Assembly: GCA_021732785.1 (NCBI GenBank)
Contig: JAKFUG010000068.1
Location: forward strand, 1-44,944
DNA from: Planctomycetaceae bacterium
GTDB lineage: Bacteria > Planctomycetota > Planctomycetia > Planctomycetales > Planctomycetaceae
DNA length: 44,944 nt
Direction of reading: 5' to 3'
Both the position numbers and the translations under genes were made by a program. Positions 1 to 44,944 of this stretch are shown piece by piece (position 1 is the first letter of the stretch; each line of letters opens with the position of its first letter). The notes under the pieces were generated by a model. The model was not told the origin of the DNA. It did not search any database and was given only the letters and a program-made list of their open reading frames with translations.

Positions 1-1
1 A

Positions 2-40
2 TACGGCGGCGGCGGCGGCGGCGGCGGACGCCGTTACTAA
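2..40 (+). CDS. C-terminal end of a glycine-rich protein (partial)
   Basis: Only the last 12 codons and a TAA stop are inside the window. They read Tyr, eight Gly, Arg-Arg-Tyr. Such YGGGG...RRY tails are common at the end of small bacterial RRM-type RNA-binding proteins in planctomycetes and cyanobacteria, so that is the likeliest identity, but nothing of the RRM itself is visible. The run of GGC codons at 5-25 is this Gly tail. A strong terminator follows about 85 bases downstream, which supports this frame as the real gene end. Confidence 0.5.
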   Translation, partial: YGGGGGGGGRRY

Positions 41-126
41 CCGACGTTTCTCCTCTGAGGTGAACGCGGGCCAACATCGATTGATTCAATCTCTGTAACA
101 CCGCATCAAATCAGCTGAAACTCACG

Positions 127-156
127 ACGGCCGGAACGCAAGTTCCGGCCGTTTTT
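127..156 (+). terminator. Rho-independent terminator after the glycine-rich gene
   Basis: An 11-bp perfect stem (ACGGCCGGAAC, loop GCAA, then its complement) is followed immediately by a T-rich tract. It lies downstream of the gene ending at 40 and before the promoter-like region of the next gene, so it should separate the two transcripts. Confidence 0.85.
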
Positions 157-255
157 CGTTTTCAGAACGCCGCTAACCTGAGTTTTCCCTTCGGGAAGAA
201 TGGGAAGATTGTGACAAAATTCCTTTTGGAATCTGTCTTCCCCACCCGTTTCCGG

Positions 256-289
256 TTGACGACTGAACAATTTCGGGCGATCATATATT
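256..289 (+). promoter_or_regulatory. Candidate sigma-70-like promoter for the DUF1549/DUF1553 gene
   Basis: TTGACG at 256-261 is a good -35 match. A 17-base spacer leads to GATCAT at 279-284, a weak -10, inside an AT-rich patch (CATATATTTAT). It lies about 40 bases ahead of the ATG at 328. The rest of 41-327 holds only the terminator. If this is the promoter, the upstream ATG at 211 in the same frame cannot be the start. Confidence 0.3.
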
Positions 290-327
290 TATCCGCTGAT
301 TTGTTCCCGCCCCGGACACCCCCCGCC

Positions 328-3198
328 ATGATGGCTCCCGCATTTTCCGGCCGGTTCGTTTGTGCGACCTTCGGGGTGATTCTGTGCGGACAGGTGCTTG
401 CTTTTGCGCAGGAACCACTTTTCACCCGCGTTGACCAGCTCATGGACGCCGGCCGAGTGGGTCCCACTGCCGCGCTCGCCACCGATGCGGAATTCTTTCG
501 CCGGTTATCTCTCGATCTCGTTGGAACAGTGCCGACGGCGGCGGAAACCCGCGCTTTCCTGCAAGATGCGACGCCGAACAAACGGGCGCTGGCCGTCGAC
601 AAGTTCATTGCCGATCGTCGCTTCGCGCTTTACTGGGCCGAACTCTTCGACGTGATGTTGATGGAACGCCGGCCGGATAAGCACATCCCGCATGCCGAAT
701 GGTTGAAGTACCTTCAGACATCTTTCCAGCAGAACAAACCGTGGAATCAGTTGGCCCGCGAGATTCTCTCCGCGGATGGAACCGATCCCGCTCTGCGACC
801 GGCGGCGAAGTTTTTTCTGGACCGCGATGCCGAACCCAACCTGATGACGCGCGACACCGGCCGCATCTTCTTCGGGGTCGATTTCCAATGTGCTCAATGC
901 CACGACCATCCCCTCGTGGAGCATTACGCCCAGTCCGATTACTACGGACTGATGGCCTTCGTGAATCGCACCGTGCTCTTCCAATTCGAAGAGGAAGACA
1001 AAGACAAAAAGAAGAAAACGACAATGCTGCTCGGCGAAAAGGCTGAGGGACTGTCCGAATACAAATCGGTCTTCACCGGCGATGCCAGCCACACACGGCC
1101 ACGCTTGCCGGGCGGAGCGGAGCTCGACGAGCCGCATTTCCGCTTCGGTGACGAATACACCGTGGCTCCCGCGGACAAAGTTCGGCCGGTTCCCAAATAC
1201 AGCCGCCGGGCCAAGTTGGCGGAACTGGCGACGAACGGTCAAAACGCGGCATTCAACCGCAATATCGCCAACCGCATCTGGGGCATGCTGTTCGGCCGCG
1301 GACTGGTTTACCCGGTCGACATGCACCACCCACACAATCCGGCCACGAATCCGGAAGTGCTGGATCTGATTACTCAACAACTCGTCGATTCGCAGTTCAA
1401 CATTCGCACGCTGGTGCGGGAATTGGCGCTGACGCAGACTTATCAACGATCTTTCGATCTCCCCGCCGACCCCGCCGCTCAACTGGCCGCGGCCAATGAA
1501 AAATTGACGGGTATCGAACCGCCGTTGACCGCGATTGCTGCCACGGTGGATGCTGCCAAGACCGTTCAGACAGCGGCATACGAAGAAGCCAAAGCCGTCC
1601 AGAAAAGCATCGAAGCCCAGGAAAAGGCCTATCGCGATGCCGTTCAGGCCGTGGTCGCGGCGCAGAAACCGGTGAGTGATGCCAGAGCCGCGCTCGGCAA
1701 GACGCAACAAGCGGTCACGGCCAAGCAAACGGTCATCACGACGTTGACCGAAGCCTCGACGAAAGCCGCCGAAGCGGTGAAAGCTGTGCCGAATGATGCG
1801 GAGCTCACGCAAGCCGCCACGATCTACACCAACAAACTGACGGCGGTGAACACGGAATTGGCCGCGCTGCAGAAAACGGCGACGGATCAAACCGCTGCCG
1901 TCGATACCGCGCAGCAGAAATTCACGGCCGCCGTGGATGCTTCCGAAGCCGCTTTTACGCAATCCACGGAAGCCGCGAAACCGTGGGAAGCGGCCAAGCA
2001 GAAATGGCTGGCCCTTCGGTCACAAACACTGGCTGCGGAAATCAGCAAACAAAATCTCGCCATGCGCCAGAAGGCGTGGAAGCAATACGCCGATTTCGGG
2101 CAGAAGCGACAGCAAGCGCAGCAATCGGAACAGGCGGTCCCCGCCGTTCAGACCGAACTCGCCGCCGCGGAACAAACGATCGCCCCGCAAATGGCGGAAG
2201 TCGCCGCAAAGGTGACGGCACTCGCGGAAGCGCAAAAACTATTGGTTTCAGCCACACAGGCTTTGGACGCCGCGAAAGTCGATTTCACCGCCAAACAAAC
2301 GGTTGCCCAGACCGTGACGGACGCGGCTGCCAAAACGGAAGCGGCGCTCGCGCTCATTCCCAACGACGCCGAATTAACCGTGGCGCTTACTACGTTGAAG
2401 ACGCGGCAAACAACCACGACCGGCACGATGAAAACCGCTGAAGCCGTGGTCGCCACGAAAACCACCGAAGTGCAAGGGGCGACTTCGCAAGTCACGGCGG
2501 CGCAGCAACAGCAACAAGTTGCGGAAGCGGAGCTGACCAATCGCAAGAAAAACGTGGAAACGAAAGCCGCGGCGTTGGCTCAAGCCCAGGCCACGCTGGT
2601 TGCAGCCCAGGCCAATTTGCAATCGTCTTACAACGAGCTAGCCGAAGCGTGGGCCAGCCAGGCGGCAATCCGCTCGGTCAAGCCGCTCTCGCCCGAGCAA
2701 CTCGCGTGGTCGCTGATGGAAGCCTGCGGCATCGTGGATTCCTATCGCAACACGTCCGATGCCGAAGTCGAAAAGACCGTTCCGAAAGCCAGCGTGGAAG
2801 CCGACCCGGCGAAGAAAGCCGAGCGCGATTTCCAGGTGGCTCTACTGGCTCGCGAAAAGCTCCGTGGCGTGACGAACCAGTTCATCGCGCTGTATGCCGC
2901 CGCGGGGGGACAACCCCAGGACGTGTTCTTCGCGACGGCCGATCAAGCGCTCTTCGTCGCCAACGGCGGGACCGTGATCGGTTGGGGCACGAATCTGGCC
3001 AATCGACTCAACGCCATGACCGACGTCAACGCCTTGGGCGATGAGTTGTACCACTGCGTCTTCTCGCGACCGGCGACACCGATGGAGGTCGCCCAGTTGG
3101 AAACGTATCTCGCCGGACGGCCGAATGACCGCCCCGTGGCACTCAAAGAAATTGTCTGGGCGCTGTTGGCGTCTGCTGAATTCCGGTTTAATCACTAA
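328..3198 (+). CDS. Secreted DUF1549/DUF1553 protein with CxxCH motif and a long coiled-coil insert
   Basis: Starting at the ATG at 328 (or 331) gives 956 residues with a signal peptide ending in AFAQE. The frame is open back to 211, but those codons lack secretory character and precede a promoter-like site. A DUF1549 region (about residues 30-230) carries C188-A-Q-C-H192, a haem- or metal-binding style motif. The DUF1553 region begins near 290 (NRIWGMLFGRGLV) and runs to TYQRS near 380. About 390 residues rich in Ala, Gln, Lys, Thr and Glu then interrupt it, with heptad-like spacing throughout, before DUF1553 resumes near 775 (PLSPEQLAWSLMEACG) and ends in WALLASAEFRFNH. Planctomycete genomes encode many paralogues of unknown function, nearly always beside a DUF1501 gene, as here. 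Family assignment is firm, the biochemical role unknown. Confidence 0.9.
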   Translation: MMAPAFSGRFVCATFGVILCGQVLAFAQEPLFTRVDQLMDAGRVGPTAALATDAEFFRRLSLDLVGTVPTAAETRAFLQDATPNKRALAVDKFIADRRFALYWAELFDVMLMERRPDKHIPHAEWLKYLQTSFQQNKPWNQLAREILSADGTDPALRPAAKFFLDRDAEPNLMTRDTGRIFFGVDFQCAQCHDHPLVEHYAQSDYYGLMAFVNRTVLFQFEEEDKDKKKKTTMLLGEKAEGLSEYKSVFTGDASHTRPRLPGGAELDEPHFRFGDEYTVAPADKVRPVPKYSRRAKLAELATNGQNAAFNRNIANRIWGMLFGRGLVYPVDMHHPHNPATNPEVLDLITQQLVDSQFNIRTLVRELALTQTYQRSFDLPADPAAQLAAANEKLTGIEPPLTAIAATVDAAKTVQTAAYEEAKAVQKSIEAQEKAYRDAVQAVVAAQKPVSDARAALGKTQQAVTAKQTVITTLTEASTKAAEAVKAVPNDAELTQAATIYTNKLTAVNTELAALQKTATDQTAAVDTAQQKFTAAVDASEAAFTQSTEAAKPWEAAKQKWLALRSQTLAAEISKQNLAMRQKAWKQYADFGQKRQQAQQSEQAVPAVQTELAAAEQTIAPQMAEVAAKVTALAEAQKLLVSATQALDAAKVDFTAKQTVAQTVTDAAAKTEAALALIPNDAELTVALTTLKTRQTTTTGTMKTAEAVVATKTTEVQGATSQVTAAQQQQQVAEAELTNRKKNVETKAAALAQAQATLVAAQANLQSSYNELAEAWASQAAIRSVKPLSPEQLAWSLMEACGIVDSYRNTSDAEVEKTVPKASVEADPAKKAERDFQVALLAREKLRGVTNQFIALYAAAGGQPQDVFFATADQALFVANGGTVIGWGTNLANRLNAMTDVNALGDELYHCVFSRPATPMEVAQLETYLAGRPNDRPVALKEIVWALLASAEFRFNH

Positions 3199-3244
3199 CC
3201 TTCCGGCTGTTGCGCTGGGCCACTCCTGAATTGAGGACAGAACC

Positions 3245-4531
3245 ATGTTCGCCAGCTATGCCTGTCAGTCGTCGGAGCACCTGCTCGCGCGGCGTCAATT
3301 CCTGGGCACCCTCGCCGCCGGAACCGGAGCCGTCGTGGGGGGATTGAATGCCTTCACGCAACCGGCCATGGCACAGGAACTGGCCGCGCAGCAGATGCGG
3401 ATGATCGTCTTCAACATGCACGGCGGCCTCAGCCAACTGGAAAGCTGGGACCCCAAACCCGCGACCAACACCGGCGGTCCGTTCCGCGCGATTGCGACCT
3501 CGGTGCCGGGCGTCCACATCAGCGAACTGCTGCCGCTGACCGCCAAGCAGATGCACCACATGGCCATTGTCCGCAGTGTCGATACGACGGAAGACGATCA
3601 CGGCAAGGGAGCGTACATGATGCTCCACGGCCGGCGTCAAACCCCGGCGTCCGATTACCCCACGCTCGGTGCGGTCACGGCAAAAGCGTTGTGCCCTGAG
3701 AAATCCGCATTGCCGGGACACGTGATCGTCCAACCGAGCGGGGGCGGCAGCCGCAGCAATGATGCTTCGTACCTCGGCCCGAAATACGCCAGCCTTGTCG
3801 TGGGTGGTCAACCTCCCGCCAACACCGCCCGGCCGGATGGTCTCACTCCCGAGATGGATCAGGCCCGGCAAACGTTCCGCAAACAACTCGACGATCAATT
3901 CTTCGCGCGTCGCCGAACGGCGCGCACGGAAGCTTACACCTACAGTTACGAACAAGCTCAACAATTGCTCGCCGAGCGCGATGTCTTCGATGTCACCAAA
4001 GAATCGGACAAGGAATTCGAACGTTACGGCAAGCACGATCTCGGTCGGCAATGTCTGCTCGCGCGGCGGCTCATCGAACGGGGTATCAATTTCGTGCAGG
4101 TGACCCACAGCAATTACGATTCACACAACGAGAACTTCATCTTCCATCTCGAACAACTCGGCGAGTTCGACCGGCCGTTCTCGACACTCATCGGTGATCT
4201 CCACGATCGCGGGTTGTTGAAGAATACGCTCGTGGTGGTGCTCTCGGAATTCGGCCGCACGCCGAACATCAACACGTACTACGGCCGCGATCACTGGTCG
4301 CGCGCGTGGTCGGTCCTGATGGGCGGTGCGAAGATTCAGCCGGGGGCCGTCATCGGCAAGACGAACGAGAACGGCACGCAGGTCGTCGACCGCAAAGTCG
4401 ATCACGCGAACCTCTTCCACACCTATCTGCGCGCCGTCGGTGTCAACACGTCGAAGAGCTTTCTTGTGGACGGCCGCGATCTGCCGATCGCCGATCCCGC
4501 TTCCGCCGGAATCAATGAACTGATCGCGTAA
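3245..4531 (+). CDS. DUF1501 family Tat-exported protein
   Basis: 428 residues. The N-terminus contains RRQFLG (residues 16-21) followed by a small-residue hydrophobic stretch and AMAQE, a Tat-type signal. The body is DUF1501, a sulfatase/alkaline-phosphatase-like fold; visible motifs include MHGGLSQLESWDPKP near the mature N-terminus, DDHGKGAYMMLHG, and LSEFGRTPNINTYYGRDHW near the C-terminus. It follows the DUF1549/DUF1553 gene by 46 bases with GAGG ahead of the ATG, so the two are co-transcribed. The pairing is a hallmark of planctomycetes; the proteins probably work together outside the cytoplasmic membrane, but no substrate is established. Confidence 0.92.
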   Translation: MFASYACQSSEHLLARRQFLGTLAAGTGAVVGGLNAFTQPAMAQELAAQQMRMIVFNMHGGLSQLESWDPKPATNTGGPFRAIATSVPGVHISELLPLTAKQMHHMAIVRSVDTTEDDHGKGAYMMLHGRRQTPASDYPTLGAVTAKALCPEKSALPGHVIVQPSGGGSRSNDASYLGPKYASLVVGGQPPANTARPDGLTPEMDQARQTFRKQLDDQFFARRRTARTEAYTYSYEQAQQLLAERDVFDVTKESDKEFERYGKHDLGRQCLLARRLIERGINFVQVTHSNYDSHNENFIFHLEQLGEFDRPFSTLIGDLHDRGLLKNTLVVVLSEFGRTPNINTYYGRDHWSRAWSVLMGGAKIQPGAVIGKTNENGTQVVDRKVDHANLFHTYLRAVGVNTSKSFLVDGRDLPIADPASAGINELIA

Positions 4532-4795
4532 CGCCGAGGGAAATTTCCTTCCCGCTCCCGTCGCTTCCCCGATGCAACTTGAGTGATTTTTCTGCCGATT
4601 GACCAAAAAGGGGTGAAAACCGCCCCGGTAACTCCGGCAAGATCGTCATCATCGGAGAAAACGGTCGATTCGTTGCAATCGGTAATCCGATAAATCGAGA
4701 CGAGGAGTTGTTCCTACAACTTCTCGGGGGGATCGTCGCCACGGTGTGGCTCGTGTCCCCTTCACGGTTCGGATCACACGAGTGCGGGGACCACG

Positions 4796-5272
4796 ATGCG
4801 GCGAATTCCTCTAACAGCAGCGACAGCCCTGATGCTCGGCGGTTGCTCCCTGTTGGGGCCGCGCTGCAGTGACTGTATCCCGCCCAAAACATCCGCATCG
4901 TGTTACAACACTTTTCAAGACAAGATGGTCACGAAAGGGACCGCGAAGCAATGCGCGGCTCGTGATCTGAAACAGTTCTATGGCAAGTCCTGTCAACCCT
5001 CCAAACACTTTGCGGACGGTTTTCAAGAGGCCTACGTGGATCTGGCTTTAGGCAAGATCGCCGCCGTACCGGCCGTGCCCCCTTCGAAATACTGGACGGC
5101 CTATTACCGATCCTGCGAGGGAGTACCGGCCGTGCAGGATTGGTTCGCGGGTTATGAAGCCGGGCTGCAAACCGGGGCCGATCGCGGCGTGTCCCGTTTC
5201 AACCGTGTGGCCAATTCGTGGTCGGCACCAACGGGTCCGGCCTGTGCCACCTGCGGTCCGGGCGGCGGCTGA
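4796..5272 (+). CDS. Small Cys-rich lipoprotein of unknown function
   Basis: 158 residues. The N-terminus MRRIPLTAATALMLGGC is a clear lipoprotein signal with lipobox LGGC (lipidated Cys17). The mature part has several further Cys (SDCIPP, SCYNTF, KQC, SCQPS, SCEG) and ends in CATCGPGGG. The middle, SKHFADGFQEAYVDLALGK, is soluble and helical in character. GGGGA lies about 8 bases before the ATG. It sits 41 bases ahead of the polysaccharide-export lipoprotein and probably shares its transcript, suggesting an envelope or exopolysaccharide-related role. I do not recognise a named family. The 264 bases upstream hold no gene. Confidence 0.7.
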   Translation: MRRIPLTAATALMLGGCSLLGPRCSDCIPPKTSASCYNTFQDKMVTKGTAKQCAARDLKQFYGKSCQPSKHFADGFQEAYVDLALGKIAAVPAVPPSKYWTAYYRSCEGVPAVQDWFAGYEAGLQTGADRGVSRFNRVANSWSAPTGPACATCGPGGG

Positions 5273-5313
5273 ACGCGCTCGACGATTGATGGTTTCGATG
5301 CAATAGGATTGAG

Positions 5314-7062
5314 ATGTTTTCGGGAACGGGATCGCCGATGACGACGAACCACGCGAAGTCCTGGATGCTGTGCGTGGCAATGCTGCTGCCCGTCGTGACG
5401 GGTTGTGCCGCATTTCGCCCCGTCAAAGGCGTTCCGGCGCGCTATGTCCCCGACGAATTCCGGGGGCCCTCGCGTTCGGGTAAGCGCACCATCGACCTAT
5501 CGCTGCTCCGTCAAACACCGTGTGCGACGCACCGGGTTGATGCCCGCGACATGCTCAGCATCTATGTCGAAGGGGTGCTCGGCAAGCGTGACGAACAACC
5601 GCCCGTCTTTTATCCTGCACAAAACAGCGATATCCCGCCCACCGTCGGCTTCCCGCTTCCCGTTCGTGACGACGGCACCGTCTCATTGCCCCTCGTGGGA
5701 GCGATTCCCGTACGAGGTCTCACGCTGGTGGAAGTCGAAGATCGAATCCGCCAGGCGTACACCGTCAATCAAAAGATACTGCAACCCGGTCACGATCGCA
5801 TTTTTGTCTCTCTGCAGAAGCCGCGGACGCATCGCATTCTGGTCATCCGCCAGGAAGCCAGCAGCGATGTTTCGGTGAGTGCGCAGGGAACGCTCAATAT
5901 CGGCGCTCTGAAACGGGGTACGGGGAAGGTCGTCAATCTGCCGGTTTACAAGAACGACGTCCTCAACGCGCTGGCCGAAACGGGTGGCTTGCCCGGCCTG
6001 GATGCCGAGAATGCGCTGTACATCATCCGCTCCGGCACTCCCCCGCAACCGCAATGGCCTCAATATCAGACCGATCTTCACGACGCGAAACGGACCGTGA
6101 TTCGTGCGCAGTCACCCGGTTGGGGTGCGCCTTCCGCGGCGGTGAATCCGCACGGGGACTACCGGCGCGCTAACGGTTCCGGTTGGAGCGGTCCGAACGC
6201 CGCCCCGGCATCCACACAATCGCCGGGAGGGTTGGCTGGCCCACAACTCACTCCCGTTCCCGATCCAATTGCTGCATCGCCGCAGCCGCCGCAAGGGATG
6301 TGGTCGCAACCGCAAGCACCGGTGATGCCGCAACCGATGCAGAACAATTGGACGCCCCCACCCGCGGCCATGCCCATAAATCCGATGCCGCCGATGCAGG
6401 CTGCTCCTTCGTATGCCCCACCGCAGTACGCCCCACCGGAGATGATTCCGCCCCCCGCGGATTACAACTCCATCGAGGCTGCACTGGCTCCTCAAGGCCC
6501 CATCAACATCGGGGACAATCTCGAAGGACGCCACATTGTGCGGATTCCGATCCGGCTGGGACCGAACGAAAACGCCGACATTCGCCCGCAGGATATCATC
6601 CTCGAAGACGGCGACATTCTATTCATCGAATCCCGCGATACCGAAGTCTTCTACACGGGCGGGTTGCTCGGCGGCGGTCAGTATTCCCTGCCGCGCGATT
6701 ATGACCTCGATGTCCTCGGTGCGATCGCCATTGCCTCCGGTCGGAACGGTGGAGGCGGCGGTGGAGGCGGCAGTCGCGCGACGACCTCCATCGGCGGACA
6801 ATCGGCCCTCAACGGCGATGTGTCGATCTCCGCGAGCAAAGTGATCGTGCTGCGACCGCTTCCCGATGGCACACAGATCCCGATTCACGTGGATCTTTAT
6901 CAGGCCCTCAAAGATCCATCGGAGCGAACCGTCATCCAACCGGGCGATTACATCCTGCTGCAATACACCCCGCTGGAAGCCGTGGGGGCCTTTGTCGAAC
7001 GGCATCTGCTCGAAGGGGCGCTCTTCGGCGTCGCCAGCGCCCAGCTCAGCACCGGCAACTGA
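5314..7062 (+). CDS. Polysaccharide biosynthesis/export lipoprotein (Wza-like, SLBB domains)
   Basis: 582 residues. A signal peptide ends in lipobox VVTGC (Cys31). A Poly_export domain follows (about residues 65-165; DARDMLSIYVEG, VRDDGTVSLPLVGAIPVRGLTLVEVEDRI). SLBB-type segments lie at about 168-240 and 395-450 (DIILEDGDILFIESRDTEVF). Between them is a Pro/Gln/Met-rich low-complexity linker at about 265-385, and a Gly run occurs near 480. Proteins of this family form the outer-membrane channel for exopolysaccharide. AGGA is well placed before the ATG at 5314; the ATG at 5338 also keeps the signal. The linker is unusual for E. coli Wza but frequent in planctomycete homologues. A Wzm/Wzt-type transporter lies far away at 43221-44944 and need not be its partner. 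Confidence 0.88.
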   Translation: MFSGTGSPMTTNHAKSWMLCVAMLLPVVTGCAAFRPVKGVPARYVPDEFRGPSRSGKRTIDLSLLRQTPCATHRVDARDMLSIYVEGVLGKRDEQPPVFYPAQNSDIPPTVGFPLPVRDDGTVSLPLVGAIPVRGLTLVEVEDRIRQAYTVNQKILQPGHDRIFVSLQKPRTHRILVIRQEASSDVSVSAQGTLNIGALKRGTGKVVNLPVYKNDVLNALAETGGLPGLDAENALYIIRSGTPPQPQWPQYQTDLHDAKRTVIRAQSPGWGAPSAAVNPHGDYRRANGSGWSGPNAAPASTQSPGGLAGPQLTPVPDPIAASPQPPQGMWSQPQAPVMPQPMQNNWTPPPAAMPINPMPPMQAAPSYAPPQYAPPEMIPPPADYNSIEAALAPQGPINIGDNLEGRHIVRIPIRLGPNENADIRPQDIILEDGDILFIESRDTEVFYTGGLLGGGQYSLPRDYDLDVLGAIAIASGRNGGGGGGGGSRATTSIGGQSALNGDVSISASKVIVLRPLPDGTQIPIHVDLYQALKDPSERTVIQPGDYILLQYTPLEAVGAFVERHLLEGALFGVASAQLSTGN

Positions 7063-7083
7063 CGGACCATAGAATCGAGATGG

Positions 7084-7962
7084 TCACGGTCTGGGAAACC
7101 GCGCGGGCAACAAATGCCGCGCATTCTCGGCAGCAATCGTGATCGCCCATTCGACGGCGTCATCCCAGCGACGGCCTTCCTGCCACGCGACGGCTAACCC
7201 GGCCGCGAAACAATCGCCGCAACCAATTGGGTTGACCGCCTGCACCACGGGCGGGTGAAACCGCGCCACGCCATGCGGACCGGCCACCCACACGGCGTGC
7301 GGACCGTCGGTCACCACCACGAATTCCGCACCGGCACTGCGCAGCTCCTGCATCGCGGAGAGCAAGTCGGTTTCCGTCACCAGCGGTTCACCCACCGTCG
7401 CCGCGAGCTCCGCGCGATTGGGCTTCACGAGCCACGGCTTGAGCGGCAGACATTCTCGCAATTCATCGCCGCGGATATCGAGCAGCACGGGCTTGTCGCT
7501 CAATTCGAGCAGCGATCGATAAAAATCGGACGGCGTTCCCCTTGGTAATGACCCGCTCAAGACCAGCCGCTCGGCTTTCTGAGAGAGTTGCGCGAACGCC
7601 TTCCGATACGCCGTCAGTTCGCTAGCCGAAACGGTCGCCGCGTTCTCGACAAGTTCCGTGGTGATGTGCCGATCACGATCGAGAATGGTGGTGCAGATGC
7701 GTGTGGGCGTCGCGGACTCAATCCACGTGGCGGGAACATTCATCCTCGCGAAATCATCGCGCAATGACTGGCCCGACTGTCCCCCCGCGAGCGACAGCGT
7801 GTGTGAAGCGACACCGAGATGATGCACCGCGCAACCGACATTCAGCACCTTTCCCGAAGCACACCACATTGCTTCGGACGCGCGGTTGACGGCCCCTTCA
7901 CGGAAATGGTCGAATACCAGCGTTTGCTGCCAGGCAGGCGTGAGTCCAGCGGCGAGAATCAC
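7084..7962 (-). CDS. PfkB-family sugar kinase (1-phosphofructokinase / tagatose-6-phosphate kinase type)
   Basis: About 292 residues. Motifs in order: ASGKVLNVG near the N-terminus, LSGSLPRGTP, KPNRAELA, and the C-terminal PfkB signature NPIGCGDCFAAG containing the catalytic Asp. These match the FruK/LacC branch of the ribokinase superfamily, which phosphorylates a sugar phosphate. The usual GAGD is GCGD here. GTG at 7962 overlaps the upstream TGA stop as GTGA; a TTG one codon earlier is the alternative. This overlap means translational coupling to the alcohol dehydrogenase gene. It is convergent with the export lipoprotein gene, 21 bases away. The substrate cannot be fixed from sequence. Confidence 0.85.
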   Translation of the reverse strand: MILAAGLTPAWQQTLVFDHFREGAVNRASEAMWCASGKVLNVGCAVHHLGVASHTLSLAGGQSGQSLRDDFARMNVPATWIESATPTRICTTILDRDRHITTELVENAATVSASELTAYRKAFAQLSQKAERLVLSGSLPRGTPSDFYRSLLELSDKPVLLDIRGDELRECLPLKPWLVKPNRAELAATVGEPLVTETDLLSAMQELRSAGAEFVVVTDGPHAVWVAGPHGVARFHPPVVQAVNPIGCGDCFAAGLAVAWQEGRRWDDAVEWAITIAAENARHLLPARFPRP

Positions 7963-9140
7963 CAAAGCGTCTCCAGCAAATCGAGCAATTCCGCGTCCGA
8001 CAGTTCGCGCGGATTGCCGCTCATACTATTGCCGCGCGAGCCTGGGACCAATTCCGGAAGTTGTTCGCGAGTCACACCGAGATCGCGCAAGCGACTCGGG
8101 ATGTTGACTTCATGGCACAGTTCCATCACCGTCTCGATCAACCGATCGGCGGCCGCTTCGGTGGTGGAGGCCGTGCATTTCAACACCATGCGCGCCAGTT
8201 CCGCGAGTTCAGCTAAGCGGACAGAACGATTCGTTCGCAACGCCGCGGGCAACATCACGGCGCACGCCAAACCGTGGGGCACCTTTGCATAAACACCAAG
8301 CGCCGCGGCAACTCCGTGCGCCAATCCCAGTCCGGAATTCGCGAGGGCCATCCCCGACAGCAGAGCCGCTTGCGCCATCGCCGTGCGTGCTTCCCGATGC
8401 GCACCATCACGAAAGGCGAGCGGCAGCGAGGGCAGGGCGAGTTGCAAGCCTTGCACACACAACGCCTGCGGAATCGGTGCCGCACGACGGGAGAGATAAC
8501 TTTCGAGAAGCTGCGTAATGGCATCCATCCCGGTGTATGCCGTGGTGGTCGGCGGCAGCGAACACGTCAGCTCGGGATCAACCAGCACAACGCGCGGGAT
8601 CATCCGATCGGATCGCAGACTCTTTTTAAATGGCGGCGAATACGAGGAAATCACCGCGTTCTTTGTCGCTTCGGTCCCTGTCCCCGCGGTGGTGGGAACG
8701 GCGATCACCGGCAACGGATCGGCCGTTAATGTTAGCCCGCGGCCGACGCCTTCCAGATAATCCACAACGCTGGCTGGCTGCGGTTGCGTCACCAATGCGG
8801 CGGCGGCTTTGGCGAGATCGATCGTTGATCCGCCCCCGATGGCAACGACACAATCACCCCGCCCAGCACGGAGTTCCTTCCATCGTGCGACGAGTTGATC
8901 GACATCGCCAACCTCGGGCTCATGTGACGGAGCTGATTGCAGATCAACGACTACCTCCGCAGATCGCAAGTTGCCCCAAAGAGGGTTGAGGATGCCACTC
9001 TGCTCCAGCGAGCGGCTGCCGACGAGAACCAAAGCCCGGCGGCCCCAGTTGGGCACTAGCTTCGGCAGTTCCGTGCGCCGCCCCCAGCCGAACACGATTT
9101 GCGGCGGAGCAAAGAAGCTGTAATCGGAGAGGGGCATCAT
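7959..9140 (-). CDS. Iron-containing alcohol dehydrogenase family protein
   Basis: 393 residues, the usual length. The N-terminal nucleotide-binding half has AIGGGSTIDLAKA and PVIAVPTTAGTGTEAT, both diagnostic of group III (iron-type) alcohol dehydrogenases. The metal-site half has GMDAITQLLE (ligand Asp), GLAHGVA and VPHGLA (two ligand His). The residue four after the Asp is Gln where lactaldehyde reductase FucO has His, as in some subfamilies, so metal and substrate may differ. ATG codons at 9140 and 9137 are both possible; an in-frame TTG precedes them. The gene is coupled to the PfkB kinase downstream, suggesting a short pathway in which a sugar or sugar-alcohol intermediate is oxidised or reduced and phosphorylated. 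Confidence 0.9.
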   Translation of the reverse strand: MMPLSDYSFFAPPQIVFGWGRRTELPKLVPNWGRRALVLVGSRSLEQSGILNPLWGNLRSAEVVVDLQSAPSHEPEVGDVDQLVARWKELRAGRGDCVVAIGGGSTIDLAKAAAALVTQPQPASVVDYLEGVGRGLTLTADPLPVIAVPTTAGTGTEATKNAVISSYSPPFKKSLRSDRMIPRVVLVDPELTCSLPPTTTAYTGMDAITQLLESYLSRRAAPIPQALCVQGLQLALPSLPLAFRDGAHREARTAMAQAALLSGMALANSGLGLAHGVAAALGVYAKVPHGLACAVMLPAALRTNRSVRLAELAELARMVLKCTASTTEAAADRLIETVMELCHEVNIPSRLRDLGVTREQLPELVPGSRGNSMSGNPRELSDAELLDLLETLW

Positions 9141-9198
9141 CAACGGGCACTAAGTCGGGCAAACATCCCGCGGAAGGGATAATGGGAACAGGTGGATT

Positions 9199-9546
9199 TC
9201 AGCCCTCTTTCGGCTGCGGCTTGGGAGGGAGTTCGCCCATGCTGAGTAATTGCTGGACCTGCTCCAGTTTCGGGAACCGGGCGGAATACATCCACTTTTC
9301 CCACCAGTTGGCGGGACGCAGGCGGAGATCGTCCGGGGTGACGCGATGCTGCTTGCCGCGGCGGGTCACCAATACGAGCGTCCCGTCGGCGTCCACCTGG
9401 GCGACGATCCAGAATTTATCGACGAGATAGGAATACGTCTCGCCCGAGCGGGCAGGTTGAACCTCTTTGGCTCGCGGACCGGGATCGGTGCTGAACTTCG
9501 TCATCCGGAAGACGACCGGTTCTCCCACGCGAAACGTCCGCGCCAT
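9199..9546 (-). CDS. Conserved hypothetical protein, 115 residues
   Basis: A soluble basic protein with no signal peptide. The N-terminal part, MARTFRVGEPVVFRMTKFS, followed by a YLVDKFWIVAQVDADGTLVLVTRRGKQHRV stretch, looks like a small beta-barrel (SH3- or KOW-like). The C-terminus, WEKWMYSARFP then LLSMGELPPKPQPKEG, is helical and Pro-rich. A purine-rich AAGGATGGGAT precedes the ATG at 9546. No family recognised. It is on the same strand as the dehydrogenase/kinase pair, 58 bases upstream of it, and could head that operon. Confidence 0.65.
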   Translation of the reverse strand: MARTFRVGEPVVFRMTKFSTDPGPRAKEVQPARSGETYSYLVDKFWIVAQVDADGTLVLVTRRGKQHRVTPDDLRLRPANWWEKWMYSARFPKLEQVQQLLSMGELPPKPQPKEG

Positions 9547-9697
9547 TATCCCATCCTTTACCGGCGACCGGCACGCCCTCCTCCATGAAGCGACACACCG
9601 GCAACCAAAACCGCTAGGATAGAATTCTTTGCCGCGCGGGACAAGCGTTCTTCATAATTCTTCACCGCTCGGTAGTGGTCCAGTTTGCGGACAGGCA

Positions 9698-9770
9698 GTC
9701 GGGGCAGGGGCCCCGACCTATGATGTTCTCGAAGGGTCATCTTTTCATAGGACGGGGCCCCCGCCCCGTC
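9698..9770. repeat. Inverted-pair palindromic repeat, family A copy 1
   Basis: Two arms about 25 bases long (9698-9722 and 9746-9770) are imperfect reverse complements. The left arm is itself a hairpin (GTCGGGGC-AGGG-GCCCCGAC) followed by CTATG. A second, weaker outer inverted repeat surrounds it, CGGTAGTGGTCCAGTTT at about 9670 against the complement of AAACTGCACCACGACCTACCG... at about 9776-9796. Copy 2 is at 17206-17282. The element occupies the 300-base gap 9547-9846 between divergent genes; nothing else is visible there. Confidence 0.85.
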
Positions 9771-9846
9771 TCTTCAAACTGCACCACGACCTACCGCTCA
9801 TGAATCCTGATGACCATTGATTCCCCGACGATAAGGGACCGATTTC

Positions 9847-10401
9847 TTGAGTTCTCTGGAAATGACATTGGTCGCGGTCACGCTGTTGTGGTTCACCACG
9901 CTCGGGGCCTGCTTCGGCAGTTTGCTGAACGTCTTCGTCTACCGGTTGCCTTTGGGGAAATCGATGGTGCGACCGCCGTCATCGTGCCCGCAGTGTTCGC
10001 GTGAAATTGCCTGGTACGACAACATTCCCGTGATCAGTTGGCTGGTGCTCCGGGGACGATGTCGATGGTGCCAGACGGCGATTTCCATCCGCTACCCGCT
10101 GGTGGAAGCCGTCGTGTCGCTGGAATGGACAGTGGTCTTCTTCTGGCTGATCGTGCGGATGCGCGCCCGTCAGCATCACGACTGGGCCGATGCCGTCCGC
10201 GCGGTGTGGGAACTCGCTTCGCCTCGGATGGTCCACGAATCCCTGGGTTTGGCGCTATTGCTCTACTGGCTGACCGGCGTGGCATTGTTCGTCATCGACC
10301 GGAAGGGTTTACCGCGCGCGTGGACGATTTATGGCGTCGCCACGGGCATCGTGTGGACCCTCGTCTGGGTGTGCCTACCGCGTGGAGATCGCCTGTTGTA
10401 A
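9847..10401 (+). CDS. Prepilin-peptidase-like membrane protein lacking the second catalytic half
   Basis: 184 residues. The N-terminus matches the first half of type IV prepilin peptidases: a membrane helix with GACFGSLLNVFVYRLP, then C47-P-Q-C50 and C72-R-W-C75, the zinc-binding cluster of the DiS_P_DiS domain, and DNIPVISWLVLRGRC. A later segment, ALFVIDRKGLPRAWTIYG, resembles the start of the A24 peptidase domain, but the protein ends after PRGDRLL, before the GxGD motif carrying the second catalytic Asp. It is therefore unlikely to be an active peptidase. The start is a TTG at 9847 preceded by AAGGG; ATG at 9862 is possible. Its last 27 bases overlap the convergent gene ending at 10375. 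Confidence 0.75.
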   Translation: MSSLEMTLVAVTLLWFTTLGACFGSLLNVFVYRLPLGKSMVRPPSSCPQCSREIAWYDNIPVISWLVLRGRCRWCQTAISIRYPLVEAVVSLEWTVVFFWLIVRMRARQHHDWADAVRAVWELASPRMVHESLGLALLLYWLTGVALFVIDRKGLPRAWTIYGVATGIVWTLVWVCLPRGDRLL

Positions 10402-11118
10402 TGGACGCAGCACCTGATCGATCACGTGCCGTTCCAGCAATTGCTCGCAGGTGATTTTCAGTTGTTGCAGCGTGGCCTCATACGTCGTGTTCGGTTCCAG
10501 ACTGCCGTATTGCCGGACCGTGAAGTAGACGCTGATCTGGTCTTCCGGAAACTCCCCGCGTCGCACTTGGTACGCATTCGTGCGGGTTTCGATCATCAGC
10601 CGCGCTTGCCGACGGCAGCTTTCATCGAGGCTGATCGTGATCGACGGTTCGAAATTCAGCACTTGCGCCCCGGGAATTTCCACGAGACTTTCCATCGAGG
10701 AACTCGAACCGAGCGCTTCCATCACCACGGCGTCGTGATTGCCGCGGTAATTGAAATCGAAGCCCATCACGTAATCGAGCGCTTCGCAATCCAGCGAACT
10801 GACGGACAGCATGAACGGCACGAGGTCGAGAATCAGGGCGTGCTGATCCAGCGCCTGGTCGATGCTATCCGGATTGATGTGGCCGCTGCAGATCCGTCGC
10901 GGTTCGAGCGTCACCCACCGCTGATGACCCATGTCCTTGTCTTCTTCGAGGACAAAGTCGCCGTTGTCGCGGGTGTAAAAATTCCGCATCGTCGGGTATT
11001 GTTTCTGAACGCGTTCAAAGAAACCGAGCACCGTTTCGCGAGCGGCGGGGAGTTGCATCTCCGTGTTCAAATTCATGTTGACGTAAAAATCGTCCGCCAG
11101 CGATGCGTACGGATTCAT
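10375..11118 (-). CDS. Conserved hypothetical protein, 247 residues
   Basis: Soluble, acidic, with no signal peptide or membrane segment. It begins MNPYASLADDFYVNMNLNTE and includes RVQKQYPTMRNFYTRD, LEPRRICSGHINP and a C-terminal helix TLQQLKITCEQLLERHVIDQVLRPLQQAI. The start at 11118 is chosen because AAGGA lies about 8 bases before it; the frame runs open to 11199 without a good ribosome site. No domain recognised; the look is of a planctomycete-wide housekeeping hypothetical. Its 3' end overlaps the end of the prepilin-peptidase-like gene by 27 bases. Confidence 0.7.
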   Translation of the reverse strand: MNPYASLADDFYVNMNLNTEMQLPAARETVLGFFERVQKQYPTMRNFYTRDNGDFVLEEDKDMGHQRWVTLEPRRICSGHINPDSIDQALDQHALILDLVPFMLSVSSLDCEALDYVMGFDFNYRGNHDAVVMEALGSSSSMESLVEIPGAQVLNFEPSITISLDESCRRQARLMIETRTNAYQVRRGEFPEDQISVYFTVRQYGSLEPNTTYEATLQQLKITCEQLLERHVIDQVLRPLQQAISTR

Positions 11119-11274
11119 TGAGCGTTCCTTGAGGTCCCTGTCGCCGATCGGATCGCTGCGAAACTCCTCCGCAGCGGCGAGCGATTTCCCGACAAACATG
11201 TTCGTTTGATCGGGTCATGATTCACAATCCGACCGTCGCCGACCGGCAAACGGCATTCTACCGAGGTAACTCCC

Positions 11275-11883
11275 ATGCGACCAGCACCGTCAAGCGTTCG
11301 TGTCTCTCACCGAGCCATTCCTGTGGCGTGGATGCGATTTTTGACGCCCATCGGCTGGGTGGGAATCGGCTGGTCGGATGACGGTCTCGCCGGCGTTCGC
11401 ATGGGTTTTGTCTCGGAAGCCGAGTTGAATCGGGCGATCGGAACGGAAACCTCCGATGCGGTGCCGACGTGGGTCCAACGGCTGGCCGAACGGTTGCGGG
11501 CCTACTGCGGTGGTGCGGTGGACGATTTTCAGGATGTTCCCCTCGCGACACTTTGGTCGACGGAATTTCAGCAAGCGGTGGTCTCCGCCCTGCGAGCCGT
11601 GCCGTATGGGGAAACGACCACGTACCGGGACTTGGCCGCTCGGGCGGGCAGCCCGGGTGCGGCACGGGCGGTCGGGCAGGTGATGGCGACGAATCCCGTG
11701 GCGCTCGTGGTGCCCTGTCACCGCGTGCTGGCGTCGGGAGGCAAGATCGGCGGATTCTCTGCACCGACCGGGCTCGATTTGAAGCGGCAACTCCTCGGTA
11801 TGGAAGCCGCCCATGTTACTCACGCCGCGGACAGTCCTCCTACTTCGAAGCGGCGAGCGACGCCCGCGAAAAAGGGGCGATGA
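11275..11883 (+). CDS. ogt: Methylated-DNA--protein-cysteine methyltransferase
   Basis: 202 residues. The active-site motif PCHRV is present with acceptor Cys148, preceded by the helix-turn-helix region (YGETTTYRDLAARAGSPGAARAVGQVM) and followed by GKIGGFSAPTGLDLKRQLL. It repairs O6-alkylguanine by transferring the alkyl group to its own cysteine. The N-terminal domain (about residues 15-75) is short and variable, as usual. A basic tail of about 25 residues (SKRRATPAKKGR) extends past the conserved core. Its TGA overlaps the next ATG (ATGA at 11880-11883), so the small membrane protein downstream is translationally coupled. Confidence 0.95.
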   Translation: MRPAPSSVRVSHRAIPVAWMRFLTPIGWVGIGWSDDGLAGVRMGFVSEAELNRAIGTETSDAVPTWVQRLAERLRAYCGGAVDDFQDVPLATLWSTEFQQAVVSALRAVPYGETTTYRDLAARAGSPGAARAVGQVMATNPVALVVPCHRVLASGGKIGGFSAPTGLDLKRQLLGMEAAHVTHAADSPPTSKRRATPAKKGR

Positions 11884-12197
11884 TGGCAGCGACACCGCGC
11901 GGGCCGGGATGGCTTTTTCATGTGACGGCGGGGGCGACGACGGCGTTCATCGTTTCCGTGCTGGCGATGGTCGCCGCACAATTTGGTGACCCGAAGGCCC
12001 CCGTCAACGGCTGGATTGACGACTACGGCGCGATGGTGCTGATGGTGGAGATCGCTGCCATCGGCGTGTTCGGTTTCGCGGCGATGGCGAATGATGCGCG
12101 CGTCACACGGCTGGAACAGCGGGACGTCGGACAGCACCCGGCGGGATCAGCGCGGGGCGCGAAACCGCAAGCGGAGGATGTGGCCGTCACCAAGTAG
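11880..12197 (+). CDS. Small two-helix membrane protein whose C-terminus is repeat-derived
   Basis: 105 residues, starting at ATG 11880 (or 11883) overlapping the ogt stop. Two hydrophobic helices are visible: about residues 11-35 (FHVTAGATTAFIVSVLAMVAA) and about 49-72 (MVLMVEIAAIGVFGFAAM), separated by a short polar loop. The last about 20 codons are unusual: 12151-12173 matches the family D intergenic repeat (GCGAAACCGCAAGCG core) and encodes ARGAKPQAE, and the stop TAG at 12195-12197 is the first three bases of a family C palindrome. Function unknown. Confidence 0.75.
   Translation: MMAATPRGPGWLFHVTAGATTAFIVSVLAMVAAQFGDPKAPVNGWIDDYGAMVLMVEIAAIGVFGFAAMANDARVTRLEQRDVGQHPAGSARGAKPQAEDVAVTK
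12151..12173 (+). repeat. Family D repeat half-copy inside a coding region
   Basis: The 23 bases contain the core GCGAAACCGCAAGCG shared with the full hairpins at 14701-14751 and 29095-29146. The half-copy lies in the last codons of the small membrane protein gene; no complementary arm follows. Confidence 0.75.
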
Positions 12198-12221
12198 CCC
12201 TGTCGCTCCGCGACAGGGCTA
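12195..12221. repeat. Family C palindrome serving two convergent genes
   Basis: TAGCCCTGTCG, five bases (CTCCG), CGACAGGGCTA: an 11-bp perfect stem. The first TAG is the stop codon of the plus-strand gene ending at 12197 and the last CTA is the complement of the stop codon of the minus-strand gene ending at 12219. As RNA it forms a GC-rich hairpin in either direction and may act as a bidirectional terminator, although no long T-tract follows. Paired copies are at 39411-39498 and 44090-44201. Confidence 0.9.
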
Positions 12222-13046
12222 CGTTTCGGAGTTGATCCAACGCCGGATGATTTGCCGGGACGTCCATTCCTGAAATGCCGCCGTGATGGCTTCCGGCGTG
12301 AGTTCTTCAGCATTGCGTGCATCAAGGCGGGTGAAGGATTCCGCGACAGTCTTGCCCGCCGACAGTTGTTCCAATACCGCGTGTTGCCATGCCGGGACTT
12401 CCCAGCGGCGAACAATGAACTCCTGTCGCGAAATCAACAGAGGGACAATGCGCGGCTCCGGGAGCGATGGCGTTTCATCTCGACGCACCGCCGAACGGTA
12501 TTCGTGGACTGGAAAGTCACTGCGGAACAAACGCACGCACGGATAAAACTCGATTCGCCCCGCGGCAAACGCGGCGGCATCGGCAACCTGCAGGCGTTGC
12601 TCCGACGGCAACGGATCGGTCTCGGGCCCTTCGACATCGAACACTTCCGCAATCGTTCGTTCATAGCGTGCGAGATCAACCAGAAAGTCGCCGAAGTCGG
12701 GATGCTCGTCGGTCTTTGCCGGTCGCAATTCCGCGAGAAACTCTGGAAAGCGGCGACCGAGTTCTCCGAGCGTGTAACTTCCGGGAGGACATCGTTCGAT
12801 GTAAGCCACCGCGAACTCGTTGAAAGTGTCATCCCCCACGGCCGCGACCACGGCAGGGAACTCGCTGCGGAGACATTCCCCCAACCGCACGAGATACGCG
12901 GATTGATAAACCCGCAACCGTTCTTCCACCGATAACCGCTGCGAAGGAAGCAAAACATCAATCGACAAACCCGGCATATCGGGCGGTCTGCGGGTGATGG
13001 CCCCGAGCATCCATTGTTGCATGTCCGCCAAGCGCGAAGCGGCCAT
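12219..13046 (-). CDS. DUF2063 family protein (BufC/HvfC-like partner of the MNIO enzyme)
   Basis: 275 residues. The N-terminal about 100 residues match DUF2063 (LADMQQWMLGAIT, LSVEERLRVYQSAYLVRLGECLRSEFPAVVAAVGDDTFNEFAVAYIERCPPGSYTLGELGRRFPEFL). The C-terminal part is variable and ends in a winged-helix-like region (LEQLSAGKTVAESFTRLD ... EWTSRQIIRRWI). In RiPP pathways of the methanobactin and bufferin type, this protein accompanies the DUF692 enzyme and is thought to help bind the precursor peptide. The ATG at 13046 lies four bases after the DUF692 stop, so the genes are coupled. The frame continues open to 13295, but that part overlaps DUF692 and was not used. The stop codon lies in the family C palindrome. 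Confidence 0.88.
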   Translation of the reverse strand: MAASRLADMQQWMLGAITRRPPDMPGLSIDVLLPSQRLSVEERLRVYQSAYLVRLGECLRSEFPAVVAAVGDDTFNEFAVAYIERCPPGSYTLGELGRRFPEFLAELRPAKTDEHPDFGDFLVDLARYERTIAEVFDVEGPETDPLPSEQRLQVADAAAFAAGRIEFYPCVRLFRSDFPVHEYRSAVRRDETPSLPEPRIVPLLISRQEFIVRRWEVPAWQHAVLEQLSAGKTVAESFTRLDARNAEELTPEAITAAFQEWTSRQIIRRWINSET

Positions 13047-13050
13047 CGTT

Positions 13051-13962
13051 TCACTCCGCTTCAATGGCAACGAGGACCGCAGGGTGCGAGACGTGACTGC
13101 CAGTCGTGATGACATTGTCGTTCGGACATAATGAAGGACGAGATGACACGCAATCGCGGGCCCGTTGCACTTCGGCTTCCAACCGGGCGAAGGGCGGGAT
13201 GTTCGCGTCCCATTCGATGAGCGTGGCGGCGTGGGGCGAACGGGCGTGGGCCTCGCGGAACAACTCCCACACGGTGTCAACCACGGGGCCATCATGGGTA
13301 TCGATCACATGCGTATCGAGATCGGTATGCCCCGCGAGATGAAATTGCACGACGCGGTCCGCCGGGATGTTCGCCAGGTACTCGCGCGGATCGAAATCGT
13401 GATTCCGGGATGACACATAGACGTTGTTGACATCGAGCAGCAGCCCGCAGTGGGATTCTTCCGTCAGCCGCGACAGGAACTCCCATTCGGTCATCGTCGA
13501 ATCGCGAAACGTCACATAACTGCTCGGATTCTCCATCACGAGCGGCCGTTCCAGAATTTCCTGCACGGTACGGATCCGGTCCACCACGTGCCGCAGCGAT
13601 TCCTCCGTGAACGGGATGGGTAACAAATCGTGCGTGTTGTGCCCCAGCACTCCGGTCCAGCAGACGTGATCCGAGACCCAAGCCGCCTGCACCGAATCGG
13701 CGAGCGTTTTCAGTTTCGTGAGATATGCGTGATCGAGCGGATCGGTGCTGCCGATCGAAAGACTCACACCGTGCAGCACGACCGGAAAACGCTCGGCGAC
13801 TTGATCGAGCACATACCGCGGGCGGCCGTGGGAGTCGAGAAAGTTTTCGGAGATGGCTTCAAACCAATCGACACTGACATCGTTCGCGAGGATGTGACCG
13901 AAATGCGTCGACCGTAGACCCACGCCCCAGCCCAACGCAGGGAGACCCAAACGGGAGGGCAT
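13051..13962 (-). CDS. DUF692 / MNIO family RiPP-modifying iron oxygenase (BufB-like)
   Basis: 303 residues, the usual length, starting [21 protein letters not shown]692 enzymes have a TIM-barrel holding two or three non-haem irons and oxidise cysteines of a peptide precursor (MbnB in methanobactin, BufB in bufferins, TglH, ChrH). The metal-binding motifs are all visible: [10 protein letters not shown] (H64), SDHVCW (D98, H99), MENPSSY (E144), [11 protein letters not shown] (D177), FHLAGH (H208, H212), IDTHDGPV (D221, H223) and LIEWDANIP (E250). Downstream is the DUF2063 partner; upstream, across a palindromic repeat, is the Cys-rich precursor-like gene. Enzyme class is secure; the exact modification is inferred from family. 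Confidence 0.93.
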
Positions 13963-14020
13963 GGGTAACTTTCCATGTTGAGTGGGGAGGTGACGGCACG
14001 CATCCTGATCGTAGCAACTG

Positions 14021-14102
14021 TGTGCCACTGGCTCTGCCAGTGCCTCGTGAGTCTTTTCGTATGATCAAGAACAACGAAGACACTGGCAGAGCCAGTGGCA
14101 CA
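14021..14102. repeat. Inverted-pair palindromic repeat, family B copy 1
   Basis: Two 22-base arms (14021-14042 and 14081-14102) are perfect reverse complements around a 38-base spacer. Each arm is itself palindromic (CACTGGC-TCT-GCCAGTG), so the RNA can fold as two small hairpins or one long stem. It lies between the Cys-rich precursor gene and the DUF692 gene, inside the likely operon. Copy 2 is at 18761-18836. Confidence 0.9.
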
Positions 14103-14126
14103 CGAATGCAAAGATGCAGCCAAGAT

Positions 14127-14615
14127 TTACGATTTTGCAGGGGCGACGCCGACTTCTTTGCCCTTTTTCTTCATCGCCGTTTCGAACGCCGTGCGGGCTT
14201 TGCCCCAGACTTCGTCCATCAGCGGGACGTGGCAGCCCCCTTCGGCTTTGCACGAATTCTGTCCCGGCAGTTCACCGCAACCAGCTTGACCTTTGCATTC
14301 GTGTGCCCCGCCGCACGCATGATCGGCGACACTGGCACACGTTCCCTGACCAGCGCAGGCATTCTCTTTGCTGCGACCCAGGCCCTTGCAGGTGTTCAAT
14401 CCGCGGCAGACGTGCTTGTCATCGACGAGCAACTCTTCCTGCGGCGTGAGGACCGCGACGTCGGTGGCCCCCGCCGCAGGCATCGGTGGTGTCGTGGCGG
14501 TGGTCGCGGGGGGTTTGGACTGGCTGCACCCCATCGTGCCCCCTGCCGCAAATCCGGCGAACGCCGCCAAAGTCCATTTCTGAAAGTCGCGTCGGTCCAG
14601 TTGTTCTCGATCCAT
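14127..14615 (-). CDS. Cys-rich Tat/lipobox protein, putative bufferin-like RiPP precursor
   Basis: 162 residues. The N-terminus has twin Arg (RRDFQKW, residues 8-14), a hydrophobic stretch and TMGC (Cys30), which reads as a Tat signal with lipobox. A Pro/Thr/Ala linker (31-55) follows. The core (70-128) has nine Cys, all falling in CX5C units: C70-C76, C87-C93, C101-C107, C107-C113 and C122-C128, with pattern CxGxxxC (CAGQGTC, CKGQAGC). His68, His99, His105 and His129 are interspersed. The C-terminus is Lys-rich. The layout resembles Cys-rich bufferin precursors, copper-binding RiPPs modified by DUF692 enzymes, and the DUF692 and DUF2063 genes lie just downstream. AAGGA precedes the ATG by about 8 bases. 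The precursor role is inferred from composition and position. Confidence 0.75.
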   Translation of the reverse strand: MDREQLDRRDFQKWTLAAFAGFAAGGTMGCSQSKPPATTATTPPMPAAGATDVAVLTPQEELLVDDKHVCRGLNTCKGLGRSKENACAGQGTCASVADHACGGAHECKGQAGCGELPGQNSCKAEGGCHVPLMDEVWGKARTAFETAMKKKGKEVGVAPAKS

Positions 14616-14700
14616 CGCCGTGTCCTTGAGGAATGAAGGATTGTTCGTGTCCGGATTGTAACCGCGGCGGCGCAGATTGTGGACACTGCGTGCATCATCA

Positions 14701-14751
14701 CGCGGCGCGAAACCGCAAGCGTGAATCGTCCGCTTGCGGTTTCGCGCCGCG
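14701..14751. repeat. Family D repeat, perfect 21-bp hairpin
   Basis: Arms 14701-14721 and 14731-14751 are perfect reverse complements (core GCGAAACCGCAAGCG) around a nine-base loop. It lies in the 283-base divergent region between the precursor gene (minus) and the DUF1592-type gene (plus), where it may keep the two promoters apart. A near-copy is at 29095-29146; half-copies are at 12151-12173, 31109-31130 and 31813-31836. Confidence 0.9.
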
Positions 14752-14898
14752 CGAGGAGCGGTTCACCGTGCTTCCGACGTTTGTCCATTTCGACTTTGAA
14801 CAACCCTTGAATCGCGCTTGTCAACCCGCGGAACCTGTGGGAGAATAGGGATACCTGCCAGTCATGGGGCATGATGCCCACCCGCCGAGGTTTCCGCT

Positions 14899-17181
14899 AT
14901 GCCGCTCCGTCGCGTGTTTTGCTCTGTCTTCGTGATCGCGGTCGCCGTCAGCGCCGCAACGTTTGCTGCTGAGCGGACCGGTGAGATCGTTTACCGCGAG
15001 ATGTGCGCATCGTGTCACGGACCGAATGGAGAAGGAACTCCGAAAGAGTATCCCGAGCCGCTGCTGGGTGATAAATCCGTCAAAGAATTGGCGGTCGTCA
15101 TTGCCAAAACGATGCCCGAGAACAAGCCGGAAAAGTGCTCGCGGGAAGATGCGGATCTGGTCGCCGCCTACATTCATGATGCCTTCTATTCACCACTGGC
15201 CCAGGCTCGCATCAAACCGGCACGGGTGGCTTTGTCGCGGTTGACCGTTCGGCAATACCGCGAATCGATCGCCGATCTGTTTGCCGAACTGCGACCGTCG
15301 GAACAACCCAACGGGAAACTCGGCCTCCGCGGTAATTATTTCCCGTCCCGCCGCAATCGGGACAACGAAAAGGTGCTGGACCGCATCGATCCCGTCGTGC
15401 AATTCGATTTCGGCGAAGGCAAGCCCATCCAAGATGATCGCTTGAAAACCGACGAATTTACCATCAACTGGAGTGGTTCCGTCTTCGCCCCGGAAACCGG
15501 CAACTACGAGTTCGTCGTGAAGACCGTCAACGGTATGCGATTGTGGGTCAACGAGAATGACGTCCCGCTCATCGACGGCAGCGTGCGCTCGGGAAACGAT
15601 GTCGAGCATCGCGAATCGCGATTCCTGCTGGGGGGACGGTACTATCCGCTCCGGTTGGAGTTCTTCAAATCGAACAAGGCCAAGGAAAAGAAAGCCGCGA
15701 TCGCGCTGCACTGGACCCGGCCGCATCACACGACGGAGTTGATCGACGCCCGGTATCTGTCGCCGCATCGGTCGAGCGAAGTCCTCGTCGTACAGACACC
15801 GTTTCCAGCCGATGATCGCAGCGTCGGTTATGAACGGGGCTCTTCCGTCTCGAAAGAATGGGATCAGGCAACCACCGATGCGGCACTGGAAATCGCGTCT
15901 ACAGTGTTACCCGAGGTGAACCGTTTCGCGGGGACCAAGAACGATGCCGGGGATCGCAAGCAGAAAGTGCAGGACTTCGCGCTGCAATTGGCCGGGCGGG
16001 CGTTTCGCCGACCGCTGAATGAGGAAACACGCCAGCCATTCATCAAGCAGTTCGAGGACAATACCGATGTGGATGCGGCATTTCAGCGATCTTTGTTGCT
16101 GATGTTGAAATCACCACGCTTTCTGTATCGCGAAGTGGACGGCTCCGCGAATGATCCCTGGAACGTGGCTTCACGAATCGGCTACACGCTGTGGGATTCC
16201 TTGCCGGACAAGCCGCTGCGCGATGCCGCCGCCAATGGGCAATTGACGAACCGCGAACAGATTCGGTCGCAGGTGGAACGGATGGCCGCCGATCCGCGTG
16301 CGGTCGCCAAGCTGAATGCCTTCCTCCGGCAATGGACGCGACTGGACTCGCTCATCGACATTGCCAAGGACTCGCATCTCTATCCCGAATTTGATCCCGC
16401 GGTGATTTCCGATCTGCGGACGTCCCTCGAACTGACGCTCGCCGATGCCGCAATGCAACCGCGGGCGACGTATCGCCAGTTAATCCTCGACGATGAGTTC
16501 TATCTGAATGGGCGACTCGCCCCGCTATACCGCGTCGATCTCCCCGCGGATGCGCTGATGCCGCAAACAGCACCGTTTCAAAAAATGAAACTCGAAGGCG
16601 AAACTCGCGTCGGGGTCATCACCCATCCATTCCTGATGGCAGGGTTGGCCTACACGGCGACGAGTTCCCCGATTCACCGCGGCGTGTTCGTTTCGCGGTC
16701 ATTGCTCGGCCGCAGTTTGAAACCGCCGCCGGAAGCGATTGCACCGATTCTGGAAGATTTGCACCCCGATCTTACCACTCGCGAACGGGTCGCGCTGCAA
16801 ACGAAATCGCAGGTCTGCCAAGGCTGTCACGTGATGATTAACTCGCTCGGCTTCACGCTGGAAAGCTTCGACGCCATCGGCCGCTGGCGGAAAGCAGAAA
16901 AGGGAAAACTGATCAACGACACCGGTTTGTACACCACCCGCGACGGAGAAGAACGTAGAATTCAGGGAGCCCCCGAGTTGGGAGCATTCCTTGTCGACAG
17001 TCCCGAAAGCCGACAGGCATTTGTTCAGCAGATGTTCCACTTTTTGGTGAAGCAGCCGATCCGGGCTTACGGGGCTGATGTCCCCGGCGAACTTGGCCGA
17101 TCCTTCTTGCAGAACGATCAACAAATTCGCATGCTTATGCTTGAAATCGCCACCACCGTCGCCGCGACGGGGTTAAATTGA
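14899..17181 (+). CDS. Secreted DUF1592/DUF1588/DUF1585 protein with two CxxCH motifs and a PA14-like domain
   Basis: 760 residues with an N-terminal signal peptide ending near TFAAE. An N-terminal cytochrome-c-like domain has C36-A-S-C-H40 and a later Met (MPENKP). A PA14-like beta-sandwich follows at about 160-290 (SGSVFAPETGNYEFVVKTVNGMRLWVNE ... IALHWTRP). Next come the DUF1595/DUF1592 region (FALQLAGRAFRRPL, FLYREVDG, FLRQWTRLD), DUF1588 (TSSPIHRGVFVSRSLLGRSLKPPP, then C640-Q-G-C-H644 and FTLESFDAIGRWR) and DUF1585 at the end (FVQQMFHFLVKQPIRAYG). These proteins are typical of planctomycetes and occur next to DUF1552 genes, as here. Function unknown, probably periplasmic or surface redox-linked. 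Confidence 0.93.
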   Translation: MPLRRVFCSVFVIAVAVSAATFAAERTGEIVYREMCASCHGPNGEGTPKEYPEPLLGDKSVKELAVVIAKTMPENKPEKCSREDADLVAAYIHDAFYSPLAQARIKPARVALSRLTVRQYRESIADLFAELRPSEQPNGKLGLRGNYFPSRRNRDNEKVLDRIDPVVQFDFGEGKPIQDDRLKTDEFTINWSGSVFAPETGNYEFVVKTVNGMRLWVNENDVPLIDGSVRSGNDVEHRESRFLLGGRYYPLRLEFFKSNKAKEKKAAIALHWTRPHHTTELIDARYLSPHRSSEVLVVQTPFPADDRSVGYERGSSVSKEWDQATTDAALEIASTVLPEVNRFAGTKNDAGDRKQKVQDFALQLAGRAFRRPLNEETRQPFIKQFEDNTDVDAAFQRSLLLMLKSPRFLYREVDGSANDPWNVASRIGYTLWDSLPDKPLRDAAANGQLTNREQIRSQVERMAADPRAVAKLNAFLRQWTRLDSLIDIAKDSHLYPEFDPAVISDLRTSLELTLADAAMQPRATYRQLILDDEFYLNGRLAPLYRVDLPADALMPQTAPFQKMKLEGETRVGVITHPFLMAGLAYTATSSPIHRGVFVSRSLLGRSLKPPPEAIAPILEDLHPDLTTRERVALQTKSQVCQGCHVMINSLGFTLESFDAIGRWRKAEKGKLINDTGLYTTRDGEERRIQGAPELGAFLVDSPESRQAFVQQMFHFLVKQPIRAYGADVPGELGRSFLQNDQQIRMLMLEIATTVAATGLN

Positions 17182-17205
17182 AGACACGATCTTGCGTCAG
17201 TTTGA

Positions 17206-17282
17206 AGAGTCGGGGCAGGGGCCCCGACCTATGGATGTGAAATGAACTTGAAATGATAGGTTGGGGCCCCCGCCCCGACTCT
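17206..17282. repeat. Inverted-pair palindromic repeat, family A copy 2
   Basis: Arms 17206-17232 and 17256-17282 share the GTCGGGGC-AGGG-GCCCCGAC hairpin and flanking ACCTAT with copy 1 at 9698-9770; the spacer differs. It fills most of the 208-base gap between the DUF1592-type and DUF1552 genes and might form a strong structure within their shared transcript. Confidence 0.88.
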
Positions 17283-17389
17283 TTTTGAATTCAAAGTGAT
17301 CCGCGACTTCAAGATACGAATCAGCTTCCCGGATGCGAAGAAGCAGCCGGGAAGCATAGAGTCCATCCCGCCGCAAACAGAGCTTTTCC

Positions 17390-18706
17390 ATGACCTTCCG
17401 TTCGTCCCGCCGCGAATTCTTGCGTGACCTCGGTCTGAGTGCCGCAGCGCTCCCGTTCGTCTGCAACCTGCCGAGTCTCGGCTTCGCGAATCAGGCCCAA
17501 CGGAAGCAGCGGTTGATCGTCATGTTCAGCCCGAACGGCATCGTGCCCGATCAATTCTGGCCGGACGAAGAAGGGGCCGACTTCAAACTCAAAACGATTC
17601 TCTCGCCGCTCGAATCGCTGAAGGACCGCACGCTGGTCCTGAACGGCGTGTGCGATAAAATCCGGGGCGACGGTGACAGCCACATGCGCGGCATGGGCTG
17701 CCTCCTCACCGGTTGCGAACTCTTCCCCGGCAACATCCAGGGCGGCTCCGATACCCCCGCCGGATGGGCCAGTGGGCTGTCCATCGATCAGGAAATCAAG
17801 AATTTCCTGCAAGCCGATACCGCCACCCGCACGCGGTTTGGTTCGCTGGAATTCGGCGTGATGGTCCCCGACCGGGCCGATACGTGGACCCGCATGGTCT
17901 ACTCCGGCCCCAATAAGCCGGTCGCGCCGATCGATGATCCGTACCAGATGTTTAACAAGCTCTACGGACAAAAGAAGAATCAGGAAAGCCTGCGGAGTAT
18001 CGTCGACGCGCTGAAAGACGATTTCCGCAAGCTGGAACCGCACGTCAGCGGCGATGACCGCGCCCTGCTCGAAGAACATGCGACGCTGGTCCGCGACTTC
18101 GAACGGGAACTTCAAGCCAACCCGGACGGTCTGAATCATCCCGAACCGGTGCTGGATCAGGGGATCAAGGAAGAGAACGACAACATCCCGAAGATCAGCA
18201 AGATGCAGATCGATCTCCTCGTGCAGAGTTTCTCCGCCGACTTCGCCCGCATCGCCACGTTCCAGATCACCAATTCGGTCGGCGGCGCGAAAATGCGGTG
18301 GCTCGGCATCGAAGAAGGGCACCACGAACTCTCTCACGAGCCGGACAAGAACGAATCGGCTCAGGACAAGCTCACGCGGATTAACAAGTGGTACTGCGAA
18401 CAACTCGCGTATCTCGCCGAACGGTTGGCCGCGACGCCGGAACCGGGCGGTCAGGGGAGCCTGCTCGACAACACGCTCATCATCTGGACGAACGAGTTGG
18501 GCAAGGGGAACTCGCACACGCTCAACGACATTCCGTTTGTCATGGTCGGCAACGGCCTCGATTTCCAGATGGGCCGGTCGGTGAAGTACAAGAAAACCGC
18601 CCATAACCGGCTGCTGATGTCGATCGCCCACGGCTTTGGCCACCGCCTCACGAAGTTCGGCAACCCCGACTTCTGCGGCGACGGCCCGTTGTCGCAACTG
18701 ACGTAA
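17390..18706 (+). CDS. DUF1552 family Tat-exported protein
   Basis: 438 residues. It begins [22 protein letters not shown], a textbook Tat signal (SRREFL, residues 6-11). The mature protein matches DUF1552: [17 protein letters not shown], a [12 protein letters not shown] segment, [46 protein letters not shown], and a C-terminal [13 protein letters not shown]. The fold resembles DUF1501 and other alkaline-phosphatase-superfamily proteins. It follows the DUF1592-type gene on the same strand, the standard pairing in this phylum. The signal indicates export in folded form. Function unknown. Confidence 0.93.
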
Positions 18707-18760
18707 AGCTCCATTAGCCGGTACGTGTTTTTGGTTTGTCATGGCAAAGAATTTGGATGG

Positions 18761-18836
18761 TGTGCCACTGGCTCTGCCAGTGCCGTCTTCAAAGGGAAGC
18801 GCACTCTCACTTCGCACTGTTAGAGCCAGTGGCACA
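18761..18836. repeat. Inverted-pair palindromic repeat, family B copy 2
   Basis: Arms 18761-18782 and 18815-18836 match copy 1 at 14021-14102 (CACTGGC-TCT-GCCAGTG), but the right arm has substitutions (CACTGTTAGAGCCAGTG), so it is partly decayed. It sits between the convergent DUF1552 and AraC-type genes, where it could act as a bidirectional terminator. Confidence 0.85.
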
Positions 18837-18890
18837 CGACCGTTATGACGTGACACCGCGCTTGTGCCGAACTCATTCCGATACCGGGCG

Positions 18891-19646
18891 CTAGCGCGTT
18901 CCGGCTGATGATGCGGTACTCCGATATTCACTCGGTGTCAAACCCGTGGCCTGGCGGAAATGCCGGGTGAAAGCGCTTTGGTCGGCGTAGCCTGCATCAT
19001 ACGCGATCTGGGCGATCGCATCGGTTGTGTCCCGCAGTTGCCTCCGCGCGGCATCGATCCGCAGCTTCAACAACCATTGTCCGGTGGTCAGTCCAAAGAC
19101 CTGCCGCATCCGGCGATCCAGTTGAAAGCGCGACATCCCGGCAACATCCGCCAACTGCATCACCGTCGGTGGCTCGGACAGATTCGCGCCGGCGGACTTC
19201 ACCGCGGCGGCAACGTTCTTGTACTCCGCCTTCGTTGCATCGGGCAGCCGCAAATCCTGCGACACGCCAACAAGTCCGACGATTGTTCCCGCTTTGGATC
19301 GTAACGGCAACTTCGTGGTCAGACACCAGCCGACATCCCACGATGGATAGAAGTGCAATTCCAGTTGATCGAGCAATGGTCGCCCCGACTCGATCACTTT
19401 GAGATCCTGGGCCACATAATTCTCACCAAACGGAGGCCGGAAGACTTCCGCCGAGGTGCGACCGAGCAGTTGTGATTTGTCGCGAACGCCACAGCGCTGC
19501 ACCAGCGTGTTATTCACCACGACATATTGCCCCACGGCGTTCTTCATAAAGAACACGATGTCGGCCAGTTGATCGAACAGCAACTCACCCATGAACGGCT
19601 CTTCGAGCTGGTTCAGAATCGCGAGCAGGGGGGATGAATGCGGCAT
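18891..19646 (-). CDS. AraC-family transcriptional regulator with N-terminal PAS domain
   Basis: 251 residues from ATG at 19646; the frame is open a little further but that part looks non-coding. A PAS fold covers about residues 22-135 (FDQLADIVFFMKNAVGQYVVVNNTLVQRCG ... GTIVGLVGVSQDL). The C-terminal AraC domain has two helix-turn-helix units: TVMQLADVAGMSRFQLDRRMRQVFG and AIAQIAYDAGYADQSAFTRHFRQATGLTPSEYR. It is divergent from the hydroxyproline operon starting at 19865, so it is the obvious candidate for its regulator; the PAS domain may sense a pathway intermediate. The 218-base divergent region shows no symmetric operator I could defend. Confidence 0.92.
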   Translation of the reverse strand: MPHSSPLLAILNQLEEPFMGELLFDQLADIVFFMKNAVGQYVVVNNTLVQRCGVRDKSQLLGRTSAEVFRPPFGENYVAQDLKVIESGRPLLDQLELHFYPSWDVGWCLTTKLPLRSKAGTIVGLVGVSQDLRLPDATKAEYKNVAAAVKSAGANLSEPPTVMQLADVAGMSRFQLDRRMRQVFGLTTGQWLLKLRIDAARRQLRDTTDAIAQIAYDAGYADQSAFTRHFRQATGLTPSEYRSTASSAGTR

Positions 19647-19864
19647 GGAATTGACAACTCGCCGGGATGCGATCGTCCTCACCAATTCTGAGCGTCCGGC
19701 GGACGAATCATCGTGGTGCAGAACTCGAAAGCGATCGCGATTGTGCGCAATTTCAAGTGAATTGTCATCGTGCCTTCAAGACGGATGCGAGAACGGCGGA
19801 TAGAATTCGTATCAACCGTGGGCAGTAACTGCGACGAGCCACCGATAGGAAAAGTGACCAAACC

Positions 19865-20812
19865 ATGAATCATCCGCCTTCCGTTTTCACGGGCTGCATG
19901 CCCGCGTTGATGACGCCGTGTTTGCCGGATCGCACGCCCGATTTTGCGGCACTGGTTCGCAAGGGCCAGGAGTTGATTGCCGCGGGGATGCGGGCCGTAG
20001 TGTATTGCGGTTCGATGGGTGACTGGCCGCTGTTGACCGATGCCCAGCGTCAGGAAGGCGTCCGGCGGTTGGCCGAAGCTGGTGTGCCGGTAGTGGTCGG
20101 CACCGGGGCGCAAAACACACGGATTGCTGCCGAGCATGCCGCCCACGCAAAACAGGTGGGTGCCGCGGGTTTGATGTTGATTCCGCGCGTGCTTTCGCGC
20201 GGCAGTTCAACGGCGGCGCAGCGGGATCATTTTTCGGCCTGTCTGAAGGCGGGCGGTAACATTCCCGCGGTGATCTACAACAGCCCGTACTATGGTTTTC
20301 AGACGCGGGCGGAACTCTTCCGCGAATTGCGGCACGATCATGCGAATCTGGTGGGATTCAAAGAATTCGGCGGCGCGGCCTCGCTGGATTATGCCGCCGA
20401 GCACATCACCAGCGGCGACCCCGATCTCGCGCTGATGGTCGGGGTCGACACGCAGGTGTATCACGGTTTCGTCCGTTGCGGAGCCGTGGGGGCCATCACC
20501 GGGATTGGGAACGCGTTGCCACAACAGGTGCTGCGACTGGTCGAACTTTGTCGCACAGCCGCGGCGGGTGATCCCACGGCCCGGCGACAGGCGCTCGAAC
20601 TCGATGAAGCATTGCAGGTCCTTTCCCGCTTCGATGAAGGGACCGATCTCGTACTCTATTACAAGTACCTGATGGTGCTGGAAGGCAACCCGGAATACGA
20701 ACTCAATCTCAACGAGACAGACTCGCTATCCCCCACACAACGTGAGTTTGCCCGTCAGCAATGGCAATTGTTCAAGAACTGGTGGAAGACCTGGACAGGA
20801 GCCGCGGCATGA
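19865..20812 (+). CDS. DapA/NAL-family lyase, probable 1-pyrroline-4-hydroxy-2-carboxylate deaminase
   Basis: 315 residues. The dihydrodipicolinate synthase/N-acetylneuraminate lyase barrel is evident: Schiff-base Lys166 in VGFKEFGG and Tyr138 in VIYNSPYYGF. The usual GTTGE motif is replaced by YCGSMGDWPLLT. In hydroxyproline degradation a DapA-family deaminase converts 1-pyrroline-4-hydroxy-2-carboxylate to 2-oxoglutarate semialdehyde. The next two genes encode the preceding two steps, so this assignment rests on both family and context. Its TGA overlaps the next ATG (ATGA). A generic DapA-like aldolase remains possible. The final enzyme of the route, 2-oxoglutarate semialdehyde dehydrogenase, is not in this window. 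Confidence 0.85.
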   Translation: MNHPPSVFTGCMPALMTPCLPDRTPDFAALVRKGQELIAAGMRAVVYCGSMGDWPLLTDAQRQEGVRRLAEAGVPVVVGTGAQNTRIAAEHAAHAKQVGAAGLMLIPRVLSRGSSTAAQRDHFSACLKAGGNIPAVIYNSPYYGFQTRAELFRELRHDHANLVGFKEFGGAASLDYAAEHITSGDPDLALMVGVDTQVYHGFVRCGAVGAITGIGNALPQQVLRLVELCRTAAAGDPTARRQALELDEALQVLSRFDEGTDLVLYYKYLMVLEGNPEYELNLNETDSLSPTQREFARQQWQLFKNWWKTWTGAAA

Positions 20813-21774
20813 CTGACGCGTACCAAACCATTCGGGTCATCGACTCACACACGGAAGGGGAACCGACCCGCGTGGTCGTGCAAGGCGGACCAAACCTCGG
20901 TGGTGGTTCTCTCGCGAGCCGACGCACACGGTTTCAGGAAACGGCGGATGATTTTCGCCGCACGGTGATCCTGGAACCGCGCGGTTCCGAGGCCGTTGTC
21001 GGGGCGCTGTTGTGCCCGCCGGTCGATCCCACGTGTGTTTCCGGGGTCATCTTTTTCAACAATACCGGCTATCTGGGCATGTGCGGACACGGTGCGATTG
21101 GTGTCGCCGTCACGCTCGCTCATCTTGGACGAATCACGCCCGGAATTCACCGATTGGAAACGCCCGTCGGTGTTGTGGAAGTCCATTTGATTGAGCCGCA
21201 TCTCGTGGCCATTGAGAACGTGCCCAGTTATCGCTATCGCACCAAGGTTGCCGTCGAAGTGGAAACGCTGGGCACCGTCACGGGGGATATTGCCTGGGGC
21301 GGAAACTGGTTCTTCCTTGTCGAAAAGTCGCCGTTTCCGCTCACTTTCGCCAACCTCCGCGCTCTGACCGATGCTTCCGCTTTGGTCCGCGCCGCGTTGG
21401 TTCGCAACGGCGTGACCGGGGCCGATGGGGCCGAAATCGACCACATCGAATTCTTCGGCCCGGCAGAATCGCTATCGGCACACAGTCGCAACTTTGTGTA
21501 TTGCCCCGGCGGCGCGTACGACCGCTCGCCGTGTGGCACCGGCACGAGTGCCAAGCTCGCTTGCCTCGCAGCGGACGGCAAACTCGCTCCCGGACAGCCG
21601 TGGATTCAGGAAAGCATCATCGGCAGCCGCTTCACAGGAACGTATCGACATGCCGACAACGGCCGCATCGTTCCAACAATTACCGGGCGGGGATTTATCT
21701 GCAGTGACGCGGTTCTGATTGTGCAACCCGGCGATCCATTTTCGCAGGGCATTACCGGACAGGAGCCAGCATGA
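20809..21774 (+). CDS. lhpA: 4-hydroxyproline 2-epimerase (proline racemase family)
   Basis: 321 residues, starting MTDAYQTIRVIDSHTEGEPTRVV. Both catalytic cysteines of the proline racemase fold are present: Cys92 in GYLGMCGHGAIG and Cys242 in SPCGTGTSAKLACLA. Having both favours an epimerase or racemase over trans-3-hydroxyproline dehydratase, in which the second Cys is Thr. The enzyme interconverts trans-4-hydroxy-L-proline and cis-4-hydroxy-D-proline. The start at 20809 forms an ATGA overlap with the upstream gene; an in-frame ATG at 20761 lies inside it and was not used. ATGA overlaps on both sides show a tightly coupled operon. Confidence 0.9.
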   Translation: MTDAYQTIRVIDSHTEGEPTRVVVQGGPNLGGGSLASRRTRFQETADDFRRTVILEPRGSEAVVGALLCPPVDPTCVSGVIFFNNTGYLGMCGHGAIGVAVTLAHLGRITPGIHRLETPVGVVEVHLIEPHLVAIENVPSYRYRTKVAVEVETLGTVTGDIAWGGNWFFLVEKSPFPLTFANLRALTDASALVRAALVRNGVTGADGAEIDHIEFFGPAESLSAHSRNFVYCPGGAYDRSPCGTGTSAKLACLAADGKLAPGQPWIQESIIGSRFTGTYRHADNGRIVPTITGRGFICSDAVLIVQPGDPFSQGITGQEPA

Positions 21775-23030
21775 AACCGCCAGCGGCGATTGATCACGTC
21801 ATCGTCGTCGGTGCGGGGGTGATCGGCCTCGCCTGCGCTCACTATTTGAACAAGGCCGGGCTGCGCGTCACGGTGATCGATCGTGCCACCGTGGGAAGCG
21901 GTTGCTCCTACGGCAACTGCGGGTACATTTGCCCGAGCCATGTCTTGCCGCTGACGGAACCGGGCGCGATCGCCACGGCGCTGAAATCGTTGTTCAATCC
22001 GAAGAGTGCCTTTCGAGTCACCCCACGGTGGAGTCCCACCTTCTGGAACTGGATGTGGCAATTCGCGCGCTGCTGCAACCAACGGCAAATGCTCGCCGCA
22101 GGTCGGCATCTCAAGGCCATTCTCGATTCATCACTCGACGAATATAAACGGATCGTGCGTGAGGAATCGCTGGAATGCGAGTGGACGGAGAAGGGTCTGC
22201 TGTATGTCCTGCAAACCGAACACGGCATGGAAGAGTTCGCTAAAAACGACCGTTTCCTGACGGAAAACTTCGGAGTGACCGCCAAACGGATCGAAGGCGA
22301 GGCACTCCCGACGTTTGATCCGGCCCTCCAAACCGGCTTGGCGGGAGCGTTTCATTATCCCCACGATGTCTCCATCCGGCCGGATCTTTTGAATGCCGCA
22401 TGGGTCGAACGCTTGAGAACCCGCGGCGTCACATTCATCGAGAACTGCGAACTGCGACAGATCAAAAAAGCCGCGGGACAGATCACGCATCTCGAAACGT
22501 CCGTCGGCGACATGCAGGCCGACCGTATCGTCTTCGCGGCCGGTGCGCTGAGTGCCCGGTTGGCGACCACCCTCGAATGCCGCATTCCCATCGAACCGGG
22601 TAAAGGTTACTCGGTAACGATGGAACGACCGGCCGTTTGTCCACAGCATCCCATGCTTTTTCCGGAACATCGCGTCGGCGTATCACCGTTTCGGACGGGA
22701 TACCGCCTCGGTTCGATGATGGAGTTCTCCGGCTTCAATGCGACGATTTCTGCGCAGCGGATTCAACAACTGCGCGACTCTGCCAAGCCGTATCTGGTCG
22801 AACCGTTTACCGACGGTCCGCAGCAAACGTGGTTCGGCTGGCGACCGATGACGTGGGACAGCTTACCCATCATCGGCCGCGTCCCACGGTTGTCGAACGC
22901 CTTTCTCGCCACGGGTCACAACATGCTCGGTGTGAGCCTGGCAACCGCCACGGGTCGGCTCATCCGCGAACTGTTACTCGACGAGAAGCCGCACATTGAC
23001 CCCGCCCCGTTTTCACCACTGCGGTTCTAG
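21771..23030 (+). CDS. FAD-dependent D-amino acid dehydrogenase, probable D-hydroxyproline dehydrogenase
   Basis: 419 residues. The N-terminal Rossmann motif is VIVVGAGVIGLACAHYL, followed by a DADA/DAO-type FAD fold: a GSGCSYGNCGYICPSHVLPL loop, ADRIVFAAGALS in the middle, and WFGWRPMTWDSLPIIGRVPRLSNAFLATGHNMLGVSLATATGRLI at the C-terminus, the typical end of DadA-like enzymes. It oxidises a D-amino acid to the imino acid, here most likely cis-4-hydroxy-D-proline to 1-pyrroline-4-hydroxy-2-carboxylate. The single-subunit DadA type, rather than the heteromeric HypABC type, is encoded. ATGA overlaps the epimerase stop. Substrate is inferred from the neighbouring genes. Confidence 0.88.
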   Translation: MKPPAAIDHVIVVGAGVIGLACAHYLNKAGLRVTVIDRATVGSGCSYGNCGYICPSHVLPLTEPGAIATALKSLFNPKSAFRVTPRWSPTFWNWMWQFARCCNQRQMLAAGRHLKAILDSSLDEYKRIVREESLECEWTEKGLLYVLQTEHGMEEFAKNDRFLTENFGVTAKRIEGEALPTFDPALQTGLAGAFHYPHDVSIRPDLLNAAWVERLRTRGVTFIENCELRQIKKAAGQITHLETSVGDMQADRIVFAAGALSARLATTLECRIPIEPGKGYSVTMERPAVCPQHPMLFPEHRVGVSPFRTGYRLGSMMEFSGFNATISAQRIQQLRDSAKPYLVEPFTDGPQQTWFGWRPMTWDSLPIIGRVPRLSNAFLATGHNMLGVSLATATGRLIRELLLDEKPHIDPAPFSPLRF

Positions 23031-23041
23031 CCTTCTAGATC

Positions 23042-24853
23042 ATGGAAATGATAATGCGGCACTCACTTTTCTTGTTGGGACTTTTCGCAGGCGGATGGCT
23101 CCCGCTACGCGCCGCCGACTTGCCGAATGCACGACAGCAGGTGATTGCCGCCCGGGCGATTCTCGATCCGTGGCAGCGCGATCATGCCGAAGCGGTTGAA
23201 CGGCGGCTTCACATCGTCTGCTGGACGCCGATGGATCGCGAGTTCCCTGCGGATCACAAAAGCCGCTTGAGTCGCATGCTGCAACGTATCCAGGGGTTTT
23301 ACGCCCAGGAGATGGATCGTCACGGCTTCGGGCCGCGCAGCATCAACTTACAGCTTGATGCCGATCGGCACGTCGTCATTCATGAGGTCCGCGGACAGCA
23401 CCCGACGACTCACTACAAAAAATCGTCGGGCAGCGAGATCCGCAAGGAATGCCTGCCGCTTCTCCAACAGGCAGGGATCAATGCCGACAAAGAGACGATG
23501 GCGATCTTCTGCAATCTGGCGACATGGGATCCCGAGCGGCTCAAATTCACGCACGAGTCGCCGTACTACGCGGGTGGAGATTTCCTCCACGGAACCGCGT
23601 GGCAATTGGACTCGCCGGAACTGGACGCGACGAATTTGTCGTTGACGACACCTCAAATTCAAGACGGCGAGTACGGTCGAATTTCTCTCGGAAAACACAA
23701 CTCCATCTTCATCGGCGGGATGGCTCATGAGTTGGGACACGCCCTCGGATTGCCACATTGCAAGGCGCGGCCCGACGAAGCCATTCGGGGCGCGGCTCTA
23801 ATGGGCTCGGGCAACCGCAGCTATGGTGAAGAACTTCGGAGTGAAGGACCGGGGACGTTTCTGACCTTGGCCCATGCGCTGCGATTGGCTTCTCATCCGC
23901 AATTCTCCGGCCGTCTGGAATCGAAGTCCGTAAAACCCACAGCCACGATGATCAACCTCGATCTCAAAGCGGAAGGGAAGGGAATTGTTGTCTCCGGCGT
24001 CGTCAAGGGAGAACCACCTCTCTACGGCGTCGTTGCCTACTTCGATCCCGACGGCGGCAGTGATTACGACGCCACCACGGCGACAGCCATTCCCGACGAT
24101 CAGGGCCGATTCTTGCTTCAAACCGAAGCTTTAACCAAAGGGATACCCGGCGAATTGCGACTGCGGCTATTGCACGCGAATGGGGCCGTGACGGACGAGC
24201 AATCGCTGCCCGCGCTGCGGATGTCATACTCGGTCGGTGAGTCCGGGGTGCCGGATCTGACAACCATTCAGACACGCCTCGCATTGGAACCCGTGATCAA
24301 AGCATTGGCCGAGGGTCATCGCGATCTTGCTCAACGCGCAGCCCAAGGCATCAAGTTGACGGAAGCCTCCGCAATCGCCGCGAAATTGATTTCACCAGAA
24401 CCGCGGCAGGACCCGCCATCGAGTTTTCGCGGATCAGAAATGTCCATGAGTCTCACCTATTTTGCGGCGACGTCGGCCAAAGTCGGCTGGAGAAAACCAA
24501 CCTTCGATCAATTGCCGGACACGGCATTGTTGCTGGAATCGGGCGGCCGCATTTACGCCACCGGGATCTATGCCCATGCCCCCGCAACTCATGCTTATTC
24601 ACTCGGCGGCAAATGGAACACGCTGACCGGAAAGGTTGGTATCGCGGCGGGACACACGGGCAAAGCCCGCTTTGAAATTCACGGCGACAGTCAAATACTG
24701 TGGAAATCCGATGTGATTGGTCCGGGTAAGGTTGCGAGCTTTGAAGTCCCCGTCGCCGGTGTCGACCAACTCGAATTGCAAACGTTTCCCCCGGATGACG
24801 GTCCGCGCGATGCCTGGGGACTGTGGCTTGAGCCGCGACTGAATCGAAAATAA
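23042..24853 (+). CDS. Secreted metzincin-like metalloprotease with C-terminal NPCBM-like domain
   Basis: 603 residues with a signal peptide (MRHSLFLLGLFAGGWLPLRAAD; ATG at 23042, 23048 or 23054). The zinc motif HELGHALGLPH at 229-239 is a complete HExxHxxGxxH metzincin signature, and ALMGSGNRSYG just after it supplies a Met-turn candidate. The middle (about 300-400) is beta-rich. The C-terminal about 140 residues (ATGIYAHAPATHAYSLGGKWNTL ... GHTGKARFEIHGDSQILWKS) match an NPCBM carbohydrate-binding module. It starts 11 bases after the D-hydroxyproline dehydrogenase and probably belongs to that operon. Proteases acting on hydroxyproline-rich glycoproteins or collagen would fit, but the substrate is unknown. 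Confidence 0.8.
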   Translation: MEMIMRHSLFLLGLFAGGWLPLRAADLPNARQQVIAARAILDPWQRDHAEAVERRLHIVCWTPMDREFPADHKSRLSRMLQRIQGFYAQEMDRHGFGPRSINLQLDADRHVVIHEVRGQHPTTHYKKSSGSEIRKECLPLLQQAGINADKETMAIFCNLATWDPERLKFTHESPYYAGGDFLHGTAWQLDSPELDATNLSLTTPQIQDGEYGRISLGKHNSIFIGGMAHELGHALGLPHCKARPDEAIRGAALMGSGNRSYGEELRSEGPGTFLTLAHALRLASHPQFSGRLESKSVKPTATMINLDLKAEGKGIVVSGVVKGEPPLYGVVAYFDPDGGSDYDATTATAIPDDQGRFLLQTEALTKGIPGELRLRLLHANGAVTDEQSLPALRMSYSVGESGVPDLTTIQTRLALEPVIKALAEGHRDLAQRAAQGIKLTEASAIAAKLISPEPRQDPPSSFRGSEMSMSLTYFAATSAKVGWRKPTFDQLPDTALLLESGGRIYATGIYAHAPATHAYSLGGKWNTLTGKVGIAAGHTGKARFEIHGDSQILWKSDVIGPGKVASFEVPVAGVDQLELQTFPPDDGPRDAWGLWLEPRLNRK

Positions 24854-24935
24854 AAACGATCGCTTTCCTGGCGATGTGCCGTATCGAGTGGTGCGGTGTC
24901 CGAATCGAGCAGTCCAGATTCCATAAGAGGGAACT

Positions 24936-26327
24936 ATGCAAGCCCCATACTGCAGCGTTTTTGACCTCTTCAAAATCGGCATTGGTCCTTCGAGTTCACA
25001 CTCGGTCGGTCCCATGCGAGCCGCGAATGCATTCGTCCAGGAATTGGCCGAGACCGGAATGCTGGACCGTGTTGCGCGCGTTGTGATCGACCTCTATGGC
25101 TCGCTCGCGCTGACCGGTATTGGCCACGGCACCGACTCCGCGGTCCTGCTCGGTTTGCAGGGGGAGAAACCTGATACCATCGATCCCGAGTCGATCCCCG
25201 AGCAACTCGCACAAATTCGCGCTCAGTCCACGATCAAATTGGCTGGTCGCCGTGGCATCCCCTTCCGGGAAGAATCGGACCTGTTGTTTCACCATGCGGT
25301 GTTTCTGCCCGCGCATCCCAATGGATTGCGCTTTCAGGCATTTGCACAGACCGATGACACCACGCCGATTTGTTCCGCCACGTACTTTTCCATCGGCGGC
25401 GGATTCATCGTGCGCGAAGGACAATCCGCCACTGCCGCAGCGACGGTTGAGGCCGCTGTACCGTTTCCCTTTTCGTCCGCGCGGGAACTGTTGCAACTGG
25501 CAGAAAAGCACAACACTTCGTTCAGCCGTTTGGTGTTGGAGAATGAAAAAGCCTTCCGCACCGAACCGGAAATTCGTGCCGGATTGAAACGGATCTGGAC
25601 GACCATGAAGGACTGCATTCACCGCGGGTGTCGGAACAACGGCGTTTTGCCGGGCGGACTGCACATCCCCCGTCGTGCGCCGGCTCTGCACGACGTACTC
25701 TCGAAACGCAAAGCCACGCAAGGACAGGACCCTCTGGACGTACTCGACTGGGTCGATCTTTTTGCAATCGCCGTGAATGAAGAAAATGCAGCAGGCGGTC
25801 GGGTGGTGACCGCCCCAACCAATGGCGCGGCAGGGATTATTCCGGCGGTGCTGAATTACTTCGAAGAGTTCTGTCCGCAAGCAATGCCGGAGAAGATTGA
25901 CGATTTCCTGCTGACCGCCGCGGCCATCGGTTCCCTCTACAAGCGGAACGCGTCGATCTCCGGCGCGGAGGTCGGCTGCCAAGGCGAAGTCGGCGTTGCC
26001 TGCTCAATGGCGGCCGGCGCATTGACGGAAGTCCTCGGCGGCACACCGCGGCAAGTCGAGCAGGCCGCCGAAATTGGGATGGAACACAACCTCGGATTGA
26101 CGTGCGACCCCATCCGCGGCCTCGTGCAGATTCCGTGTATTGAGCGCAATGCGATGGGGGCCGTGAAAGCCATCAACGCCAGCCGTATTGCATTGTGCGG
26201 CGACGGACACCATTTCGTGTCGCTCGACCGCGTCATCGAAGTGATGAAACGCACCGGTGCCGACATGTCCTCGCACTACAAAGAAACTTCCCTCGGCGGC
26301 TTGGCCGTCAACGTCAGCGAATGTTGA
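24936..26327 (+). CDS. sdaA: L-serine dehydratase (iron-sulfur, single chain)
   Basis: 463 residues. It deaminates L-serine to pyruvate using a [4Fe-4S] cluster. The N-terminal beta domain starts [24 protein letters not shown], the characteristic SSSHTxGPM-type motif. The alpha domain has [31 protein letters not shown] and [14 protein letters not shown], which contain the cluster cysteines. The protein ends in VSEC; in the Legionella enzyme the C-terminal Cys is the fourth cluster ligand, so this tail should do the same. GAGGGA precedes the ATG at 24936. It follows the metalloprotease gene by 82 bases on the same strand and may extend the amino-acid catabolic operon. Confidence 0.96.
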
Positions 26328-26429
26328 GACACATGATAAGGATTCGACCATCCGGCCAGATAGAACTACCTGCACCGACTGCCATCCGGTAGAATCTCAA
26401 ATTGATGTGTTGCCGGAGGGCCGCGTGAG

Positions 26430-26681
26430 ATGCCGTTCTACTTCGTGATCTGGACACCGGAGGCGATCGAGCACATCGCCCGGCACGGAGTGACGCAGGA
26501 CGAGTTTGAGCAAGTGGTATTTTCTGCCCGTCAATTGGCGATTGAAGAAAGTGTGAGCAACCCGGATAACCTCACCGTCTACGGCACGACGGATGCGGGT
26601 TGAGAGTTGCGCTGCGTGTGGGAAGAAATCGACGACACGACGATTCTCCCCGTCGCCGCTTACGAACCCACAGAGCAGTGA
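26430..26681 (+). pseudogene. Toxin-like small protein gene broken by an in-frame TGA
   Basis: From ATG 26430 the frame encodes 57 residues (MPFYFVIWTPEAIEHIARHG, then VTQDEFEQVVF), reaches TGA at 26601-26603, and continues in the same frame for 25 coherent codons (ELRCVWEEIDDTTILPVAAYEP) to TGA at 26679. The combined length and sequence resemble small BrnT-like proteins found in tandem with antitoxin-like genes in planctomycetes, where Gly-Arg is expected at the break, so CGA to TGA explains the lesion. The next gene starts 10 bases later. Either a recent nonsense mutation or a sequencing error; the toxin identity is tentative. Confidence 0.65.
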
Positions 26682-26691
26682 AAGATCAACG

Positions 26692-27060
26692 ATGGCCGAA
26701 GACATCAAACTGCAACGAATCTATCGGGAATTAACTCCCGAAGAACGCGAACGATTTCAGCGGAGTGCGTCTGCGGCGGAATCGGAAAACATACCCGACG
26801 CTTCTGTGCGGGCGCAACGGATGATGGCTGCGGCGAACGAGCCGACATTCAGCGGGGCGCTGCGCCGGGCCTTTCACGGCTGCATCCGCATTCCGGGCAT
26901 TTTGCCGCACGCGTTGATGAAACAAGCGGAGATCGACTGGGCCGAGTTGCAGCCCTTTCTGTTAGGGGAAGCCCCGTTGACGTCGGACCAGATTGACCGA
27001 CTGGCGGGAGCACTTGGGATGGAACTGGTGCATCATGACCAGACCGTATTCGCGAAATAA
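26692..27060 (+). CDS. Antitoxin-like protein with C-terminal helix-turn-helix-like segment
   Basis: 122 residues from ATG 26692 (MAEDIKLQRIYRELTPEERERF); the frame is open upstream but overlaps the broken gene. The N-terminal half is charged and helical (coiled-coil-like); the C-terminal part, ALRRAFHGCIRIPGILPHALMKQAEID ... LLGEAPLTSDQIDRLAGALGMELV, resembles a degenerate XRE helix-turn-helix as seen in planctomycete antitoxin-like proteins. It lies 10 bases after the broken toxin-like gene, in the order toxin then antitoxin. The frame is intact, so it may remain functional. The 276 bases downstream (27061-27336) hold no convincing gene. Confidence 0.65.
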   Translation: MAEDIKLQRIYRELTPEERERFQRSASAAESENIPDASVRAQRMMAAANEPTFSGALRRAFHGCIRIPGILPHALMKQAEIDWAELQPFLLGEAPLTSDQIDRLAGALGMELVHHDQTVFAK

Positions 27061-27336
27061 CTGAAGGGATTCCGCGATTTGGAGAATTGGCTGCGTATGA
27101 CTCGATCCTCCGAATTGGAGCTAAACTCGGAAAGATGCCATGACACGTATCTCTGTGTGCGGGAACGAGAGTTGGAGCGAGACGCCTGGGCTTCGACACC
27201 GCGAAGGAGTATTTGACAATGACAGTCGTCGAGATTGTGCATACAAAATTACTTCGCCTCAGTTCGCCCTACCACATCGAGAATTTTCTTTGTTGCAGTG
27301 CAGAAGCATTTGTGGAGTCGCTGTCAATCTTCGACA

Positions 27337-28701
27337 TTACTCCGCCGCGAGGGAGACGCTCACGAGTTCCTTATCGTTGCGAACATACACGTTCTTGTGG
27401 GCGAACGCCGGATGCACCCACACGACGTCGCGGCGCTGGGCGGGGCCGGTGGGGTCGACGAGATGAGCACGGCTGATTTCTTTGTACCCCTCGGGGGTAA
27501 GATTCGCGAGAATCAGGTCGCCTTGCTCACTGAAGAGCACATAACGGTCGCCGTTTTTCACAAGAAACGCTGAACCCCAACGGGCGTTCTTGCCGCTGGT
27601 GGGTTGATACGTTTCCCATTCGCGGTCGCCGGTTTTCAGGTCGAGGCTCCGCAATTCGCCGTGGCTGCACACACCGTAGATGTGGCCGTTGTCGATCACC
27701 GGCGTCGAGAAGACGCAGTGGAGGGCATCGGTGATCTTTTCGCTCTGGCCATGCCGCCGCCAGGCCACGGTCGTCGTGGGTTCCTTGTCATTCAGATTCA
27801 GCAGCAGCGAACCGTTGTAGAACGCGCTGACAAACAACTGGTCGCCGTTGAGTCGCGGCGTGGCGCACGACATCCCGGATTGCAACGTCATCGACTGCGT
27901 CCAATACGGCTTGCCCGTTTCGGGATCGAGACCGCTGAGTCCCGCGGGATGCCACACGATGAGTTGTCGCTTGCCTCCCGCTTCGATGATGATCGGCGAG
28001 CTATAACCGGGGCCGTGTTCCGTCAGCGAATCGAGCGATTTCCACAGAACTTCTCCTGTATCTTTATGGAACGCCATCGCCGTCGAATCTTTGCCACCCA
28101 CGAACACGATCAGCTTGTCGCCATCGAGCAACGGGTTGGACGAAAAGCCCCACACGGGCGTCTTCGTGCCGAAGTCGGTCGCGAAATGCTTCGACCACAC
28201 AACCTTGCCCGTCTCGGCTTCGAGACAGAGCAGGTGACCTTCCGCTCCCAGCGTATACACCCGGCCGTCGCGCACCAGCGGTGTCGTCCGCGGCCCGGCG
28301 GGATAACTGACGGTATACGGACAATCGTATTCGCGCTTCCAGACGACGCTGCCGTCGGAGTCATTAAGGCACAGCACGCGTTCCGTCGCCTGCTGGCGAT
28401 CGCGCGAGAACGGATTTGCCGGGTCTTTCACACCGGTTGGCAATTGCTTGTCGGTGACGTACACATACTTCCCGACCACGGCCGGCCCAGAGTAGCCCCC
28501 GCCGACTTTCACCCGCCATCGCACCGGCGGCCCCCCCGCGGGGAACTCTTTCACCAGGCCGGTTTCATGCCACACGCCATCGCGCTGTGCGCCCATCCAT
28601 TCGGGCCAGTCTTCTGCCGCGGCGAAGCTCGTCATCATGGCCCAGGTCGCCAACAGAATCAGCTCACGTCGTCCACAACACATTGGCAGCATGTCATTCA
28701 T
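27337..28701 (-). CDS. Secreted PQQ-like beta-propeller repeat protein
   Basis: 454 residues from ATG at 28701, with a hydrophobic signal segment (LILLATWAMMTSFAAAED). The start is uncertain; ATG at 28692 is also possible. Propeller blades are recognisable from repeats such as YSGPAVVGKYVYVTDKQ, VLCLNDSDGSVVWKREYD, RDGRVYTLGAEGHLLCLEAETGKVVWSKHF, LIVWHPAGLSGLDPETGKPYW and GELRSLDLKTGDREWETYQ. These are PQQ/WD40-like repeats common in large numbers in planctomycete secreted proteins. No catalytic Asp/calcium site of a true quinoprotein dehydrogenase is evident, so a binding or scaffold role is more likely. Downstream of its stop is the empty region 27061-27336. Confidence 0.88.
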   Translation of the reverse strand: MNDMLPMCCGRRELILLATWAMMTSFAAAEDWPEWMGAQRDGVWHETGLVKEFPAGGPPVRWRVKVGGGYSGPAVVGKYVYVTDKQLPTGVKDPANPFSRDRQQATERVLCLNDSDGSVVWKREYDCPYTVSYPAGPRTTPLVRDGRVYTLGAEGHLLCLEAETGKVVWSKHFATDFGTKTPVWGFSSNPLLDGDKLIVFVGGKDSTAMAFHKDTGEVLWKSLDSLTEHGPGYSSPIIIEAGGKRQLIVWHPAGLSGLDPETGKPYWTQSMTLQSGMSCATPRLNGDQLFVSAFYNGSLLLNLNDKEPTTTVAWRRHGQSEKITDALHCVFSTPVIDNGHIYGVCSHGELRSLDLKTGDREWETYQPTSGKNARWGSAFLVKNGDRYVLFSEQGDLILANLTPEGYKEISRAHLVDPTGPAQRRDVVWVHPAFAHKNVYVRNDKELVSVSLAAE

Positions 28702-28812
28702 CCCGTAGAAATCGATCGATCCGTCCGTACGACTCATTCTTGCGCGCGGCCCGAATCTCGACAAGTGGTCAAACGGAATCGCCCATCGACGATCGTGTCC
28801 TAAGTTGAAGCT

Positions 28813-28846
28813 AGCACCCCGGCTGCTCCGAAGCAGCCGGGGTGCT
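28813..28846. repeat. Family E hairpin, perfect 15-bp stem
   Basis: AGCACCCCGGCTGCT, loop CCGA, and its exact complement. The identical arms occur at 41057-41090 with a different loop. It lies upstream of the PQQ-propeller gene start in the 28702-28973 gap, which otherwise shows nothing. It has no T-tract, so a terminator role is uncertain. Confidence 0.9.
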
Positions 28847-28973
28847 TTCCACGCTGTCGGCCATCAAATGAGGACACGACCCCATCGACACCCTGTTGTG
28901 CGCGGGATTGACGGAATCAAGCCGCCGCGGTGATGATGTCGGCCGAGTCAAATCATCAATAGGAACATCGCCG

Positions 28974-29069
28974 ATGTGGCTGCTTTATCAACTCCTCAGT
29001 TGGATCGAACAGAATGCGCCCGACCTCTGGCGGTTGATTCTGGAGATTTTTAATATCAATCCGTGGTAG
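28974..29069 (+). CDS. Candidate 31-residue amphipathic small protein
   Basis: ATG at 28974 has AGGAA eight bases upstream, the best Shine-Dalgarno in this gap. The peptide starts MWLLYQLLSWIEQNAPDLWR and continues as a hydrophobic helix ending in NINPW, with five Trp in 31 residues. A weak TTGACG (28908) with TGATGA 17 bases on could be its promoter. The Trp-rich amphipathic make-up resembles small membrane-associated peptides, including type I toxins. No homology claim can be made. Confidence 0.4.
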   Translation: MWLLYQLLSWIEQNAPDLWRLILEIFNINPW

Positions 29070-29094
29070 TGACTGGAAACAGTGTCTGTTCGGC

Positions 29095-29146
29095 GCGGGG
29101 CGCGAAACCGCAAGCGTGGATTGGCCGCTTGCGGTTTCGCGCCCGC
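29095..29146. repeat. Family D repeat, near-perfect hairpin
   Basis: Arms 29095-29116 and 29126-29146 pair with one bulged G (core GCGAAACCGCAAGCG) around a nine-base loop, as at 14701-14751. It lies 26 bases after the 31-residue ORF and 78 bases before the next gene, so it could end the small transcript. Confidence 0.88.
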
Positions 29147-29223
29147 ACTGAGACCACCGCGTGATCACCAGCATCCCCCTTGAACATCACATCAGGGGAA
29201 TGATCCATCCCAGGGAATGTACG

Positions 29224-30540
29224 ATGATCCTCGCCCGATTTTTTCCTGCAAGCCTACGATTTGTGATGGTTGCCGCGACGCTGTCGCTGACCGTCATCAC
29301 GACGGTGATCCATGCCGCCGAACCACCGGCGACCGTGGAAAAAGCGGCCGCGGTCTGGAATGGACTGACATGGCCAGTGCCGAAGGGCGTGGATGAACCC
29401 CAGCGGCGAAGCGCGGGAATCCTATATGAAGCCGATGGTGATGCCCAGTCGGCCTATGACTTCCAGAAGCAGGCGCTGCTCGATGCGAAGTGGAAAGAAT
29501 TGCCGGGAGCGTATCTCAGCAAGGAATCGAGCAGCGGCACTTATCGCAAGGGAGATTACACTCTCTCGTTGATGGCCTACGGCGTCAAACCCGGACGCGT
29601 GAATGTTTCGGTGAGCAGTCACGGCAACGTCGATTTGAGCACGTTGCCGGTCCCCGCGGGGGCCAAGCTGACGTTTGCCGGCCCGGCCAGCACGATGTAC
29701 ACGACCGATCTGTCGCCAGAAAAAACCGCGGACGAGATCACGAACAGGCTCGGCAAGCTAGGTTGGCAAGCATACGGTGCCGTGGGGACGACACGCTGGT
29801 TCAAACAGAATGCAGTTCGACTCACGGCGTTCGTGGACACCGCACCGGCTCAAGGAAACAAGACGGCGATCACCTACAGCGCGGAACTGATGTCCGCCGA
29901 TCTCCCCGCACCACCGGTCACCATCAACCTGCAATATGCGGATGTCACCAAAGCCGTTTCTTTCGACAGCCCGGACTCCATCGCTGACGTATTGAAGTTC
30001 TACCAAACGTCGTTAGAGAAAGCGGGTTGGAAAGCCACGCACGACAAGTTGATCAAGATCGGTTTCCGCGACACCATGATTTTCCGCAATGCCGCGAAGG
30101 AGATGCTCACGCTGGAACTCTACGACGTGGATGGCAAAACGCGTTGTCTTCTGAAACACGAATCGGCGGCAGAAGTCGATGCCAAATACAACCGCGAGAA
30201 AGAAGCTGCCACGAAAGCGGCTGGCAAGCAGCCGACGCCGTCGCCGAAGTTGACATTGAAGCTCCCGGCGAATGCTGCGGACGTGAAGGTGACCGAGCGC
30301 GAGATCGAATTCAACACTGCCGCCGGGCAAGCCAAAGCTGCCGCCCTGGGAATTGCCGCGACACTGAAAACCGAGGGTTGGAAGGCCGGTGAACAAGTCA
30401 CCGAAGCCATGGCCGGAACGTTGCTCTTCAGCAAGGGCGACCAGTCGCTGACGATCGTCTACCTCGACACGGGCGTGCTCCCCGCCGAAGTCACAATCAC
30501 CGGCAGCGGTGTGAAACTCGAACGCGCCACCGAGAAGTGA
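29224..30540 (+). CDS. Secreted protein with four repeated helix-GW modules, unknown function
   Basis: 438 residues from ATG 29224, which has AGGGAA upstream; the frame is open back to 29161 without a better start. An N-terminal signal peptide ends in IHAAEPP. Four similar helix segments ending in an aromatic Gly-Trp or Lys-Trp turn occur at about residues 73-90 (DAQSAYDFQKQALLDAKW), 165-182 (EKTADEITNRLGKLGW), 252-269 (SIADVLKFYQTSLEKAGW) and 368-386 (QAKAAALGIAATLKTEGW), each followed by beta-rich sequence. This implies tandem modules of about 90-110 residues. A Lys/Glu-rich stretch (316-335) separates the last two. Probably periplasmic or surface; no named family recognised with certainty. 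Confidence 0.75.
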   Translation: MILARFFPASLRFVMVAATLSLTVITTVIHAAEPPATVEKAAAVWNGLTWPVPKGVDEPQRRSAGILYEADGDAQSAYDFQKQALLDAKWKELPGAYLSKESSSGTYRKGDYTLSLMAYGVKPGRVNVSVSSHGNVDLSTLPVPAGAKLTFAGPASTMYTTDLSPEKTADEITNRLGKLGWQAYGAVGTTRWFKQNAVRLTAFVDTAPAQGNKTAITYSAELMSADLPAPPVTINLQYADVTKAVSFDSPDSIADVLKFYQTSLEKAGWKATHDKLIKIGFRDTMIFRNAAKEMLTLELYDVDGKTRCLLKHESAAEVDAKYNREKEAATKAAGKQPTPSPKLTLKLPANAADVKVTEREIEFNTAAGQAKAAALGIAATLKTEGWKAGEQVTEAMAGTLLFSKGDQSLTIVYLDTGVLPAEVTITGSGVKLERATEK

Positions 30541-30608
30541 TCCTCACATTGTGGGCTCGTTGTTCTCCGAATGACAATTCGTAAATCCCTGGAGTGTGGG
30601 AATTCATA

Positions 30609-31076
30609 ATGCGGCGGATTGCATATCAACAAGTGGCCCCCGAAGGTCTAAAGGCTCTTGCGGCCACGCGCCCCTATATTGAAGCTGCGAACATTGAATC
30701 GCGGTTGCGTTGTCTTGTTGAGTTGCGAACCTCGCAGATCAACGGATGTGCGTACTGCGTCGATATGCACTCGCGCGAAGCCCGCCAAGCCGGTGAAACG
30801 CAACAACGGCTCGATTGCCTGGCGGTATGGCGGGAAACATCCTTCTATGATGAGCGCGAACGGGCAGCTCTCGCCTGGGCGGAATCCGTGACGCTCGTCT
30901 CACAGACCAGCATCCCCGACGTCGTGTATGAGGCCGTGCGACCCCATTTTTCCGAGAAAGATCTCGTCGATCTGACGCTGATCATCTCCGTGATGAATGC
31001 CTGGAACCGCATGGCTATCAGCTTCCGCCACGGTCCGATGTTGCGGCGTGAAACAGATACGTCCAAAGCCACCTGA
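30609..31076 (+). CDS. Carboxymuconolactone decarboxylase / AhpD-like protein
   Basis: 155 residues. The AhpD core motif is present: Glu38, then C47-A-Y-C50-VDM-H54, the ExxxxxxxxCxxCxxxH pattern of AhpD-type alkylhydroperoxidases in this superfamily, followed by EARQAGETQQRL. The C-terminal helix, DLTLIISVMNAWNRMAISFR, is typical of the family. Such enzymes act as disulfide-dependent peroxidases or reductases. ATG at 30609 is preceded by GGGAA at about -11; a GTG in frame at 30594 is also possible. It stands alone between the repeat-module protein gene and nrdR (opposite strand). Confidence 0.9.
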   Translation: MRRIAYQQVAPEGLKALAATRPYIEAANIESRLRCLVELRTSQINGCAYCVDMHSREARQAGETQQRLDCLAVWRETSFYDERERAALAWAESVTLVSQTSIPDVVYEAVRPHFSEKDLVDLTLIISVMNAWNRMAISFRHGPMLRRETDTSKAT

Positions 31077-31108
31077 CGGCCAAATCGTTGCCGGATGCTC
31101 GCCGATAC

Positions 31109-31130
31109 CGCTTGCAGTTTCGCGCTGATC
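31109..31130 (-). repeat. Family D repeat half-copy
   Basis: CGCTTGCAGTTTCGCGCTGA, read on the minus strand, matches the core GCGAAACCGCAAGCG with one change and the flanking ATCAGCGCG also seen at 12146-12155. It lies in the 73-base gap between the convergent AhpD-like and nrdR genes. No pairing arm nearby. Confidence 0.65.
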
Positions 31131-31149
31131 CTCCTGCGTGCCCACCCAC

Positions 31150-31605
31150 TTACCGCGGGAATTCGCGCAGAATCGGTTGCAGTTCTTCCACGAAGTCGTT
31201 GACATCCTTGAATTCGCGGTAGACGGAGGCGAAGCGAACGAAGGCAACGTGGTCGATGGCGCGAAGGGCTTCCATCACGCGCTCGCCGATGTCGCGGGAG
31301 GGAACTTCGCGATCGAAGTTTTCGTAGAGATCGGACTCAATTTCCGCGACGATCGATTCGATGATCTCGGCGGAAATCGGCCGTTTGTAGCAGGCCTTTT
31401 CCAACCCGGCTTTGATCTTCTCGCGGTCGAATGGAATCCGCGTGCCATCTTTCTTGATGACTTTCAGCGGCGATTCTTCAATCTTTTCGTAGGTCGTATA
31501 GCGGCGCTCGCAGCGCAGACATTCACGACGCCGACGGATGACGTAATCCTGGCTCGTCCGTGAATCGATGACCTTCGTTTCGTCGTGCTTGCAAAACGGA
31601 CACAT
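31150..31605 (-). CDS. nrdR: Transcriptional repressor NrdR
   Basis: 151 residues from ATG 31605 ([16 protein letters not shown]); ATG 31608 would add one Met. A zinc ribbon has CPFC (residues 2-5) and CLRC (about 31-34), followed by [10 protein letters not shown], then an ATP-cone domain ([24 protein letters not shown] ... [26 protein letters not shown]). NrdR senses adenine nucleotides and represses ribonucleotide reductase genes. Length and motifs are standard. No nrd gene is in the window. Confidence 0.97.
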
Positions 31606-31812
31606 CATGACAGTGCGCTCCGCGCTGGGGAGAAAGACCATTGGGTCATTGTGATGGACGCGACCTCCTGTCCGCCCATCGTCGCACTCAGCATCCTCCT
31701 TTGTGCTCGATTTCCCGCAAGTAGCGTACCGCGGGCCCACCGAAATTGCTATCCCCTTTCGGGTGCTCCCATCGGGAATTCGTTATCATTCAAAGGGACT
31801 GAGAAGGTTCGA

Positions 31813-31836
31813 CGCGGGGGGCGAAACCGCACAGCG
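31813..31836 (+). repeat. Family D repeat half-copy, degenerate
   Basis: Contains GGGGCGAAACCGCACAGCGG, close to the core GCGAAACCGCAAGCG with an insertion. It lies in the 258-base divergent region between nrdR and the amidohydrolase fusion gene. Confidence 0.55.
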
Positions 31837-31863
31837 GAATGGGTGAGCGTGGGGAAGCAATCA

Positions 31864-34722
31864 ATGATTTCACGATGTTCGGCGATCCTGATCATGGTGT
31901 TGAGTTCATGCTTTGGAACGGTCGAAGCGAAAGGACCGAAGACGTTGGACATCGTGATTCGCCAGGCCCGCGTGATGGATGGCACCGGGGCACCGTGGTT
32001 TGTCGCGGATGTCGGGGTGAAGGCCGGCAAGATCGTCGAGATCGGCCGTGTCGATTCGGCCGCCGCCGAGCGTGTCATTGACGGCACCGGTCTGATTCTT
32101 GCACCGGGCTTCATCGACATGATGGGCCAGACTGCGACGCCGATGCTCGAAGACCCGACGACCGCGATCAATCTGTTGACGCAGGGCATCACGACCATCA
32201 ACGCGGGGGAAGGCGTGTCTGCGGCTCCGCTCGATGCCGCCGACGAAAAACGCTATGGGTGGACGACGTTCGCGGAGTATTTTCAACTTATCGAACTCCG
32301 CGGCTTGCCGGTGAATGTCGCGCAAACGGTGGGGCATACACAAATCCGTGAACTCGTCCTCGGTGAAGTGAACCGCCGCCCGACAGCGGACGAACTCATC
32401 CGCATGCAGGCCCTCGTCAAAGACGCAATGGAAGCGGGGGCGATCGGACTGTCAACCGCTCTCATCTACCCGCCCGCAGTGTATGCCGAAACGGAAGAAC
32501 TCGTCGCGCTGGCCAAAGTGGCGGGAGCATCCGGTGGCCGCTACTTCACCCACATGCGGAACGAAGGGGACAAGCTGCTCGATGCTATTGACGAGGCGTT
32601 GCAGATTGGTCGCGAAGGGAATTTACCGGTCCACATCTTCCACTTGAAAGCCGCGGGGCAACACAACTGGGGGAAGATGCCCCTGGCGATTGCCCGCATC
32701 AAAGCCGCACGCGGGGCAGGGCAGCAGGTCGCCGCCGACATCTATCCGTACATCAACAACGGTCTCGGCATCGCCGCGTTCATCCACCCGCAGCACTTCG
32801 GCGAGGGGCACGACAAACTCGTTCGTCGTCTCGATGACGCCGAATTACGGGCGACGATTCGCAAAGAAATGGAGACCACCGACGGCTGGGAGAACTGGTT
32901 CCATCACGTCGGTTACGATTGGAACAAAGTCATCATCGGGCAGGCGTCGTCACCGAAGTATGCCCCGCATGTCGGCCAATCGGTCGCGGCCATGGCGAAA
33001 GCCGTCAATGAAGACCCGTGGGAAACATTCTTCCAACTCGTGAAGACCGGGGCGTTCGCGCTGCCGCAGAGCATGAGCGAAGCCAACGTCATTGCGGCGA
33101 TTCAGGAAGAATTCATTTCTTTCTGCACCGATGTTGGACCGGCAGGCGGATCGAGTATTGCGTCCCACCCGCGTGCCTTCGGTGCCTTGCCGCGAGTGAT
33201 GTCGCGGTATGTGCGCGATCTCGGCGCGGTCTCGTGGGAACAGGCGATTTCGCAGGCGTCGGCGGTCGCGGCGAATGAACTGATGGCCTACGACCGCGGC
33301 CGCATTGCCATCGGTCAAGCCGCCGATCTGGTGTTGTTCGATGCGGAGGCGCTTGCCGACAAAGCCAGCTTCTCCAAGCCACACGACTTGGCAGAAGGCG
33401 TGAAGACCGTGCTGGTCAACGGCGTGGTCGTGCTCGACGCGGGAAAATTCACCGGCAAGACACCAGGGCGTGTGCTGCGTGGGCCGGGGTATCGAAAAGA
33501 CCTCGCGCCACACACCGTGATGAACGGATCGAAAGCGACATCAATCCCGCAGATCGATCGTGTGATGGCATCGTTCCTCGAACGGCATCAGGTCCCCGGT
33601 GTGTCGGTCGCGATCACTGACCACGGCCGACTCGTCCACGCAAGCGGTTACGGTTATGCCGATCTCGCCCAGCGCGCGCCGGTCATGCCGACGAGCCTGT
33701 TCCGCATCGCCAGCATCTCGAAACCCATTACAGCGGTCGCGATCATGAAGCTGATCGAACAGGGCAAGTTGAAACTCGACGACAAAGTTTTCGACGTCCT
33801 GCCGTTCGAGCCGCATCTTCGCGAAGGGAAGAAGGTCGATGAACGGCAGCGCGAGATCACCATTCGGCATCTGCTCGAACACCGCGGCGGCTGGGATCGC
33901 GATCTTTCCTTTGATGCCATGTTCAAAGCCGTCGAGTTCGCCAAACTGCTCGGCAAGGAACCGCCCGCCGGTCCGGCCGAAATCATCAAAGTCATGAGCG
34001 GCGCTCCACTCGATTTCACACCAGGCGAACGGTATGCCTATTCCAACTACGGGTACTGTTTGCTGGGCCGCGTGATTGAGAAACTGACCGGGCAGCCGTA
34101 CGGCGAATCCATGACCGAGCAGATTCTCAAGCCGATGGGCATTGATGAAATGAAACTCGGTCACACGCGGTTGGAACAGCGTCAGCCGAATGAAGTGCGG
34201 TACTACGATCCCTTTGCAGGAACCTCCGATTTTGCGGACGATCTCGATCAACGAGTCCCGGCGGCGTATGGCGCGTGGCATCTCGAAGCGATGGACGCCC
34301 ACGGGGCATGGCTGGCCTCAGCGACCGATCTCGCGCGGTTCGCATGCGCTTTTGACGATCCCGCGAAATGCCCGGTGATGAATGCGGCGTCTATCGAGGC
34401 CATGTTCGCGCGGCCACCGGGCCGCGCCGGTCATGACGCCGACGGCAAACCCCTCTCGCAATACTACGCACTGGGCTGGCAGGTCAATGTGAATGGCGAC
34501 GGTGAGAAAATCGCGATGGGACACAGCGGTTCGTTGCCGGGGACCAACACCCGCCTGCGTCGTCAGGCCGATGGTCGCCATGTGGTCGTGCTGTTCAACA
34601 CGCGAACGTCGCCATTGACCGGCCGTGTAGCGGATGCTGCGATGGATGAAATTCTGGCGGTGCTCAAGAGCCTCGAAAAATGGCCGGAGGGCGATTTATT
34701 CCGCGACGAGCGCATCAAGTAA
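31864..34722 (+). CDS. Fusion of D-aminoacylase-like amidohydrolase and serine beta-lactamase-fold domain, exported
   Basis: 952 residues from ATG 31864 (GGGGAAG upstream) with a signal peptide ending GTVEAKG. The frame is open to 31585, but that would cross the nrdR start. The first about 555 residues match N-acyl-D-amino-acid deacylases: TLDIVIRQARVMDGTGAPWFVADV, TQGITTINAGEG, THMRNEGDKLLDAIDEAL (H230), HIFHLKAAGQ (H257, H260) and CTDVG (D423). The usual HxH after PGFID is absent (FIDMMGQTATPM). The remaining about 385 residues are a class C beta-lactamase/esterase fold: S617-ISK620, Y726-SN728 and H887-SG889. A D-amino-acid or peptidoglycan-fragment substrate would link both halves; this is inference. 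Confidence 0.88.
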   Translation: MISRCSAILIMVLSSCFGTVEAKGPKTLDIVIRQARVMDGTGAPWFVADVGVKAGKIVEIGRVDSAAAERVIDGTGLILAPGFIDMMGQTATPMLEDPTTAINLLTQGITTINAGEGVSAAPLDAADEKRYGWTTFAEYFQLIELRGLPVNVAQTVGHTQIRELVLGEVNRRPTADELIRMQALVKDAMEAGAIGLSTALIYPPAVYAETEELVALAKVAGASGGRYFTHMRNEGDKLLDAIDEALQIGREGNLPVHIFHLKAAGQHNWGKMPLAIARIKAARGAGQQVAADIYPYINNGLGIAAFIHPQHFGEGHDKLVRRLDDAELRATIRKEMETTDGWENWFHHVGYDWNKVIIGQASSPKYAPHVGQSVAAMAKAVNEDPWETFFQLVKTGAFALPQSMSEANVIAAIQEEFISFCTDVGPAGGSSIASHPRAFGALPRVMSRYVRDLGAVSWEQAISQASAVAANELMAYDRGRIAIGQAADLVLFDAEALADKASFSKPHDLAEGVKTVLVNGVVVLDAGKFTGKTPGRVLRGPGYRKDLAPHTVMNGSKATSIPQIDRVMASFLERHQVPGVSVAITDHGRLVHASGYGYADLAQRAPVMPTSLFRIASISKPITAVAIMKLIEQGKLKLDDKVFDVLPFEPHLREGKKVDERQREITIRHLLEHRGGWDRDLSFDAMFKAVEFAKLLGKEPPAGPAEIIKVMSGAPLDFTPGERYAYSNYGYCLLGRVIEKLTGQPYGESMTEQILKPMGIDEMKLGHTRLEQRQPNEVRYYDPFAGTSDFADDLDQRVPAAYGAWHLEAMDAHGAWLASATDLARFACAFDDPAKCPVMNAASIEAMFARPPGRAGHDADGKPLSQYYALGWQVNVNGDGEKIAMGHSGSLPGTNTRLRRQADGRHVVVLFNTRTSPLTGRVADAAMDEILAVLKSLEKWPEGDLFRDERIK

Positions 34723-34880
34723 TTCACCAATTTCGCAGTTGAGTCCGAAGAGGCGTTCGGCGAAAATGCCTTGTGGGAATCGAGCCCGGTCCATCCACAC
34801 GGTTCGGCGTCAACATGGAGCATCGTTCCGCCGATGAATCAACGATCCCATGCCCGCAACGATTTGAAAGACCGCTCCCC

Positions 34881-35105
34881 ATGAAGTCTCCCGATTCCGT
34901 CATTTCACATGATCCCGACGTTCTCCACGGAATCGCGGTGTTTGCTGGCACACGGGTTCCGGTACAAACATTGCTCGATTATCTCGAAGCCGGTGACCCA
35001 CTCAACGAGTTCCTGGCCGATTTCCCGAGCGTTTCCCACGAACAAGCGATTGCTGCGCTGAAGCTCGCAAAGCAACTGTTGGTGTCACATGCGCATCCTG
35101 CTTGA
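34881..35105 (+). CDS. DUF433 family antitoxin
   Basis: 74 residues from ATG 34881. It matches DUF433: HDPDVLHGIAVFAGTRVPVQTLLDYLEAGDPLNEFLADFPSVSHEQAIAALKLA, a small winged-helix-like fold typically encoded just before a DUF5615 PIN-like toxin. The 3' end overlaps the start of the toxin frame (35089) by 17 bases, showing translational coupling. The toxin frame is broken, so this gene may be an orphan antitoxin now. An upstream in-frame ATG at 34773 adds non-conserved residues and was not used. Confidence 0.92.
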   Translation: MKSPDSVISHDPDVLHGIAVFAGTRVPVQTLLDYLEAGDPLNEFLADFPSVSHEQAIAALKLAKQLLVSHAHPA

Positions 35106-35414
35106 CGAATGCGTCCCTCGACGACTGGAGCGAGAACTCGTCGAACACGATGTCAGCACGGTCTTCGAGATGGGCTGGTCGGGAAAGAAAAACGGGGAAT
35201 TACTGCAGCATCGGCAGCATCGGCAGCATTCGTGGTTTTGATCACCGTCGACCAGAACCTCCGCTATCAACAAAATCTGTTGGCCATGAGATTGGCCGCC
35301 ATCGTGCTCATCGCGCCGACCAACCGACTTGCTGATCTTTGTCCGCTGATCCCCTCTGTCGAGCGAACATTACTGTCCATTGCGGCTGGCGACATCATCG
35401 AGATTGCTCAATAA
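35089..35414 (+). pseudogene. DUF5615 PIN-like toxin, frameshifted at a 9-base tandem repeat
   Basis: The first frame (35089-35241) reads MRILLDECVPRRLERELVEH, then DVSTVFEMGWSGKKNGELL, the conserved N-terminal half with its acidic Asp-Glu pair, then loses similarity (QHRQHRQHSWF) and stops. The C-terminal half continues one base back: FVVLITVDQNLRYQQNLLAMR and ANRLADLCPL-like sequence to the stop at 35414. The switch falls at CAGCATCGG repeated 2.7 times at 35206-35229. A one-base loss (or two-base gain) there fits. No slippery heptamer is evident, so programmed frameshifting is unlikely. The toxin is probably inactive. Confidence 0.85.
35206..35229 (+). repeat. Short tandem repeat of CAGCATCGG in the toxin gene
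   Basis: Two full copies and a six-base partial copy in a row, exactly where the DUF5615 reading frame changes. Slippage in such a tract changes length by nine bases and would keep frame, so an additional single-base change is needed. Confidence 0.85.
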
Positions 35415-35449
35415 ATTCTGCGCGTTCCACCAGGAATTAGACTCCATTT

Positions 35450-37120
35450 ATGTCCGGTCTTGAATACACCAAAATCGCCCGCGGCACGGTTTACGATCCC
35501 GCAAACGGCATCGATGGGCAGGTGCGCGACCTGTGGATCGCCGACGGCAAGATCGTTGAACCGCCGACGGATCCGACTGTCCGGCCGGTGCGCGTCATTG
35601 ATGCGACTGCACTGGTGGTGATGCCCGGCGGGATCGACATGCACTGTCATATCGCCGGATCGAAGGTGAACGTCGCGCGGAAAATGCGCCCGGAAGAAAA
35701 ACGCAACGGAGCGGTCCTGCATCGGTCGCACAACACCCGCAGCGGCACGATGGGCAGCGTTCCCAGCACTTTTGCAACGGGGTACAAGTACGCCGGGTTG
35801 GGGTACACCACAGCGTTCGATGCCGCAATTCCGCCGCTCGGGGCGCGTCACGCCCATGAAGAATTCGACGACACGCCGTGCCTCGACAAAGGCTTTTTCG
35901 TCCTGATGGGGAACAATCACTATGTGATGCAGTCCCTGCAAAAGAACGAGCCGGAGAAGTTGAAGGCCTTCATCGGCTGGCTGCTGTCCTCCACGAAGGG
36001 GTTCGCACCGAAACTCGTCAATCCCGGCGGTGTGGAAGTCTGGAAGTGCCGTCAGGGGGGCAACGTCACGGGTCTCGACCAGCATGTCGATTACTTCGAT
36101 GTCACGCCCCGGCAGATTATCCGCGGAGTCGCCCAAGCGGCAAATGAGTTGGGATTGCCGCATCCGGTCCACATTCACTGCAACAATCTCGGCATGCCCG
36201 GCAACTGGACGACCACGCTGGAAACGATGCAGGCGCTCGAAGGGCATCGCGGCCACATCACGCATGCGCAGTTCCACAGTTACGGCGGCGGCGACGCAGA
36301 CGAAAACACATTCAACAGCAAGGTGGTCCAACTTGCGGAATATGTGAATGCGCACGCCAACATCACCGTCGACGTCGGTCAGGTGCTGTTCGGTTCGACC
36401 ACCAGCATGACCGGCGATGGACCCGTCGGATATTATCTGTCGAAAATCTACGGTGGAAAATGGTTCAGCAGCGATACCGAAATGGAAGCCGGCTGCGGCA
36501 TCACGCCCATCAAGTACAAGAACAAATCGCTGGTCCATGCGCTGCAATGGGCCATCGGTCTCGAATGGTACCTGCTCGTCAACGATCCGTGGCGCGTGGT
36601 GATGAGTACCGATCATCCCAACGGCGGTTCATTCCTGGCGTACCCGCAAATCATCCGTTTGCTGATGGACCGCACTTACCGGCAGGACATTCTCAACACC
36701 TGCCATCCGCTGGTGCGCGAGCGGTCCACGCTCGGCGATCTGACGCGCGAGTACACGCTCAACGACATCGCCATTATCACTCGCGCCGGGCCGGCCCGCA
36801 TTCTCGGTCTGAAACACAAAGGCCATCTCGGACCGGGGGCAGATGCCGACATTACCATCTACACGCCGCACGAGAACAAAGAGACGATGTTCGAGTTGCC
36901 GCGGATGGTGATCAAGTCGGGCCGGATCATCGTGGAGCAGGGCGAAATCCGCGACCCGCTGATGGGCAAGACACTGCATGTGGAAGCCGACTATGATCGC
37001 GGCGTCGAGCTCGACATCCAGGCCTGGTTTGAGAAACACTATTCGATCCAGTGGCGAAATTACCCGGTGGATGCCAGTTGCATTCACGAATCGTGCGTGG
37101 TGCCAACGGTGGGTTCGTGA
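35450..37120 (+). CDS. fhcA: Formylmethanofuran dehydrogenase / hydrolase complex subunit A
   Basis: 556 residues, an amidohydrolase fold. Motifs: MPGGIDMHCHIAGSKVN (H65xH67), the SGTMGSVPSTFATGYKYAGLGYTTAFDAA segment specific to FwdA/FhcA, HIHCNNLGMPGNWTTTLETM, HITHAQFHSYGG, and STDHPNGGSFLAYP near the C-terminus (probable metal-ligand Asp). In bacteria with methanopterin-linked C1 metabolism, FhcA hydrolyses the formyl group of formylmethanofuran analogues to formate within the FhcABCD complex. fhcD lies about 1.4 kb downstream on the same strand; fhcB and fhcC are not in the window. AGGA lies about 14 bases before the ATG. Confidence 0.93.
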   Translation: MSGLEYTKIARGTVYDPANGIDGQVRDLWIADGKIVEPPTDPTVRPVRVIDATALVVMPGGIDMHCHIAGSKVNVARKMRPEEKRNGAVLHRSHNTRSGTMGSVPSTFATGYKYAGLGYTTAFDAAIPPLGARHAHEEFDDTPCLDKGFFVLMGNNHYVMQSLQKNEPEKLKAFIGWLLSSTKGFAPKLVNPGGVEVWKCRQGGNVTGLDQHVDYFDVTPRQIIRGVAQAANELGLPHPVHIHCNNLGMPGNWTTTLETMQALEGHRGHITHAQFHSYGGGDADENTFNSKVVQLAEYVNAHANITVDVGQVLFGSTTSMTGDGPVGYYLSKIYGGKWFSSDTEMEAGCGITPIKYKNKSLVHALQWAIGLEWYLLVNDPWRVVMSTDHPNGGSFLAYPQIIRLLMDRTYRQDILNTCHPLVRERSTLGDLTREYTLNDIAIITRAGPARILGLKHKGHLGPGADADITIYTPHENKETMFELPRMVIKSGRIIVEQGEIRDPLMGKTLHVEADYDRGVELDIQAWFEKHYSIQWRNYPVDASCIHESCVVPTVGS

Positions 37121-37140
37121 GAGACGAGTCGGGGAATGGG

Positions 37141-37863
37141 ATGATGAGCTCAATCAACGATCTTTTATCGAGGATTGAAACCGCCCGGATGTGGAGTTAC
37201 TTCCACAAAGACTGGTTGTTGCAAATCCGTGAATCTCTGCGCGAGCAATTATCTGCGGACTATCGCGTCTTTGTCGAATCGGAAGCCGTGCTGATTACGC
37301 CGGATTCGACCGACCCGATCATAAAAGTCATGCCGGACGTTGCGGTAACCGCGCCAATGGGGTTGCCAGAATCGCTGAAAAGCGCGTTTCCGCCTGACGG
37401 AACGGTCGCCACGATTGACGCCGACGAACCCTTTGATGTCGACACACAGTATTCGTTGATAATTCGTCGCGCACCGGAGAATTACGTGGTTGCCGCGGTC
37501 GAGTTACTGTCTCCGTCCAACAAAGGTGTAGGCAATCGACTCGATGAAGAGGCGCACCTTCGCAAACGGGATGCGTATCTCCACGCCGGGGTCAACCTCA
37601 TGGAGATTGATGCCTTGCTCAAAGGAAGACGGATTCTGCCAGACCCCATCGCGTCGTTAGCGACCTACGAACGTCTCGCCTGGACGATGCAGTACGATGT
37701 CGGCCGGCGACGATATCGCGGCTGGGGTTGGAATCAGTCGGACCCATTGCCCGTGCTGAATTGGCAGATCGACCTCCGCGCCATGGTCCGCATCGATTTG
37801 GCGCGCACTGCCGAACAAGCGGCAGCCTTTAACGACTGGGATCATTTTCCCATTCAAACCTGA
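37141..37863 (+). CDS. DUF4058 family protein
   Basis: 240 residues from ATG 37141. DUF4058 features are clear: IIKVMPDVAVTAP (PDV motif), an AAVELLSPSNKGVGNRLDEEAHLRKRDAYLHAGVNLMEIDALLKGRRI block (E, PSNK, KR and EID), and a C-terminal PLPVLNWQIDLRAMV. The PD...ELxSPxNK...EID arrangement recalls nuclease-fold PD-(D/E)XK proteins, but no activity is established. The family is expanded in planctomycetes and cyanobacteria. It lies 20 bases after fhcA and 28 bases before the OsmC gene, apparently in one transcript; a functional link to C1 metabolism is not implied by the family. Confidence 0.88.
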   Translation: MMSSINDLLSRIETARMWSYFHKDWLLQIRESLREQLSADYRVFVESEAVLITPDSTDPIIKVMPDVAVTAPMGLPESLKSAFPPDGTVATIDADEPFDVDTQYSLIIRRAPENYVVAAVELLSPSNKGVGNRLDEEAHLRKRDAYLHAGVNLMEIDALLKGRRILPDPIASLATYERLAWTMQYDVGRRRYRGWGWNQSDPLPVLNWQIDLRAMVRIDLARTAEQAAAFNDWDHFPIQT

Positions 37864-37891
37864 CAAACACGAATCATCATCGAGGCTTTGC

Positions 37892-38404
37892 ATGAATGAC
37901 CAGCAACTTCGGGCCGTACAGGCTCCCTTGAAAGATCGTTATCGCGCCGATCCAGAGTCGGCAAAAAAGACGCTGCGCGTGCAGGGGACCCTCGATCTCG
38001 AACGGATCGCCTGTCGCATTGAAACCGGTCGCGGACCGGTGACCGAAGCGGGATTGCATCCGATGGCGGGGGGCGACCGCAGCTTCGCATGCTCCGCGGA
38101 TATGTTGCTGGAAGCCCTCATCGGTTGCGCCGGGGTGACGCTGTGTGCCGTCGCCACGGCCATGACGATTCCCATCACGGCCGGGACCATCGTGGCCGAA
38201 GGGGACGTCGATTTCCGGGGCACGCTCGGTATCAGCAAAGATGTTCCCATCGGCTTCATGGCGATCCGGTTGATCATCGAGTTGCAAACCACGGCGGACG
38301 ATGCCGTGCTGGAAAAGCTCGCGAAACTGACCGAGCGGTATTGCGTCGTCGCGCAGTCCTTGTCCGAAGCCGCCCGGCCGACGGTGACCATTCGCCGCGT
38401 GTGA
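37892..38404 (+). CDS. OsmC family protein
   Basis: 170 residues. The OsmC/Ohr core is visible: FACSADMLLEALIGCAGVTLCAVATAMTIPITAGTIVAEGDVDFRG, with a redox Cys in GCAGV, and a second Cys in ERYCVVAQSLSE, the two-Cys arrangement of peroxidase-type OsmC proteins. These typically detoxify organic hydroperoxides or act on thiols. It sits between the DUF4058 gene and fhcD, with 73 bases to the latter. In planctomycetes OsmC genes are seen near C1-transfer genes, so a formaldehyde or oxidative link is possible but unproven. Confidence 0.9.
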   Translation: MNDQQLRAVQAPLKDRYRADPESAKKTLRVQGTLDLERIACRIETGRGPVTEAGLHPMAGGDRSFACSADMLLEALIGCAGVTLCAVATAMTIPITAGTIVAEGDVDFRGTLGISKDVPIGFMAIRLIIELQTTADDAVLEKLAKLTERYCVVAQSLSEAARPTVTIRRV

Positions 38405-38477
38405 GCGATGGCTTTGTCCGGACCTTGCCGAGCCGATACACTGGGCATCCCTCACGAATCACACCCCGGATGTGTCG

Positions 38478-39404
38478 ATGACCGCCGAACCTGCTGCGAC
38501 ACCCCCGATGTTATCGTTGCACGGTGTCGAGATCGTCGACACGTTCGCCGAAGCGTTCCCGATCAAAGCCGCGCGGCTGCTCATCACCGCGGCCAATCTG
38601 AAATGGGCCCGGACCGCGGCAACGGTGATGTGCGGCAATGCCACGAGCGTGATTGCGTGCGATGTGGAAGCGGCGATCGAACGCGAGTTGTCGACGGACG
38701 AAACACCCGATGGTCGCCCCGGCGTCTCCGTCCTCGTCTTTGGTTTCAGTGTCGATGCCCTCGGAAAAGCCGTGCAAAGCCGCGTTGGACAATGCGTTCT
38801 CACATGCCCAACGACCGCGTGTTACAACGGCATCTTCAATTGTCCGAAAGAAAAACGCATCCGCATCGGAGGCGCGCTCCGTTACTTCGGCGACGGCTTC
38901 CAGAAAGCGAAAAAACTCGAAGACCGGCGTTATTGGCGCATCCCGGTGATGGACGGCGAATTTCTCTGCGAAGACTATTTTGGCACCGTGACCGGCGTCG
39001 CGGGGGGGAATCTGATCCTCTGCGGGACCAATGTCTCCTCCACGCTCCTCGCCACGGAAGCCGCCGTGGAGGCCATCCGCACTGGTCGTGATGTCGCGCT
39101 GCCATTTCCCGGTGGCCTGGTTCGCTCCGGCAGCAAGGTCGGTTCACGCTATCCCAAACTGAAGGCCAGCACGAACGATGCCTACTGCCCCACACTCCGC
39201 GGCGTCACGACCACGGAACTGCCGGACGGTTGCCAGGCGGTCTACGAAATCGTGATCGACGGTCTCAGCTACGACGCCGTGAAAGCCGCCATGCGCCGCG
39301 GTCTCCACGCCTCCGCTCGGCAACCGGGCGTGCTCCGCATCACCGCAGGCAACTACGGCGGGAAACTCGGCAAACACCATTACTATCTGCGCGAGTTGCT
39401 GTGA
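38478..39404 (+). CDS. fhcD: Formylmethanofuran--tetrahydromethanopterin N-formyltransferase
   Basis: 308 residues from ATG 38478; GTG at 38472 is an alternative. Clear Ftr/FhcD sequence: GVEIVDTFAEAFPIKAARLLITAANLKWARTAATVMCGNATSVIACD at the N-terminus, RPGVSVLVFGFS, VLTCPTTACYNGIF, LRYFGDGFQ, RIPVMDGEFLCEDYFG, GGNLILCGTN, and RITAGNYGGKLGKHHYYLRELL at the C-terminus. It transfers the formyl group between tetrahydromethanopterin and a methanofuran analogue, linking C1 carriers to the FhcA hydrolase encoded upstream. The carrier in planctomycetes is inferred from the enzyme family. Confidence 0.96.
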   Translation: MTAEPAATPPMLSLHGVEIVDTFAEAFPIKAARLLITAANLKWARTAATVMCGNATSVIACDVEAAIERELSTDETPDGRPGVSVLVFGFSVDALGKAVQSRVGQCVLTCPTTACYNGIFNCPKEKRIRIGGALRYFGDGFQKAKKLEDRRYWRIPVMDGEFLCEDYFGTVTGVAGGNLILCGTNVSSTLLATEAAVEAIRTGRDVALPFPGGLVRSGSKVGSRYPKLKASTNDAYCPTLRGVTTTELPDGCQAVYEIVIDGLSYDAVKAAMRRGLHASARQPGVLRITAGNYGGKLGKHHYYLRELL

Positions 39405-39410
39405 TTCAAA

Positions 39411-39498
39411 GTAGCCCTGTCGCTCCGCGACAGGAAAGCCGGTCGTTTCGGAGATCGTTCGTGAAATCGGCTATCCTGTCGCGGAGCGACAGGGCTAC
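39411..39498. repeat. Family C inverted-pair repeat, copy 2
   Basis: Arms 39411-39434 and 39475-39498 are perfect reverse complements (GTAGCCCTGTCG core with an internal 7-bp palindrome CCTGTCG/CGACAGG). The 40-base spacer starts AAAGCCGGTCGTTT and ends ATCGGCTAT; AGCCGG...GTTT and ATCGGCT recur in the spacer of copy 3 at 44090-44201, so the ends of the spacer are also conserved. It lies between fhcD and the symporter gene. Confidence 0.9.
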
Positions 39499-39549
39499 TT
39501 TAAGGCGACAATCATCATTTTCTGGCAACTCGCCGCTGTAAATCTTCCC

Positions 39550-41046
39550 GTGCTCGACATCATCATTCTCGTCACCTACCTCACGGTTATCGTGGCATGG
39601 GGTTGCGGTTTCGTACGGAAAGCACAGTCCGCGGAGCAGTTCATGTCCGCCGGGCGGGGGATGCCCGCGTGGGTGGTCGGGTTGTCGATGTTCGGGTCGT
39701 ATGTCAGCACGCTCACGTTCCTCGGCAACCCCGGTAAAGCGTACAAAGACAACTGGAATGCGTGGGTTTTCGCATTGTCACTGCCGTTAGCGGCGATGAT
39801 TGCCACCCGTTATTTCGTGCCGTTCTTTCGATCATCGCAGGAGTTGTCGGCGTACCACCATCTGGAACACCGCTTCGGAGCCTGGGCCCGGACTTACGGC
39901 GTTGTCTGTTATCTGTTGACGCAGATCGCCCGGCTGGGATCGGGCATCTATCTGCTGGCTCTCGCGCTGCGACAACTCACCGGATTGGACATGCCGACGC
40001 TGATCATTCTCAGTGGGTTCGTCATCACGATCTACCCGCTGTTCGGTGGCACCGAGGGCGTCATCTGGACCGGCGTTGTGCAGGCGATTGTCCTCGTCAT
40101 TGGGGCGGCGGCGTGTCTGCTGGTGCTGCTCATCAACACGCCCGGCGGACCGGCGACGATCGTTGAACAGGGTCTTTCCTCCGGAAAATTCAGCCTCGGA
40201 CCGTATGATCCTTCCTTCACGCATCAGACATTCTGGGTCGTGCTGTTCTATGGCCTGGCGACGAATCTGCAGAACTTCGGCATCGATCAGAGTTATGTCC
40301 AGCGGTACATCACAGCGAAATCGGACACCGCGGCGGGGCGCAGCGTCTGGATGAGCGCGCTCTGCTATATTCCGCTCAGCGCGGGCTTTCTGTTCATCGG
40401 CACGGCGTTGTTTGTGTTCTACGCGTTACAGCCGGACCAACTTCCCGCGGGAACGAAACCGGACGATGTCTTTCCTCATTTTCTCCACACGCAACTACCG
40501 ACCGGACTCCGGGGATTGGTGCTGGCGGCGATCTGCTCCGCGGCGATGGATTCCAATTTGAACTGCTGTGCGACGCTGTATCTGTGCGACATTCACCGCC
40601 GTTACTTTCGGCCCGCCGCATCCGACAGTGAAAGTCTGTGGGTCCTGCGGATCACAACGCTGGTGATGGGAGCCATCAGCACCGTGGCTGCAATCAAAAT
40701 GATCGAAGTGAAGTCGATCCTCGATCACTGGTGGAGTCTGGCAAGCATCTGCAGCGGCGGTACATTGGGCCTGTTTTTGCTGGGACGCATGATGCCCCGC
40801 GCCAGGTCAACAGACGCTTTGTTGGGAACCCTGTGCGGGATCGTGGTCATTCTGTGGATGACCCTGCTGCCGCGCTCGCAAGAGCACAACGAATGGTGGC
40901 GCAGTCCGTTTCATACCCAGATGGCGATCGTGTTCGGGACGCTGATAATCTTGCTCGTCGGCGGGTTGATGAGCCAATTCCGATTCAATCAAGACCACGG
41001 AGAAGAGAGGAACCACGGAAGACACGGAGGACACGAAAAGGGATGA
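39550..41046 (+). CDS. Sodium:solute symporter (SSS/SLC5 family)
   Basis: 498 residues, start codon GTG at 39550. Multiple membrane helices across the whole length. Signature regions include SAEQFMSAGRGMPAWVVGLSMFGSYVSTLTFLGNPGKAY at the N-terminus, GGTEGVIWTGVVQAIVLVIGA and GLRGLVLAAICSAAMDSNLNCCATLYLCD, typical of SSS family members. The final residues (NQDHGEERNHGRHGGHEKG) are polar, His-rich and encoded by an intergenic repeat sequence (from 41010), so they are probably a recent extension. A DapA-family lyase gene follows, suggesting uptake and catabolism of a sugar acid such as sialic acid or a related substrate; the substrate is not determinable. Confidence 0.92.
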   Translation: MLDIIILVTYLTVIVAWGCGFVRKAQSAEQFMSAGRGMPAWVVGLSMFGSYVSTLTFLGNPGKAYKDNWNAWVFALSLPLAAMIATRYFVPFFRSSQELSAYHHLEHRFGAWARTYGVVCYLLTQIARLGSGIYLLALALRQLTGLDMPTLIILSGFVITIYPLFGGTEGVIWTGVVQAIVLVIGAAACLLVLLINTPGGPATIVEQGLSSGKFSLGPYDPSFTHQTFWVVLFYGLATNLQNFGIDQSYVQRYITAKSDTAAGRSVWMSALCYIPLSAGFLFIGTALFVFYALQPDQLPAGTKPDDVFPHFLHTQLPTGLRGLVLAAICSAAMDSNLNCCATLYLCDIHRRYFRPAASDSESLWVLRITTLVMGAISTVAAIKMIEVKSILDHWWSLASICSGGTLGLFLLGRMMPRARSTDALLGTLCGIVVILWMTLLPRSQEHNEWWRSPFHTQMAIVFGTLIILLVGGLMSQFRFNQDHGEERNHGRHGGHEKG

Positions 41047-41153
41047 AAGGCGAGGAAGCACCCCGGCTGCTTCTGAGCAGCCGGGGTGCTGGACGCCGTC
41101 AACAACATTCTCTCCTCCCTCTTTTTCCGTGCGGTCCGTGTCTTCCGTGGTTC
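41010..41153. repeat. Nested composite repeat: 19-base inverted arms around the family E hairpin
   Basis: Outer arms 41010-41028 (GAACCACGGAAGACACGGA) and 41135-41153 are perfect reverse complements. Inside lies the 15-bp family E hairpin at 41057-41090 (loop TCTG). The left outer arm is inside the symporter coding sequence and the right arm lies 27 bases before the lyase start codon. CCACGGAAGACACGG-type repeats are frequent in planctomycete genomes. Confidence 0.88.
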
Positions 41154-41180
41154 ACTCTTCTGCATTGAGACTGAGAAAGC

Positions 41181-42110
41181 ATGATGAACAAACTGCGTGG
41201 CATCGTCCCGCCGGTGATCACACCGTTGCGATCGCCGACCGAACTCGACACGCCGGGGCTGGTCCGACTGGTGGACCATCTCGTCACCGGCGGTGTCGCG
41301 GGATTGTTCATTCTCGGCACCACCGGTGAAGGTCCCGCGCTGTCATTGCGATTACGGTATGCCCTCGTCGAACAGACGGCGATTGCACTGCGCGGACGAC
41401 GGCCGTTGCTCGTTGGCGTGTCTGACACCTCGCTGGAAGAATCCGTGCGACTGGCGAAACATGCCGCAAAATGCGGAGCGACTGCAGTGGTGGCCACGCC
41501 GACGTATTACTTCCCGCGCACCGACCAGGAGCACGTCCGCTATTTTCAGCTGCTCGCCGACCGCTCATCGCTGCCGGTGTTTGTCTACAACATGCCCGCG
41601 TGTGTCGGTGTGAAGCTGAGCCTCGACACCGTTGCCCAATGCACGCCACACAAGAACATCATCGGCCTGAAAGACAGCGGCGGGGATCTCGCAGCGTTCA
41701 AACAGTTTCTCACCCTGCGGGAACAACGGCCCGACTGGTCGTTCCTCATTGGCCCGGAACATCTGCTGGCCGATGCCGTTTTGGCCGGAGGTGACGGTGG
41801 TGTCCATGCCGGGGCGAATTTGTGCCCGGAACTCTTCGTGCATTGGTTCCAGGCGGCGAAACGGGGCGACCTGACGGAAGTCGCGAAGCTGCGCGAACGG
41901 GTAAACCAGCTCGGCCGCATCTACGAAGTCGGCGGCGATTTTCTGTCGGTGGCCCGCGGCATCAAGTGTGCATTGTCGATTCGCGGGATCTGTTCCGATG
42001 TCATGGCGGAACCGGCGATGGCGTATGAAGACGAGCAACGATTGCTCATCAAGCGATTTGTGGACGACCTCGTTGGTGTCGACCAGCGTGTCTTCGCCCC
42101 CGGTCAATAA
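41181..42110 (+). CDS. DapA/NanA-family (dihydrodipicolinate synthase-like) lyase
   Basis: 309 residues. Canonical motifs are present, unlike the homologue at 19865: FILGTTGEGPAL, Tyr136 in FVYNMPACVGVKL and Schiff-base Lys164 in IIGLKDSGGD. True DHDPS for lysine synthesis and aldolases of 2-keto-3-deoxy sugar acids or N-acetylneuraminate share this fold. The neighbouring symporter favours a catabolic aldolase, but the sequence does not fix it. ATG codons at 41181 and 41184 are both possible; GAGAAAG lies upstream. It is convergent with the PhyH gene, 60 bases away. Confidence 0.88.
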   Translation: MMNKLRGIVPPVITPLRSPTELDTPGLVRLVDHLVTGGVAGLFILGTTGEGPALSLRLRYALVEQTAIALRGRRPLLVGVSDTSLEESVRLAKHAAKCGATAVVATPTYYFPRTDQEHVRYFQLLADRSSLPVFVYNMPACVGVKLSLDTVAQCTPHKNIIGLKDSGGDLAAFKQFLTLREQRPDWSFLIGPEHLLADAVLAGGDGGVHAGANLCPELFVHWFQAAKRGDLTEVAKLRERVNQLGRIYEVGGDFLSVARGIKCALSIRGICSDVMAEPAMAYEDEQRLLIKRFVDDLVGVDQRVFAPGQ

Positions 42111-42170
42111 TCGCGGGGCTCGATGTGGCGCGGCACGCTGGGATCCGGCAAAGCGGCAAGCGTGGCGATG

Positions 42171-43016
42171 TCAATCCTGTGCGGGACGCGGGCGGTTGGA
42201 CCAGTGGCCGTTCGGGTCGTTGCCGTTCACCCACACGCCTTTCTGGTTCCAGTCGAGATAGGCGTGCACATCCGCGGCGGCGTAACGCAGCGTCAAACCG
42301 CAGCGGCGGCGATGGGATTCGTTCGCATCCGAACCGTGCAGCAACAGGTCGGAGTGCATCGACATTTCGCCCGCCTGCAGGCAATCGTCGACGAAGGTGC
42401 CGTACTGCTCGACGTTTTCGATCGTTTGATTGAGCACGTTGTGTTCGGTGGAATCGCTGGGCCGAAACGTCATCTTGCCATGATGGTGCGACCCGGCGAC
42501 AAACCGCATGCAGGCGTTTTCCACGTCCGCGTCATCAATCGCCAGCCAGACGGTGACGGCTTTGGACGGCGTGAGGGGCCAGTAACTCGCATCCTGATGC
42601 CAGGCGACCTGTTTGCCATCTTTGGGCATCTTGCAGAAGAAATGGGCTCCCCAGCCGATGACGTTCTCGCCAATGAGATCGCGCACATACGCCACGATCC
42701 GTGGATTGGTGAGAATGTCCCACACCCGTCCGTATTTGAGATGCGCGGAACTGATCGAGTAACTGTCCCCTCCCGCGGCGACGACTTTGGCGAGCAAACC
42801 GTCGAAGTATTGTCGCAGATCGGTGATTTCATCCGGCGAATAGACGCGCAGCCCTTTTACAAAGCCCTCGCGATTGAATTGTTCGATCTGAGCCTGTGAC
42901 AACACCCGGGGATGGGCGTTCTGCGTCGGATGAAACTGCAAATCGCGGGGCAGGGCCGCCAGGTCGGATTGATCGAGGACGGCTTTGAATTCGGTGCGCG
43001 GGGCGGTGGCAGTCAT
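42171..43016 (-). CDS. PhyH-family (phytanoyl-CoA dioxygenase) iron/2-oxoglutarate oxygenase
   Basis: 281 residues from ATG 43016; the frame runs on upstream without a good start and across the operator region. The iron facial triad is H140-Q-D142 in VAWHQDASYW and the distal His, probably H227 in LLLHGSDAN. The following NESHRRRCGLTLRY supplies the Arg that binds 2-oxoglutarate. The family hydroxylates small molecules or lipids, and in planctomycetes it is expanded; no substrate can be named. The C-terminus is standard. Two palindromic operator-like sites lie 34-71 bases upstream of the ATG, so it is probably a regulated, single-gene unit. Confidence 0.92.
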   Translation of the reverse strand: MTATAPRTEFKAVLDQSDLAALPRDLQFHPTQNAHPRVLSQAQIEQFNREGFVKGLRVYSPDEITDLRQYFDGLLAKVVAAGGDSYSISSAHLKYGRVWDILTNPRIVAYVRDLIGENVIGWGAHFFCKMPKDGKQVAWHQDASYWPLTPSKAVTVWLAIDDADVENACMRFVAGSHHHGKMTFRPSDSTEHNVLNQTIENVEQYGTFVDDCLQAGEMSMHSDLLLHGSDANESHRRRCGLTLRYAAADVHAYLDWNQKGVWVNGNDPNGHWSNRPRPAQD

Positions 43017-43049
43017 CGGGTGGAATTCCGAAGTTGGGAGCGGATTGCG

Positions 43050-43087
43050 GATTCTATAGAATCGACTTCCGTATTCTACAGAATCGA
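43050..43087. promoter_or_regulatory. Tandem operator-like palindromes upstream of the PhyH gene
   Basis: GATTCTATAGAATC (43050-43063) is a perfect 14-bp palindrome. ATTCTACAGAAT (43073-43084), followed by CGA like the first, is the same site with one mismatch. The dyad centres are 22 bases apart, two helical turns, so two dimers would bind on the same face. The pattern, a short AT-rich dyad repeated at 22 bp, suits GntR- or similar winged-helix regulators. No regulator gene for it is seen beside it. Confidence 0.65.
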
Positions 43088-43220
43088 TGGGGAGACGCAA
43101 GTCAATTCGTGACCGTTGCGTTCTGCAAAGCGGCAAGCGTTTGGAGGGGACACTCCTTGTCTCAGGGGACTTGATAAGATAGTCTTCCGACGCATGATGA
43201 CCGCCCCCTCCTTTTGATTC

Positions 43221-44084
43221 GTGATTGCGATCGATCCTTTGACGACCGAACGCCTGTTGGATGCCATGCGCTGGTCGGACGCGCGAGCCGCGATCGGTCG
43301 CCACAGTGTGCGCGAACTCTGGGCGTACCGCGAACTGGTTTATGCCTTCGTCGTTCGCGATCTGCAGGTGCGCTACCGACAAACCATCGTCGGTGTAGCG
43401 TGGGTCATTATTCAGCCGCTGGTCAACACACTGTTGTATTCGGGACTGATTCAACTCCTGCAAACGCGAACGGCAAACGAAAACGTTTCCAATTTTCTGC
43501 TGATTCTCTCAGGGTCAATTGTCTGGCAACCGTTTGCGCAAGGCGTGCAGCAAACGACGTTGTGCCTGGCCAACAATCGGAACTTGATCACCAAGACGTA
43601 CTTCCCGCGGTTGCTGTTGCCGCTGGCCGCGGTGACCACGCCGCTGATTGATTTCGCGATTGGCTGGATGTGCCTGGTCTTCTTTTCAATCGCGTTTGGC
43701 GTACCGATTCACGCCGCATGGTTTGTCGCGCCATTGGTTGCCTTACTGGTCACACTGATGTCCTTCGCCGTCGGAGTGTGGACAAGCATGCTGAATGCGC
43801 TCTACCGCGACCTGATGAGCCTGGTCCCGTTTCTGCTGCAGATCGGCTTGCTCCTCACGCCGGTCATCTGGGAGACGCAAGTTCTCATTCCGGAAAAATG
43901 GCGGACCGTCGCGGCGATCAATCCCATGGTGACCATTATTGGACTGTTTCGTACCGCGTGGTTCGATCAGCCCGCACCGACGCTCGCCATGATCGTTGTC
44001 AGCACGTTCTCACTGATGATTGTGCTGTTCTCCGGGCTTTGGTTCTTTCGCAGCCATGAAGATCTCGTCGCCGACAGTGTGTAG
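43221..44084 (+). CDS. ABC-2 type polysaccharide/polyol-phosphate exporter permease (Wzm/TagG-like)
   Basis: 287 residues, start codon GTG at 43221 (ATG 43266 is also possible). Six membrane helices are expected. The N-terminal RELWAYRELVYAFVVRDLQVRYRQTIVGVAWVIIQPLVNTLLYS is typical of Wzm/TagG permeases, with conserved VRYRQT-GVAW. A later LNALYRDLMSLVPFLLQIGLLLTPVIWETQVLIPEKWRTVAAINPMVTIIGLFR completes the family pattern. With the ATPase gene after it, it exports O-antigen- or teichoic-acid-like polymers across the inner membrane. The 204-base region upstream also contains the PhyH operators. Confidence 0.93.
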   Translation: MIAIDPLTTERLLDAMRWSDARAAIGRHSVRELWAYRELVYAFVVRDLQVRYRQTIVGVAWVIIQPLVNTLLYSGLIQLLQTRTANENVSNFLLILSGSIVWQPFAQGVQQTTLCLANNRNLITKTYFPRLLLPLAAVTTPLIDFAIGWMCLVFFSIAFGVPIHAAWFVAPLVALLVTLMSFAVGVWTSMLNALYRDLMSLVPFLLQIGLLLTPVIWETQVLIPEKWRTVAAINPMVTIIGLFRTAWFDQPAPTLAMIVVSTFSLMIVLFSGLWFFRSHEDLVADSV

Positions 44085-44089
44085 CAAAT

Positions 44090-44201
44090 GTAGCCCTGTC
44101 GCTCCGCGACAGGATCAGCCGGTTGTTTGACAGGGATGGATAACAGAGACTCGGAATCGCTCAATGTCATCGGCTTTCCTGTCGCGGAGCGACAGGGCTA
44201 C
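44090..44201. repeat. Family C inverted-pair repeat, copy 3
   Basis: Arms 44090-44113 and 44178-44201 are perfect reverse complements with the same sequence as the arms at 39411-39498. The 64-base spacer is longer and otherwise different, apart from AGCCGGTTGTTT near its left end and ATCGGCTTT near its right end. It lies inside the permease-ATPase operon, between the two genes. Confidence 0.92.
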
Positions 44202-44216
44202 GGAAGATGAAACCGC

Positions 44217-44944
44217 ATGAACGTCATTCAACTGGAAAACGTCGGCAAACGGTACTGGCTGCGGCATCGCGCGCCGGACCGTCAGATTGCCGAGATGTTG
44301 AACGACGGCGTGCGTTCCCTCGCCGGACTGTTTCGCGGCAAGCTGCCCCCATTACGAACCGGCACACGCGAAGAATTCTGGGCACTGCGCGATGTCTCGC
44401 TGCAAATCCGCGCCGGTGATGTCGTCGGTCTACTCGGCCGCAACGGGGCGGGAAAAAGCACGCTGCTGAAACTGATTTCGTGGATCATGGCCCCGACCAC
44501 CGGCCGCGTCGGTGTGCGGGGACGATTAGGCTGCCTGCTGGAAGTCGGGACCGGGTTTCATCACGAGTTAACTGGCCGCGAGAACATCTTTCTTAACGGC
44601 TCGATTCTCGGGATGAGCCGTAAAGAGATCCGCCGCAAGTTCGACCAAATCGTCGATTTTGCCGAGGTGGAAGCCTTCCTCGACACGCCGGTGAAACACT
44701 ATTCCAGCGGGATGTTTGTCCGGCTGGCCTTCTCCGTCGCGGCGCTGCTCGATCCGGAAATTCTGATTGTTGATGAAGTCCTGTCCGTGGGTGACGCAGC
44801 TTTTCAGAAGAAGTGCCATCGCGTGATGCAGGATGCCGTTGCACGCGGCTGCACGTGCCTGATGGTGTCGCACAATTTGCCGACGATCATCAATCTCTGT
44901 CGTCGGGCGATCCTGCTGCAGAAGGGGCAGGTCGTCGCCGATGG
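44217..44944 (+). CDS. ABC exporter ATPase (Wzt/TagH-like), cut by the window end
   Basis: The frame begins ATG at 44217 and runs off the end, giving 242 codons so far. Walker A (LLGRNGAGKSTLLKL), signature (HYSSGMFVRLAFSVA), Walker B (ILIVDEVLSVGDAAF) and the H-loop (LMVSHN) are all visible. The TREEFWALRDVSLQIRAGD start and the GRLGCLLEVGTGFHHELTGRENIFLNGSILGM segment are characteristic of Wzt/TagH-type ATPases. It powers the upstream permease. The C-terminal carbohydrate-recognition domain, if any, lies outside the window. Confidence 0.95.
   Translation, partial: MNVIQLENVGKRYWLRHRAPDRQIAEMLNDGVRSLAGLFRGKLPPLRTGTREEFWALRDVSLQIRAGDVVGLLGRNGAGKSTLLKLISWIMAPTTGRVGVRGRLGCLLEVGTGFHHELTGRENIFLNGSILGMSRKEIRRKFDQIVDFAEVEAFLDTPVKHYSSGMFVRLAFSVAALLDPEILIVDEVLSVGDAAFQKKCHRVMQDAVARGCTCLMVSHNLPTIINLCRRAILLQKGQVVAD

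Follow-up and report, generated by a model that had tools for sequence, protein, structure and literature searches.

A bufferin-type operon whose nine-cysteine precursor carries a candidate twin-arginine signal in a Planctomycetaceae bacterium

The operon and its enzymes

The window, that is, the whole 44,944-nucleotide stretch of Planctomycetaceae DNA that was analysed, contains three minus-strand genes spanning 14615-12219: first the precursor, then the MNIO and last the DUF2063 protein. This order agrees with that of bufABC in PMC12452194. The features are as follows:

14127..14615, minus strand: bufferin-like precursor of 162 aa, with Tat motif LDRRDFQK and h-region AAFAGFAAGG
14526..14615, minus strand: signal region of the precursor (residues 1-30), with RR at 8-9 and Cys at 30
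Precursor layout by residue: Cys30 of lipobox type; 31-66, linker; 70-128, core with nine Cys; about 134-150, conserved helix at the C-terminus
13963..14126, minus strand: stretch separating the precursor and MNIO genes; two inverted copies of a dispersed palindrome of REP-like type are predicted to form a strong hairpin here
13051..13962, minus strand: MNIO (DUF692, BufB-type), likely ATG start, frame open back to a GTG at 14028
12219..13046, minus strand: DUF2063 partner (BufC / PME-type 1 like), matching PF09836

There is a plausible ribosome site at each likely ATG of the three genes. The MNIO ATG at 13962 is preceded by a GGAAAG-like site and the GTG at 14028 lies within a dispersed palindrome, so the MNIO gene probably runs from 13962 to 13051 rather than from the GTG. 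The DUF2063 gene (13046-12219) starts four bases beyond the MNIO stop, as the first-pass annotation had it.

Against PF05114 the MNIO scores 361 bits (cut-off 25), and against the BufB equivalog model NF050167 it reaches 361.7 bits, above that model's cut-off of 310. With the HvfB model it scores 265 bits, under the cut-off of 360, and with the ApyH, MbnB and ChrH models it also stays under their own cut-offs. The enzyme has the His/Glu/Asp motifs VLHG, SDH, MEN, LDVNN, HLAGH, DTHDG and IEWD, some residues of which are presumably iron ligands. All are matched in alignments with 3bww and 8hci, two DUF692 proteins of solved structure, in agreement with the earlier claim that the expected metal motifs are present. 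The DUF2063 protein scores 67.9 bits against PF09836 (cut-off 27) and 48.7 bits against NF050145 (HvfC; cut-off 142); a sequence search for a solved homologue gave none at E<=0.001. BufC / PME-type 1 partners combine a DUF2063 domain with an RRE-like one, and it is the former that the PF09836 match shows. It is possible that this partner is a signal-binding chaperone.

The REP-like palindrome TGCCACTGGCTCTGCCAGTG forms inverted pairs at window positions 14023-14100 and 18763-18834, and its exact copies genome-wide number 99 in forward and 96 in reverse orientation. The pair between the precursor and MNIO genes gives strong RNA folding (z -8.6), and its hairpin might determine how much precursor is made relative to enzyme. 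Another dispersed palindrome, GCGCGAAACCGCAAGCG, lies at 12157, 14705/14731, 29100/29126 and 31109, twice as inverted pairs.

The precursor family and its relation to BufA2

The N-terminus of the precursor reads LDRRDFQKW, and a TMGC that satisfies the lipobox rule of thumb, although it is atypical as a lipobox, ends at Cys30. The motifs, the length and the nine core cysteines are as originally described. The core spacings are 5-10-5-7-5-5-8-5, giving CX5C in five of eight intervals and CxG in four of those five; the spacing had been called strictly CX5C, which the other three intervals do not bear out. No Pfam family matched the precursor. In NCBIfam at E<=1 only BufA2 (NF050166; 22.9 bits, E 7e-5) and a chance-level bacteriocin model were found, so the bufferin likeness claimed for it appears in the profile search as a weak match below the BufA2 cut-off of 60. 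Buf1 (DUF2282), oxazolin, methanobactin and TIGR04222 were rejected as identities for the precursor, none of them giving an NCBIfam or Pfam match.

A search for a solved homologue of the precursor gave none at E<=1. The AlphaFold model from a 71-row alignment has a mean pLDDT of 60 with low confidence in the Cys core, and the C-terminal helix (134-150) is its best-modelled part. Folding before export is thus unsupported for the unmodified chain. The low confidence of the modelled core is compatible with, but does not prove, folding only upon modification or metal binding.

Relatives were drawn from two sets that overlap in part. A scan of a genome collection gave 406 encoded relatives; the 80 that ranked best in tblastn form the first set, a choice that favours close and full-length ones. 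The second set was the genes of 59 related genomes, the window's own included. As recorded, the taxa among the best 80 of 406 loci include Schlesneria, Gimesia, Planctomicrobium, Pirellulales and Singulisphaera, and Verrucomicrobia or Limisphaerales is recorded for seven. Of 30 precursor genes found, 29 were read; exactly nine core cysteines are present in 27 and eleven in one, and a stop interrupts the remaining gene. The window's spacing recurs in 62 of the 75 parsable loci among the best 80; of the five unparsed loci, four show small differences in the first motif and the fifth is a broken copy. In the 71-row alignment all nine core cysteines are invariant except C76, which is nearly so. 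The BufA2 model matches 68 of these 71 members at E<=0.01, although the best (E 4e-9) is weaker than the 46-bit match of another singly scored protein. In addition, four of the 71 match NF058595, a 'lipo-invert putative C-terminal anchoring domain'.

Counting MNIOs at 258 bits or more on PF05114, a precursor homologue is present in 25 of the 59 genomes and an MNIO in 26; 25 have both, one has the MNIO only (G026), none has the precursor only and 33 have neither (Fisher 9e-16, a rough guide, as kinship is uncorrected and the genomes are not independent). The 33 have distant MNIOs only (98-196 bits) in three cases and none in 30. The first-pass annotation had staked its reading on the Cys-rich gene lying next to DUF692 in relatives. 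The outcome is mixed: the two adjoin in 19 of the 25 genomes. There is no linked pair in the other six (G019, G021, where the MNIO is cut by a contig end, G027, G031, G032 and G035), and four genomes have extra unlinked precursors: G014 and G024, and G001 and G033, where a second MNIO has no precursor beside it and a second precursor lies elsewhere. Since all 25 genomes with a precursor also carry an MNIO, six of them unlinked, the pairing outlasts loss of linkage.

Distant MNIOs (98-221 bits) occur in several relatives and are the sole kind in G008, G029 and G036; in the three such loci read (L027-L029) no precursor of the nine-Cys type lies beside them. In G032 there is an in-frame stop in both the precursor (L044/L098) and the MNIO (L024), reflecting either joint decay or an assembly error.

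These data also bear on the suggestion that the precursor stays unmodified, as a Cys-rich lipoprotein of metallothionein-like kind, and that the MNIO acts on another substrate. Among the best 80 of 406 loci, an MNIO frame lies within 900 bases downstream of the precursor in 46, five are too short to tell and 29 have none, as this explanation would have it, although one of the 29 (L141) has its MNIO upstream; additionally, six of the 29 place the precursor just upstream of mogA. Against it, the precursor co-occurs almost perfectly with a high-scoring MNIO even when unlinked and is homologous to BufA2. We regard this explanation as very improbable.

The relation to BufA2 was followed across the phylum, where a family-profile search gave a match in 63 of 392 genomes. 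Twenty stretches with weaker matches were read: an MNIO and a DUF2063 protein are present in 17, and the precursors are mostly BufA2-like with 12 Cys. Four of these weaker-match precursors were scored singly; three are above the BufA2 cut-off, two of them with RR. In an alignment with 12-Cys BufA2-like proteins, every one of the nine cysteines falls at a 12-Cys position, C3, C4 and C10 of the 12-Cys form being gone through eight- and four-residue deletions, and the nine-Cys family adds a new C-terminal tail with an invariant Trp and Arg. Two proteins of G251 have 11 Cys together with the tail and RR, and one of them is above the BufA2 cut-off. In an unrooted tree of 90 MNIO rows, the enzymes linked to 12-Cys precursors form one clade (86%), with L195 apart.

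The window operon and BufA2 / Buf2 (Buf_6/12Cys, NF050166) share the MNIO and DUF2063 protein, the gene order, the CX5C blocks, the CKGxG and CxVP motifs and a homologous core. In contrast, the window precursor has nine conserved cysteines rather than 6 or 12, falls below the cut-off, has a C-terminal extension of about 30 residues and carries a twin-arginine motif in place of the Sec signals reported for BufA2 / Buf2. Because it departs from BufA2 in score and Cys number and its signal departs from Sec, we file it as a BufA2-derived variant and not as BufA2. On alignment evidence, the precursor family is such a variant, with a changed export signal and core.

The export signal

The motif RR.[FL] is present in all 29 precursor genes read and in all of the best 80 of 406 loci (the sets overlap), three awkward starts among the 80 being judged by hand. 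Across the 71 aligned members R8 and R9 never vary and F11 hardly does. The genome encodes TatC (212 bits), so that a twin-arginine motif and a TatC, the two features expected with a Tat substrate, are found together. The Tat-type motif seen in the single sequence is thus a property of the family, and the conservation of both RR and nine Cys family-wide makes the operon more than a chance observation. A lipobox-type Cys is present in 60 of the 80 loci; the 20 that lack it all keep RR, mostly with an AxA-like site by eye.

The same operon and chemistry could be combined with export by Sec, RR being merely part of a basic n-region as in the Sec lipoprotein bufferins. Published bufferins use Sec (PMC12452194). 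Signal peptides were listed by hand for 37 planctomycete relatives that have 8 to 24 Cys and do not belong to the nine-Cys family; RR is present in 16 and absent in 21, and the 21 BufA2-like signals without RR.[FL] have a Sec-type look and a similar h-region. The NCBIfam Tat model TIGR01409 misses 65 of 71 family members at E<=0.01, matching six, and does not match the window precursor at E<=1. On the other side stands the conservation of R8, R9 and F11 noted above. Moreover, in two small controls RR.[FL] was found in 0/14 other lipobox-type N-termini of the same loci, compared with 58/58 precursors passing the same lipobox test, and in 0/14 identified Pseudomonadota precursors (4 Buf2 and 10 Buf1, from 17 plasmid loci of which three without a recognised precursor were left out).

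Tat signals are expected to have a less hydrophobic h-region. Consistent with this, mean h-region hydrophobicity is lower in the nine-Cys family (1.64) than in the Sec-type planctomycete relatives (2.11, p 1e-10), the window precursor standing at 1.29; the difference is weaker for the RR group outside the nine-Cys family (1.95, p 0.06). Although RR by itself does not exclude Sec, the precursor signal appears to point to Tat, as its conservation supports, and we consider export by Sec improbable. On the unrooted MNIO tree at least three changes between Sec and Tat are needed, leaving out L183, L195 and unlinked rows.

Conservation by region is 0.61 for the signal, 0.19 for the linker, 0.73 for the core and 0.63 for the tail. 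The h-region pattern A..G...G (AxxGxxxG) is found in 74/80 of the loci, in 14/16 and 17/21 of the planctomycete relatives with and without RR, respectively, and in 1/14 of the Pseudomonadota forms; these counts are descriptive, as the pattern was chosen after seeing the sequences. It thus recurs in both Sec-type and Tat-type planctomycete forms, which homology alone may explain. Preliminary results reported in PMC12452194 make the Buf1 signal peptide part of BufB-BufC recognition. The conserved signal region would fit such recognition, although the pattern is post hoc.

Proposed pathway and known systems

The MNIO is above the BufB cut-off and the precursor family is weakly but consistently BufA2-like, so that the operon can be called bufferin-type, which upholds the first-pass annotation in its main point. 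Taken together, the data suggest a bufferin-type RiPP operon in which cytoplasmic Cys modification is followed by Tat export, lipid anchoring and metal buffering, a reading to which we give a probability of roughly 70%. By analogy with known systems, the BufB-like MNIO and BufC-like DUF2063 protein would oxidise the core cysteines in the cytoplasm, most likely to 5-thiooxazoles. The twin-arginine signal would then direct the product to Tat and not Sec. Signal peptidase II would expose Cys30, leaving the peptide lipid-anchored on the outer side of the membrane, and the product of members that lack the lipobox Cys would be a soluble periplasmic peptide. As bufferins do, the anchored peptide may buffer copper or another soft metal.

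According to PMC13097082, MNIO-PME1 products, bufferin 1 among them, contain the 5-thiooxazole. That source, which surveyed Pseudomonadota, also describes the captophorins, 5-thiooxazole copper metallophores that share with the window operon an MNIO, a DUF2063 protein (PME1) and a precursor of Cys-Lys type. The captophorin hallmarks are 5-thiooxazole on Cys, absorbance at 305 nm and copper binding, and the window operon is likened to them by its gene content. A lipobox signal on an MNIO substrate is likewise shared with lipidated Buf2 and DAG-RiPPs (PMC12452194 and PMC12636315): lipobox signals are predicted for about 16% of Buf2 in the former and lipidated MNIO products are demonstrated in E. 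coli in the latter. The signals described there are Sec/SPII, whereas in the family studied here RR is constant and the lipobox optional.

A modified, Tat-exported peptide might instead serve a purpose other than copper buffering and act on gold, mercury or zinc, or in redox or sulphur stress. Roles beyond copper are argued in PMC12452194, no test of any planctomycete member was found, and besides MNIO and DUF2063 no neighbour family recurs widely around the 80 loci. Among the listed neighbour clusters of at least five loci, none other than those of the precursor, MNIO and DUF2063 spans more than 11 loci and nothing nearby points to copper, the comparison being by clusters and not by family annotation, so that a DoxX in single loci could escape it. 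On the other hand, bufferins and oxazolin are reported to bind copper (PMC12452194). We see this as a minority possibility, though a more plausible one than either of the two alternatives above, and retain the buffering of copper or another soft metal as the preferred role.

Because Tat accepts folded proteins for export and is inclined to refuse unfolded chains, the Tat route may restrict export to the modified or metal-loaded peptide. Tat lipoproteins and Tat cofactor proteins with maturation chaperones likewise have an RR signal and are exported after cytoplasmic maturation; the RR signal is common to these and the window operon, but the cargo here would be a RiPP. More tentatively, and with the balance of probability against it, we propose a class of Tat-routed RiPPs in Planctomycetota and Verrucomicrobiota in which the folding check of Tat couples modification to export, the MNIO-DUF2063 pair holding the signal peptide by its conserved AxxGxxxG h-region until Cys rings or metal fold the core. 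If this were true, the peptide may even take metal from the cytoplasm with it on export and finally serve as a metal store held by its lipid anchor.

Bufferins are unusual RiPPs in bearing secretion signals, and according to PMC12452194 some mechanism must prevent export before modification; the operon may show what keeps bufferin-type peptides from leaving before they are complete. Sec signals and Buf2 with 6 or 12 Cys are described in PMC12452194, and a word search of its main text finds neither 'Tat' nor 'Planctomyc'. An Antarctic soil study (PMC8692599) concerns six-Cys DUF692 precursors, almost exclusively proteobacterial. Among the open-licence literature matches listed, no Tat-exported bufferin was found; two that combine RiPP and twin-arginine concern nisin-type peptides, to judge by title or abstract. 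The Tat, lipobox and CX5C features had been put forward as the mark of an undescribed subclass. The absence of a Tat-exported bufferin from the matches listed fits this, as do the Sec signals and the 6 or 12 Cys described for Buf2, but the lipobox is already predicted in Buf2, as stated above, and CX5C blocks are common to plain 12-Cys relatives.

With this family, the range of bufferin-type peptides widens to Schlesneria, Gimesia, Planctomicrobium and verrucomicrobial genomes with precursors that the current NCBI model matches only weakly. It appears to have the signal of a late-acting, folding-checked route in place of Sec, and sister families of the same phylum include both kinds. This natural Sec/Tat pair in one phylum makes it testable whether modification gates export.

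Some arrangements at individual loci differ from that of the window. At L180 and L182 (G424 and G180), two different 12-Cys precursors flank one pair of MNIO and DUF2063 genes, and L216 (G122:C778) encodes a precursor of Tat type whose 24 Cys form tandem CX5C blocks. Finally, in six of the 80 loci (L069, L072, L074, L075, L076 and L093) an unlinked precursor lies 3-47 bases upstream of mogA, the gene for molybdopterin adenylyltransferase (L074 scored 274 bits and the five others were identified by BLAST to L074), hinting at a tie between the precursor peptide and molybdenum cofactor assembly.
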